Shown here: positions 1 to 64,000 of the stretch, piece after piece
How the letters are laid out: each line of letters begins with the position of its first letter
Numbering within the stretch: position 1 is the first letter of the stretch
Assembly: GCF_037392515.1 (NCBI RefSeq)
Contig: NC_090281.1
Span: forward strand, 48,646,645-48,710,644
Reading direction: 5' to 3'
DNA from: Haliotis asinina
Lineage: Eukaryota; Mollusca; Gastropoda; Lepetellida; Haliotidae
Length of the DNA: 64,000 nucleotides
Position numbers and translations under genes: made by a program
Notes under the pieces: generated by a model
The model's database searches: none
Told to the model about the DNA's origin: nothing
Seen by the model: only the letters and a program-made list of their open reading frames with translations

Positions 1-1598
1 TTCAGTAAAACATTAATTCCAAATAATGACTTTGAGGTTAGTGGTCCCAAAACACAGGCGAAAAGGTTTCGTCGAAATGAAAATTACCTTTAGTTTCAGT
101 TGATAAAAGCGTCGCTTGTTTTGGAGCAAATATTGAACAGAAATCATGGTGGAAAATGAGTTATGCCACAAATTCCCTCTCATATGACAGGCAATGTGAT
201 ACCACTTTAAACTTTATGCTCTTGACGAGCTAAGCATTTCACCACTTACTGAGCATCCATTTGATATTCAAAGCAGCTGGGGACGGACTGTCAGAGACTT
301 AATCTGTTTACCACTCTTCAGGCCCTTGAACTCTGACAAAACATATGTTCTGTTTTAAAATGAAATATCTACACTGTTGCACTGAAGAATACGTGTACAC
401 GCCTGACATCGTCTTCACTATCAAGAACTCATTGTTCAAACTGATAGAGCCTGACAAGAAATGATTGTAGAGAGTTCTATAGCTCCAACTCCTCACGATC
501 GAAGACTGTGTCAGCGTCATGTTATATGTTCCACCTGCTTGCTCTGTCCAGAAGGTGAAAAACGAGTTCTAGTTTAGCAGTTCAGAGAGCAGTTGATTAT
601 GATTGACGAATCCAATGCATGTGCGAATAGTAGTCTGGATATAGCCCTATCTGAGCACAAGTACAGCTGAACCTCATCTTCACAATACAGTTTTACCTCC
701 GCAGAGTGCTTATTACATCCTAGTGTCTCAGTGCCGACGCCGACCATTCTTGGTCAATCGCTTGATCAGATTCCAGCCAAGGAAGAAGCATCACTCTCAG
801 CTGAGGTGAAGACGCAGAGTTGGACGTTTGTAGTGGCGCCTGGATTATTATCTGGTTAGAGCATACCCACGGGAAGATGATCAAAGATGAGGCCATATAA
901 GAGACAATCGCCGTTTCTCTTTAGAAGAAATTAGGGAACTTTCGGAAGCTCATCCCTGCCTCTGAACAAATGTGCACAGCACTGTCATGCTACTAAATAC
1001 TGAGCCTCTCTAGTACATGCTACCAGAAGAGACAGAATCTAATTCCATAACACATCAGTCATTACGACTCGGTACATGTGCCTGTGTACATTCAGTTACT
1101 GACTGATGACTGGATCGTCCAAGTGAGTACTACACTGGAGCTGAATAAGAGTCTTTTCCTCTGCGGAGCTCTTGTAAGGCAATTCAGCTGATCCACTTGT
1201 TCTACACCGGTTTCAAGAAGAATTGCCCTAGTCGGACCTGAATCCCATCTCCCATGCCTGATCCAGAGGTGTCGAGGGTACACGGTCAGGGTAGTTGTCT
1301 GGGAAAGACCTCGTAACTTGATCACTCAGAAAATTATGAAGATGCTTGTACAGAAAACAAAGAAATATGTCACTACTGTCCTTGGAAGACTATAATGAAG
1401 TGTCTGAAATTATGTTTGATTATAGAGCACTCACCTTAAGAAAAAATGCTGGCTACAAACAACAATAGCGTTTTCCCAAACGGTCTCATCTTTAATATCT
1501 GATATGATCAATCCTCTTTTATTGTAAGAATTTTACATGAATACCCCAGTTATTAATCTACAGCTCACAGTAACTTCCCGATTTCTGTTTTACTGCAG
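1..1598. other. 5' flank, no recognisable gene
   Basis: Only short open frames occur here and none resembles a known domain. The missing N-terminal exons of the NRF-6-like gene should lie in or upstream of this stretch. I looked for the Trp- and Cys-rich first half of an NRF domain on the plus strand and did not find it. Confidence 0.4.
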
Positions 1599-4500
1599 AC
1601 TAGCCTAGTAGACCCCACCCAACTCGCCATCACTCTCGGACTATGCATGCCAGACACCTGCACAGGCCAAGACGTCTCCGCCATTGCCACAGACCGTAAA
1701 ATATCACCTTTTCCTTCCAAACATTCCAAGGCACAATAAACCATGCCACAAAACTGCCTTAGCGAAGCATCAGCCGTTGCTCTTTCTATAAGTTCGTGTC
1801 CTTCATTCTTCCATGCATGAATCATCAACCAAGTCCACCTCCACGGCATTGGTCAGTTCAGTAGCCATTATGGACATGTGGACAATACATATTACAGCTT
1901 GTTTCTCTACTTCGCATTCACAGAACAATTCGCCATACTACAGTTCAAGCAAACCTTTGATGCATATTTTGTCGTGTACATCTATGCCCCAATCTAAAAA
2001 GTGGCCGAATTAAAATTAAATTTATGGTCTCTTCGCAGTAATTCAGCTATATATTGGCACTAACCATAAAATCAAATTAGACCATCAAATCAAATCGCCC
2101 GTTTGTTACGAATTAGGTCTAGCGTTACAAGGTGGGTTTTGGATTTTTACGCTGGTTTAAAATCCAGCAATATCGTGGCTGGGACACCAGAAATGTATTT
2201 CTGGAGCGAACTAGCGTTCGGTGTGACTTGAGAACTCTTCAGGCATTCTCTGTCCTGATCCCGGATCAAGTCCACTAGGGTGATCACAGAAATATGTTCC
2301 ATTATCACTCTTCCATTGCTTCCCGTGAAGATCCGGGTTAGAACTGATCTTCAGCAACCCATGCTTGTCCTAAGACTCGAGTAACGAGATCGGGTTTAGG
2401 CTCGCCGACTTGGCTAACAACTCATCGTATCCGTGATGTTCATGTTGTTCGCTGGACTGTCTGGTCGAGAATCGATTTTTTTAGACCCCCGTCACATAGC
2501 TGTAATGTTTATGAGTGAGGCGTTAACAACAAATTTCAGGGTCGTTTTACTGCACATAATATTGAATAACGGAAGTAGAATGGATCCTAAATAGTAACAT
2601 ATTCGATCCTTTATTGACTGGACCTTTTTCTACTGTTAGTGCTGATGTCTCAGAACATAGCCCTGCTGGCGAGTGTTACCTGTTATCAGAAGGACTTCCC
2701 TCTCGACACGGATGCCATAGTGGCCATGTAAGTTGGGAGACTTCGTCCAATTTCATAAACATCAACGATGTTGTACCCCGGTAGGAAACCTCTGCTTGAA
2801 GATCTGAAATCTTTACGTATTTGGTTTACGAACCCGGCCAGCTAGTCTCGAAATGTTCCTAGCCCTACGAACTTCTTAAGCCCATTCTTAACATATTGGC
2901 TACGATCAAAGTTACGAATTCTTATAGTTACGAACGTTTTGAGAATAAGGACCCCGGTTAGCGACGAGTATTCCATATTATGGACCGATCCATGCGATAC
3001 TTTCGGATCTAGTTAGGACTGATTTCTGTATCTATGAAAAAACAAATACAGGCAGTTCAGAATGAAACAAAAGATTTCGTTTGCTTTGTTGGGCGATTCA
3101 CCTGGGTCACACTTTGACGTAGACCATGGTAACTAAAGTGCTAGTTCCACAGTAGGGTTACTTAATGCATCCAAATAAACAAGAAATGCTGCTCTGTGTG
3201 CTTCGAGTTTATGGGTGAAGTATACCATTATGTTTCGTAGTATAATAACTTAGAAGCTGACCATTTAAAAACATATCTACCATGGCTACATGAAATGCTT
3301 GAATTCGATTGGTCAATCGATACAATCAGACGGTATCAATTTGGATTGAAAATGCGTCTGATTTCACGGGGCACGTATACAACACTGCCGCGCTATTTCA
3401 ACTTGACCAGCGACATGGCTAATATCATGGATATGGAGGAAGAGAGTCTATGTTTCTCTATTTCTATGCTAATATCAACACAGCAGACTTGATGTAAATG
3501 CGTACAAGACATTTATTAAAATTCGGAAAAACGCAATTAAGTGATTTGGGCTTCCGCGAATATAAGGGAAACTCACTATCATATTACCTTCTATTATAAA
3601 AATATTCTCAATTACAATACACAGTCCCCAACACAAGCAAACAATATCTAACTTATAAATCAAAAAGTCGTGTAAAAAGACATCCCTATCTATACAAAAA
3701 AATAGAGAAAGCCGTGAGTAAACATTTATATTTTATGGTAAATGGTAGATCTATATTTGTTCCCATTTAGAATGGGAAATACACAAGATAACGGTCAGGT
3801 GATACACCGAATTTATGCCATTTATAGATCTACTCCATCATGTCCTGTTGCATCGTGCAAAATTAGATGTCTGAAGTTGAACCACCAGATATCTGCTCTC
3901 TGCTAGCCTCAAGACAAGGCCGTCACTGCTAGAGATCTATCTTCGTAACACTTTGGGAAAAGCTGGCCATAATCCAGCCCCAATTGATGAAAACAATGTT
4001 CCAGGGTATCCAAAGTTAGTAGCATGAACACAAAACAGCACTGTCGCTCTTCCGTCACATCGGAGTGGAGACACGTACGTGAAGGCATGAACGACACTCG
4101 CCGGTCATAAAAATCAACGCTCTTTTATAAGTTACAGACCGTAGGTCGATCAAAAAAGGATCTGTTCTTCGATTCTGCGGGGTTCAGATTCAACAGCCAG
4201 TCAAGTATTTTCCACTGTCACTTCAAATGTCAACCTTTCTCAAAATGTAAACACCATCTCGTCCGCCATTTCTAACTGTCGTGCTGTCAACAACTACATC
4301 AAATAAAGTAAGTAGGTCAGACGATTCCATTGTGTAACTGGGGTGATTGCGTAACACACAAAACAATAGGCTGGTTTTCGGTCGTGTAGAGTTGGAATTA
4401 TATAAGTCAAGCTCTTTGGTATTACGTTATTGCATTGTTTTGTTTGGACAGAATATTTTGTATGTCGCAAATGTTGAAAAAAAATACCGACGGCACCTAC

Positions 4501-7500
4501 GGCAGACATGTTCAATTCGCCTCTCGTGCCATGCCGGTGTACGCAGTGCGGAAGGAAGAAGTCCGTTTTGAAATCGGTTATGGTAGAATGGAGATAAACG
4601 TACTGTGTTGGGAAATTAGATTAATGTTATGCAGAGAACAAAGCGAAGCGTTCGGTTCCAAATGAAATTAAAACACTATCAATTCTGCATAACATTCATC
4701 TAATTTCCCAAAACAGTACGTTTTTTCTACTAAGTATATTATATTTAAATCAAGAATTCTATTAATAATATTCATATTACGCATTATATGAATAATATTC
4801 ATATTACGCATTTTGTGATGTTCACACCATTTATCATGGGAAATTAGATCAATATTATGCAGACGACCTAAGTGTTCGGTTCCAAATTATATTCAGAGAC
4901 TATCAATTCTGCATAACATTCATCTAATTTACCAACACAGTACGTTTATCGCCTAAGTACATTATATCCATATAAGGAATTTTATTAATAATATTCATAT
5001 CAGGCATTTACAAATAATAAATAATAAGGACATTGTTCACAATGCAATATATGAACAATGTTCCCCGTGTTTTCCAAAGAACAATACTCATATTAAGTCT
5101 AAAAAACAGCAAATACATGTATGAATATGAATTGTGATTAACTGTATGATTTTGGTTCATTTCAGTGTCATTTGTTCAGTATTTGGTTTGTTGGTCATTC
5201 TTGGAACAGGATATGACGTCATATTCCTGCAAATGCGCAAAGGTGATTCTTTTAAGACGAGTGATAAATCCACCGGAGCGGCGGCACTAGGTAATGGCAA
5301 AGAAATATCTGACTCTGAAAAGGTCCCACTGCTGTCGGAATCAACTTCTGTGAGCATTGAAGATGCTCAGACGGTACAAGAAAATGTACAGGACCGTCTG
5401 CCCGACCAACGACAAACCACCAGTAAACCACAAGACCAAAAATCGGGTAATAATTTGGAACTTTGTCACATGTCATCGGTTGCCAATTGCGCAGATCGAT
5501 GCTCATGTTGTTGATCACTGGATTGTCTTGTCCAGACTCGATTATTTACAGACTGCCGCCATATAGCTGGAATATTGCTGAGTGCGACGTAGAACTAAAC
5601 TCACTCACTCACTCACTCCACATTCGAATATTTACTCATTGGTGTCCTATAGCTGGAATATTGCTGAGTGCGGTATTATATCACCCATGATCATAACTCT
5701 TTCAACCTTTCCTCAAGAACTATCTGCAGGACTCTGATATAATCTGTTTACCGAACCAGTAATGTAGACAATGGGGGTTCTGGGCCGCAGAGCAAAATTG
5801 CCTGCAAATTTGCAGGGAAAATCAAAGGTACACCACATCTGAGGCTAGTTATACGACTACTTTCTGTCTGCAAAAACCTTTCACATATAAGTTTACAGAG
5901 GTATAGGTGTATGCACGTATTCATGTAGGGGGTGTGGTGCTTTACCCCACTGGGTGTACCTCCAATTTAAAATATGAAAAGTACAGGGTATAAAAAATGC
6001 CCGGAACCAAACTCTCACAGGAAGCTTATACTGAGGTCAGATCAGGTAATTTATCCGTTCGGGAAGCGAAGAAAAAATATCACATATCACAAGCTAGACA
6101 TATGAAACTTCAAGGGGGCTCGGATGAAGGGGGCTTCCTCTCACTGCCCCCCACGAGGACCACTTTTGAAGTAGAAAAAATGAAGGCGTTTCACGTGTAT
6201 TTCTCTCTGACCGCAAGAAACAAATTCTGGTGCAATCAGGATACATCTTCTACGAACGATACTAAATTCCCCCATTGTCTTTACTACTGAACCACCTCCC
6301 GGTCTGTAGTTGTAGAGACTGTTAGCATTCTCTGTCTAAAGAACCATCTCGCAGTCTGTGGTTTAAGAGGTTGTTAGTATTCTCTGTATTCTCTTTCTGC
6401 AGAACGGCCTCATGGAATCGGTGTCAAACTGCTGTTGTCATTCTCTGCCTACACAAATGGAGCCAAGCTTCTAGATACAAGACAAGCCACTGGGAGCCTG
6501 ACAGCTGTACACGGGATCCGCTTTCTCAGCATGACATGGGTTGTTCTGGGACATGCTTTCTCCAGTCTTCTTACCATGGGGTGTAAGTGTTGAATCATTT
6601 CAAACTCGGCCAAATGCATATTACTTTCATTAATATTTTGACACCATGAATCGCAATGAACAGCTTTTATTTGGTAACCACACTTGTCTTAAGATTCTTT
6701 TTGATACAATAAGAATATTATGAACCTTTCTGAAAATGCACAATTAAATCGGTTGGTTGGTTGTTCAATGCTACACTCTAGCTATATGGGCGAGGTCTGT
6801 AATAAAGGATTCCTGAGAAGACAATCCTTTATTTTTTGGTTCTCTGCAAATTATAGCCATATGTATGTCTTACAAATATGCACGTTGCCAAATATTTTAA
6901 TATACTTAGAATATCAACTTCCAGCCTGATATATTCAATTAAGTCTCTGTTACATAGATATATTTCTTTCTGTTATGAACTTGCTTTCGTAAAATAGATT
7001 CAGTGTGTGAATCTCTGGTGTCCCTGTCATGGTATTAATGGAATATTGATAAAAACGGCTTAGAACCCAACTCACTCACTTTCATAAAAACAATATACCG
7101 TTTCAGCTAATGTTGCCCCCTTTCTCCAAGAGAGTGTCAGCAGGTGGACCTTCCACACAATCGTCAATGCTCTTGTATCAGTGGATACATTCTTCACATT
7201 AAGGTAAGTGGCGATGAGATAGTCCAGTACTCAAACCGTCTGGTCGTCACTCCGAAGACCCTGGTTCGATTCCCCACATGGGTAAACTGTGTGAAACGCG
7301 CTCCTGGTGTCCACCACCGTGATATTGTTAAAAGCTACGTAAAACCTCAGTCACTCATTAAGGTAAAAGTACAATCCATACGATCACTACATCAGATTTA
7401 TGAGCGACATTTAGGTGTTACCATCTCATGTGTGTATGGCGGGTGTTACCAATGGGCAGGATGCGTTCACCTCTTCACGAACACAAGGTTTTGTCGCTTT

Positions 7501-10500
7501 TGGCCTGTCAAGAGGCATATTTAAATATTGTCTAGTAGGATTAAACAATAGTGAACAAGAAAACGTTTCACATGTATTTTGTGAGCGTCCCTCCGAAAAC
7601 TGATTGTTTGTTTTCTTGACTAGTGGGCTGCTTGTCGCCTATCTGGCCATGAAGGAGCTAAAGAAAGGCCGAGGAAAGCTAAACTGGGCCATGTTCTACT
7701 TCCACAGATTCTGGAGGTAGGTGTAACCCCAACAGTTGTTGTACAGAACATTTCCATGAAAATTCTGAAAAAAATAGCTTCAAATATGACTTTACCCCTT
7801 TGGTACATATCAAGGAAAGTTGGTATGGTAGCCGTGTGGTCACGCTGAATCCCTGGGATTGACTCCCTACAAGGGTAAAATGCGTGAAGCCCATTTCTAG
7901 AGTTCCTACCTTGATATTGCTGGAATATTACTAAAAGCGGCGTAACACCATTCTCACTAATTCACTCGATATATCACAAAATGTGCATGAATGGAAGTTT
8001 CACATTCTGTGGAAGCTTTTGTCTTGATATATGTTTTGATATCTATCGTCTTTCGAGACTGCATTAGCAATACTCACAACTCATTCAATCAATGAGGTGA
8101 AGGCATATGCACTTTTAGCTCTGAACTCCAGATTTTTTTACATGAGATTTGTACTCGGCCCGAGTTTATCTTGAATCTGGATATTCTGGAGCTAGTCTGA
8201 AACTTGCATTCCAAGATAGGTGAAGGCCTGATCTTCCACAAGATGCTCAATAACTCCTCTCCCTTATAACTTGACCAATCCATCATTAGTTACCTTGCCA
8301 CGTTTCATATGAAGAGCATTACATTTGTCGAGTCTAAATGTCATGCCAACATCATTAGAAAAGGAGACAATGAAAACATGTTCTTTCAATTTGGTATTTC
8401 CTTTACAAAACAGCTCGATGTTATCCATGTAGAGGAGATGAATAAGCGGTGTTGGGGATCTGTGCTGAGGAGGTCCGGGATGGTTACCCTCCTCGCTGTT
8501 GAGCAGAAAACTCAATGGATTTAGAGATAGGCAAAAAAGCAAAGGACTGAAGGAGTTCCCCCTGGAAAAGTCCCCTTCTGATAGGAATAGATTCCGAAGT
8601 CTGCACCTGCCCTTGCGGGTACATCTCAAGTTGAGTCGACCAGCAACTCGAGTAAATCAAGTAGTTGCCCACGGAGGTCAATACACCAAAGAGACTTCAG
8701 AAATCTATTCGAAAGGGATAGAGTCGTATGCCATTTTGTAGTCAATCCAGCACATGGAGTGGTTGCGGTGATACGTTTTAGCCTCAAAATCGTTTTTTTT
8801 TTTTGTACAAGACGTTGATCCTTGCATCCCCCAAATCCCTTTCTCGCCCCCTTCCCCTTCTGTAAATAATGTCATCGCAAGAGCAGTATGACGATACGAG
8901 GTTTGTCAAACACCCTGCAAATAGTTTGTATTGAGTATTCAAACATGTAACAGGGCGGAGGTTTTGGGGATCAGTCAAGTCTCCATTCTTGGGAAGGAGT
9001 ATTGTGACACCTTTGCAGAACCATGAGGAACATCACATGCGTCCACGAGAGAGCTGAAACAGCGATGTAATGGTGTAACAGACACAGGGAAACGCTTTTT
9101 TGGTATGGGTTGCGAATGCCATCAGGCCCTGAAGCTGTACTAGAGTTGGACTTTTTGATAACTTTCCTCAGGCAATCTAGTGAGATGTAGAAGACAAACG
9201 ACCTAGTTATTTTCTCATGCATTGCATGGTCATAATTTCTCACCAATGGTGCTTCAACGTTAAAGTTGCCGGGAATAGACCTCACTGTTTCCAGAACCTT
9301 TCATTGGCATCCATGGGAGGTCGCTTATCTTGCTCACCACCACAGTTGCCTGTAGATTTGTTTTTCATTTTTACCAAAGAGTCTATTTTGTTTGATGAAA
9401 GAATTATTATTATTGTGTTGTTGTTGCTGCTGCTGTTGTTGTTGATGATGATGTTGTTATAGGCTGACTCCAGTTTACATGCTGATGCTGATGTTTTCCA
9501 CGTGCTTATTCCACTATCTCGGAGATGGACCTATCTGGTCACAGACGGGTATGCAGAAGCAGCAATGCAGAGACAATTGGTGGACGAACCTTCTTTACAT
9601 CAATAACCTCGTCAACAAGGACGAAATGGTACTTACCACAGCATTACTTATACACAGCCATATATTCTGAACAGCAAAAGAAACGCAATCTTCGAAAAAA
9701 TGAAATCTCATGAAAGTATGGGTTCATGTTTGTGTCTTCTATTTAAAAACTTAACAGAGTTGCGTTTCCTTGGATGTTCAGAAAACATTATCAAAGACCA
9801 GCTCTGTGTAATGCGATATGTTCCACTAGCCAGTTCATAAAAGCAAGAACGGCCTTCATGAAACACTCACGTTAGGCTAATACAGACAGTTGGAACAGGG
9901 TGCGTAAACGTAACATGCTAGGGAGTATGGCTGATCTGGTGCGGAATTTGTTTTGTTTGTTTATTGTATTCGTGACTAACGATATTTACATCATGACAAG
10001 TGCATGTATTTAAGTACATCCTTACGCTTAGCAGTGATGCATCATTAGGGTTAACTGTGTCCTCAGTTCACAGGCTGAAAAATAGACGAGTGTATTATTC
10101 GGGTACATTCTGCTACGAAACTTTGTCCAGTCCGACATTTCGCCCAAAACGGTAGTCGGAGTACACATGATTGGGTAGACTGTCGGTTTTACACGAAGTC
10201 ATGAAGTGACGGCCTGTCCTCGGGCGTACTTCGGGGTGGGTGTCACATAAGCACTATGTATTATGTTGATATATTGGTATCCACCGTGTTTACATAGAAA
10301 TACTGGCAAACAAGGGTAAGTTGAGCACCGACAACTGACCAGTGTTAGCATGTATGATTGCCGCCCGCTTGCGCTTGTCATTGTAAGCGAAAGGGCTCCC
10401 TGTTGTCATAGATCAAGTATAGTGTGTATTACCGACTTGCAACACCGACTATGTGAGAGTCTAATGAGCAAGACGTGTGCAACTGCCTGAGGTAGCTATT

Positions 10501-13500
10501 TCATGGTCATGCACTGCACATGCACTAGCCTACATATGCTCTACCTTTCACAAACCAAATGAGTTTGCTCACTGCCATGCACCGACTACTTCTCGTAAAA
10601 GCGTTTTCTGCACCGGTCCAACCTATCCTTGTTTGCCAGTAGTAAAAGGCAAATGGCATGATTGCTTATGATAACTGACCACTCTAATCTTACAGTGTTT
10701 ACTGTGGAGTTGGTACCTGGCAAACGATATGCAGTTCTTCGTCTTGACTCCTCTCATTCTCATTCCCCTCTTCTAGTAAGTAGATATCTCTTTTGCTACT
10801 CAACTAATGTTTGGGTCACTGAACAAACGTGTTACGAACTCTGAACTTAGCATGAGCATCGACCTACACAGTTGGATACGATGGAATGTCTCAGACAGGT
10901 TAACCAGCCTGACCGCGCGATCCCGACTGTCGCCTCATCCGACAAACATGTGTTGCTGAAGTTCAATTCTAAGCCGGATCTTATCGGGTTTTTAAAGGAA
11001 GATATTCCTTGGTATCATAATTGTTTGTGTGACAACATTTCTTGTCAGACTTAGCAATGAAACCTAGGCTGTTCTGTTGAACGAGGCTCAGCTTTCAAAT
11101 ATATCTGGGTTGTAACTGTCTCTTATTTTGTTTATGGGCACATATTTGGCGTCGATTTAGGGCATAACCCTATACACGTAATTCACGGTTGGTAATTTAT
11201 ATGGTGCGTATTTCTTTTACGAAATTACTTTTGCACACACCTCATGTTAAGGATACGTACGATATTTACTACGATTATTCATTCGTGTGATACACATTTC
11301 AGTGTTTAATTCGATTGATACGGGATTCCCTTGTGTGTGAATAATATCATACGCATTTCAGAGTTTGTAGTCTGCATTGTAGGTACACCACGGTTTGTAT
11401 GATAGTCAAATACAGTTAAAGTAGTAGTTGGGTATAAGCTGTTTTGTTCGTCTCCTACAACCCACGCTATGCAGGATGAACTCATCAATAACCCATAATC
11501 GTCGTATTTGCAGACTAATGGGGATTACTCGTGGGCTGTCATGGAGTGAACATGCTTTCAGCCACTGGGTTTCGTTGGTTGATATGGAATACTCATGCTT
11601 TCAGCCATTGGGTTTCGTTGTTAGTCATGGAGTGCTCATGCTTCGAGCCATTGGTTTCCGTTGGTTGTGATAGTGTGCTTATGCTTTCAGCTACTGTTTT
11701 CCTTGGTTGTCATGGAGTAATCATGCTTTCAGCCACTGGCTTGTTAGACCCAGACACAGCGTGGACAAAGTGGCATACTGACGGTGACTTGAAACAACAA
11801 CTCTTTCTTCCTTATTTCCAGTTCGGAGATGCTCGGTATGATTGTGATCGGCGTATTCCTTGCTGCTACTCTCACGACTGCTGGATTGATATCAAGGCTT
11901 GACAACATACCCGTTGGTACCTTCTACCAGACGGAGGGAAAACAGTAGGTTTTCTGTCTTTCTTCTAGCTGTAAAGTTATCGTCTAACTGATTTATAGTA
12001 GCGGACGTTCATATTAACAAACTCGATCATATATGTTTTATGTGGCACTAGTAAAATCTGACTCTAGCACATGTAAGTATCATCGACGAAAATTAAAACA
12101 GTTTTCTACGCAGACATGTACCCTTTCTGGAGGTATGAATATATTACGTGGATGAAAGTATAGTCTAGGTAGATATCAGTATATTTTACGTTGATGAAAG
12201 CTACTTCTACATAATAGGAGTATATTCTACGTGGATGAAAGATTCTTCTACCTAGGTATGAGAACATTTTACGTGGATGAAAGTACCGTCTACGTAGATA
12301 TGAGTACATTTTAAGTGGATGAAAGTATCGCCAACGTAGATAGGAGTACATTTTACATGGATGAAAGCACGGTCTACGTAGGTATGAGTACATTTTACAT
12401 GGATGAAAGTACATTTTACATGGATGAAAGTATCGTCTACGTAGGTATGAGTACATTTTACATGGATGAAAGTACCGTCTACGTAGGTATGAGTACATTT
12501 TACATGGATGAAAGTACGGTCTACATAGGTATGAGTACATTTTACATGGATGAAAGTACCGTCTACGTAGGTATGAGTACATTTTACATGGATGAAAGTA
12601 CCGTCTACGTAGGTATGAGTACATTTTACATGGATGAAAGTACGGTCTACGTAGGTATGAGTACATTTTACATGGATGAAAGTACGGTCTACGTAGGTAT
12701 GAGTACATTTTACATGGATGAAAGCACGGTCTGCGTAGGTATGAGTACATTTTACATGGATGAAAGTACGGTCTACGTAGGTATGAGTACATTTTACATG
12801 GATGAAAGTACCGTCTACGTAGGTATGAGTACATTTTACATGGATGAAAGTACCGCCTACGTAGGTATGAGTACATTTTACATGGATGAAAGTACGGTCT
12901 ACGTAGGTATGAGTACATTTTACATGGATGAAAGTACCGTCTACGTAGGTATGAGTACATTTTACGTGAATGAAAGTACCGTCTACGTAGGTATGAGTAC
13001 ATTTTACATGGATGAAAGTACGGCCTACGTAGGTATGAGTACATTTTACATGGATGAAAGCACGGTCTACGTAGGTATGAGTACATTTTACATGGATGAA
13101 AGTACCGTCTACGTAGGTATGAGTACATTTTACATGGATGAAAGTACCGCCTACGTAGGTATGAGTACATTTTACATGGATGAAAGTACGGTCTACGTAG
13201 GTATGAGTACATTTTACATGGATGAAAGTACGGTCTACATAGGTATGAGTACATTTTACATGGATGAAAGTACCGTCTACGTAGGTATGAGTACATTTTA
13301 CATGGATGAAAGTACCGTCTACGTAGGTATGAGTACATTTTACATGGATGAAAGTACGGTCTACGTAGGTATGAGTACATTTTACATGGATGAAAGTACG
13401 GTCTACGTAGGTATGAGTACATTTTACATGGATGAAAGCACGGTCTGCGTAGGTATGAGTACATTTTACATGGATGAAAGTACGGTCTACGTAGGTATGA

Positions 13501-16500
13501 GTACATTTTACATGGATGAAAGTACCGTCTACGTAGGTATGAGTACATTTTACATGGATGAAAGTACCGCCTACGTAGGTATGAGTACATTTTACATGGA
13601 TGAAAGTACGGTCTACGTAGGTATGAGTACATTTTACATGGATGAAAGTACCGTCTACGTAGGTATGAGTACATTTTACGTGAATGAAAGTACCGTCTAC
13701 GTAGGTATGAGTACATTTTACATGGATGAAAGTACGGCCTACGTAGGTATGAGTACATTTTACATGGATGAAAGCACGGTCTACGTAGGTATGAGTACAT
13801 TTTACATGGATGAAAGTACCGTCTACGTAGGTATGAGTACATTTTACATGGATGAAAGTACCGCCTACGTAGGTATGAGTACATTTTACATGGATGAAAG
13901 TACGGTCTACGTAGGTATGAGTACATTTTACATGGATGAAAGTACCGCCTACGTAGATATGAGTACATTTTACATGGATGAAAGCACGGTCTACGTAGGT
14001 ATGAGTACATTTTACATGGATGAAAGTACCGTCTACGTAGGTATGAGTACATTTTACATGGATGAAAGTACGGTCTACGTAGGTATGAGTACATTTTACA
14101 TGGATGAAAGTACGGTCTACGTAGGTATGAGTACATTTTACATGGATGAAAGTACCGTCTACGTAGGTATGAGTACATTTTACGTGAATGAAAGTACCGT
14201 CTACGTAGGTATGAGTACATTTTACATGGATGAAAGTACGGTCTACGTAGGTATGAGTACATTTTACATGGATGAAAGTACGGTCTACGTAGGTATGAGT
14301 ACATTTTACATGGATGAAAGTACCGTCTACATAGGTATGAGTACATTTTACATGAATGAAAGTACCGTCTACGTAGGTATGAGTACATTTTACATGGATG
14401 AAAGTACGGTCTACGTAGGTATGAGTACATTTTACATGGATGAAAGCACGGTCTACGTAGGTATGAGTACATTTTACATGGATGAAAGTACCGTCTACGT
14501 AGGTATGAGTACATTTTACATGGATGAAAGTACCGCCTACGTAGGTATGAGTACACTTTACATGGATGAAAGTACCGCCTACGTAGATATGAGTACATTT
14601 TACATGGATGAAAGTACGGTCTACGTAGGTATGAGTACATTTTACATGGATGAAAGTACGGTCTACGTAGGTATGAGTACATTTTACATGGATGAAAGTA
14701 CCGCCTACGTAGGTATGAGTACATTTTACATGGATGAAAGTACGGTCTACGTAGGTATGAGTACATTTTACATGGATGAAAGTACCGCCTACGTAGGTAT
14801 GAGTACATTTTACATGGATGAAAGTACGGTCTACGTAGGTATGAGTACATTTTACGTGGATGAAGTCTTCGCCTACGTAGATGAGTACCTTCTGCGTGAA
14901 TGAAAGTATCGTCTACGTAGGTGTGAGTATATTTTACGTGGATGAAAGATTCTTCTACGTAGATAAAAGTACTATCGAGGTATAAGATATTTTCTTCAGA
15001 CTGCTGCAATGATACGCCTCATTAGTATTCAGCATAAATTAAATATCTGCACCATTCATTCTAAATCTAACAAAACTGTCCCCTTTTTTCAGGGGCCTTG
15101 CCAATTTTGGAGACTACTACATGACTCCCTACTGTCGGATGGGTCCATACCTCATTGGCATAGTCGCCGGATATCTCCTGTACAAAACAAACTGTAAACT
15201 CCGCCTAAATAAGGTTAGTCTAAAACTGCAGCTTATCAAGAAAAGCGAAACCAGACAGATTACATGGATGCCAGATAGTGACTGAGTGAGTGAAATTAGG
15301 TGTACGCCTTAAGCAATATTCCTGCAATATCACGACGGGGGACACCCTAAAATGGGCTTCACACAATGTACCCATGTGAGGAATCGAACCCGATCTTCGG
15401 CATGACGAGCGACCGTTTTGGCCACTAGGCTACACCAACGTCGGCGGCCAGAAAGCCAAATTGATGAATGTACAGATTTTCAACCCGTACCATCAGTAAT
15501 GGGTATTATGCTATTGAGAGTTATGTTTGTAGAGACTCGTGAAGGTCCGGGTCAGAATATTGGCCTTCAGTAATCTATGCATATCGTAACTGGCGACTAA
15601 CGGGATCTGATGGTCGGACTCGCTGACTTGGTTTACGCATGTCATCGGTTCCCAGATCGATGTGCGTGCTGTTCACTGGATTGTATTGTCCAGACTCCCT
15701 TATTTACAGACCGCCGCCATATTGCTGGTGTTCTGCTGAGTGCGGCGTAAAACTCACTCACTCACTCACTCACTCACTCTGTACAATTCTTACTTAAGAA
15801 AGCAGTGTTGGTCGGATGGGCTGTGGCAGCTGCGTCCGCTCTCGCGGTGCTTTATGGGCCGTACGAATCAGCCAATGGGACGCCGATGCCGAGTGACGTT
15901 TCAGCATTTTACAACTCGGCTCACAGGACGGTGTGGGGAGCTGCAGTCTGCTGGGTTGTGGTGGCGTGTGCAACAGGGAACGGAGGTAGGACTGCAATAT
16001 CCTAGCCTGATTCAACATGTATAGCCCAAACTGGACATCTACTTTTGTACTGTATAAATTATATACAGAATATAAGAGTCCTTAAGCCAAGGGGTATTTA
16101 TCTTTTATTCTGGAATACATATTTTCTAAAATATTGATAAAATTCAGTGCAGGTGCCTTGGCAACATATTGACGCATCTACAAGGAATTGTCATGTATGT
16201 TGCTTGTTCTTAGACTGCAACCCGTTACACTTTCTCTCTCTCTATACTAGAACCACAACAGATAATATTTACACTGATCGCTCACGTTGTAAGTAAACGG
16301 AACAAAACACCATTAGGCCTGAATTCGCTCTAGCTAAGCTTGTTACCACACTAATGCCACATTAAACCTTTATATTCACACAGAAGACCCTCAGTAGGTG
16401 TTGATGAAGAAAGCTTGATCAAAAGGCTACGTAAAACCTTAAAGCCATGTAAATGTAAAGTCATGACAAATTTCGAAACAATTTGTTCAGTATTAATAAG

Positions 16501-18320
16501 GATAAAAACACCATTCTCTTCATAAACGGGCTAATAGGTTTCCTGAAACTGATAATATGATCATAAGAACATGCAGTTAGACTTTGACCCAATCACTGAC
16601 CATGTTTCAGGTTTTGTGAACACGTTAATGTCATGGACTGGTTTTGTGACTCTGAGCCGCCTGACGTATTGCGCCTATCTCATTCACCCGATGGTGATCA
16701 TGTACCAATACATGACACACAGGAGTCCCTTCTTCGTATCCAACGTCAACATTGTAAGTTATGGGGCCCGTGATACCTTAGTACTTCCGGTCACTAACAA
16801 CGTTTAACACCTTTTCTAATGTTCCCATGGTTATCAGTTGACATTACGGAACAGATAATCCTTGCAGACATAACAAATTTCAGATCTAACCATCCCCAAT
16901 AAATTAACCAATTATTACGGCTGTGAAATCCAAGCATGATTGTACACTTGTCCCGGTCTAGTGATGTCATAGTGGCGGTTGCGCAGTTTGGAACCAGAAC
17001 TGTCTGTTGAATATACGCTGGTCACCGGAATAGATCTGGTACCGGAAGTAATTGCAAGTTGGCCCGCGCAAAGCGAGCAGGGAACCAGCTTTGTAAAGGA
17101 AGTAGCGATTGCCCATAGAGTCGACCTCCTCAGTCTGTACCAAGCAGCCAGACAACCAACAAAGTATCTTTATGCAGACGGCATGGCCTGTTGTTCCTGT
17201 TGAAGCTTGACGTACCCACACAACACCTGGTGTGTTCAGTATAACTTGACGCTGCTACGTCAACATAATCTGTTCCGAAACACGTTTGACGTTTGATATT
17301 GTACACGTGCATAGACGCGATTAGATATTAAAACACGGGAGTAATTGTATAGTCATGTGTCAGTATGTGTAAACGTGCCTTCACAGACAAGTCGATTGTA
17401 TTGTTATTGTGAAAAGAACTGATATTAATGGATAAATGTTCTACGCAAATGAGATACGATAACATGTGTGAACCAAGTCAGCTAGCCTGACAACCTTATC
17501 CCGTTCGTTTCCTCTCAGGACAAGCATGGGTTGCTTTAGACCAATTTCAACGCGTATCCCCAGAAGAAACACTCCTATTCCTACAGTGTATGTTATGAGG
17601 TAACATAGTGAGTACACAAGTCAGCATCAGATAACTTTTAGGAAGAAAATTAAACAGATTTATGTCTGTAATAACAGGGAGCTTGTGGATGTTACCACAT
17701 TGAATATAGTCGGCTGGAGATATCAGCTTTGAGTGTGGGGTCTGGAGGGTGTCCTATGTCAAGTACACATCCTTATCTTGAGGCCTGGGTTGACGGTTGT
17801 GGGTTAGCTTTGAGACAAGCATGGGTTGCTGAAGACAAATCGTAACCCAGATCTTCATGGGTATATAACACCAGAGAGTAACAACAGATTCCACTCAAAA
17901 GCAAAGCGCTGTAAGAATTGCATGGCTATATGACTGAAAATAAGTGAAGACACAGGAACAAGGCAAACTAACGGTAGAACACGCCATTCTAGCATTCTTG
18001 GCATCATATATTGTGAACAGAAACTTCAGTGCCACCCGGTATAATTTGCCAATATAGACTGTCTCATAGAAAATCTTTCAGGAAAAAACGACTGTCATAA
18101 TTTGGATTAGTACTTTTATTCTCAGCGTATCTAACTGTTTGCTGAGTGTCTTGTCAAGAAATAGTCGTGTACAAAACCGTACGTATTTTCGTTTCAGGTG
18201 TGCAACTTTCTCGGATTTCTCGTGATCACCTACGGCCTATCCTTTGTTGTGTCCCTTGTGTTCGAAGCACCGATGATGGGCTTGGAGAAAGCAGTGTTTA
18301 GGCGTGAACGACGCAACTGA
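1599..18320 (+). CDS. NRF-6-like membrane acyltransferase, 3' part of gene (12 exons)
   Basis: Likely an integral membrane acyltransferase of the nose-resistant-to-fluoxetine group (extracellular NRF domain followed by Acyltransferase_3), acting on lipid or other small acceptors. Exons: 1599-1695, 5166-5446, 6403-6582, 7107-7203, 7624-7716, 9463-9628, 10696-10775, 11822-11944, 15093-15213, 15799-15985, 16611-16753, 18198-18320 (stop TGA). From 5166 on, all junctions are GT/AG and join in phase. The first exon encodes LGLCMPDTCTGQDV, typical of the end of an NRF domain. Exon 5166 gives a membrane segment and a polar loop. Exon 6403 carries GIRFLSMTWVVLGH, the R-X10-H motif of Acyltransferase_3. 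Later exons give WYLANDMQFF, YCAYLIHPMVI and a final membrane segment ending RRERRN. About 563 residues are visible; family members usually have more, so the N-terminus is missing. One small exon between 1695 and 5166 is probably unrecognised, because the phases do not join. The family call is firm; the substrate is unknown. Confidence 0.88.
2328..2525 (+). repeat. SINE-A copy, decayed
   Basis: Diverged match to the window's SINE-A family. It has the AGCAACCCATGCTTGTC head, a GGCTCGCCGACTTGGCT block, and a CTGGACTGTCTGGTC block followed by a poor ATAGCTG..AATGTT tail. The simple-repeat end is lost. Confidence 0.65.
4592..4952. mobile_element. two adjacent hairpin (MITE-like) units
   Basis: At 4592-4727 a roughly 40-bp inverted repeat (GGGAAATTAGATTAATGTTA near 4610 against TAACATTCATCTAATTTCCC near 4690) encloses a short loop. 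A second, 5'-shortened unit lies at about 4838-4952 with the same arms. The A/T-rich spacer after each unit (TATTAATAATATTCATAT) is also repeated, so the pair is a tandem duplication of about 240 bp. No coding capacity. Confidence 0.7.
5460..5624 (+). repeat. SINE-A copy, 5' truncated
   Basis: Starts in the TGTCACATGTCATCGGTTGC block and runs through GATCACTGGATTGTCTTGTC to GGAATATTGCTGAGTGCGAC and an (ACTC)n end. It begins only about 15 bases after the donor of the NRF-6-like exon ending at 5446. A partial tail copy follows at 5645-5680. Confidence 0.85.
5997..6155 (+). pseudogene. helix-turn-helix (psq-type) fragment, possible transposon remnant
   Basis: A short open frame beginning MPGTKLSQEAYTEVRSGNLS and continuing VREAKKKYHIS has the spacing of a psq/pogo-type helix-turn-helix (V..G..S...A...Y.I). 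The frame loses resemblance after about 50 residues. It sits in an intron of the NRF-6-like gene and is most likely a fragment of a DNA transposon or of a psq-domain gene. No catalytic part is seen. Confidence 0.3.
7200..7365 (+). repeat. SINE-B copy (tRNA-like head)
   Basis: Contains the B-box-like CCTGGTTCGATTCCCCACAT and the block GTGATATTG..AAAGC.ACGTAAAAC. It starts immediately after the donor at 7204, so the 5' splice site abuts the insertion. Confidence 0.75.
7825..7975 (+). repeat. SINE-B copy, diverged
   Basis: The B box is degraded (GGGATTGACTCCCTACAAGG), but the tail TTGATATTGCTGGAATATTA followed by AAAAGCGGCGTAACAC and a poor ACTC end is clear. Confidence 0.75.
8090..9290 (-). 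mobile_element. LINE (non-LTR retrotransposon) fragment, broken reverse transcriptase
   Basis: Read on the minus strand from 9290 downwards, consecutive reverse transcriptase motifs appear in order but in different frames: SSTASGPDGIRN (finger region), TDPQNLRPVTCLNTQYKLFA, WIDYKMAYDSIP (catalytic motif A, Asp present), then FQG followed by SPLLFCLSLNPLSFLLN, and LLYMDNIELF, where the usual YxDD is YMDN. A C-terminal stretch near 8100-8200 resembles the post-thumb region. Several frameshifts and stops break it. The motif style resembles the R2/R4/NeSL side of the LINE tree, but that placement is a guess. It lies antisense in the intron between exons 7624 and 9463. Confidence 0.8.
10303..10646. 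mobile_element. possible terminal-inverted-repeat element
   Basis: TACTGGCAAACAAGG near 10300 is matched in inverted orientation by CCTTGTTTGCCAGTA near 10630, with further partial pairing inward. The interior has no coding capacity. No target duplication could be fixed. Confidence 0.35.
11535..11747 (+). repeat. tandem repeat of about 46 bp, ~5 copies
   Basis: Units share CATGCTTTCAGCCA.TGG followed by TTTCGTTGGTT..TATGGA. The array lies directly upstream of the acceptor at 11821. Its many TTTCAG triplets are acceptor-like. Confidence 0.75.
12134..14985. repeat. 42-bp minisatellite, about 67 copies, open on both strands
   Basis: Units read GTCTACGTAGGTATGAGTAC and then ATTTTACATGGATGAAAGTA with a C or G pair at the end. 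The edges (12134-12310, 14860-14985) are diverged; the core is nearly uniform. Because 42 is divisible by 3, the array keeps long frames open: about 862 codons on the plus strand (STVYVGMSTFYMDE repeated) and 967 on the minus strand (MYSYLRRxYFHPCK repeated). It lies wholly in the intron between exons 11822-11944 and 15093-15213, so coding is unlikely. A 17-unit, 714-bp block is itself duplicated. Confidence 0.95.
15275..15450 (-). repeat. SINE-B copy, minus strand
   Basis: Reverse orientation: (GTGA)n, then GCAATATTCCTGCAATATCA, then ACCCATGTGAGGAATCGAAC (reverse of the B box region) and a TTTGGCCACTAGGCTACACC tRNA-like head. Confidence 0.85.
15535..15779 (+). repeat. SINE-A copy, near full length
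   Basis: Head GTGAAGGTCCGGGTCAGAAT, the GGCGACTAACGGGATCTGAT block, the CACTGGATTGTATTGTCCAG block, the CCGCCGCCATATTGCTG tail and (ACTC)n. It ends about 20 bases upstream of exon 15799, so its simple-repeat end sits next to the acceptor tract. Confidence 0.9.
17480..17865 (-). repeat. two SINE-A head fragments, minus strand
   Basis: About 17480-17595 (CAAGTCAGCTAGCCTGACAA, then ACAAGCATGGGTTGCT) and about 17775-17865 (again ACAAGCATGGGTTGCTGAAG) are reverse-strand fragments of the SINE-A head. Both lie in the last intron of the NRF-6-like gene. Confidence 0.65.
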
Positions 18321-18949
18321 ACTAAAGACATCATTCGTGAACAGTTACTAGGAGTTCATTTATGCATGTACATTTGAGTTGTTAGTGAATTGTAATTGCC
18401 ACATTGTCTTTCAAAATGTCACCTTATGCTTAAGGTTTTTCGAAACTGTTTAACATAATATCACAAATTTTGAGAATCATTTTCTTCAAACATTTTGCTA
18501 TTCATGTTAATGCTTATCATTTTGCTGAACACAGCGAGTCTTCAGTGTTTGTTAGAGTGGAATTGTCACTAATCATGATGATCTTGGTCAGTAAGAGCGA
18601 TACTTAATGAACATGGAAATGTTCTGGGTCAGTAAGAGCGGTACTTACCGTTTCAATGAAAAGGAGAATGTTCTAGGTCAGTAAGAGCGTACTTAACTTT
18701 TTTTATGAACAAGTGGATGTTTTGTGTCAAGAGACAGATATTCATGTTACTCGTTTGGTTGAACAGGTGGATATTCTAGTGGAAAATAGTGTGGATGCCT
18801 TCCTACATAAGTGGACTCATGGAGATCCGAGTTTGCACTGGTCTTCAGCAACCCAAGCTTGTCGTAGGAGGCGACTAACGGGATGATATGGTCAGGCTGG
18901 CTGACTTGGTTGACCCATAGAACTTGAAGTCAATGTGCCAAGTTCCTTG
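18321..18949 (+). other. 3' flank of NRF-6-like gene with a tandem repeat and SINE-A head
   Basis: After the stop codon there is A/T-rich DNA. GGTCAGTAAGAGCG recurs at 18586, 18627 and 18676 in an imperfect tandem repeat. A SINE-A head fragment (GTCTTCAGCAACCCAAGCTT onward) follows at about 18805-18918. I could not fix a polyadenylation signal. Confidence 0.6.
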
Positions 18950-19256
18950 GTGACTGCATGGTAAATATAGAAATTACTACAACTGAATGTTACCCCGGAA
19001 TCATACAGCTGATACGGTTACTGTTATATTGTCGGACACATACAGAAGCTGTGACTATAAGCAAACATTATTAAGGTAAGTCTAAGCTTACACAATGCAA
19101 CTCTACACAGCGTGTTCCAACATGTTTATTTTTAATAGAAATATATAAAACACGTCCAAAATTGCGAAGCAATCACCATCACAACCATTCTGTACATACC
19201 CATAAATATATACACAACAAATAGATCTATATACAATATAAAACATTTTAATGTGG

Positions 19257-19622
19257 ATGAATTTCACTTTAAACAAAAAAGTAAAAAAATAAAGTGAAAA
19301 TAGGATTGCGAATCCTGATAATTTTACATTCAAAAACTGAACAACTGAACATTTAAAACTCAGAATTTTATTCAACTCCGGGTAAAAGTTATTTAACAAA
19401 CGATTAGAATTTCAAATCGCAATTATTGATTTGCATTGCAAGGGGGTAAGTTTAGTAGCTGCAACTGTGAAATAAATACACGTGCGGTACATGATGACTG
19501 TTTGCTGAACAACTTTCATGCTAGCTTAAAGAAAATTCTTAAATTTACATGTTCATGTGACAAGGTAACATTATGAGGATTCGCAATCTTAATTTCAACT
19601 TTTTGTTCAAAGTGAAATTCAT
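19257..19622. mobile_element. MITE-like element with long inverted arms
   Basis: ATGAATTTCACTTTAAACAA at the left is mirrored by TTGTTCAAAGTGAAATTCAT at the right. Pairing extends inward to GGATTGCGAATCC against GGATTCGCAATC. No matching insert is evident in duplicate copy 2, so it probably entered after the duplication. No coding capacity. Confidence 0.7.
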
Positions 19623-19639
19623 AGGTACGTTTTCGGTAC

Positions 19640-20103
19640 AAACAGACTATAGGTATCACAGCATTTACATTAGCTACCATTGGCATTAAGCTGCCAATAC
19701 AGATCCAAATGTAACGTCTGTCTTGTGTTGCTGCAATGGCTTAGCATGGGAAGATCATGGCTACAATCACATGGCCTGCTGGCCAATGGAAAGGTAGCCT
19801 TTAAATTTGAACTGAGCAACACACAACACAGTCAGCACGGCACTGTGACGCGCAATACATCATACGAGAAAAAATATGAAACCTCATAGCTGCATGACAA
19901 TTCACCACCATAAACAAATCTCCCGCGAATGACAGACAGGCCCCGAACATCACCACCACGAAGGATTGACTGTTCTTCCTAGAGGATATGCACCTTAACA
20001 AAATACACACCACAATTAATAGTAGCTTTAGAGTGGAAAGTATCCGTAAATACTCGTCTCTGTACTGCATGACGGACATTGGTATGATGTCAGGGTGATA
20101 CAA
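19640..20103 (-). pseudogene. frameshifted copy of the YhhN/TMEM86-like membrane protein gene
   Basis: The minus strand from 20103 encodes about 100 residues that align with the intact copy at 26540-27127. Shared features are the start region MQYRDEYL against MKYENDNY, CISSRKNSQS against CSNKNSKS, FAGDLFMVVN against VFGDMFMIVN, and RMMYC against RVMYC. The frame then stops near 19801. The homology continues in another frame (FKFKGYLSIG against FQVKGYLFIG) and shifts again before a match to the QLNANG/SLMLMVAN region. At least two frameshifts plus a small deletion are seen, so this copy is dead unless the assembly is wrong. Confidence 0.75.
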
Positions 20104-20645
20104 CAGTATGCTGGTATGGTGGTGTACTGGTATAGTGGTATGTCGTTATGGTAGTATCCTGGAACGATGGTATGCCGTATGGTGGTATCATGTGCAGTAG
20201 TTTGGTGGTATCCCGGTATAATGTTATGGTGGTATCCTCATACGATGATTTGCTAGTATGCTGGTGTCCAGGTATGATGGTATGCGGCATGGTGGTATCA
20301 TGGATCAAGGTATGTTGGTATGCTGGTAACCTGGCACAATGGTATGCCGATATGGTGGTATCCTGGTACGATGTTATCCAGGTTCAATGATGCTGGTATC
20401 CTGGTGCAGTGGTATGTATGCTGGTATGGTGGTAGCATGTACGATGGTATGCTGATGTGTTGGTATGGTGGTATCCCGGTGCGATGGTATGCTGGTATGG
20501 CGGTATGGTGATACGCTGGTATCCTGGTACGATGGTATGCTGGCATGGTATCATGAACAGTGGTATGGTGGTATCCCGGTACGATGGTATGGTGGTATCC
20601 TGGTACGGTGGTGTGCCGGTATGGTGGTATCTTGGGATGGTGGTC
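20090..20645. repeat. GGTATCCTGGTACGATGGTATG-type minisatellite
   Basis: An imperfect array built from GGTAT and TGGTA words (GGTATGCTGGTATGGTGGTA and variants), about 550 bp. It lies just upstream of the pseudogene start. The equivalent in duplicate copy 2 (27105-27235) is only about 130 bp, so this copy has expanded. Long overlapping open frames on both strands here come from the low-complexity composition. Confidence 0.9.
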
Positions 20646-21310
20646 AGTATTACAAGTATACACACATCATGACGAAGTCGCTCTTCTTTGGACTTCTTTG
20701 GATCGGTTAGCTGTCATGTCAGTGGACGTTGTATGCACGCCAGTTTTTGCGTCTATACATCCATCAACGCCACCGATATCTGTATATTTATCGGAAATCG
20801 GTTCCTGTTCGCATGAATGCAAAATATCTCAAAGCGCCTTGTTGCTTCCTTCATCAATGGGTTAATAACCTGAAACAGAAAAAAACGAAAGTGCGTTCTG
20901 ATACTCCCAACAAACAATGCATGTTTCTTCCGAGATACTAACAAATATTTCGAGAAAGACAGAAGACATTGTGGTCGTTTTATGATGTAACTTCAGCAAG
21001 GACTAAAGGAATAATGACTTTTCTTGTGATGATGTAACTGTTATCTTTTCTAAGGTAATCTTATACACATTGAAGTCAGATAAAAAAAGCCGATAATACT
21101 GAAGATCAGAGGACATCTAAAATGAAAGGGTCACGTCAGGAAAACGTTTCGCAAACTCTGAACGACCAATGAAATTACCAACAAGAAGTTGACATTAGCC
21201 AATCAGAAAACTGCTTTTCTCGACACAACATCAGGCTTTAATTGGCGACTCTCATTCCAGACGGTTTACTAACATATATACATGCATATTTTCAAAACAG
21301 AACAAAACAG

Positions 21311-22180
21311 CATTCTAAAGTCTTAGTAAACTAAGTCTCAGTATTATTCGTTACATGCCACCACTAGACTGAGTCTAAGAAACCCTCGTAGAAGGTCGCT
21401 TTAGGTAACTTTGAGCGACCTTTCACCGTCCAATCAATAGCGAGACCGTTAAATAGATTCAACCAATCAGACAACGGCTACTATCTTGGGATCGGAGGGA
21501 TTTACAAACTATTCAGGTCACTGACACAGATCTCTCTAAAAACGAAAATCCGCATATAACACAGTTATTTGACCTTCCGTATATATGCTTTTGGCTTTTT
21601 CTGTTGACACGGTTACCATTAGCTAATATTTCCGCAAGATGACATCCTTGAATATGGCCAAAAACACTATTTTCGGCGACTGTTTACTCACCGTTGTCAT
21701 GGTTGTAACGTGCGCCGTGTGCATCACCCGGAAGGGATCGTGCGCTAAATAGCATTCGGAATCGTTCGGGTACGAACCTTTCCAAGATAAAAAGTTCAAA
21801 AGGTATGTGCCACTTTGCGCTGATTGGTCAGTCTCAAAGGTTACATGCCGCGACCTCCCATAAGGTTTTGTTTGACTCAGGAGACTCAGTAACGAAAAGT
21901 ACTGAGGCTAAGTTGACTGCAGCATAAATATCAGACCTATCGGGGAGTAAAATATCCACTGATATGGAACCTGTAAACAACAGGTACCTGACAATGGGGA
22001 AGACCCCACTGCCCAATAAGTCCTATTTAAAACATAATCACAATAACATTTTATAGAAACATTATCTTTTCAAATCTTTGTTTTATGCTGTGTCCTTTGA
22101 GCCACAGGCAAACTGTAGCGCAAGTGGGGTTGCGCAGCGTGGAGAAAATGACCAGTCTTCATATATGCGAGCGAAGCGAG
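21311..22180. other. gene-free stretch
   Basis: No gene recognised. GGTCGCTTTAGGTAACTTTG near 21394 forms a short imperfect palindrome. About 22010-22090 resembles 30885-30975 (ACATTTTATAGAAACA shared), another dispersed repeat. Confidence 0.4.
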
Positions 22181-22815
22181 CAAAGGTTGGCAACACACTT
22201 CCCTCGCTTCGGTTCAAAACGTATTTTTCGTGTCAAAATAAAATATCGCCACCATCAAAGGTACACTCCCATTTGCTCACTAGGTTGTGCTCTCCGATTT
22301 CCAACACCATATTTCACAATTACTCACGTGAAATATGTTTTATTACTCGCCCTTTGAAGATACTGTATTATTACTCGTCCGTTGAAGATACTGCAGTGTA
22401 ATATTTTCACTTCAGTATTACACTAGTGTAATACCGCTTGACCTATGACGTCAAAATGGTTCAAAGTAGTGACGTCACAATGCTAATGTTGATGTCGCGA
22501 TTTTACTAGACCTTGCTTGACTTGAAAGCTGAGAGTCCTCACACTGTAGGCAATTTTGCTGCAGTTTCTGTCAATTTATATTGACGAGTAATAAACAGAA
22601 TACTAAACTCGCTTCCGTGAAATACCATTTTCATTAAACTCGTTAAAGATTTCGTATCAAACTCGCTTTCGCTCGTCTGATACCAAATCATTAACTCGTT
22701 TAATAAAAATGGTATTACACGGAAGCGAGTTTAGTGTCCTCTATTTATTCAATATTTTAAGCGCCACTCGTGGTACATCAGACCGTTCTTCGCCTCCATT
22801 ACCCCTGCCAGCTTC
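22181..22815 (+). repeat. dispersed repeat R, split by an insertion
   Basis: 22181-22344 and 22750-22815 together match 33121-33353. Shared blocks include AAGGTTGGCAACACACTTCC and CCATTACCCCTGCCAGCTTC. The middle 22345-22743 is absent from the other copy. Confidence 0.85.
22345..22743. mobile_element. non-autonomous insertion with hairpin and two TGACGTCA sites
   Basis: A 399-bp insert inside repeat R, flanked by TTTATT at 22339-22344 and 22744-22749, a likely target duplication. Its right half is a long hairpin: AAACTCGCTTCCGTGAAATA near 22603 pairs with ACACGGAAGCGAGTTTA near 22718. Two TGACGTCA palindromes lie at 22446 and 22470. No coding capacity. Confidence 0.7.
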
Positions 22816-23094
22816 CGGAAAACAGAAATCTCAGTAAAAAGCGGAGAGATTACACACATGTTCACTCAAAAACTGGACGTCATCACTGATTTCCAGACAT
22901 CGTTAAAATTTCCACCGACATCTTGCCATTTTGGGCCAAGTAGGATCTGTTTCGCCAAATAATAGACACTGGTTATTTTCTGTCATTGACGTTTCATGTT
23001 TACAGTTTATTAATATTATACTTGAAATATAGACACTCTTCTACCCTTAAAAATAATCTGGTACTGCCATAAACGTGAGTATTATTGATAATAA

Positions 23095-23124
23095 AAGAGA
23101 GAGAGAGAGAGAGTGAGAGAGAGG
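23095..23124. repeat. (GA)n microsatellite
   Basis: A run of GAGAGA with one T interruption. Confidence 0.9.
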
Positions 23125-23374
23125 TTACTGGGGTTTCGCCTCATCCGCCACCTTTTGAAACGGCCGCACTGAAGTTAATGTTTTGTACTTGCGAGACGGT
23201 TCGACTCCCCACTCTGGTTTCATCGCTATTAGAAAGTGATTCATAACCACAGGATCTTGGATTGTATAATCGTACCTGCTTTAAACAGAGTTATTCTAAT
23301 GAACAGTGAAGAGCTCTGACACCCACATAAGAGACCCTCGAAGATCTGGGATAGAACTGGTATTCATCTATGCG

Positions 23375-23775
23375 TGAAAATCCGAGTTAGAATTTGTCTT
23401 CATTAGCCCGTGCTTTTCGTGAGAGGTCACTTACGGCATTGTGTAGCTAGGCTCGCTTACTAGGTTGGCACACGTCATCGTTTCCCATTTGTGTAGACAG
23501 ATGTTCCTGTTGCTATTGCGGATATATGTTCCTGTTGATGATCACTGGGTTGTCTGGTCCAGACTCAATACAAATATTTGCCAATATATGCTTGTCATAA
23601 GAGGCGACTAACGGGATTGGGTGGTCAGGCTCGCAAACTTGGCTGTCGCATTTCATCATATCCCAATTACAATGCTCGATGCTCATTATGTCAATCACTC
23701 TCTTGTTTGAACCATAATAGAGTATTTCCCGGCTACCACCATATTGCTGGAATATTACTGAGTGCATCATTATAC
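23375..23775 (+). repeat. two joined SINE-A copies
   Basis: A first copy (GAATTTGTCTTCATTAGCCC head, then ACTAGGTTGGCACACGTCAT) runs to about 23575. A second begins at the head block CTTGTCATAAGAGGCGACTA (about 23592) and runs to ATTGCTGGAATATTACTGAG. The tail simple repeat is lost. Confidence 0.8.
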
Positions 23776-23789
23776 AACAAACAAATAAG

Positions 23790-23930
23790 TATGTCTTGTG
23801 GTTACAGCCTCGTCACGCCGAAGGCCCTGGTTCTGTTCCCACTTGGAGACAATGTGCTGACCATTTCTGGTGCTCTTAATATTCCTGGAATATTGCCTTA
23901 AAAGGTGGCGTAAAACATACACACTCACTA
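23790..23930 (+). repeat. SINE-B copy
   Basis: TTGTGGTTACAGCCTCGTCA, a B-box-like CCCTGGTTCTGTTCCCACTT, then ATTCCTGGAATATTGCC and GGTGGCGTAAAAC. Confidence 0.8.
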
Positions 23931-24949
23931 ACCCTGTCAGCCATAACCAGTTCTGGAAGAGAGCATGTTTATTAGGCTTTATAGTGTAAAATGTTTTGAA
24001 AGGGTGAGATTCCCATGGCGTAAGTAGGTCACATGACACCTTAGTAAAGATCAGACGAGACCAGTGGGAAAACAGAGGCGAGGACGAAAAAATGAAGCCA
24101 TCGTTATGTAACTTTGTGTAGAAAAAGGCCAGCGCCAAGAATATGGAACTTATTTTGCTTGAAGCAAGAGTGCCAAAGTGCCAAGGTCAAACTGCTTGAA
24201 GACTGCATGGTAAACATAAGAATTAATACAACGGAATTATATGCTCGAACCATAGAGCTAACTCTGTAACTTATGCTAGACACGTACAGTATCTGTGATA
24301 ATATGGCAAATAGTTTACATCATACTCAGTACAACTCAACACGGAGTGAGCTTACATCATGCACAATACAACTCTACATGGAATGTGGCAACATGTTTAT
24401 TTTTACTAAAAAGAAGAATATTCAGCCCATGTTACGAAGCACACACTATCCAGAACTATTCTGTGCATCATCATGAATATCTACTCTGCTACCTGTACAC
24501 AACCACCACACTATTGTCAACCGTCACATAATGAGAACGAAAGTTTAAAAAATCTTTATAATGAACTAAAAGCAAAACTGCACAGTTGGTTGTGCAGCAA
24601 AATAGTACAACTGGCACCAACATAAACATAATGGTTAATACAAAATAATAGGTTTTAAATATATCGGTTTTAATAGTGCCAGCGTGATTGATTATATAAG
24701 ATACTTAGCTATGTTATTTGATTTTGTTAGAGATTTCGCTACAGCATCCAGAGCCGAGTCATCCATCGTCTGGTCATGTTGAAATTACGAGGCTTCATGC
24801 ATGACAACTTGATGTATTAGATACAGAGATCAAGACCAGCTTTAAATTTATTTGGGAAAGTGATAAATTAGAACATGCAAAACATTTTATCTGATGATGT
24901 CCAAGAACTCAAAGAGTGCGCATTTACGTGCGTTGATAGATACATGTAT

Positions 24950-26000
24950 TATATTGTACAGGCACGTAGTCTAGCTGCATCTGATATGAAGAGAAAACTT
25001 AGGAAAAGCAAACATCTGTACATGTAAATGACTGGTTTGGTAAAGAATGCGATTAAAAAAAGAACGCTGTAGATGTCTGAACAAATCTAGAAAACATAAA
25101 AATAAGATTATTAGTAAACTATACATAGATAGGAAACGAATACCATTCCGTGTGCAAACGAAACAGCATCGAATGTTCTAACAATGAACAAGCAGTGGAA
25201 TAATCCCCGACACCAAATTATCAAATCAAAGTCATAAAGTAATGAAAGTGAAAATCGTACTTTAAAATGATGTTAAATGTCAACAAAAACAAACAATGAT
25301 CAGTCAACCTGTCTTTATTAACCAGTCAACCTGTTTCTGCGGCTGTTCAAGATAAACGTTCAAGATAAGTCACGAAAGTCTTTGAAGAAATTTCAATGAA
25401 ACGATCTTGAGATATCATGCTGAAATTCCCAAAATGCTGAAAGTTTCAGAGTCGCCGTGACCTTGAAAATCATGCGTAAGTCACCAAAATCGACTACGGC
25501 CTGTGCATTTCCCATATAAAGTTTGGTATCTAATATGGACAAAATCCCGCGAATGGTTCTTGAGATATCTCGTTAAAAAAGGTAAACGTTACAGTCCCCT
25601 TGTGACCACTAAACCTGTCTGGGACCTTCGCGCTAAACACGCAGCGGTGGATAACAAGCAAAACAGAAACAAGTAAAATGGTTCAAAAAGACTTTGGAAT
25701 GAGTTAATTGGCACAAATCATTGATTCGATCACTGCAAAATTTGTTTTCGTTCGAAATGGTGAAATATCTGAATGTGAAAATGATGAGAATACCGTAAAC
25801 TCACACGTAAATTGCAAACTCACAGAACATGTGCTAGACTCGCCAATAACTCAACTTAGATTTATTATTCAACCTGATACTTGAAATAAGAATGGAAAAA
25901 CAGATATAATAATTCCTTTGCACAAATGTGGCGACTTATGTAACGTTAATAATTATGCGAGATACCAGAGATACCTAAATATTAAAGAAAGAAATTATGG
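24950..26000 (+). mobile_element. decayed LINE remnant (reverse transcriptase region)
   Basis: In A/T-rich DNA, short matches to LINE polyprotein signatures appear on the plus strand in order: VNDWFGKECD near 25026 (like the WFD.EC linker before the reverse transcriptase), then NGKTDIIIPLHKCGD with CNVNNYARYQ near 25895-25975, the I.PIHKKGD...NYRGI motif. Many stops and frameshifts lie between and around them. It is old and much more decayed than the fragment at 8090-9290, and of a different motif type. Confidence 0.45.
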
Positions 26001-26539
26001 AATCCTCTAAACATAAATGGACTAAGCCCTAAAATGAATAAATCTAAAGACAAATATGTGAGAATGTTAAAACTTGTGTCAGAAATGATAATATAGTATC
26101 AGAAACCTTTGACACACAAGATGCTTATATAATGATAGGAATGGACACAAAGACTGGGTGAATGACTAAAACAATTATGATTTTCTACCGGATTTGGAAA
26201 TATGTGGCATAACCAAGGAATCATTTACTCAAAGACTAAAGGCTAGGCATTTTCAAAACAATATCTATTTGAAGCAAATTGGACACTTACCTAATGTTTA
26301 AAAACAATAATTTTATCTAATTCTATCTATCATGTTTAAATTAACAAACTATCGAGTAAGTTATGTGGAAAAGGTAGATATGTAAATATTGATAGAGAAC
26401 ATAGAACTTTTAAATTATGAAATTCAAATGCATTTGAAGGATTTTCTCCTTGTATGCACTATGATATTTTTTCATCCAAACGGGCTTAATTTTTCATTAC
26501 TATTAAACAGATCAAATCTCCCGTCAGATCTGCCCCTTG

Positions 26540-27127
26540 TTACAACGGCAAGATCGACGTGTCATGGCCGATAACAAAAGTAGACGCCATTACACAACCG
26601 TGGCCAATCAATGAAACAATCTCAGAGGCTACATTTAAATTTGTGTCATGGGACACAGCGTTTACAACATTCGCTACCATCAGCATTAAGCTGCCGCATA
26701 ATGCCCTGCTGTAACTTGGGCCTCGTGCAGCTGTAATTGCTTGGCATGGGAAGAACGTGGCGACGATCACATGACCAATGAAAAGGTAGCCTTTAACTTG
26801 GAACTCGGCAACATGCAACAACATACAACACAGTAAGCACGGCAATACAGCAAGACAAGGAGAGTGACACTTCTCGTTAAATACTATACAGTACATAACA
26901 CGAGCATAAATTAGAATCACCATCCCAGCATAGTAATTCACTATCATAAACATATCCCCGAAGACGGAGACACCGGTCCCAATCAGTACCAAATCTACGG
27001 ATTTACTGTTCTTGTTGGAGCACATTTTACACACCACAATTGAAATTCCCTTTATCAAGGTAAGTATTAAGAGATAATAATTGTCATTTTCGTACTTCAT
27101 GTGGGCAGGGTGCTGGTATGATGGCAT
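26540..27127 (-). CDS. small multi-pass membrane protein, distantly YhhN/TMEM86-like
   Basis: Single open frame of 195 codons from 27127, or 186 from the ATG at 27100. The later start is better supported because MKYENDN aligns with MQYRDEY of the duplicate copy. Hydrophobic segments lie roughly at residues 20-33, 45-65, 66-82, 90-108, 115-130, 142-160 and 170-190. The layout (FGDMFMI, then an aromatic/Gly loop, then RVMYCIVF, then a late Ala/Asn segment) is reminiscent of YhhN/TMEM86, membrane enzymes that hydrolyse the vinyl-ether bond of lysoplasmalogens. The family's late Ser-Asp pair is replaced here by Ala-Asn, so activity is doubtful. The short C-terminus after FVIGHD may mean a further exon. 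It could also be an unrelated lineage-specific membrane protein. Upstream is a GGTAT-type minisatellite. Confidence 0.5.
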   Translation of the reverse strand: MPSYQHPAHMKYENDNYYLLILTLIKGISIVVCKMCSNKNSKSVDLVLIGTGVSVFGDMFMIVNYYAGMVILIYARVMYCIVFNEKCHSPCLAVLPCLLCCMLLHVAEFQVKGYLFIGHVIVATFFPCQAITAARGPSYSRALCGSLMLMVANVVNAVSHDTNLNVASEIVSLIGHGCVMASTFVIGHDTSILPL

Positions 27128-27235
27128 GCTGTTTTAGTGGTATCCTGGTTGGCTGGTAGGCTGGTATGGTGTTATCCTGGTACAGTGGTATGCTGTTATA
27201 GCAGTAACCTGGTACGGTGGTGGTCTGAATTACAA
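27105..27235. repeat. short GGTATCCTGGTA-type repeat upstream of membrane-protein gene
   Basis: Unexpanded counterpart of the array at 20090-20645. Words such as GCTGGTATGGTGTTATCCTG recur four to five times. It overlaps the first nine codons of the longer start of the gene, another reason to prefer the start at 27100. Confidence 0.75.
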
Positions 27236-29218
27236 GCATGCACACATTAAAACGAAGCCGAGCCTGTATTGGACGTTTATGAGATTAGCTGTCATATTCT
27301 GAAGGGTGCCGATACAGCGGAATTACGCTAAGTATGCACGCCAGTTTTACGTCTGTATTTCCATAAACGCCGAAAAGATGGGTGGGGCAAAATGGGGTTT
27401 AACGTCGTTTGGCATGACGCGGTCAGAGCCCTCCCGACTGACCACTTCCCCACGGAAGCAGCTGCCAAATGTATAGCTAAATTTTCGTGAAATCAGTACC
27501 TGTTCGTCTGACAGCAAAATATATCAAGGCGCGTTGTTAATTCCTTCACGAATAGGCTAGTTAAGCTGAAACAGAAAAAAAAGAAGAAATTTTCACTCCC
27601 AACAAACAACGATCACCAATACAGAATTAACTGGGAACGTTTACAACTTTCTGGGCAGCACATATTGTTCAATGCCGGGTGTGGCCACATCTAGCATTGA
27701 TGCAGGCCCGAACCCGGAGTCGAACTTAGCTGAGTCTTGATTAGGGATCCGAAGCCATTCCTTTAGCAGAGCAGCTGCTCGTCAGTGACTGATTTTGGCG
27801 TTTCCGAATACGACGTCACAGTTATTCCCATAACATACTCAATTGGGGACAGATCTTGAAAAGCTGGAACTTGTTTTTGTCACCATAGTTCACTCTATGC
27901 CTGTTTCGCTTGTTTTTGTCACCATAGTTCACTCTATGCCTGTTTCGCGGTGGCACAGTCCTTGTTCATCTCAATCTTGCACGTCGGTGTTGGCACGTCA
28001 ACGTCATGCCCTTGAAAGGTTAATCGGCACAGAGACTATGAATGCGGAGTCGTCTGGTCACACTCTGCTGACTAGATGTCCAATACCGTTGGCGCTTGGT
28101 CATAAAATACGAAATGCAAGTGCAAATGGTCACAGGGAATATACATATTCTGTTCGAGATATGTGTTTTTAGCTATTTTCAAACGGACTGGTAATTATTT
28201 TGACAATTTACAGTCGTTTTATTTTGGTAGCGTTTTCTTTCTGGTTTCTCGGCAAAAGCAAAAGAAATGATGAATTTTCTAGTGATGATGTAATTGTTAT
28301 CTTTTCTAATGCAATCGTGTATCCTGTCAAAATTACACAACAGTTAGATCAGCCAATCCAAAAAGTCGGTAATGCTGATGATCTGAAATCCGAGGATATC
28401 TAAAATGAAGGGGTCACGTCAGAACAACGTTTCGCTATGAAGTGCCAGCTTTTTTGTCTATACTTCAATCAACGCCAAAGACATATATATGAATTTACCC
28501 GTAACCAATTCCTTTTCGTCTGACTGCAAAATATCTCAAAGCGCGTTGTTACTTCCTACATGAATGGCACTCTGTTACTCCCAGCAAACAACGCTTTTTT
28601 CATGTTATGGACGAGATACTGACAAATTTTACAGTAAAATATTAAGACATTTTGTCGGGAAAGACTGAAGCAGTTATGACAGTTTTTTGATGATGTAATT
28701 GTCATTTTTTCTGAGGTAACTGTGTATCTTATCAAAATTACACAATAGTTGGATCAGCCGTATACACATTAAAGGCAGATCCACAAGGTTGATAATGCTG
28801 AAGGTATGAAATCCGAGGACATCTAATGTTGGGGTCACCTAAGAACAATGTTTCTCAAACTCTGGCCGACCACTGAAACTCTGACCGGCCAATGAAATTA
28901 CCAACAGGAAGTTGACACTAGCCAATCAGAAAGCTGCTATTGTCGACATTAGGTCTTATTTGGCGACTTCCATTGCAGGCGATTTACTAACATATATACA
29001 TGCACATTTCAAAACTGAACAAAACAGCAGTCTGTAATAATATCCAATATATTGTGTCTAATATTGCATGGCAATACGGAATGTAAAAGGTGTCTTCCGT
29101 TTAAGTTATATATTTTATTGAAACACTCATGTTTGGAAAACGCACATTCGACTGCCACTGTCCATATTTGTTGAGCAACGCTCTGACTGGTCGGATACCG
29201 ACGCCCTATTGGTCTGAT
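27236..29218. other. gene-free stretch inside duplication copy 2
   Basis: Internally repeated non-coding DNA (see the duplication entry). A perfect 31-bp tandem duplication beginning CTTGTTTTTGTCACCATAGT occurs near 27869 and 27909. No gene recognised. Confidence 0.5.
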
Positions 29219-30720
29219 CAGGGATATTCTACAACAGGGATAGGTCACTGGCTTGCTTTCTTTACCATTTGTACTAATTAACGTGTACCTCGTCATGCTC
29301 CAACACCCACAGTGACTTGGCTCGTTCCCAGTGCAACTTCGGTTGTGTTTAACCAGGGAGACTATATAGAGTATATACGTTTTAGATTATCCCTGGTTTA
29401 ACAGAACTTCAGCCAGTTTATTGTATCAGTCGGAATTTTACAATGAATGAATGAATGAATTATGGTAAGAATTTAGAGCAAGAATTATGGGAATGAATGA
29501 ACGAAATAAAGAAAAAGAATAGAAGAAAAAAGTACATATGTGAATGAATGAAAGAATAAAGGATACACCGCGGCCTTCCCTCCCAATACATGTTAAAGAA
29601 CGCAAAAGTATCGCAAGAACACATGTTAACATCAGCTGCCCTTTTAAAAAATCTACTTTGAAACATTTTTGTTTACATTAATAATTTATTCAGGTAGGTT
29701 ATTGCATGTGGGGAATTGAATGGAAATTAACAAAATGTTAACTTACACTGTCACACTGCCCTCAAAAATAAAGAGTAAAACTCTCACAAAGGGGAACTAT
29801 AACCCTCAAGCATCAATGGCGAATCAGATCAGATCGGCAACATGTCATATTTTTCACACACCTCAAATACACCCTAACATTTTGTTTTAGGTTATGGAAC
29901 TATCACTATTACTTGCAAACACATTTGACCTGATGGTATATTCCCCTCATAAGAATTAAAGGTGTATGGGAAAGATGATTTTAAAGTAATAACTAGAAAC
30001 ACTCAAACAACGGCGTTTAGTATTTCAATGGCGAATCAGAGCAGATCGGCAATATGTCACATTTGTCACGCACCTCAAATATACCCTAACATTCTTTTTT
30101 AGATTATGAAACTATCACTATTACTTGCAAACACATTTCACCTGATAGTATATTCCCCTCATATGAATTAAAGGTGTATGTGAAAAATGTTTTTGAGGAA
30201 GTAACTAGGAATACTCAAACAACGGCGTATAGCATTTCAATGGCGAAAGGTCATATTTTTCACACATCTCAGTTACACCCTAACAATTTTTTAAGTCATA
30301 AAACTGTCACTATTACTTGCAAATACCTTTCAACTAAAGGTATGTTCTCCTTCTAAAAATTAAACGAATGCGTGAAAGAAGTCTCTATCGGCACAATCTT
30401 CGCGGTGAATCGAGAATAGAAGCCAGTGAGCTATAACTTACCGACTTGAAACTTTACTACAAATCTACTGTCCTAATACTGACGCTAATACCAATTATTT
30501 GACTTAAACTGAACTGACAAAATAGTTAACCTATCTTCTACATGTTGGATTTCAGTTGTTATAACACTCAGCGAACGTAATCAGCTGTTGAAAATAAACC
30601 GGGCTCAATCTCAAATACTACGCTGCCACCATATTGGCTACACTGGTTACGTAACGACCCGAGATATACGTTCAGCAGCTTTTCGAGGAGTTTCTTCTCC
30701 CCATCTATATGGGCTCCCTG
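29219..30720. mobile_element. non-autonomous DNA transposon with CAGGGA ends and 7-bp TSD (copy 1)
   Basis: Begins CAGGGATATTCTACAAC and ends ATATGGGCTCCCTG, flanked by GTCTGAT at 29212-29218 and 30721-30727. It matches 49010-50824 in inverted orientation along most of its length. Its interior holds three diverged repeats of about 190-210 bp marked by CACTATTACTTGCAAACAC at about 29908, 30118 and 30309, and (GAAT)n near 29443. No transposase is encoded. CAGGG ends recall hAT elements, but those usually make 8-bp duplications, so the superfamily is open. A 42-bp derivative is nested in it at 29354-29395. Confidence 0.85.
29354..29395. mobile_element. 42-bp micro-element of the same family, nested
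   Basis: CAGGGAGACTATATAGAG joined to a short middle and GATTATCCCTG, with perfect 7-bp duplications GTTTAAC at 29347-29353 and 29396-29402. Its left 20 bases match one end of the 1.5-1.8-kb element and its right 20 bases match the other end. It is thus an extreme internal-deletion derivative that evidently transposed. The equivalent site in the inverted copy (about 50715) lacks it. Confidence 0.8.
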
Positions 30721-31559
30721 GTCTGATGTAACGACGCTCTGATTGATCGAATATAACGTCGCGCAAGGTATCATGTTACATGTGGTGATGGACAAAGTAT
30801 CGTGGAATATAGGATGACACACAAGGTATCATGGTATGTAGGAGGACACATGAGGTGTCGTAGTTTATAGGATGATTCACTGTCCAATAATTCATATTTA
30901 AAAATACAGTCACATTTTATAGAAACACTGTCCTTTCAAATGCTCTCGTCTTTCAAATCTGTCTTTTATTATTTCCAAAGATTTTGTTTTCCTTACATGG
31001 AGAGCTCGTTTCTCAGAATAACAGGGTACACATCACAGCAGAAGTCTTCACTTTCGCTTTACTGTTATCAATGCAAGTGAAGTAACACGTATGCTATGAC
31101 GTATGCAACACCCACGTTTACTTCTCTAATGGAAGTGTCATTTTAGTTCAGTTCCTGCAAAGAAAAGTCTTGTCCGCTTACCTGTCGTGAATAAATATAA
31201 TACCCCTTACAGAGAAGTACAGTGTATAAGTCAGTATAACATTCTGCACAGCGATCACGGTTGCTAGAGTGGAGTAGCTCAGCTAAATTAAAACCGAAAG
31301 TTATTCTCTCTTTTTCTGACTCCAACCTATGTCAAAACCGTCCAGCGCCAAAAAGGAGTATCCGGTTTTGTGGAAACGGCTCAGTTTTTCTGAATCTGCC
31401 AAAACAGATATGGAAAACATCAAATAAATATATACTAGTCACAATAGGCTTTTGTGGACACAGTTTTTACTGCAAGTCCAGCTCGTGTAGATGCGCGCAA
31501 TATGTGAATCCCGGAAGTGACTGTCAAAGGCTAGATCTTTCGTCATTCAAACATTCCCA

Positions 31560-31742
31560 CATTATCATGAGAAGTCACATGCTCATCTTTGAATCCGCTG
31601 GAATGGTTCGAGCAGGAATGGGCCAACAACAGGTGGTAGCATATTTCCAATGCCATCGCAACACGATATCTGCATTGGTCAGGAGTTATCGAAACATTAA
31701 TGGCGTCGCCGACCACCCACATCCTGGGGCGCTATTTGAAAA
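31560..31742 (+). mobile_element. Tc1/mariner-like transposase N-terminal fragment
   Basis: The open frame at 31261-31758 ends with SAGMVRAGMGQQQVVAYFQC and HRNTISALVRSYRNINGVAD, then HPHPG. This is the first helix-turn-helix of Tc1-like transposases (AGM.Q..VA..F..HRNTIS.L..R....G...D.P..G). It is cut off by a SINE-B starting at about 31745. No second helix-turn-helix and no catalytic domain were found on the far side. Confidence 0.7.
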
Positions 31743-31744
31743 TG

Positions 31745-31912
31745 AGGCGGTGGGATAGCATAGTGGTTAAAGCGTTCGCTCGTTACGCTGAAGACCCGGG
31801 TTCGATTCCACACATGGGTACAATGTGTGAAGCCCTTTTCTGGTGTCTCCAGCCGTGATATTGCTGGAATATTGCTAAATCGGCCTAAAATCATACACAC
31901 TCACACACTCAC
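31745..31912 (+). repeat. SINE-B copy, best preserved
   Basis: GGGATAGCATAGTGGTTAAA (A-box-like), GACCCGGGTTCGATTCC (B box), ACATGGGTACAATGTGTGAA, GTGATATTGCTGGAATATTG and a degenerate CACTC end. The tRNA-like head marks the family as tRNA-derived. Confidence 0.9.
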
Positions 31913-32104
31913 AGAACCATAAAATAGATGCGGTTGAATTCGATTTGGAGGGAGTTTCAGTGTCAAACCTTTGGGTTGTTTGTATTGAAACGAGGAATTT
32001 TATTAACTACTGACTGAACACACATGGTACTTTTTCCTAACTAAATGTTGACAGTGTCGTCAATGCGTTTCAATGCTGAAAGCGTCACACTAAGCCTTGC
32101 TCGA

Positions 32105-32260
32105 GAAGATGCGGGTTGGAACTGAATTGAAATTCATAAACCCGTGCTTGGCGTAAAAGGTGACGAGGTCGGGTGGTCAAGCTGACTGGCTTGGTTGATG
32201 CATGTCATCGTATCCCTGTCGCATAGAACGATACTCATGATGTCATTGAATGTTGTTAAC
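32105..32260 (+). repeat. SINE-A copy, 3' truncated
   Basis: GATGCGGGTTGGAACTGAAT head, a GTCGGGTGGTCAAGCTGACT block, TTGATGCATGTCATCGTATC, then loss of the tail. Confidence 0.75.
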
Positions 32261-33120
32261 TGTAGTGCTGATTAAAAAATATAAAAATAAACATAAAGAA
32301 ATATTATATATAAAAACACCATTAATTTAGACGATTGTCGTTTCCAACAAGGATAACTAATTCTTGTTTCGGAGAGAGTTTTTTGTGTATATTACGTAAT
32401 GTCTTAGCAGAACTACTTACAGGTGAGGTTACATACTGGTAAGGTGAGGTCACAGAAGTCCACGTAGTGCAGAGTTGCGTCCCTTTAATGTAACACTGTA
32501 GCCTTTGGTTGTGGGTTGGAATTCCTTGTCCCCATTACTTTTTTTATATTTGTGAGCACCAAGCCATTGCTTTCCTCAAGTACTATATCTGATACAGTGT
32601 CACTTTGGGTCCTTCTTTCTTTCTACATAGAGATCAAATATTTACTCATTCAGTTTTAAACTACGATACAATTATATCACGAAAACGAAAAGGGAAAATG
32701 AACTTGAAACACATAATAAGTGAAAAGGACTGGAAATCCTATCAAAGGAGCATATTTCGAATTCATATAAATTCAAACTTCGGCTTTCAGTATTCGTTAG
32801 TGCATAGAATCTTGCCAGCAAACCTACTTTTGTTTAAGATGGAATGTGTAGAGAGTAAGTTGTGTTCATTTCGTAAAAATGCACCAGAAATGCACTTCGT
32901 CTCATTTGCAACTGTCCAAAATCCAAAAGCATACGTAATCATTTTTTCGCTTTGACAAGAACAAGAACAGATGCCACGTTGAATATCGATAAGGAGAAAA
33001 TCATGTTTGGATTTTTGGGGAAAAAAGAACGCCGTCTTTAATCCTCTGACAACAACTGTCAAATTTTACTCTTTTTTTTAAACATGAATATATACACGTA
33101 CTACATGTTTCGATATGATT

Positions 33121-33353
33121 GCAAAGGTTGGCAACACACTTCCCTCGCTTCGGTTCAAAAAGTATTTTACGTGTCAAAATAAAATGTCGCCACTATCAAA
33201 GGTACACTCACATTTCCTCACTAGGTTGTGCTCTCCGATTTCCAACCCCATATTTAATAATTACTCAGATGAAATATGTTTTATTCAACATTTTAAGCGC
33301 CACTCGTGATATTCAGTTCGTTCTTCGCCTCCATTACCCCTGCCAGCTTCCGG
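33121..33353 (+). repeat. dispersed repeat R, uninterrupted copy
   Basis: Matches 22181-22815 without the 399-bp insertion. It shows the empty site ATGTTTTATTCAACATTTTA. Confidence 0.85.
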
Positions 33354-35389
33354 CTCAACGGAGTGAAGGAACAAGAATAAGCAAAAATTATAAAGATATA
33401 CCATATTGCCTAATTTTATCATGATTCTGTTGGAATGTATTTGTCTTAAGTGTCGGCGTTGTTGTTAGATCTTTTGTAACATTTATTCTACAATAAACAC
33501 ACTTCTGGCGTAGTGGGCGTATGAAGCATGGGAGGTAACTCTTAAAGGGGCACTGATGCGGAGCGAATAATGTTTCTCGCCAACGGTCTAATTACGGAAC
33601 CAAACTGCAAATTGGTCAGCGCCCGCTCCTTCGACCGTGACGGACAAAGGAACTGGGCTCTTGTCCATATTAGCAGAATTTCTTCACCCAAAAGAGTCAG
33701 GAGGCCGGATGCCCATCATATGCCATTATTTAAAAATATCCATGGTATTCCTTGTCTGATCGTAACAAAATATCCCAGCAGTGTAGTTTTTTTCGGATGC
33801 TTGGATGGTATAGTTAGTCGATTTTATCCTATTTCTCTGTTTTTAACCTCGCTATTCAATCATGTTACATGAAAATATGATGTCTACAGGCACGTAGCAA
33901 GCCATTTGTTTCAGTACGGAAGATTGCAAAGCTTTATATTTAGGTAATTTTGAGTGTTGGTTCAGCTGTGATAGCAACTATCATACGTAAATTTTTGTAG
34001 CTATGGAAGCTACAATGGTTTATTATTTATGATAATAAAAACACACAGTTGATTTATTTGAATTCGTAAACAATAAACGATGACTTTGCCTTTGGTAGAG
34101 AAATCTGAAAATTTTCTTATGTAAATAAAAAACCCTTATTTCATCTATTTACCCAAGTACACAGCAAATGCCTGTATGTATTACTTATGTAACGAAATTC
34201 CGTTGGTATCCTCAAAACAGTTTCAGCCCATAAGTGTTTTCAGGCTGCATGCGACACAGAGATTACATCTTCCTTGCTGTAACTTGCGTTTGATGGTGTA
34301 GGTGTAAACCTACACGTGTTATTTGTCATCATTCTCTGGATGGTCAATTAATGAATTCATAACAGGTATAATTAGTAGTAACACCACTCAGATTACTCAA
34401 CAAAGATTCCCATTGGCATTTCTCCTGTCTGGAGTAAATACTCATCATTATAAATTAAGGTCTGTAACGGCAAATTTATTGTATGTTATGTAATATGTGC
34501 ATGTATGTGATGCAAGAGGGTTTATCAGCTGAGTTACAAAAACAAACATCGATCAAAAGATTAACCGATAACACACTGATTGATTAATTACTTTTGTCAA
34601 AAGGTAGTGTGTGTAGATGACTACACCCTGTCGTAAAGTGCGATTGTAAAAACAACATCCTCCCTTCAAAGAATTAACCACCCTTGCGTTGATAGATTGA
34701 TTGCTCTTTATTGGTTAACTAAATTACTTAGAATAGCGGACATCATACAATTAGTTGCCAGGTGTGCTATCTTGGGTGACCAGTGAGAGGTTTATCAGGT
34801 TTTCACCAACGAATGACGTGAAACGATGTGTTGCTTTAGACAGTTGTGTAAGACACGCGACACAGAGCAGGATTATTTACCAGCTGCAGATGAATGAAAT
34901 ACGATTTCTTTTACGTGGATATCGATACATTCCTGAACAAGGTAGTAGCCTGACATTGTATTCCATGAAGCGTTTTTGTTATCCCTGTTAGTACGAATTA
35001 CCATCAACTGTTTGACTGATATGGACTTAGACGTTCCTTACTTTCTTACCATATGTATGATATACTTGTCAATGAATGACGCATGGTTTAATATTAAGCT
35101 GTCACATGATGTCATGATTTTGTTCCTAAAACAAGATGAATAAAACACAAAAAGTAGAAGCAAATATTTATTGACCAGTATGTTATTATCGCACTTTGAC
35201 ATATAATAATAACAAACAGCAACTTGCTATGGAGTTTCGAACTCAAACCTTCGGGAGTTCTACATTGCGAGACACCGTAACAGGAAGTGCGAATTAGAGT
35301 TACCTCCCCCTAAAGAGAAGCGTGTGTATTCTCTGGAAGAAATTATCTACCGGTTTGTTTCTGGTATATGCGATATCACTGCATATAAA
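33354..35389. other. gene-free stretch
   Basis: A/T-rich. Short open frames (for example 33570-33872) have no domain resemblance and no homologue elsewhere in the window. Nothing else seen. Confidence 0.4.
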
Positions 35390-35830
35390 AGTACTTACGT
35401 AAGTATTGCGGTTGGTATTCTTTAACATTAAGGTATATTCATCATGTTTCATCGAAAAAACTACGGTGCTAGGCAATGAAAGGTTTGTTATTTGCCGTAA
35501 TGACCCGGAAGCTGCTCTCAATGGCGATCTTTGTAGAAGAGAAACAATTCTTCTCGTGTTTCAACAAATATTCTTTGTTATTGTGTATTGGGTAACTAAA
35601 GCATCTGTCGTGCGTACTTTAAGAGTATTTGGTGTTGATCTGAAGCGTTTTTATTTCACTTCCAGTTCAGAAATCGTGGGAATGGTGGGCTTGTCATTGT
35701 TATCATCATGGTGGTGTCATTGTTATTCGTGATATTTCTGTATATATTTCTTACTTAAACTGACCTTGCGCCATCCTACACGACAAATTTATATATGACT
35801 CCACGCAGTGCGTCTTTCTTAAATGTGATA
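35390..35830 (+). repeat. local duplication, copy 1
   Basis: Matches 37310-37470 plus 37940-38190. Shared words include TTTAACATTAAGGTATA, TTGTGTATTGGGTAACT against TTGTGCATTGGGTAACT, and TTGATATTTCTGT-type ends. The open frame here (108 codons) is not conserved in the second copy, which argues against coding. Confidence 0.8.
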
Positions 35831-37089
35831 ACATTTTTCTGGGAACCAAAATTGACCGACTTGTAGTGTAACAATCTGTTATCAAGTAATATGTAAATAC
35901 ATGAATTATCCAGGAATATCTGACCTTCCTAGTCTGCATTGCTGCACATCAGTGGCTTGGTGACAGTGTCAGCATCTATACCAAAGCATTTATCCTTTTG
36001 TAATAAAGAAGTTGCAAAGTCATTGAATTATCTCCCTTTGTTATCTGAATAGCAATACAATTGTTTTTTGCTTATAAATATTGAAGTAGAGGGAGAAACA
36101 TTTTATTAAATTTCCTCTGCAGCTATTTCCATGATTTTTTGTGGAAATGAGTTGTTACTATGAATACTGTTTTCTTTACAAACAGAAACATACATGTAAT
36201 TGTACTCTGTGCAATACTTTTCTATACTTAAACATGTTAAAAGTCAAGATGATTTATTGCAGACTTTATGAAATTATGATGTTTTTTTGTATAAATTCTT
36301 AAACCTGTCATGCAAGAGTAAGAGTGATGTAATAAAGAAGATGTCGTCCATACATAATCTTGCCTTTTATTGTTGTTTTTTTCTTTTGTTATCGTTAACT
36401 TCTAAAATACCAATCAAGCAGATAATAATTTTCTGTGTTCATATAAAATAAATATACTTTGTTATGTATGTGAACTCTAGCCAAGTGAAGCCCATGTTGG
36501 GTGGTATAGGAGGCAGTAGGCAGATTCAGTTGTGTACAAGTATGCTTGATTTTTTGTAAATACTCAAAAGATTTGAATTAGAACGCACAAAAATGTCAGA
36601 TCTTAGTTTGCATACCAGTGGTTACATAAAATAGCTGAGATATACTGAGAGGTTCAATTTTGGCACATGCACTTGCAGTCTTTCTTACTCTTGTTCTTCT
36701 TCTTATTATTATTAGTCTTATTCTTATTTTCACATTACAGATCAGATATAAATAACGAATACATAAACAAACATTTGAATTTTATTATTATTTTTTAGAA
36801 TGAATGGAAAATGGCAAAATACCAAACTGATTTTGAGTGAGGTGGATATGATATATTTTGTTACTCAAAGGAATGTTAAGATGTTAATAGTATTACCTTT
36901 AAGATAAATTTGTCAAATTTTGATTAGTTAACAGCCACCATACAAAACCATGTAGATGGATTTGCCTGGGTGAACGAACCCTACACCCCATCAAATCTGT
37001 CACATGACACACTACACAGGTTGTAAGAATGACCTTGACTTTAGGTGGAATGTGGATGCCAAACAGCTGATCACTTCAAAATTTGCAAG
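35831..37089. other. gene-free A/T-rich stretch between the duplication copies
   Basis: A/T-rich DNA with T-rich simple tracts near 36680-36740. No open frame longer than about 60 codons that resembles anything. Confidence 0.4.
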
Positions 37090-37237
37090 GGTCTTAGAGT
37101 CACAAAACTCTCGTAAGCCTCGGATCTCGTAACTTTCCTCGTAGCACTTGCACCTCCTATGTTACAGTATACCAGGTGCAAGTGCTACGAGAAGAGTTAC
37201 GAGATCTTAGGCTTACGAGAGTTTTGTGAAACAGGCC
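37090..37237. mobile_element. foldback MITE, family F, copy 1
   Basis: A near-perfect palindrome of about 148 bp: CACAAAACTCTCGTAAGCCT at 37101 pairs with AGGCTTACGAGAGTTTTGTG ending at about 37228. The loop is CACCTCCTATGTTACAGTAT. The same family occurs at 61545-61694. Confidence 0.85.
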
Positions 37238-37309
37238 CGAGTACTCCCTTTCAAAACACTGTGTAACTAATAACATTAACTGAGATGAACCGAAGCATGA
37301 ACACTTACA

Positions 37310-38190
37310 CAGGTATTGCAGATGGTATACTTTCTACTTTAACATTAAGGTATAATCTTATTTCAAAGTAAAGTCTGTGGTGCTATGTATGCAGGGTTTG
37401 TTATTTGCTCTTTTCATGTTATGACCTGGAGGCCCCTGCCAATGACTGTTTAGATGAGCAATATTCTCTACTTAGGAGATAAACATCATGTGTTGGCCAA
37501 TTTCCGGGTGTTATTGAGTATTTGAAGCACGGGAATATTTCATTTGAAACCTCCGGCCTCCGGTGCTTCAAATACTCAATAACACCCGGAAATTGGCCAA
37601 CACATGATGTTTATCGACATTGTAAACCAAAAAGTAAACAAAGGGGGTTTTACTGTCTGCACTCGTTCACATGGAGTAGGAGTACAGCAGTGAAGTTTCA
37701 TCAGCTGGCCGTTTCAGCTGGTTCCCATTGTAGCATCTGGAGTTGCTCATTTGTGACGTCATTCTAACTTTACGTCACAGTATGATTTGAATGACGTCAC
37801 CACTGTTGATGACACAACAAAACAATTGTTTACGTGTCAATACGCAGTGAATAGTCTTGCAGTTTCCGGGAATCTAATACCATTTGATCATGTTTATCAA
37901 CCAATCAGATTACAGAACACAGTGACTTTTGGTTTACAATTGTGTTTCAACAAATACTATTTGTAATTGTGCATTGGGTAACTGTAGAATCTTTTCTGTA
38001 TGCTTTAAGAATATTTGGTGTTGGTTTGAAGCCTTTTAGTTTCAGTTCCAGACCAGAAATCCTGGGAATGGTGTGTTAGCCATTGTTTGCAGCATGGTTA
38101 TGTCATTGTTATTGGTGATATTTCTGTGCATTTCATACTTAAACTGACCATGCTCAAATTTATATGTTAATCTATGCAGTGCACATATAC
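37310..38190 (+). repeat. local duplication, copy 2, with insert
   Basis: Second copy of 35390-35830, interrupted by 37478-37938. Confidence 0.8.
37478..37938. mobile_element. compound insertion: 50-bp-arm foldback plus MITE with TGACGTCA sites
   Basis: 37478-37618 is a hairpin with perfect arms of about 50 bp (AAACATCATGTGTTGGCCAA against TTGGCCAACACATGATGTTT). 37618-37938 has its own inverted ends (ATTGTAAACCAAAAAGT against ACTTTTGGTTTACAAT). Two TGACGTCA palindromes lie at 37754 and 37792, with a further TACGTCA between them. The whole segment is absent from the duplicate at 35390-35830, which shows it inserted later. Confidence 0.75.
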
Positions 38191-38264
38191 AATAACTCTG
38201 TGGCCCCAAATGTTATCTGCAGCTCTGGTAGGGGGGGACTAGTATTTAAGGTCCATGTTTGAGG

Positions 38265-38417
38265 CCGAAGTTGGCTGTAAGTTGCAGAAAGTGTTCTGTG
38301 ATGTGGCGGGAATATTGTGCAAGTGGCATTAAAACTCACTCACTCACTCACTCACTCACTCACTCACTCTCCCATCCACGCAAATCCACTCACTCACCCA
38401 TCCACTCACTCACTCAC
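38265..38417 (+). repeat. SINE tail with (CACT)n microsatellite
   Basis: GTGATGTGGCGGGAATATTG then GTGGCATTAAAACTCACT and a long CACT array with TCCATCCACG interruptions. Confidence 0.75.
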
Positions 38418-38714
38418 TCCAGATGAGTTTCAGATCTGTTATGACCAAACAATCAACAGTTGTCTGTTCTTTGACTGGCATTCTAGAAGTTGGGTAGATG
38501 AAGTATGAGGACCTCTTTATTCTGAATGGGCAACATTTCAACATGGTTTTTAATCTTGTTGTTTCGACATGGAATACATTTTAATGTCATTGTTGGGTGA
38601 TGACATCACCTGCTTGGCAACAACATTATAATCAATGTCAAAAGGTTGCCTGCCAAGTTGCATATCCAGAAAAGTAGTCCTCAACAGATTTCACGTTTTC
38701 CTCTTTGCAGAATA

Positions 38715-41700
38715 ATGTCATTTAACCGGTCAAACGACGGTTGGGGTGACCATTCACGGTCCAAGAAGAGGAGGTTTGACCGGAACCGTGGACGAGGCTA
38801 CTACGGAGGCAGGAGGAATGATTACTATGCGCAGAATGGTAGATAGTTTCAATATTCAAGTACTTCCTAGTCATTTAAAGTGGGCACGTGAAGGTCCCGG
38901 GATAGAATAGGCCTTCAGCAACCCATGCTGCCATAAAAGGCGTCTATGCTTGTTGTAAGAGGCATCTAACAGGATCAGGTGGTCAGGCTAGCTGACTTGG
39001 TTGACACATGTCATCGGTTCCCAGTTGTGCAGATCAATGCTCATGTTGTTGATCACTGGATTGTCTGACTCGATTATTTACACACCGCCGCCATATAGCT
39101 GGAATATTGCTGAGTGCTGCGTAAAACTCAACTCAACTCACTCACTCACTCACTCATTTAAAGTGACCCTTATTTCCAAAGTGAAGTTCATGGCGAATGG
39201 GCCAGTGTTTGTAATAAGGTACTTCATTTTGCCAGTTGACTCTCAGGGCCTGCTGCTGCCTGCAGGTGTTTGAATCTACATCAAAGTCTATGCCTTGAAT
39301 GAAGTCTGCAGGCCCATTTTGTCAAATCAATAAAGACTGTTTAGTTTCCCACTGTTTCTAAAAAATCAATTAGCAAAGCCCATTATATATTTGTTAATGA
39401 TTGGTGTTGACATTCCTACGCATGAAGCGCTGTAAAAAAAATACCAAGAATCAAAGCTGTAAGTTATCATAACATAAGGATCATGGATCATTCCCGAACA
39501 TTCATAAGGGAAAAATGGTTAAGATTCCACTTTCTAGTCATGCATCATGTCATGCATCATTTCTAGTCATGCATCATGACAATGCATTACTTTTGCCCTG
39601 GAAGGGGCACATTATTTGTTCACAGTTTACCTTGAAAGCATGTCTTTGGAATGGTTTATCAGCAGTGTGTTGATTCTGTTTGTTGTGATTAGATGCTATA
39701 TTAATATTATATGTATTAAGGTGGAATAGTAATGGTATTGACAGTTTTTTCTAAAAATTTCAGTTAATTTTTTGCTTTCCTCAGCTAAACGGTCTGTTTC
39801 TTTTTTCAAAGACCATTTGACGGAACAAGTCCAAGGTTGGATGCAGTGGGTGGGGTCAGCAGGTTCCCCCCCAGGGTTCATGTCGGACCCTAGTGGCGGA
39901 TGGGGACACCAAGGGTACCAGCCTGATGGTGGGTACTGGAGCCATCCAGGCGGCTCACAGCCATACTATCCACCATACAATGAAGAATCTGAACCTGCTA
40001 TTTTAACAGTGGCTGAAAGACTGGAAAGGTTGGGTGAATATCTCCGAAGGTATCACAGCAATAATGATGTTCAGGTGATTGAGAAGGGAGTTACTGCCAG
40101 CCGTTCAGGCCTCCGAGCTGATTACAGCCATGAAGTTGTCCACAAAGTGGGCAAGAAGTACATATTCACCGGATGTCTCAAACTCAATAAAGTGTTCATA
40201 GCCCGCAGTGTAGGGGGAGACAAGCAAAGAACAAAACAGTCAACTTACAGAAAGGCCATCAACATCATCCGCAACAAATCCATCCGACACATACTGGGTC
40301 TGAGAGATGTTGGTATACAGATTCTGAAAATTGATGCCAAATCCTTCTTCAAAAAAGATGAAGAGTATGATGACCCAGGTGCTATTGCTCTGAAGAGGTT
40401 CATTTCAATCGAGAAAGGAGAGATGCAGGTTGACATCCCCGAAGGAACATCCATAGACCAAGTGCTCAAGCTGGAGCTGACAGATGATGAGGTAAAGGAG
40501 AAGCTGGCAGCTGTGGTTTCCTACTGCCTTGAGACACCACGACATCCTAATGCCTCACTCATGCACTTGTTGGATCGGAATGTGTTCCGTATTGGGTTGG
40601 AGCCCAAATGTGTTGTTAAGTTCCTTGAACCAGACGAGAACCGACCAGCTGAGGAGAATGTTATTTGTGACTACTACCTGCAGAAGGTTCTGATTGGAAC
40701 AGGGAAGGGGGAGACTCGGGCAAATGCACATGCTGAAGCCTACGAGAATGCCTACCATAAACTTACAACCATGACAGGTGAGGAGATCTTTGATGCAGGC
40801 AAGCCAGCGCCAGAAGAAGAGCTGAAAGTAGCCAAAACTGAAGTGTGGGCAAAATCGAGAACAGAAGGTGTAGAGTCAAATATTGGCCGCTTAAAACTAC
40901 TCAGACGAGATCCCATACAGAGAAACAAAGAATGGAACGAAATGGTTATTGTGGAGACACATGATTGGTCCTTCAATCGCAGAAAAAATGCATACAGTAT
41001 CTTGATGATGAGTGCGATGTGGAATGGGATGCTTCTGGAGTGGAAGATTGAACCAGACGAGAAGGGATACAGGTAAATACTGATGATACAGTGTGTGGGG
41101 GGGGATACAGGTAAATACTAATGATGCAGTATGAGAGAAGGGTACAGGTAAAAATTGATGCAGTATGTGTTGCAGCATACCGGTAAATACTGATTATGCA
41201 GTATGTGTGGGGGATGCAGGTAAATACTCATGATGCAGTATGTGTGGAGGATACAGGTAAATACTGATGCAGTACCTTATGTGATATGTTAGTTACAACA
41301 AGTGATGATGTAGAGTGTGTTATATGCATGCGTGCGTGTCAGTGAGTGATAGAGTGAGAGAGAGAGTGACATTAGTTAAGACAAATGATGATGTAAAGTG
41401 TTGTGGTACTTTATTAACTAGTACTGTACCTTCTTTTCCAAGGCATGGACAGAGATTGTCTGTAAAAAATTTTCACGTTTTGAATACAAATAACCAACCT
41501 CTAGCTTTGCTAATATTCCTGTTATCACCAAATCAGTCATAATGGAAGAGTTGTATGTCTTACAACTGTAGATGATTATTGTCATGGAGGTGAACATGTG
41601 TAAAGCAAGGAAGGAATTTTGATTCAACATTCAAACCACCCAAAGGTGTTTAACAGCATGATGGCAGTCCTCACAAGTTTGATTGTAGATATATTCCTGA

Positions 41701-43303
41701 AAATATGTGAAGCATTCTGCTAGTGATCCATGAAGGCACAACATGGCATTAATCCAGATAGAGTCCTCAGTCAACACCGGCAGTGTATAAAATAAGCCAA
41801 AAATCCAGCCAGACATTGGAGTTGGTAACTTCAAAATGTTGCCAGCCTCAAAGGATTTAACCAAACCAGATGACCAGATATGGTGAATTTACTCCAATAT
41901 TTGGAACACCAAAAAATTTTATCAGACCGTCCGGGTGGTCGAGTGTGTATTTAGTCCATCCATCAGAAATGTAGCCTTTCTTTGGCGGTCATTATTTCAT
42001 GCACTACTGATAGGGATACCAGCATGACTGTACTTGATTGATGAGGTGTGTGCTGATGTGTTTATGTACATGGGCATTGTTCCAGATGTGAGATGATCCT
42101 GCAGCAGACGAAGGTCGGAGAGGCCGTTGCTGGGGACCAACACACAGTCCGCACTCTAGCTGCTGCAGATGCTCTCTTCAAGTTTTATGAGACTCAGACA
42201 GTGCTCAAGGTTTGTATGTTCATTGCTGTCATTTGAATTTGAGCAGTTCTAAATCAGTTAGGTTTGATTTACAAATTCATGATGTAATTACGTCAACATG
42301 CAGACTGAAATCATTACTGTAGAAACAAAACAACTAGTATCTGAAAATGTGAAATGCAATGTATTTTCTACTCTTTCAGGTACGATCAACAAAGGAGTGC
42401 AATGACATTGTGGTGACAGCAGATGACATTGTTAAAAAGGGTGAGGAACTAAAGGCAGCGAGTGGAGATACTGGAACAGACGACTACATCATTGTCACCC
42501 GGAAGAGGTACTTCCGGGATGACCCAGATGATGATGAGGAAGATGAGGAAGACATCCCTGCACCACCTCTTAAAACTGCAAGGAAGGCTGCACCAAATGT
42601 GGCTGAGGAAGAAGCTGAGGTCAAGTCATCAACTTCAGGAGATCCTTCTGGAAACACTTCGGAAGATCCTTCAGAAGATCCTACTGGAAACCCTTCTGAA
42701 GCTCCTTCAGGAGATCCTTCTGGAAACACTTCTGGAGATCCTTCAGGAGATCCTTCTGCAAACACTTCTGGAGATCCTTCAGGAGATCCTTCTGTGTCAG
42801 GAGCACCTGAAGGTGCTATTACTTCAGATGTTAAAGGCAGTGATGCAAATAAAGAAAGTAATGGTGATGAAAGCAAGGCTGAGGATGATAAGGAAGGTGA
42901 TGACGATAAGGGTGAGGAAGGGGGCAAGGATGAAGATGGTGGTGCTGAGGAGGAAGAACTTCCTAACAGATGCCGAATCAACAAGTGGCATAGGGATGCC
43001 ATTGAGAAGGTCATGCTGGACTACAAACAGATGGACACCCTTCGGGATTTGCGCTTTGTGTATGGGTTTGAGCAGGGTGACTGGGATCAGATTAAGTACC
43101 TTGCCAAGAGAACAGGCTTGAAAATTATGCAGAAGAAGATCAAGGATCGTTTCTTGAAGCTGTACCGCAAGAACACCCCAGATCAGATGGTGGAGATTCT
43201 TGTCAAGCTTGGCGAACCCAGTGGCAGATATGAACTTGTTCCTAGGGAAGGGCTGCCATGTCATGCCGACATAGAGGATATGCTGAATTTTGGAAAGGCT
43301 TAA
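38715..43303 (+). CDS. NKRF-like RNA-binding protein 1 (dsRBM modules plus R3H-like domain)
   Basis: Exons 38715-38838, 39785-41072, 42086-42209 and 42380-43303 join in phase to 819 residues. The start ATG follows an acceptor (TTTGCAG at 38704-38710) by four bases, so an untranslated exon lies upstream. Residues 1-112 are Arg/Gly/Tyr-rich. A dsRNA-binding-like module follows at about 115-217 (YIFTGCLKLNKVFIARSVGG), a second at about 281-378, and a third at about 428-512 (AYSILMMSAMWNGMLLEWKI continuing over two introns to ADALFKFYETQT). Next come Gly-Asp-Pro-Ser repeats (about 596-656), an acidic stretch, and an R3H-like domain (about 708-805, YELVPREG near the end). Order and motifs match vertebrate NKRF, a nuclear/nucleolar RNA-binding regulator of transcription and rRNA processing with XRN2. 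The G-patch that NKRF has between these parts is not seen. A tandem paralogue lies at 57327-62620. Confidence 0.85.
38885..39160 (+). repeat. SINE-A copy, near full length, in first coding intron
   Basis: CACGTGAAGGTCCCGGGATA head, an internal duplication of the CCATGCT..CATAA block, ACTTGGTTGACACATGTCAT, CACCGCCGCCATATAGCTGG and (ACTC)n. Confidence 0.9.
41060..41275 (+). repeat. tandem repeat that multiplies a splice donor, six copies
   Basis: The exon end/donor GATACAGGTAAATACTGATG is repeated at a period of 35-38 bp. GT dinucleotides in donor context lie at 41073 (the exon boundary), 41111, 41148, 41183, 41220 and 41257. The fourth unit is the weakest (CCGGTAAAT). Spacers are variations of ATGCAGTATGTGTGGGG. 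Confidence 0.85.
42640..42805 (+). repeat. coding tandem repeat (Gly-Asp-Pro-Ser)
   Basis: Imperfect 12-24-bp units such as GGAGATCCTTCTGGAAACAC encode GDPSGNTS/EDPSEDPTGN runs in the disordered linker of the NKRF-like protein. The array is likely length-variable. Confidence 0.85.
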
Positions 43304-46300
43304 AGGCCATCATTGAGACTCAACAATCATCTCTCATTGGTTTTCATACTGGCCTGTTTGTACCTAACTGCACAGATAGTGTTGCAGTTTGAATGAAACA
43401 TTGATTTTTATGTGACAACAGGAAATCAACCTCACTTGAAAAATTTGAAATGACTTTGTATATTTCCAGACATTCATCTGTTCATTTAGTTCCAAAAGCC
43501 CACCATGTGTCATGGTCAGCTAGTTCATGTATATGCTAACCTGTGTCAGTGGGAAATCGTCTTGTAGCATTATACTCTCCAAAACACATCTATTAGAAAT
43601 AGCCTTTGGACATATGAATGAGAATAGACTGTTCCCTTCAACATCCTGTACAACTATAACACATTTGGCAGCTTTGTTACATTGTTTGCTGAAGAAACCT
43701 CCCCATAGGAGAATGAGTTCTCCTTGACATCGGTGTTCAGCATGAAGCATAAACATCAAGGGTTTCTTGCTGTAAACCCAGAAATGCCTTCATTATGATT
43801 ATTTTACGTACATATTGAGTGTTCCCTACGACCTCTGACTTCAGATAAAGGCACATCCTTTGATGGTTGGTACTTTCTCCTCCTGAGAAATGAACATTAA
43901 CTAACAAGTGTAAATTCTGTTGTAGATTTCAAGACCAATAATATTTGCTTTATTAACCACATAATGATATATTCAGGAATGTTTTGAAGAACACGAAAAA
44001 TTATGTCTTGTGTTTGAATTTATCCCTGCTACAGGTTGAGATGTTATGAAAGAGGGAATATCTGGCCATAATTGCCAAAGGTCGAGTTAAGTCACAATGA
44101 TTCCTGACCTTGGAATATTGGGCCAACGTGGTTGGTAGGTATGTGGTTGGGTATACAATGTATGTATGAGAGGTCCAGATTGTGACCATGTTCTGTCTTT
44201 GGGTTGTGTTGTGCTAGATGGCAGTGGTGAGGATTTTACAGTTGTATTGTCTTTTCATGGTTACCATGGTTACTGATTATTGTGAAATGAATGAGTGTGT
44301 GTCAGGATCTGTTTGCAAAAGGCGAAAATAATGGGTTTAGGTTCACTAACTTATTTATATATCTAGTTTGGCCTACCAGGACTGTCTTTGGTAAAATTTC
44401 AGCTTTTGAATGCATTACTTGAAGTGGTGTCCTGAATTATGAACAATATAGTTTTAGTTTTATTAATATTTACAAACGATTTGTTGCATTATTTTTTCTT
44501 TGCATACTTTTTATCCCAAAGTTAAGTTGTCATGGAAACCTGTGATGTCATTCAATGAAATATTGGATCATGACATTACATCATTGATGTTATATATTGA
44601 GTGACGTTATGGCTGTCTCACAGTGCTCATTACAATTTCTGATAATGGTATGATCTGAATTTTATTCAGATTTCCTTCATGTTTATATGGAGGCAACTGG
44701 GTAGCCTAGAGGTTAAACATTTGCAAAGACACAGGTTAGATTCCTGAGATTCCTTTTAGTATTGCTTAAAGAGACAGAAAAATAAACTCACTCACTGATG
44801 TGTATGTGGTTTTCAAAACTGTTTCATTTGAAACATCTGGATCAGATCTGTTCCAAAATGAATTGTTTAGTCATCGGCAACACCCACAGATGAAAGACAT
44901 GAAACGCTGTGCAGATATTTAACGTTTGAAACCTCCATACTCTGCCTGCTAACACAATTGGATATTTGGAAAAATATGTTGTCATTGCTTCTCCCATTAT
45001 GCAACTTTATCATGAGAGTTGTTTCCCTTTGTTAGAGTTCTTCATTCCTGCTGTACAACCTTAAGAGCTGTGCACACACAAAATGGGTGACAGACGCACT
45101 CCCCACCTCCCTCATCCCTGTGACAGCCATGCTGTTATTGCTAGAGCTGTGTTGATATATATCATACAGATCATTAACTAATTACAGACATGACTGAGTA
45201 ATAATGCTGAAAGGTCTGAAAGAAAGGAATATATATCATTTGTGAGTGGTGACATGCTTTGCATGGACTACTAACAAAACAGCATAGTTACCATAACTTA
45301 TATGAATACTGTCCTAGATTTCTACATTGTGCAAGAAAATTAAACTTGTTTCTGTCAGAGAAATATTGTATGATATTATCAATTACTAGTTTTCAGTCAA
45401 TAATCATCAATGATTTTAGCCAACCCTAGTTGCAGAATCACAATCATCAACTACTAGCATCTTCCGTTCCTTGTCCACATGGTACAGGCTTCTCTGTTTA
45501 AGTCAATCATTCTTTCCAATAAAGACTTAGTCTCGATGATCAGGTCTGTTACTTGGGCCTGTTCCACAAAGCCATTTTAGTTGTAAGGTGAGTGTAACTC
45601 CCATGCTTTAACATGCACCAGCATCACAGTGCTGAGCTCACTTTGTGGGCACCAACACCACAACACCTCACATCAGTCCAGTGTGTGAAATAGTTTCCAA
45701 ATTTTGCTGGCGATTCAGGCTAGCTATGCCTAAAAGTTACTAGCCCATTTCACTGGCCCTAAACATTAATGCAGACACAGGTTTCGTCGTTAAGCTGCTA
45801 ATATGATTAACAGTTGTATCAGGTCATAATCTAGCATGATTTAAAAGTGAATTATAACTTAAGAAGTCAGGGAGAGTGATACATTTATAAAATGACCCCA
45901 TGGAAATTCACTAGTTAGTCTGTCCAGTGATTATGGAGATAGACTGGCCCGACAGGATTTTTACTAGCCATGTGCAAGCGGGCCTGTGGGTATTTTGCAC
46001 ACTGCATCAGTCCCCCATGTAAATTCATGTGTGTATTGGGGACAGGAGTTGCATCAGTTACCCTGGATTTGTTACTTGTTTCACAAATTTCACCACCTGA
46101 TGATAGGAAAAAACTTGTTGATGAACATATTTTCACTTCTTGATGGAATGTTATTTCAATGAGGCCAGACCAATTTTATTTCTGGTTTTACAGATCTGCC
46201 AGCTGTATTTTTTCATGAATGAGAAAAATTGTATATATTGATTTTCCCCGCTCAAAAACTGAATTGTATTGTCCACAAATGTAAAACTACACACTTCATA

Positions 46301-46904
46301 ATTTTCCAAAAGTAAAATACTTTTAGTATTTAGATGGAATATTACTTTGATTGGTAATTTTATATTTGTCCCCTCCTGTCTGTAGGTTTTCTGAGACAAA
46401 AATCTGTAAAACAAGAAATGAAATTGGTCTGGCCTGAGAAACAAATTAAAGTATATTGTGGGAGAGAGGAATTAGTCCTGAAATGTTGCTTTTGAAATTT
46501 CTTTATTCCAACCAACTGACCACTTGGAACAAATGTACTTCTTGTATGACAGAACTTACTGATTTGTGGAGAAAAGTCTGATAACAAGTACAAGAAGCTA
46601 TCGGATCCAAACTGGAGAGCAGATGGTGTTTCTATCTTGCTGGGACCATTATTGCCTATTTCAACCCAGTTCAACTTCTCTATGTGTGTCCATGTTGATA
46701 TTGTTTTCAAATTTTGTGAGTAAATTCTTTTAAATGAGATTGTATTAGTTGTTGTAATCCAGTTGTTGTACAGAAAACACATTCGCGTTAGTCAAATATT
46801 TGGCTGAATTTATGATCACATTAACTTTAATCTGAAATAAAACATCCAATGGAAGCCATGTTTCTGTGGTTTTAGTTCGTGAAAATTCAAGACTTGGCAT
46901 CTGG
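43304..46904 (+). other. 3' flank of the first NKRF-like gene, no further gene
   Basis: Probably begins with a long 3' untranslated region; no polyadenylation site can be assigned with confidence. It contains a decayed SINE-B at about 44690-44800 (GTAGCCTAGAGGTTAAACAT) and a GGGCCTGTTCCACAAAG repeat near 45555. The rest is A/T-rich. Confidence 0.45.
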
Positions 46905-47085
46905 TTGGTTGTTTCATTGTTTAACGCCATTCTCAGCAATATTCCAGCGGCAGTCTGTGAAAAACCAAGTCTAGTCCTGACAATCCAGTGATCAACATTC
47001 TGAGCTTTGTTCTATGCATTTTGGATTACTGACATGTGTCAAGCAAGTCAATGAGCCTGACAACCCAATCCTGTTAGTAAGACAT
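46905..47085 (-). repeat. SINE-A copy, minus strand
   Basis: CTCAGCAATATTCCAGCGGC, then GTCCTGACAATCCAGTGATC and AGCCTGACAACCCAATCCTG: the tail-to-head order of the family on the opposite strand. Confidence 0.85.
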
Positions 47086-47465
47086 TTTGACTAAAACCTG
47101 AAACATTTTTATGAAATATATTACTTTACTTCTGTCATCTGATGAGCCACATTTCGGTATGCAGAGTTGCATCCCTTGGATGAATCAGGTTTGCCAGATA
47201 ATGTTTGTATGTTCGCCTGTGCTTGCTCATAGGTCATAGGTAAAGGTGGTAAAGACCCAAATCATTCTAAAATTTAATCTGCATCTTGCTGACTCGGTGA
47301 CTCTGTCATGTGACCTGAATACAAAAATGGAAGTGGCCAGTCTGACTTTAGAAAATACCTAGAGGACACACTGGTTTGTTTGTTGGTTTGTGTAACAGTG
47401 TACTCAACAATTTGCTAGCTCTACAATGGTGGTCTAAATAATTGTCAATACTATTCAGTCCTATC

Positions 47466-47660
47466 CGTGAAGGTCCTGGTTAGAATACTGGCCTTCCGTA
47501 GCCCATGTTTGTCATAAGGGATGACAAACCAGAGCAGGTGGTCAGGCTCGCTGACTTGGTTGACACATCATTGGTTCCCAGTTGCACAGATCGGTGCTTA
47601 TGCTGTTGATCACTGGATTGCCTGGTCCAGACACGATTCGTTACGTGAAAGTGTCACCAT
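47466..47660 (+). repeat. SINE-A copy, tail lost
   Basis: GTGAAGGTCCTGGTTAGAAT head, GTGGTCAGGCTCGCTGACTT, CACTGGATTGCCTGGTCCAG, then divergence. Confidence 0.85.
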
Positions 47661-48930
47661 GGATGTGAAATGGGCTTGCAACGACAATTACACAGCAACG
47701 TCAGGGTCCTGCATGTATGGTTGTGTGAACTCGTCTGCGTTAATGTCGGTTTTATAATGGGAACTAATCAAACGGGCGGAAGACAACAGGGCCGAAAAGT
47801 GCCAAGTCAAAAGGGCTGTTGGAAAAGTCATAAGGGCCGTGACAAAAGCCAAAAGGTTCTTATTCCTAGTCATATGGACCAACAGAAAAAAGGTTAGAAA
47901 GGTTTTCCATTATTTATTGACGCATATGGCACTGAAACACATAATGTCATCGTAACATTAATAGAATGGTAATGGCATACTAATGGTCATGCAGTTTTCA
48001 AGTAATGGCAATACATATAGTTCATACTTTACTTCATTAACACAAGTTCTTCTAATTAACTAGAATAATTTACGCAAGTTCTTTTTATCATAAAAGGCGA
48101 CTATGCTTGTTAGAAGCAACTAACGGACGGGGTATGACATGAAGCACGTTTCGGATGGCTTTGACATTTTGAATGTTCCATACACAAACCACAACCGTGC
48201 CATGGATAACAGATAATTTATTGCCTGTCAGTGACTAACAAGAGACGCATCTGTCCCTGACCTGGCAGATTTAAACAGGTTTGTGTCGCAGTTTTCTGCA
48301 TCTATAACAAGAAGGTTGGCTGATCTAATTATGAATCAGTTCGATTCGTCAACATCTCCAAATAAAAATTCAAGAAGTATTTACAATTTAACTACTTCTA
48401 ATTAGGAATCGATCAGTCGGGTGTACTGCTCGCCTGAGCTTTTACTTGGACTGAAACAAGTTTGCCCACCTCTGCTTTGGGTAGAGTCGATACGAATGTC
48501 AGACGTTCATTTCTGATGCACTCCATACTCCACTGATGTTGCAAATTTACAAATTAACGTTGTACAACTTCCTTGCTGGCTACTGTCGGTCTGTCTAAGG
48601 TAGACTCAAAACTTATGATGCCTAAACAAGTGTATTTATTGTGATTACAGATGTAATGTGTACGTGTCTGCTATATAACAAAACAAAAAAGCCCTGTCCT
48701 GTACGGACATCCATATTTGTGACAAGTAACAAGTGTAATATAATAAGTGCAATATAATAATTAGAATAACTGACTAAGTAGTTAACTGAGAAAAAGTATT
48801 CTTTTCCTCAAAAGATGGGCTTAAAACTTATTAAATTTAACTTGTTTTCATGCACAAATGGTTTGTTACTCAATCTGTATTTGTTGACCGTAAGGCAATA
48901 TAGAGCATAGAATCCTGTCTGGAGGTCTAT
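47661..48930. other. gene-free stretch
   Basis: 47770-47860 is A/G-rich with a recurring AAAAGGGC-type word. A SINE-A head scrap lies near 48088. No gene recognised. Confidence 0.4.
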
Positions 48931-51005
48931 TGCAGTAGATAAGAAGTCCTACGTAGGAGATACGAAGTTCTGCGTAGGAGATATTAAGAATGAATTACGT
49001 CCATCGTAGCAGGGAGCCTATGTAGAGAGGGAGAAGAAACTCCTCGAAAAGTACGTATGTCTCGCCTCGTCACGTGACCAATGTAGACAATATGGCGGCG
49101 ACTTAGTATTAAGATTGAGCCCGGTTTATTTTCAACAGCTGATTACATTCGCTGAGTGTTGTAGCAACTGAAAACCTATATGTAGAAGGTAGGTTAACTA
49201 TTTTGTCACTTCAGTTTAATTAAGTCAAATAGTTATTATTAGGGTCAGTATTGGGACAGTAGATTTGTAGTTACGTTTGAAGTCGGTATGTTATAGCTCA
49301 CTGGCTTCCATTTTCGATTCACCGAGAAGATAGGCTAAATTAAGTCGACAAAAACTTCTTTCACACTTTCGTTTAATTTTTAGAAGGGAAACATACCTTT
49401 AGTTGGAGGGTATTTGCAAGTAGTTGTGATAGTTTTATGACTTGAAAAAATGATTACACCGTATTTGAGTTGTGTGAAACATATGACATATCGCCGATCT
49501 GTTCTGTTTCGCCACTGAAATACTACACGACGTTGTTTGAGTGTTCCTACTGCTAGACACATATTAGATGATCCTGCGCACTAAACGCATTTGTGACAAG
49601 AGAGGCGGTACAACGAATTGGGCGAGTAAACTTGGTTGCTACAGGTAGCTTGACGATTATGCACGGGCAATACATGCTAACCGTGACATGAAATCAACAC
49701 CGCTACTGATTAACAACCGTCTCGCTACTGTGTAACACCTGTCTCGCTACTGTTTTACACCTGTCTCAATACTGTTAAACAGATTTCGATATTTATCAGA
49801 CAACCTGTCTCCCTGTTGTTTCAAGTGGATCGTTCTGTGGGGCGTTCCCAAGTATGCAAATTAGGGTCATTTGTCAGGTCTTGGATCATCTTATATGTGT
49901 TTACCAGTAGTTATTGCTTCAAAACCGTCTGTCACGTACACCTTTCATTCTTGTGAGGGAAATATACTATCAGGTGAAATGTGTTTGCATGTAATAGTGA
50001 GAGTTTCATCATCTACAAAACATATGTTATGGTGTATTCGAGGTGTGTGAAAAAGTGACATGTCGCTGATTTGATCTGATCAGCCATGGAAATACTAAAC
50101 TGCGTTGTTCGAGTGTTTCTAGTTATTATTTTATAAAACATATTTCCCATACACCTTTAATCTTTATGAAGGGAATTTACCATCAGGTGAAAGGTGTTTG
50201 CAAGTAATAGTGATAGTTTTATGATTGTAAAAAACTTGTTAGGGCGTATGTGATGTTTGTGAAAAATATGACGATCTAATCTGATCCGCAATTGATGTTG
50301 GTGATGTTTGAGGGTTATAATTCTCTAACTTCTTTCTTTCTTATTGATCTTAATATTTTTTGTTGATCTTATTATTTGACAAAACTGGAAATGTGCTTTT
50401 AACGTTTTGTGATAATTTTAAACTTTCTGTTTTTGTGTGGTGTGTGATAGTGTCAGTTAACATTTTGTTAATGTCCATGCCATTCCCTACATGCAGCTTT
50501 TAAAAATACATGTGATATTAACTCATGAGTTACTTTTGCGATACTTTTGCTTTCTTAAACGTGTTTTGGGGGGAGTGGCCGTGGCGTATCATTTATTCTT
50601 TCATTCATTCACATATGTACTACTTTTTTTATTTCATTTTTTTATTCACTGATAATTCTTGCTCTTGATTCTCATTAGAATTCATTCATTCATTGTAAAT
50701 TCCGACCGATACTGGGAACGAGCAAAGTCACTGTGTGCGTTGGAGCATGATGAGACACGCGTTAATTAGTACAAATGGTAAAGAAAGCAAGGGAGTGACC
50801 TATCCCTGTTGTAGATTATCCCTGATCGTGGGAGATATTAAGTCCTACGTAGGAACAAGATAAAAAGTCGATCCTACGCAAGAGATACTGAGTTCTACGT
50901 AGGAGATACTATAAGTACTACGTAGGAGATATTAAGTAACAAGTCCTACGTATGACATTATTTAAGTCCTTCGTAGGAGATAGTATGTCCGTAGGAGATA
51001 TTGAA
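48931..51005. repeat. TCCTACGTAGGAGATA-type minisatellite, interrupted by a transposon
   Basis: Left part 48931-49009 and right part 50825-51005 share units such as AGTCCTACGTAGGAGATA followed by TTAAG, about 20-30 bp each. The transposon at 49010-50824 sits between them. Each unit is centred on a palindrome. Confidence 0.8.
49010..50824. mobile_element. non-autonomous DNA transposon with CAGGGA ends and 7-bp TSD (copy 2)
   Basis: Begins CAGGGAGCCTATGTAG and ends GTAGATTATCCCTG, flanked by ATCGTAG (49003-49009) and ATCGTGG (50825-50831), one mismatch. Inverted relative to 29219-30720 and about 300 bp longer, mainly because of an extra block around 49560-49900. It carries the same internal repeats (TTTGCAAGTAATAGTGATAG and variants at about 49409, 49984 and 50189) and a (CATT)n tract near 50605. 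No transposase. Confidence 0.85.
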
Positions 51006-53410
51006 GCCTAGGGGGCGAGGTGGCCTCTTTTGTCCTGAAAGTGTATTAAATGACTATTGACACACTCGTGAAACGAGTTAATATTATCTGTGCGTGCCAC
51101 TTTCTCCAGGATCTGTATCCGCCCATGACCGAGGCCATCGGAACACGACTGGTGATTTTTAGTGAACAATGGTAGAGGAGTTGTCGAACTTGCTCTAGAG
51201 GGCGCGATAGCGCATGGTTTCGCGTTGAACTAACCATGAAGAATAATTTGGGTAAGAGCAAAACCGATTAATGCTTTATTTGAGTAACTGTTGTGCACTA
51301 CAAACAAATACCCAGATTCCTATTATGTTTTAGGTTAAGAATAACCCTTGGAACCAACAAATGTTTGCATCCGTTTTTCGAAATGTATCGGAGTATCCGC
51401 CGCCTGAAAAGCGTTCACCATAATATTCACACAATTTCACTGAAACAGAGTTTCTCAGAATATATCTTGATAAGTTTAGCACTTTGCACACCCAAGAGAT
51501 ATTTAAGACATACTTTCCATGTTAAACCGAAACTCAGTAATTCTGTGTCATTTGTTTATCCGAATGACTAAGATGAAAAGTAAGAGACAAAGAAATTCTC
51601 AACCTAGAAGTAGAACAGGAAGCAAGATGAGGCCTGGCAAAAAATGTTTTTACTTTTTCATTGCTGTGGGCAGTTATGATCTTCAGAATAATTTAAGAGT
51701 TATTTATTTACAGATATCTCAGGAAATCTGGAAATGAATGTTTAAGCGCTGTCTAATATAAAATGTTTACTTCTCCACAAAGATACTTGTGGTGACATCA
51801 GCCATGATTAGGTCTTTCTTGTCATTATCTGTAACGTGGCTAATGGCAATTTATAGTGAAAAATTATCATATGAAATAAATTATATATTTGTATGACATA
51901 AGTCAACTTCATACTCCGCAATTTCTTCTCGAATGTCAAAACTGTTGCCCAGTGGAATATTTTGCATATGCCCTGCTGTTCCTACTTGTTGTATCTGAAC
52001 ATAGTTGTAGGTACCAGTCAAACTCTCACACTCATGCAAACATTGGTGAATGTAAAGGAACAGAACTACATAAGAACTCTAATGAAATTGTATGGACAAG
52101 ACAGATGTAGACATGGTAGAGGTAGTATCATCATGATCAATAAGCCAATAAGCTTGACAGAATGAGACAAAAGATTCACCATGAATTTCTGAGAAATCAT
52201 GCTTATGTCACATATATGTGTTTTGAGTTACATTAGTGGTTGAAGAAATAACCGAAAGGTAAGTATAGCTTGATAAGTGTGTGATTTTGAAAAGCTGGGA
52301 CACCGTAACACACCTCAACATCATGCTGCAAATTTCATGATATTATAGGCATAGGACATTTCTGGATGAATTAGGAGGGCAACAGGAACAAAAGTCGTGT
52401 TAAACAGAAGATAGATAGTAGTTTAGTAACCATTGCTACAGAATTCACATCTCTAGCTCTCTGCCATAGATCTAAATATGGTTTTTTTGTGATTAATATC
52501 CAATAACAGCAATAATTTAATGGGTAGAAAGATCTTAGAAGACCCTGCGCTGTCCTCAGCTAGTGACAGGGTAGAGATACTGACAGTGCTTATTATCTTC
52601 AAATCAGTTTTGTGTCTTAATTCAAGAAGGGTTAGTGTTGAAGCATGTGTTTTTATCTTGACACTTGTGCTAACACATTTTGCAACTTTCAGTAGTTGCA
52701 CAAGGCCTCAGCATTTTTCAGCTGGGTTTATATCATATGAATATGATAAACTTGATAAATGATCCACAGTGGCTCGTTTGTGCTACGTGACTGAAAAGCT
52801 CATATCACAGACTGTCATACTATCACATAGTAACAGTTTTCAATATCTTGGCTCTCATCCATTGTGGATTGGAAGCAATAACTATATATCACAGAGCCAT
52901 ATCAGAATGTGCTTTAACTTGTCATTTTCTTCTTTGATCTACAGGATCCGATTGAAGCAAGACGACACTGAGTAAAACTGCCTTTTGTGTTCAAGATCAG
53001 AGTGCCACGTACAGTCTGATCTTTAACTCAGCAGTCGTCTCTTAGCAACGAAATCAGTTGACAATTTCAAGAGAGGTAACTGCACTTACTGAAAGATATA
53101 TTAGCCCCAACTCTCAGTGCTGTCCGTGATGGCAGGAGATCTGGGGTCCTTTCTTCAGTGAGTTCAGACTTGGGCTCAGTATTTATGTTGCTTATGTTGA
53201 TGCTGATGGCTATTGTAAGATGCTGAAGATATGGGATGCCTGTTAAAACAGACCAAGTTTCAGATACATGGCACATATTTTTTGTGTTTTGAAGTATTAT
53301 TGTGGCTTGGGGAAGACTTTTTTTGAGTTGTTGTTGGTTACCATGGTTACAAGTGAAGATTTCTTATTGATGAAAATTAGTTCTTATAATGATTACATAT
53401 CATATACATG
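51006..53410. other. gene-free stretch
   Basis: A/T-rich, with short unconvincing frames only. A TTTGATCTACAG / AGAGAGGTAACT pair at about 52945 and 53074 could bound a non-coding exon upstream of the second NKRF-like gene, but nothing else supports this. Confidence 0.35.
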
Positions 53411-53412
53411 TA

Positions 53413-53567
53413 CTCTCAAGTCTTGTTAATCCGACCTGTTTATCCGACCCTTTTGTTGGTAACAACTTGAAAAAACATAATTTAGTCTTGTTTATTTAAT
53501 CCGACATCCTTGTTAATTGGACAGTTTGTTGTGCAACAGACGATGTTGGATTAACAAGACTTGAGTG
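53413..53567. mobile_element. pogo/Tigger-like MITE
   Basis: Left end CTCTCAAGTCTTGTTAATCC and right end GGATTAACAAGACTTGAGTG are inverted repeats of about 24 bp. TA lies at both borders (53411-53412 and 53568-53569), the target preference of Tc1/mariner-pogo elements. An internal partial repeat of the same end (GTCTTGTTTATTTAATCCGA) is present. No coding capacity. Confidence 0.8.
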
Positions 53568-53569
53568 TA

Positions 53570-54624
53570 TTTCAGACCATATAATTCCTTAGGAGGCTAG
53601 ATGTGGGTTAAAGGTTGTTTTGTAAGCATTTTTCCAACTAATATGTCTTTTGATATACAAGTTAAAACCTTGAGCTGTTCTGGATTTTCTGTTTGGTGAT
53701 CTTTGGACACAGGACACACTAAAGAAGAGAATGTCTGATGTGAAACAAATAGTTGACAATATCTTGATAAGCTTATGTCATCATCCCCCACTGGATAGAT
53801 GTGTAATTTTGCAAGGATAACACTGCAATCACAAGTGCTCAGTGATTTTACATTCTTTTCTTACATTTCAGTTGTATTCATGGAGAACAATGGCACTGTT
53901 CTCCTTTTCAATACCACCAGGATGTTTTGAAAAAAACTGTCATTTACCCTGTTAAGATGAGAAATAGAGATGCCATTGCCTGCATTATTTATGCAAAAAC
54001 TTTAATTTGATGTCAGGTTATGGTAACTTAGTTCCGTACAAAAAGGATTGTTTAGTGAGCACAGAAATGTCTAAGAATGCATTCAATGATATAGCATTAA
54101 AACATTTACATCTGGTTGGTTTTGGAAATATAGGGTTAAAATATGAAAGAAATATGATCAGATCAGATATACAGTCTTTCCTTTTAAAACAAAATCATGA
54201 CCAGTTTATATAAATGATCCCAGCATGCTTAAACCAAGTGTGTTACGATCAGTTTCAGAAATGTTCGGATAGGGTCATTTATTTTAAGTAATGCACACTC
54301 TATCCTTCCTAGGAACACAGAATAACCTTTCATTAATAAGGGAAATCTATCAATGAGATTCTGTTTTTTAACCAATGTAAAACGTCAGGCATTGCCATTA
54401 TTGCATTCTTACAATAGAAATCAGCACTTCTAATGAGAGGGTCTCTTTTTCACACAAAACACTGCCAGTATCAGACACAGTATGAAACTATAGGCAATCT
54501 GAAGCTTTGGTGTGATGCCATGGCAAACCTACTATCAAACATGTATCAATTGAGGCAGTTTCCATGGTGATGCAGAATGAAATAGGCTCCATCAACTATG
54601 GGACTGAATGATGGTCAGCGTCAG
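53570..54624. other. gene-free stretch
   Basis: A/T-rich without recognisable genes or repeats. Confidence 0.4.
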
Positions 54625-55530
54625 TGATGGGCAGTAGGGTAGGCAAGTGGTTAAAAAGTTTGTCTGTCACCAAAAACCTGGGTTAACTTCCCTGGGTCTA
54701 GGACAATTGCCACCCGGACATTTCTCACCTAGGGCAATTCCCACCTAGGACATTTGCCACCCAGACAATTCCCACCCCAAAATAAAAGTAACATGGAGAA
54801 CATAGTTCAGTTTCAACATTTATTCATTTTAATGTGTAACATATAAGAATATTCCATAAAAAACAAACATGAACTATTACTTTCTTCTTGACATGCTTTA
54901 GTATCAGTTTTACTGATCCTGTTGAATACATAACAAATTATAGCATGTTTTAAGTAAGGAAGCACTATTTTGTGACATACATAAGGATACTGTAACTTTT
55001 AATGATATTGCCATGTTTACATGATATTGCTATGTTTGCATGTATACTTATGTAAGGTGATGTATTGTGGGCAATGCTTTGTGAGAAGTCTAGACACAGT
55101 CTGTTGGGGTAGTCTTTGACGATTGACTGCAGGTGCTGCTGGCCGATACTGTTTCCTTGATCGGACAATGTTCCACCCAGATAGCATCTGATAAGTTAAT
55201 ATTACACACACACACACAAAAATCATCAAAGCAAAATTTCCTTTCAATTTCAATCACACAAAGCAAAAACTTCATCAAAGTCAATTTGTTTTAACGTCAC
55301 AATTTTATGAAAGTAAATATTACACACAAAAAATTTAAAGTAAAATTTCTTTTCAATTTCAATTTCTGTATTTCAGTATGGTGGGGAGTATAGTGAATAT
55401 AACTAGGTCTCAATTGTTCGGGTGGGAATTGTCCTGCTCCCAAATTCCCTACATGGCTACAATGTGAGAACCCCATTGCTGCAGTGTTGCTAAAAGTGGC
55501 GTACAATCTTTCTCACCCACTCATCTTCCA
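54625..55530 (+). repeat. SINE-B copy split by a transposon
   Basis: The head GTAGGCAAGTGGTTAAAAAG to CCTGGGTTAACTTCCCT lies at 54635-54693. The remainder resumes as ATTCCCTACATGGCTACAAT at about 55444 and runs to AAAAGTGGCGTACAAT and the ACTC end. The two parts make one SINE. Confidence 0.85.
54694..55441. mobile_element. Mutator-like non-autonomous element (9-bp TSD)
   Basis: Ends GGGTCTAGGACAATTGCCAC and, inverted, GGGAGCAGGACAATTCCCAC. Flanked by AACTTCCCT (54685-54693) and AAATTCCCT (55442-55450), a 9-bp target duplication with one mismatch. Subterminal repeats of GACAATTCCCACC type follow the left end. A 9-bp duplication with GGG ends suggests the Mutator/MULE superfamily. No transposase in the 748 bp. 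Confidence 0.75.
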
Positions 55531-57300
55531 TGATTGGGTTATTGTGTAGCAGTACCTCTTGTGGTGACATGACATCGCTCAACTCTTTCATATAGTGTCA
55601 CAGTCCCTCCCATGATGACATGACATTACTCAAGATTTCTATTCTTTCATATATCCGAACCTAGTGACTATTGTCCCAGGAAATCTAATTAAATATGAGC
55701 TACTGACTGACAGACATGACCTATAGCATGTGATCAAGACTTGATTATTCATGAGCCACCTGTACATAGCTGGAATATGGCTTTCTTGTCAGACTTGGTT
55801 AAGACTGAATCTATCTGCTGTTCCAGTGTCAAAGATACAACAGTCAGCTAAATTTGTGTAAAACTGCACTGTTGTTATCATGCTGATTTTGTGTCTGGTG
55901 TACAAGAGCCAGCAGCCCTAATGTATACTGGTCCTTAATAACATGGCTTCCGGGTAGGGATGTCAGTTCACTGGAGCCAATTTGTTGTGTCCCCATGACG
56001 ATTTCATGATAGGTTTATTGGTCCCAACTTATCTCTCCATCAGGATTCAGACTAAGAATATAGGTCCTTGAACAACCTGTGGAGTTTTCAGGATAGGAAT
56101 ATTGGTCAATAGCAACATTTGTAACCTGACCAATGGATTGTTGTGTGAGATTCAGTAACCTGGACACTTGAGCATCCTCATTGTCAGAATGCTCACAATA
56201 TCCACCACAGGATTGTTAAGATCAGACATGATTGCTTAGAGGCTGTTGGAATATTTGGGAGTGACACAAACACAGCACACAATAGTGATGCCTCACAGTG
56301 ACTACCAATCATTGTGTTTGTGTGAAAAAGAGAACCTTCAGTTTTGTACGTGTGAAAGATTTCACAAAGATGTATGAGATTAGCATGACCAAAATAGTGC
56401 AACTTTTGTGCTCCTTTAATGATTAAGTTATTGATAAGACACTGGTATTGTTGTGATCACTTGTTGCAACTGTCTTGATCACAATGATTCATATTGAAAG
56501 AATTTGGAATAACTCAATTTCTTCTTCTTGTATGCATGATAATGAGACTTCAAAATTTTCAGAATGTTGAAGGATATTTGTGAAAGATCAATATCATTAA
56601 GATCAGATCTTTTACTCTGATATACCTTTTGATATTAAGACCTGCAGATGTCACCATATATCACATTTTTTAATGAGATACACTGCACCAAGATACATTT
56701 GTTAAAAAATGAAGTTGGTAAGACAGTTCCTGATGTAAACAATGAAAAAAGTTCTGTTTTATCATTATTGATATTTTGAAGACATACATACATTATTTAT
56801 ATTAATGAAGCTGACATCTGAATGTCTTGGGAGCCAACACATTCATTCGGACTGGGATTAGAAGTTCAGTCAGGGTTCATCTGATTTGACTTTTGATGGA
56901 ATTGTTGGCATCGTATCAGAGTACAAAATGTGATTTTAATGACCCTGATTTCAAACAAATATTATAGTATAGCTTAAATATTAAAAAATAACATTTGTTT
57001 TGACTTCTCCTTTCTAATGCTGCAATGTAACTGAAGTGTTGAAAACAGCATTAAGTTGAATCATATAATCTTTAGTAAATGTAACTTCAGTGTAACAGTG
57101 TTTATGAGTATTTGATGACATATTCACTTGCAGAAGAGTTACTGGTTTCTGTACATTGTGTCTATTACATCTCATGGAATTCTAAAAATCAAATCAATAT
57201 TGAGTATAATATCTTCCCTAACCTGATTACAACTGTTTGACCAAAAATTTGTATTACTGCAAATGAACATGCCTAGAATATTTGCTTCTCACAAATTTCA
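55531..57300. other. gene-free stretch upstream of the second NKRF-like gene
   Basis: A SINE-like remnant may lie at about 55690-55790 (TACATAGCTGGAATATGG). The promoter or a 5' untranslated exon of the downstream gene may be here, but nothing can be pointed to. Confidence 0.35.
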
Positions 57301-57326
57301 GATATAATTAAAGCCCCAGTTCTGCG

Positions 57327-60300
57327 ATGTATACTGGTGGACGACGTCCGTATGAGGACATGGGAGGATCTGAGGATCCATACAACAAGAAACGGAAGAC
57401 TGACATGTGGAACGAGGGAGGTTATTCTGACTCCATGGCGCTCCCACCCCCGCCACCCTTTCCATACGGCAACCAGACCAATACCATGAGTAACATCAGC
57501 AGTATGAGCAGCATGAATAGCATGTTTGACAGTGGTATGGACAATTACGACAATCCCTGGAAGATGGGGCGACAGTACGACAACATAGGCTCCTCGACAG
57601 TGGCATCTTCGTCCACTGGAGCTGACTGGAACAATGATGGTGGGGCCTGGGGAGGTACTGGGTCATCCGGGTATGGGGGGGACACTGGCTATGGAGGGGT
57701 GTCCAGTTACAAAGGGGGCTCAAGTTTTGGACGGTCGTCCAATTGGGGTGGAGCAGGTAGAGGGGGAAGGACAAAACAGTTTTCTTTTGGTAACCAGTCG
57801 GGAGATACAGACTTTACTGATGACTTTGCTGTTTTGAAGGCGGCGGAAATACAGTATAAGAAGCAGGGAACTGTGGACTTTGATAAGATCAGGAAGGCTC
57901 TCCAACTAGTGAATCAGCAGTCTGATGGAGGGAGGGTCAAGAGAGGGGGACGAGGAGGAAGAGGGGGTAACTGGAATGACAGGCAGAATTGGAATGACAA
58001 TCAAGGCTGGAATGATGGGCAAAGCTTTGGTGGCTTTGGAGGTGGAGGACGAGGAGGTCGTGGTAGAGGCTTTGCCAAGATGACACCCTATGACAAAGCT
58101 GCTGGATTTGGTGGTTAGTAAACGGTTCATCATCCCCTAAATAGACAAGTTTGATGGATGTGGACTTTTCACTTGGGGAATCCCTGTCCTAAATACATGT
58201 ACTATCATACACTCCTCATTTATGTACATATTCAATAGGCATTACAGGAACTGGGAATGACACAGTATTGGGATATGGGTAGAATATGATTTTTTAGATA
58301 TTAATTCAAGTTTACATGGATGGTTAATATATATTTTTAAGAAACTTATTACTTAACACCTGTGGAATGTTGACTGAAGGTCAGTGCACAACACACCTAT
58401 CATTAGTGCACTATTTTACATCTGTTGCAGGTCCAAACAAGTTCAACAGAGGGATGCGTGGGAACCAAAGGGGTTCCCAGATTGGTCGAGGAGGCCCCAG
58501 AGGGCGTGGAAACAGGGGAGGCTTTGGTCAGGTGGCCCCTGTTCATAGCCTGGCTAAAGTGTCTGCCATAGATAGTGCCAACATGTCCATGGCAGAGAAG
58601 ATGCGCCGTTTTGCATTGTTCATCCAGAATGATAGCCAGAGAGTCAATGACATTCAGACTATTGAGAATGGCCTGACAGGCAGCAAGCTCGGTCTGAAGT
58701 CCGACTACCAAGTGGAGGAGCTCTTGAAAGTCTGCAACAAAATGATGTTCACTGGGAGATTGTTCATTGGATCTGTTTTCCTGGCAAGAAGTGTTGGTGC
58801 AAACAAGAAGGAAGTAAAGCATGAGTGTTTCCGAAAGGCTGTAGATGTCCTGAAATCCAAGAGTGTAGCTGCCATCATGAAGATGGAGGATGTTGGGACT
58901 GAGAAGATGAGAGCTGAGCTGCTCGCATCACTGAAGGATGAAGGGAGCTCGAACCCAGTTATGGATGCCCAGAAGAAGGTAGCAAGTCTGGAAGAGGGTA
59001 GAGAACCAGCTGCTGGTTTGGTTGGACTTGAGGTCAACTTTGATCAACTGATCCAGTACTTGAACAGTGGAAAGGCCAACTGCAACAATGTCATCAGTGA
59101 GCTGACTCAGTCCTTCTCTGCATCCTTCTGTAACCTGAATCACAAATATGTGGAAGAAAATACACGACTGCCCAATGGGAAGCTATGGTTCAAAGGGAAG
59201 CTGACGATTAACGACACATTGATAGCTTCAGCCACAAGTCATAAGAAGAAGGAGGCAAAGCTGAAGACATTTGAAAAGGCCATGGTGTTCCTGAAGACAA
59301 AACCTATCTCTGTCATCATGCAGGGTATCTCACTGGATGAAGCTGAAGACATGCCCACGTCTGATCCTTTAGCTGCAGCTGCACAAGGTCAAGACTTTAA
59401 AGAAGATAATGCCAGTCTACCCAGTGAGCGGACTCTTGAGAAGCTGAAGACACTCTTGATGTCTGTCCCCGAATTCCCAGGTATTGAATCAGTGGTCAAC
59501 CTCCTGGATGTCACTGCCCATCAGCTCCAGCTCGTGCCAACATGTGTCTACAGGAAAGGGGCATCCAAGGATGTCAAAAGCTCAATTCAATGTGACCTCT
59601 ACCTGGACAATATCCTGCTGGCTATTGGGGAGGGGGAGAAGCGCAAAGATGCACAGTGTGATGCTTATGTCAAAGCCTTAGATGTCCTGTCCACAAGCAC
59701 AGCTGAAATAATCTACAATGACTTTCAGAGACTGACCCCAGAAGACACCAAGGGTCCAGGTGTCCTGGAAGTATGGGTCAAAGGCCAGAGCAGGACTGGG
59801 GAGTCCAACCTGCAGAGATTGAAGCGGATGAAGCTGGACCCGATGGAGCATGGCAAGGACAAGAATGACATCGTCCTCATCGAGCATCATGAGTGGGCAT
59901 TTGACCGAAAGAGACAAGCATTCTGCATCCTCAACATGAGTGCTACCCAGAATGCCATGTTGCTGGAATGGAAGATCAGCCCAGTTGGGACATTTTTCAA
60001 GTAGGTTGACTTAAAAGATGAAGGATATTTGGGAATTATCATATGAGCAGTATTGGTCATACTGATTTCACAAACAAAAGTGTCAAAATTATTGTGAAAG
60101 TTGAGTTAAAAATCCCTTGTCGTTCCTTTGAAAGAGACATAAAAGTACACTCATACACAAGTTTACTCTCATGCATACAGTCAGTGAAAATAATTGCTTA
60201 GCGTTAAGACCGTACACCACTGCTGTGGTGCCTATCTGCTACATTTTCTGAATTATTTTCAGCATCTTGCTTATATTTTATCCATACATATGTTGATATG

Positions 60301-62620
60301 GTCTTTATCTGGAGCCCTGGTTAAGTCTGCTCATTCATCCATTACTCGTCATTCCAGGTGTGAGATGTACATCCAACAGGAACTGGTGGGAGAGGCATGT
60401 GCTCCAGCCAAGAATGCAGCTCGCAACCTGTCTGCCGGAGATGCCTTGTTCAAGCTGTATCAGACACAGACAACCATCAAGGTGATGAGTCAAGCCCAGT
60501 TCTACTGTGTGGAAGGATATATGTCTCATGTTGAACAGGGATGCAGTTGACAGATGTCCTAGTAAATAGTCAAATGTCAATAAATAGTACCAGACATCAA
60601 AATAAGCTGAGTGTTAGCATAAAACATGCAAAATATGTTACCATTGTGTAATGAAACTGAGTTACAAGCATCTCTGCATGCAAGATTATTTTGAAAAAAA
60701 AGATGTAAAAAAAGTCACCAGGCATCCTTTATAGCATGTAATTCTAGTATTCATCTGACCATCAACCATAGTTTACTAATCACATGTCAGCATCACACAT
60801 ACACTGACACTTCAGTTGTGATCAATAGATAAAAGAAACACTAACTGTTGATTATTTGATAAATGGAGACCAATATATTGTGAGTTACTATAACGTACCA
60901 TTCTCTTCTCTCAGAGGTTACTCAAGTCATATTTTCCCATGTGTCTCTATTCTAGTACGTCCATATTTTCCAGTTCATGTGAAATCTCCTAGTAGCAAAT
61001 AAAATTACATCTGAGATTATCTCCCTTCTTTCTATCCAATCAGAACATGTTGCAGCCATGGAGTTAGTTTATCAAAATGGCAAGGATAGATTCGGTATTT
61101 CATGTTTAGCTGAAAATCAGAAACTAGCTATAGAGAGTGCAGGAATCAATGAACAAAATCTGATTGCAAGCAGTCATGAATCCTGAGCACTCTCACCCTA
61201 AAAGGGCCGTATTAGAATAGAGGTTCATGGGAAGATTATGACTAACCTCTTTGTGAAGAGAATGGTAATCTACTGGACCACTACACAAACAGATGCAAAT
61301 TAGAACATGGAGCAGCATTTCAAGTGGTGAGCAATACTCTAAATCCAAGAGGGGAAATACTCAAAGAAGACTGTGAATGATAACATTGAGTTAAATATTG
61401 TTGGTATTTATTAAAACAACATTCCTTGTCTTCAAGTACAACTTAAACCCAAGCATCCTTTAATTGACCCCTAATGAAAATGCACTGGTTCTGATTCTTC
61501 CTCTGAAACCCCATAAAGGACCTTTGTTCTTGAGGAAAGGTCCAGGGCCCCGTTTCACAAAACTCTTGTAAGCCTAAGGTCTCGTAACTTTTCTCGTAGC
61601 CTTTGCACCTCCTATGTTACAGTATGCCAGGTACAAATGCTACGAGAAAAGTTACGAGACCTTAGGCTTACGAGAGTTTTGTGAAACGGGGCCCAGGTTC
61701 ATTATTGGTGTGTACTCTTAAACTGGATTTGTTTACCATTTCAGGTTGTATCCCGAGATGAGTCTAATTTCTGGTTTACATACGAGACAATTCAGGAGAA
61801 AGCTGACAAGCTGAAGGCTGAGAGTGGTGACACTGGCACCAATGACATGGTCCCAGTGACCCCTGATTCCATTACAGAGGAGAAGCCAAAGATGGAAGAG
61901 AAGGAGGGCACAGCCAATGGGGAAGGGACAACATCCGAGCCTCTGATGGCGAATAAGTGGATCAAGCTGGTCATTGAACAGATGGTGGAGAAATTTGCCA
62001 AGGAGGAGAATCTGGAGGAGCTCCTATTTGGACCGGGGTTTCCTCCAGGGGAGAAGAAACTGCTGAATTTGATTGCTCGCAGTTACGACCTCCGCTTCTC
62101 CACCAAGCAGAACAAGGAACATGCATACTCTGTCATCTTCAGGAAGTTTATGCCTGACAAGATGGCAGAGATTTTGAGGAAGAATGGTGGCCACAGTGGC
62201 AAGTACTCCATCATCCCAAAGGAACTTCTTCCCAAACATGCTGACATCAAGGACCAGTTGATGCCACCTCCTAAACAAGAAGGCCAGAAAGGGAAAGGGT
62301 CTGTCACTCAGTCGTTCGAGACATCTGGAGAATATGAAACTGCACATTCTACCTTCTTCGATACTTCAACTTCTGGTTCTAAAACCAAATTAAAATCTCC
62401 ATTTTCAAATGTAGGTCGTGGGAATGTGTCCTTCCAGACAAGTACACCCAGGGGCGGGAATAAGGGGAAACGTGGGCGTGGCCGAGGGAAGGGGAACAAG
62501 TTTGTATCTGGGAACCTGCAAGGGAACGGTGGGGATTGGGATGCTGGTCCTGGTTTGAAAGACGAAGATATATCTCTGTGTGACGATAATACTGGTGACC
62601 AGATGGAATACACAGCCTGA
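57327..62620 (+). CDS. NKRF-like RNA-binding protein 2 (four dsRBM-like modules plus R3H-like domain)
   Basis: Exons 57327-58113, 58431-60000, 60358-60481 and 61745-62620 join in phase to 1118 residues. An acceptor (AATTTCAG at 57300) lies 26 bases before the ATG, so an untranslated exon is expected upstream. Residues 1-262 are Gly/Asn/Tyr-rich with RGG clusters (GGRGGRGGNW). Modules resembling dsRNA-binding motifs lie at about 316-411 (MMFTGRLFIGSVFLARSVGA), 467-561 (LWFKGKLTINDTLIASAT), 596-691 (DLYLDNILLAIGEGE) and 741-827 (ILNMSATQNAMLLEWKI, continuing over introns). The R3H-like region is about 895-996, followed by a basic RG tail (GKRGRGRGKGNK) and an acidic end. Intron positions and phases in the last module are identical to the first gene (AA|G TGT GAG and a phase-0 Lys), so the two arose by tandem duplication. 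A nuclear RNA-processing or transcription-repressing role is inferred from NKRF. Confidence 0.87.
61545..61694. mobile_element. foldback MITE, family F, copy 2
   Basis: A 150-bp near-perfect palindrome: GGGCCCCGTTTCACAAAACT at the left and AGTTTTGTGAAACGGGGCCC at the right. The loop CACCTCCTATGTTACAGTAT is the same as at 37090-37237. It lies in the last intron, about 50 bases upstream of the acceptor at 61744. Confidence 0.9.
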
Positions 62621-64000
62621 GTGTGACAAAAAAGCTGGGCATTGCATGGACAAAATGGTTACGCAGACAGCCAGTGATGACTTGTCTAGAGCTGGCAATG
62701 AGGAATTGACACTGAATTGTACATTTGGAAGAATTTTGAGACTCTGAAAACAGTTTCTCAATTTGAAATGGAGTTTGTTTTTAAATTGTGTTGTTCACCC
62801 AATAACATCAAGTAACTTCATTGTATGCCTTAGAAAACACATTGTTCCCATTATATCCTGCTGATCGACAAGGTGATATGAAGTTTTAAACAAGTAATAC
62901 AAGGGTAGGTGAAATGTTTAAACTTCAAGTTTATCTGTGTGCCAATATGTATACCATTTGAAGATTTGTGACTCACTCATATTGTTCTTGTTGACGAGTC
63001 CTTTATGCCTTTCGATTCATGCTGTTCAGTATTACAGAATTTATCAAGCATTTCCCATAGACAACAGTGGCTTGAACTTTAGATAGCTTATTCAGAAATA
63101 ACATGTTTGCTAGGGTATGTTTCTTTGGTTCTGTTTTCAGTCTGCAAATTTACTGTATCCAGCAATTCAAAATGTTGTACAATTTCAGACTACATTCTAT
63201 ATTTCATTGTTCGTGAGGGTTAAATGTCAGGTTTAGACTTGCTACCCATTTGGATAATGTGGCTTGAGATTATATTTATGGTTTCTAATTTTAAATGATG
63301 TTACTTTGTATATGACTTCTAAAGTTTGATTGTGAACGTTTTGTAGAGATTATCTGTCAGTTTCTGAATTGTCAATACAAGTAGGAGGGGTTGATCAGTT
63401 GTAAAATGTCAAGTATGTCACCTGACAAATACCAAGCTGTAACAGAAAGTTTTGTGTGGAATATTTGGCGCTAATTTTCTTTTATAGTTAAGCTTGAATT
63501 GTTTTAAACTGATATTTTAAACATTATGCATGTAGTGATAATTCAAGTGAGGTCATGCAGGGAAATCATCAGTTTTTGTGCTTAAATTTCATCTGTTTAA
63601 GATGGCAGTGCTAAATTAGAGTGTGTTTTAAAATCATGTCCATCACACTTTTCATTACACACATACATAGTAAGATGTGTTACCCTATCATCACTTCATT
63701 GCTTCATTTTGTAACAGAAAGTGGCATTGTGTCCAGCTCGCTCGCTCACTCACTCACTCACTCACTCACTCACTCAGACATATTGTAATCAGTATCCCAG
63801 TGATCTATTCAAGTTAGGCCAGGTTTTATTCTTAAGCCTAGTTTACAAATTAACCAATTCCTTAAAATTTGAATGTAAAATATGAGTTCCTTATACCAAC
63901 AGCCTCTTCTAAAATCTCACTCACATTTTTCTATAAAACATGTTTTTCCAAACTGATGACACTTAGTAAAACTCAGACTAAATAAATTGGAACTTTGTTT
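62621..64000 (+). other. 3' untranslated region / 3' flank of the second NKRF-like gene
   Basis: A/T-rich with no further gene. A (CACT)n tract lies at 63737-63775. An AATAAA at 63981 is the best polyadenylation signal candidate in the window, but it is not proven. Confidence 0.5.

Follow-up and report, generated by a model that had tools for sequence, protein, structure and literature searches.

The window analysed here is a stretch of 64,000 nucleotides from the gastropod Haliotis asinina (RefSeq assembly GCF_037392515.1, contig NC_090281.1, positions 48,646,645 to 48,710,644 of the forward strand), in which a transposable element, host element A, carries a 42-bp unit composed of two transposon ends, and in which a second member of the same family, element B, lies without that unit. 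The features are as follows, with positions counted from the first letter of the window:

29219..30720, minus strand: host element A, of 1502 bp and the same family as the unit, apparently non-autonomous, flanked by ATCAGAC (7/7 identical, read on the minus strand)
29333..29422, no strand: about 90 bp of A that B lacks, made up of the unit, its duplications and about 41 bp of further sequence
29347..29353, plus strand: target-site duplication GTTTAAC, left copy
29354..29395, plus strand: 42-bp unit, very probably an excision scar (18 nt of left end, 7 nt of filler, 17 nt of right end)
29354..29371, plus strand: left-end part of the unit, 18 nt
29372..29378, plus strand: filler TATATAC, 7 nt
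29379..29395, plus strand: right-end part of the unit, 17 nt
29396..29402, plus strand: target-site duplication GTTTAAC, right copy
49010..50824, plus strand: element B, host family, 1815 bp, without the unit, flanked by ATCGTAG and ATCGTGG (6/7 identical)

The 42-bp unit reads CAGGGAGACTATATAGAGTATATACGTTTTAGATTATCCCTG, starting with CAGGGAG and ending with TATCCCTG, and is the sole match in the window to a unit pattern defined by these two ends. GTTTAAC stands directly on both sides of it, identical at 7 of 7 positions and not extending to an 8-bp repeat. A sequence-only reading of this DNA had described a transposon derivative with a perfect 7-bp target duplication, nested inside its own relative, and both points are confirmed, the relative being the 1502-bp family member. 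Its estimate that about 20 bp remain from each end was right in that both ends are kept, but the actual lengths are 18 nt on the left and 17 nt on the right, with 7 nt between them. Among the known copies of the family, we found no full-length parent for the GAC left end of the window unit.

The same reading had pointed to the inverted copy at 49010-50824 as lacking the unit. The unit is indeed absent there, but of the roughly 90 bp by which A is longer at this point, only 49 bp correspond to the unit plus one repeat; since B thus also lacks about 40 bp beyond the unit, it does not represent a precise empty site. Complete copies of the host family, in 22 rows that stand for 21 different copies (that of the window being listed twice), are flanked by duplications matching at 7/7 in 11, 6/7 in 8, 5/7 in 2 and 3/7 in 1, giving 6-7 of 7 in 19 of the 22 rows. 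Complete elements typically start with CAGGGAGCCTATATAGAG GGGGAGAAGAAACTCC and end, given as the reverse complement, with CAGGGATACTCTACAACA GGGATAGGTCACTC. Element B is itself embedded in a 21-bp minisatellite of CTACGTAGGAGATA-like units (window 48937-48983 and 50874-50938), and elsewhere in the window, at 12408-14962, lies a tandem array of about 61 copies of a 42-bp unit with 95% matches.

Searching the genome (1.14 Gb in 159 contigs) allowed the GTTTAAC site of the host element to be followed in three states. For the empty state, a 107-bp query in which the flanks are joined over a single target aligned without gaps across the joint at all 40 scored places, the best 40 of 1,582 candidates; in the 20 of these that were read, a single target was found every time, as GTTTAAC in 19 and GTTTCAC in one. 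For the scarred state, the window query matched across the unit at 40 of 40 scored places, the best 40 of 1,839 candidates, with three further short matches falling within the same 40 places. These best matches carry the host flanks too. In addition, the exact string GTTTAAC-CAGGGAG...TATCCCTG-GTTTAAC occurs 89 times in the genome and not once in the control, and 71 of the 89 occurrences have the length of the 42-bp unit as judged by their coordinates. The host element therefore exists both with and without the unit, and both forms have multiplied.

The filled state was sought with the host left flank, GTTTAAC and the full-length left end as the left query, and with the corresponding right joint, at 40 scored places each. 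The left joint was spanned at four places (C15:48115972 at 90% identity, C5:16786171 at 87%, C6:49129357 at 90% and C2:101956001 at 86%) and the right joint was spanned fully at two (C4:7150670 at 99% and C15:48118757 at 93%). The place on C4 had no left partner among the places scored. Of the four left-joint places, the one on C15 alone is bounded on both sides; its two joints share a strand and are separated by about 2,795 bp, a pairing judged by position and by the identities of 90% and 93% only:

C15, about 48116010..48118804: apparent element of about 2.8 kb in host flanks, assigned by position only

Another host copy thus appears still to hold a long element at the site that is scarred in the window. 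Alternatively, the places found here, C15 included, could reflect separate insertion events at a preferred target.

Short units of this kind are numerous throughout the genome. Units of 17-31 bp were matched 143 + 224 times against 5 + 5 in the control, those of 32-44 bp 624 + 726 times against 1 + 1, and those of 45-75 bp 50 + 131 times against 4 + 5. For units of 17-44 bp this gives a total of 1,717 (367 + 1,350) against 12 control matches, far above the control, which rules out chance as their source; the 1,717 are units rather than events, with copies of larger repeats and arrays counted in. At least 50 different units were present among about 100 of the 32-44-bp matches listed, and we estimate the number of independent events at several hundred; scars of this kind thus appear to number in the hundreds in this genome.

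The distribution of lengths bears on an alternative in which the parent element, once inserted, was shortened in place by replication slippage or another internal deletion and never left its site. P elements do give rise to internal deletions, and such a deletion would likewise leave the duplication and both ends. Deletions in place should, however, stop at many different distances, whereas 1,350 units were counted at 32-44 bp against 181 at 45-75 bp, and most of the 45-75-bp matches listed are in fact two neighbouring units of a tandem array. Together with the limit of 18 nt on the ends, described below, this makes deletion in place the least probable of the alternatives considered, one to which we give hardly any weight.

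The flanks of the short units were read in a sample of 100 loci, comprising 40 places matching the pattern (34 picked as family-like and 6 for comparison) and 60 of the 67 matches of 17-31 bp on contigs C1 and C2, the seven left out being repeats or already in the sample. All are bounded-length pattern matches from the start of the match lists (C1, and C1 with C2). At the six comparison places the flanks match at 1, 1, 2, 1, 4 and 1 of 7 positions. At the 60 C1/C2 loci they match at 7/7 in 24 and 6/7 in 11, with 4 in 1,920 for a shifted control. The 100 pattern units found in the 100 loci reduce to 74 sites with different surroundings, which we treat as independent. The flanks of these 74 are identical at 7/7 in 31, at 6/7 in 18, at 5/7 in 12 and at fewer positions in 13; a match at 6-7 of 7 is therefore seen at 49 of the 74 sites, compared with 3 in 1,850 for the shifted control, while the 25 sites at 5 of 7 or below count against the scar reading.

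The shortest sampled unit with a perfect 7-bp duplication, CAGGGAGCCTATCCCTG, measures 17 bp (locus L130, C1:33984940-33985256), and another scar lies about 60 bp from it. Loci L151 and L155 share a repeated 24-bp look-alike, CAGGGAGAATATTGTCTATCCCTG, whose flanks match at 3/7 in both; having no duplication, it illustrates that not every match to the pattern is a scar. The genome-wide search for short units with matching 7-bp flanks that the sequence-only reading had proposed thus returned many, and its claim did not fall for want of further copies.

That claim was that 20 bp or so at each end is enough for mobilisation, such that units of 18 + 18 bp would themselves be recognised, cut and inserted by a transposase and would rank among the smallest mobile elements known. 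In favour of such a micro-element are units of 26-28 bp that have perfect 7-bp duplications and the same sequence at several independent sites, and the 17-bp unit with a 7/7 duplication is a further point for it. Many copies of one 42-bp master at independent sites, as expected of a MITE, were nevertheless not found among the sampled loci: the 49 well-flanked sites carry 43 different unit sequences, and just four units recur, at 2, 2, 3 and 3 sites, three being the maximum. The recurring units are simple joints, a 27-, a 29-, a 26- and a 28-mer with 1, 1, 7 and 2 shared bases, respectively (the 26-mer and 28-mer at three sites each), so that all four share between 1 and 7 bases at the joint. 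Also against a mobilised 42-bp unit are end matches that stop at 18-20 nt and the 2.8-kb element that a different copy of the host appears to have at this site.

Published requirements for P elements point the same way. According to PMC1562414, P elements need at least 100 bp per end: the Drosophila P element needs at least 138 bp and at least 216 bp at its two ends, and for Anopheles the P-MITEs are read there as indicating that 100 bp at each end may be enough. Even 100 bp is far above 18, which argues against mobilisation of a 42-bp unit. We regard a mobile micro-element as highly improbable, if marginally less so than deletion in place, and the suggestion of a record-small mobile element has been removed.

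What the units share instead is their construction. Most join a left-end piece to a right-end piece, each of at most 18 nt, and show trimming, microhomology or a few added bases. The most reliable count of end matches takes all units of one pattern in the 100 sampled loci, or 74 sites. There the match to the left end stops at 18 nt in 23, reaches 19 nt in 3 and is never longer, and that to the right end stops at 18 nt in 17, reaches 20 nt in 3 and is never longer; the ends are hence kept up to a fixed maximum of 18 nt on both sides, exceeded by 1-2 nt at 3 of 74 sites per side. In complete copies the match continues past 18 nt in 20 of 21 cases on the left and 31 of 31 on the right, a comparison that is partly circular in that complete copies were chosen by inner sequence, with two mismatches allowed against one for the units, and that shows the existence of a continuation rather than an independent rate. 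At 34 of the 74 sites the left match to the one known parent family is short, 8-13 nt, which may reflect trimming or other subfamilies with parents outside the known family and weighs against the scar reading.

The joints themselves were typed in 103-104 units that were picked by eye from the matches listed, most rows from arrays and several odd rows being excluded. Of the 103 distinct units typed, 33 join two trimmed 18-nt ends directly, and their microhomology averages 1.76 bases against 0.85 for random pairs of ends, a value reached in 3 of 10,000 draws in a test that took the largest possible overlap per unit on these typed units and so favours the scar reading. Templating of fillers, examined in ten hand-picked cases, was reached by 2 of 2,000 shuffles in one case and by 88 in another, the rest being mostly unremarkable; for the window filler TATATAC the figure is 160 of 2,000, and the other cases beyond the best two were reached by more. 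Fillers look templated in only some cases.

A distinct junction at nearly every site, two ends that both stop at about 18 nt and an apparent long element at the same site together argue for excision followed by end joining. We therefore consider it very likely that the 42-bp unit is the excision scar of a larger transposon and not a mobile micro-element, and, with somewhat less confidence, that a transposase of the P superfamily made it; the other short units probably derive mostly from the same process. In the sequence of events that we propose, an ancestor of host element A would first have received a full-length CAGGGAG...TATCCCTG element at its GTTTAAC site, with a duplication of 7 bp, as suggested by the duplication itself and by the element apparently still present in another host copy. 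A P-superfamily transposase would then have cut one strand at the edge of the element and the other 18 nt inside each end, so that each broken flank would keep 18 nt of the element, as the 18-nt limit of the end matches suggests. The two non-complementary tails would have been end-joined with microhomology, trimming or short filler, in keeping with the junction types seen, by a polymerase presumed from Drosophila. Finally, the scarred host copy would have multiplied by its own transposition, spreading the same scar to at least 40 places, with the short unit itself being immobile.

The identity of the transposase was approached through its relatives in the genome. P-type transposases combine RNase H with a GTP-binding insertion, and the P-type RNase H domain (PF21787) has 21 matches. 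One of these, the frame at locus L053, contains both PF21787 and PF21788, and its nearest solved structure is a P transposase, by a weak match (E 0.0034). No intact autonomous element with a P transposase between CAGGGAG and TATCCCTG ends was found among the 21 P loci; the right end is carried by locus L062 alone, and no element ends were recognised around the other P loci when related loci were compared. Two pairs of P-transposase loci, L047/L048 and L054/L055, are 99.9% identical over the whole stretch read and lie on two contigs or 0.9 Mb apart, an identity that suggests recent duplication or recent activity.

Locus L062, on contig C4, is a degenerate P-transposase copy that aligns with L065 and L052 (about 89%) up to its position 2047. 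Its last 18 nt (2046-2063) read TGTTGTAGATTATCCCTG, exactly the right end of the family, and are followed by GTTATAC; four other places with the L062 stretch break off at the same point. Such a structure would look like an interrupted gap repair, in which copying proceeds from one side and the product is joined to the 18-nt tail on the opposite side, although this is one case among 21 loci and where it ends on the left is uncertain. The 8 kb upstream yielded no left end that matches and has a GTTATAC flank, the flanks at the homology border match at 5/7 only (counted by eye), and Pfam returned no family for two pieces of the locus. A scar class predicted from the apparent left end of L062 (CAGGGCATC...TATCCCTG) did not show up: the pattern gave five matches against none in the control, and the two that could be read are both unlike scars.

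These observations bear on whether the units are scars left by a transposase outside the P superfamily that cuts 18 nt inside its ends. The failure to find an autonomous P element with such ends in the genome is in its favour, as are the CAGGG ends, which we take to fit the hAT pattern as well. The 7-bp palindromic duplications, resembling those of Galileo, and the 21 P-transposase matches, one of which ends in precisely 18 nt of right-end sequence, speak for the P superfamily instead, and we know of no other well-known superfamily that leaves such long end pieces. In the 48 hand-compiled sites the second position of the duplication is T in 38 and the sixth is A in 45, and the duplications of the host family have the same preference (15 of 18 and 16 of 18), with a consensus of roughly S-T-W-N-W-A-S, a palindromic pattern. 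A non-P transposase, an alternative that overlaps the scar part of the preferred explanation and differs from it in the transposase alone, is in our judgement unlikely, though less remote than the two alternatives weighed above.

If the units are excision scars, each one records the healing of a defined break in an animal germline, and microhomology use, trimming and filler become countable over evolutionary time without an experiment. We lean towards regarding the genome as an archive of at least several hundred independent repairs of germline double-strand breaks with near-identical 18-nt tails from one transposon family, in which some scars have since become minisatellite units. Tandem arrays whose unit is a scar plus its 7-bp duplication (about 38, 41 or 46 bp) occur at G000:C4:82445814-82451773, C4:1440512-1440791, C4:2343295-2343738, C1:66026518-66027756 and C1:100552392-100552753. 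These arrays are apparently minisatellites seeded by excision scars, which suggests a possible route from scar to minisatellite. Two different scars also recur together about 2.6-3.8 kb apart (C1:136188/140012, 2714600/2717162 and 8277065/8279951), and one larger repeat probably carries both. Mechanism and type of scar are known already; it is the size of the archive and the arrays of scar plus duplication that are of interest. We found no published description of a genome with P scars in such number, or of scars turned into tandem arrays, in a search lying largely outside the subscription literature, which makes this a weak negative. The findings also carry a caution, in that short repeats with transposon ends and flanking duplications can be scars mistakable for tiny MITEs.

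Several known systems can be set beside these findings. Anopheles gambiae P-MITEs (PMC1562414) are high-copy, non-autonomous P relatives, as host elements A and B are; they differ in having 8-bp duplications and somewhat less than 100 bp of P sequence per end, far above that of the scars. Galileo, a member of the P superfamily in Drosophila, has mostly 7-bp duplications with the consensus GTATTAC (PMC4168063), and is alike in the length and palindromic preference of the duplication, a likeness by duplication alone; it is unlike in possessing long terminal repeats, and footprints are not named in the main text of that paper. The zebrafish element Pdre2 has a duplication of 8 bp (PMC10983969).

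The closest counterpart is found in the footprints of the Drosophila melanogaster P element. P transposase cuts one strand at the edge of the element and the other 17 bp inside (PMC7776569), leaving breaks with 17-nt non-complementary 3' tails, and the repaired junctions have a filler between two 17-nt end pieces, with the duplication on either side (PMC2895639). These footprints arise when the transposase cuts inside the ends and the breaks are healed by alternative end joining. They share with the units described here the order of duplication, end pieces (up to 17 nt in Drosophila) with microhomology or filler between them, and duplication. The Drosophila footprints, with 17 nt and an 8-bp duplication, come from laboratory crosses, whereas those seen here, with 18 nt and 7 bp, are found in large number in one genome, and the stagger of 18 rather than 17 nt counts against the P-scar reading. 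Stagger and duplication add up to 25 in both systems (17 + 8 in Drosophila P, 18 + 7 here), a shared sum that is possibly a geometric constraint of the transposase, or chance.
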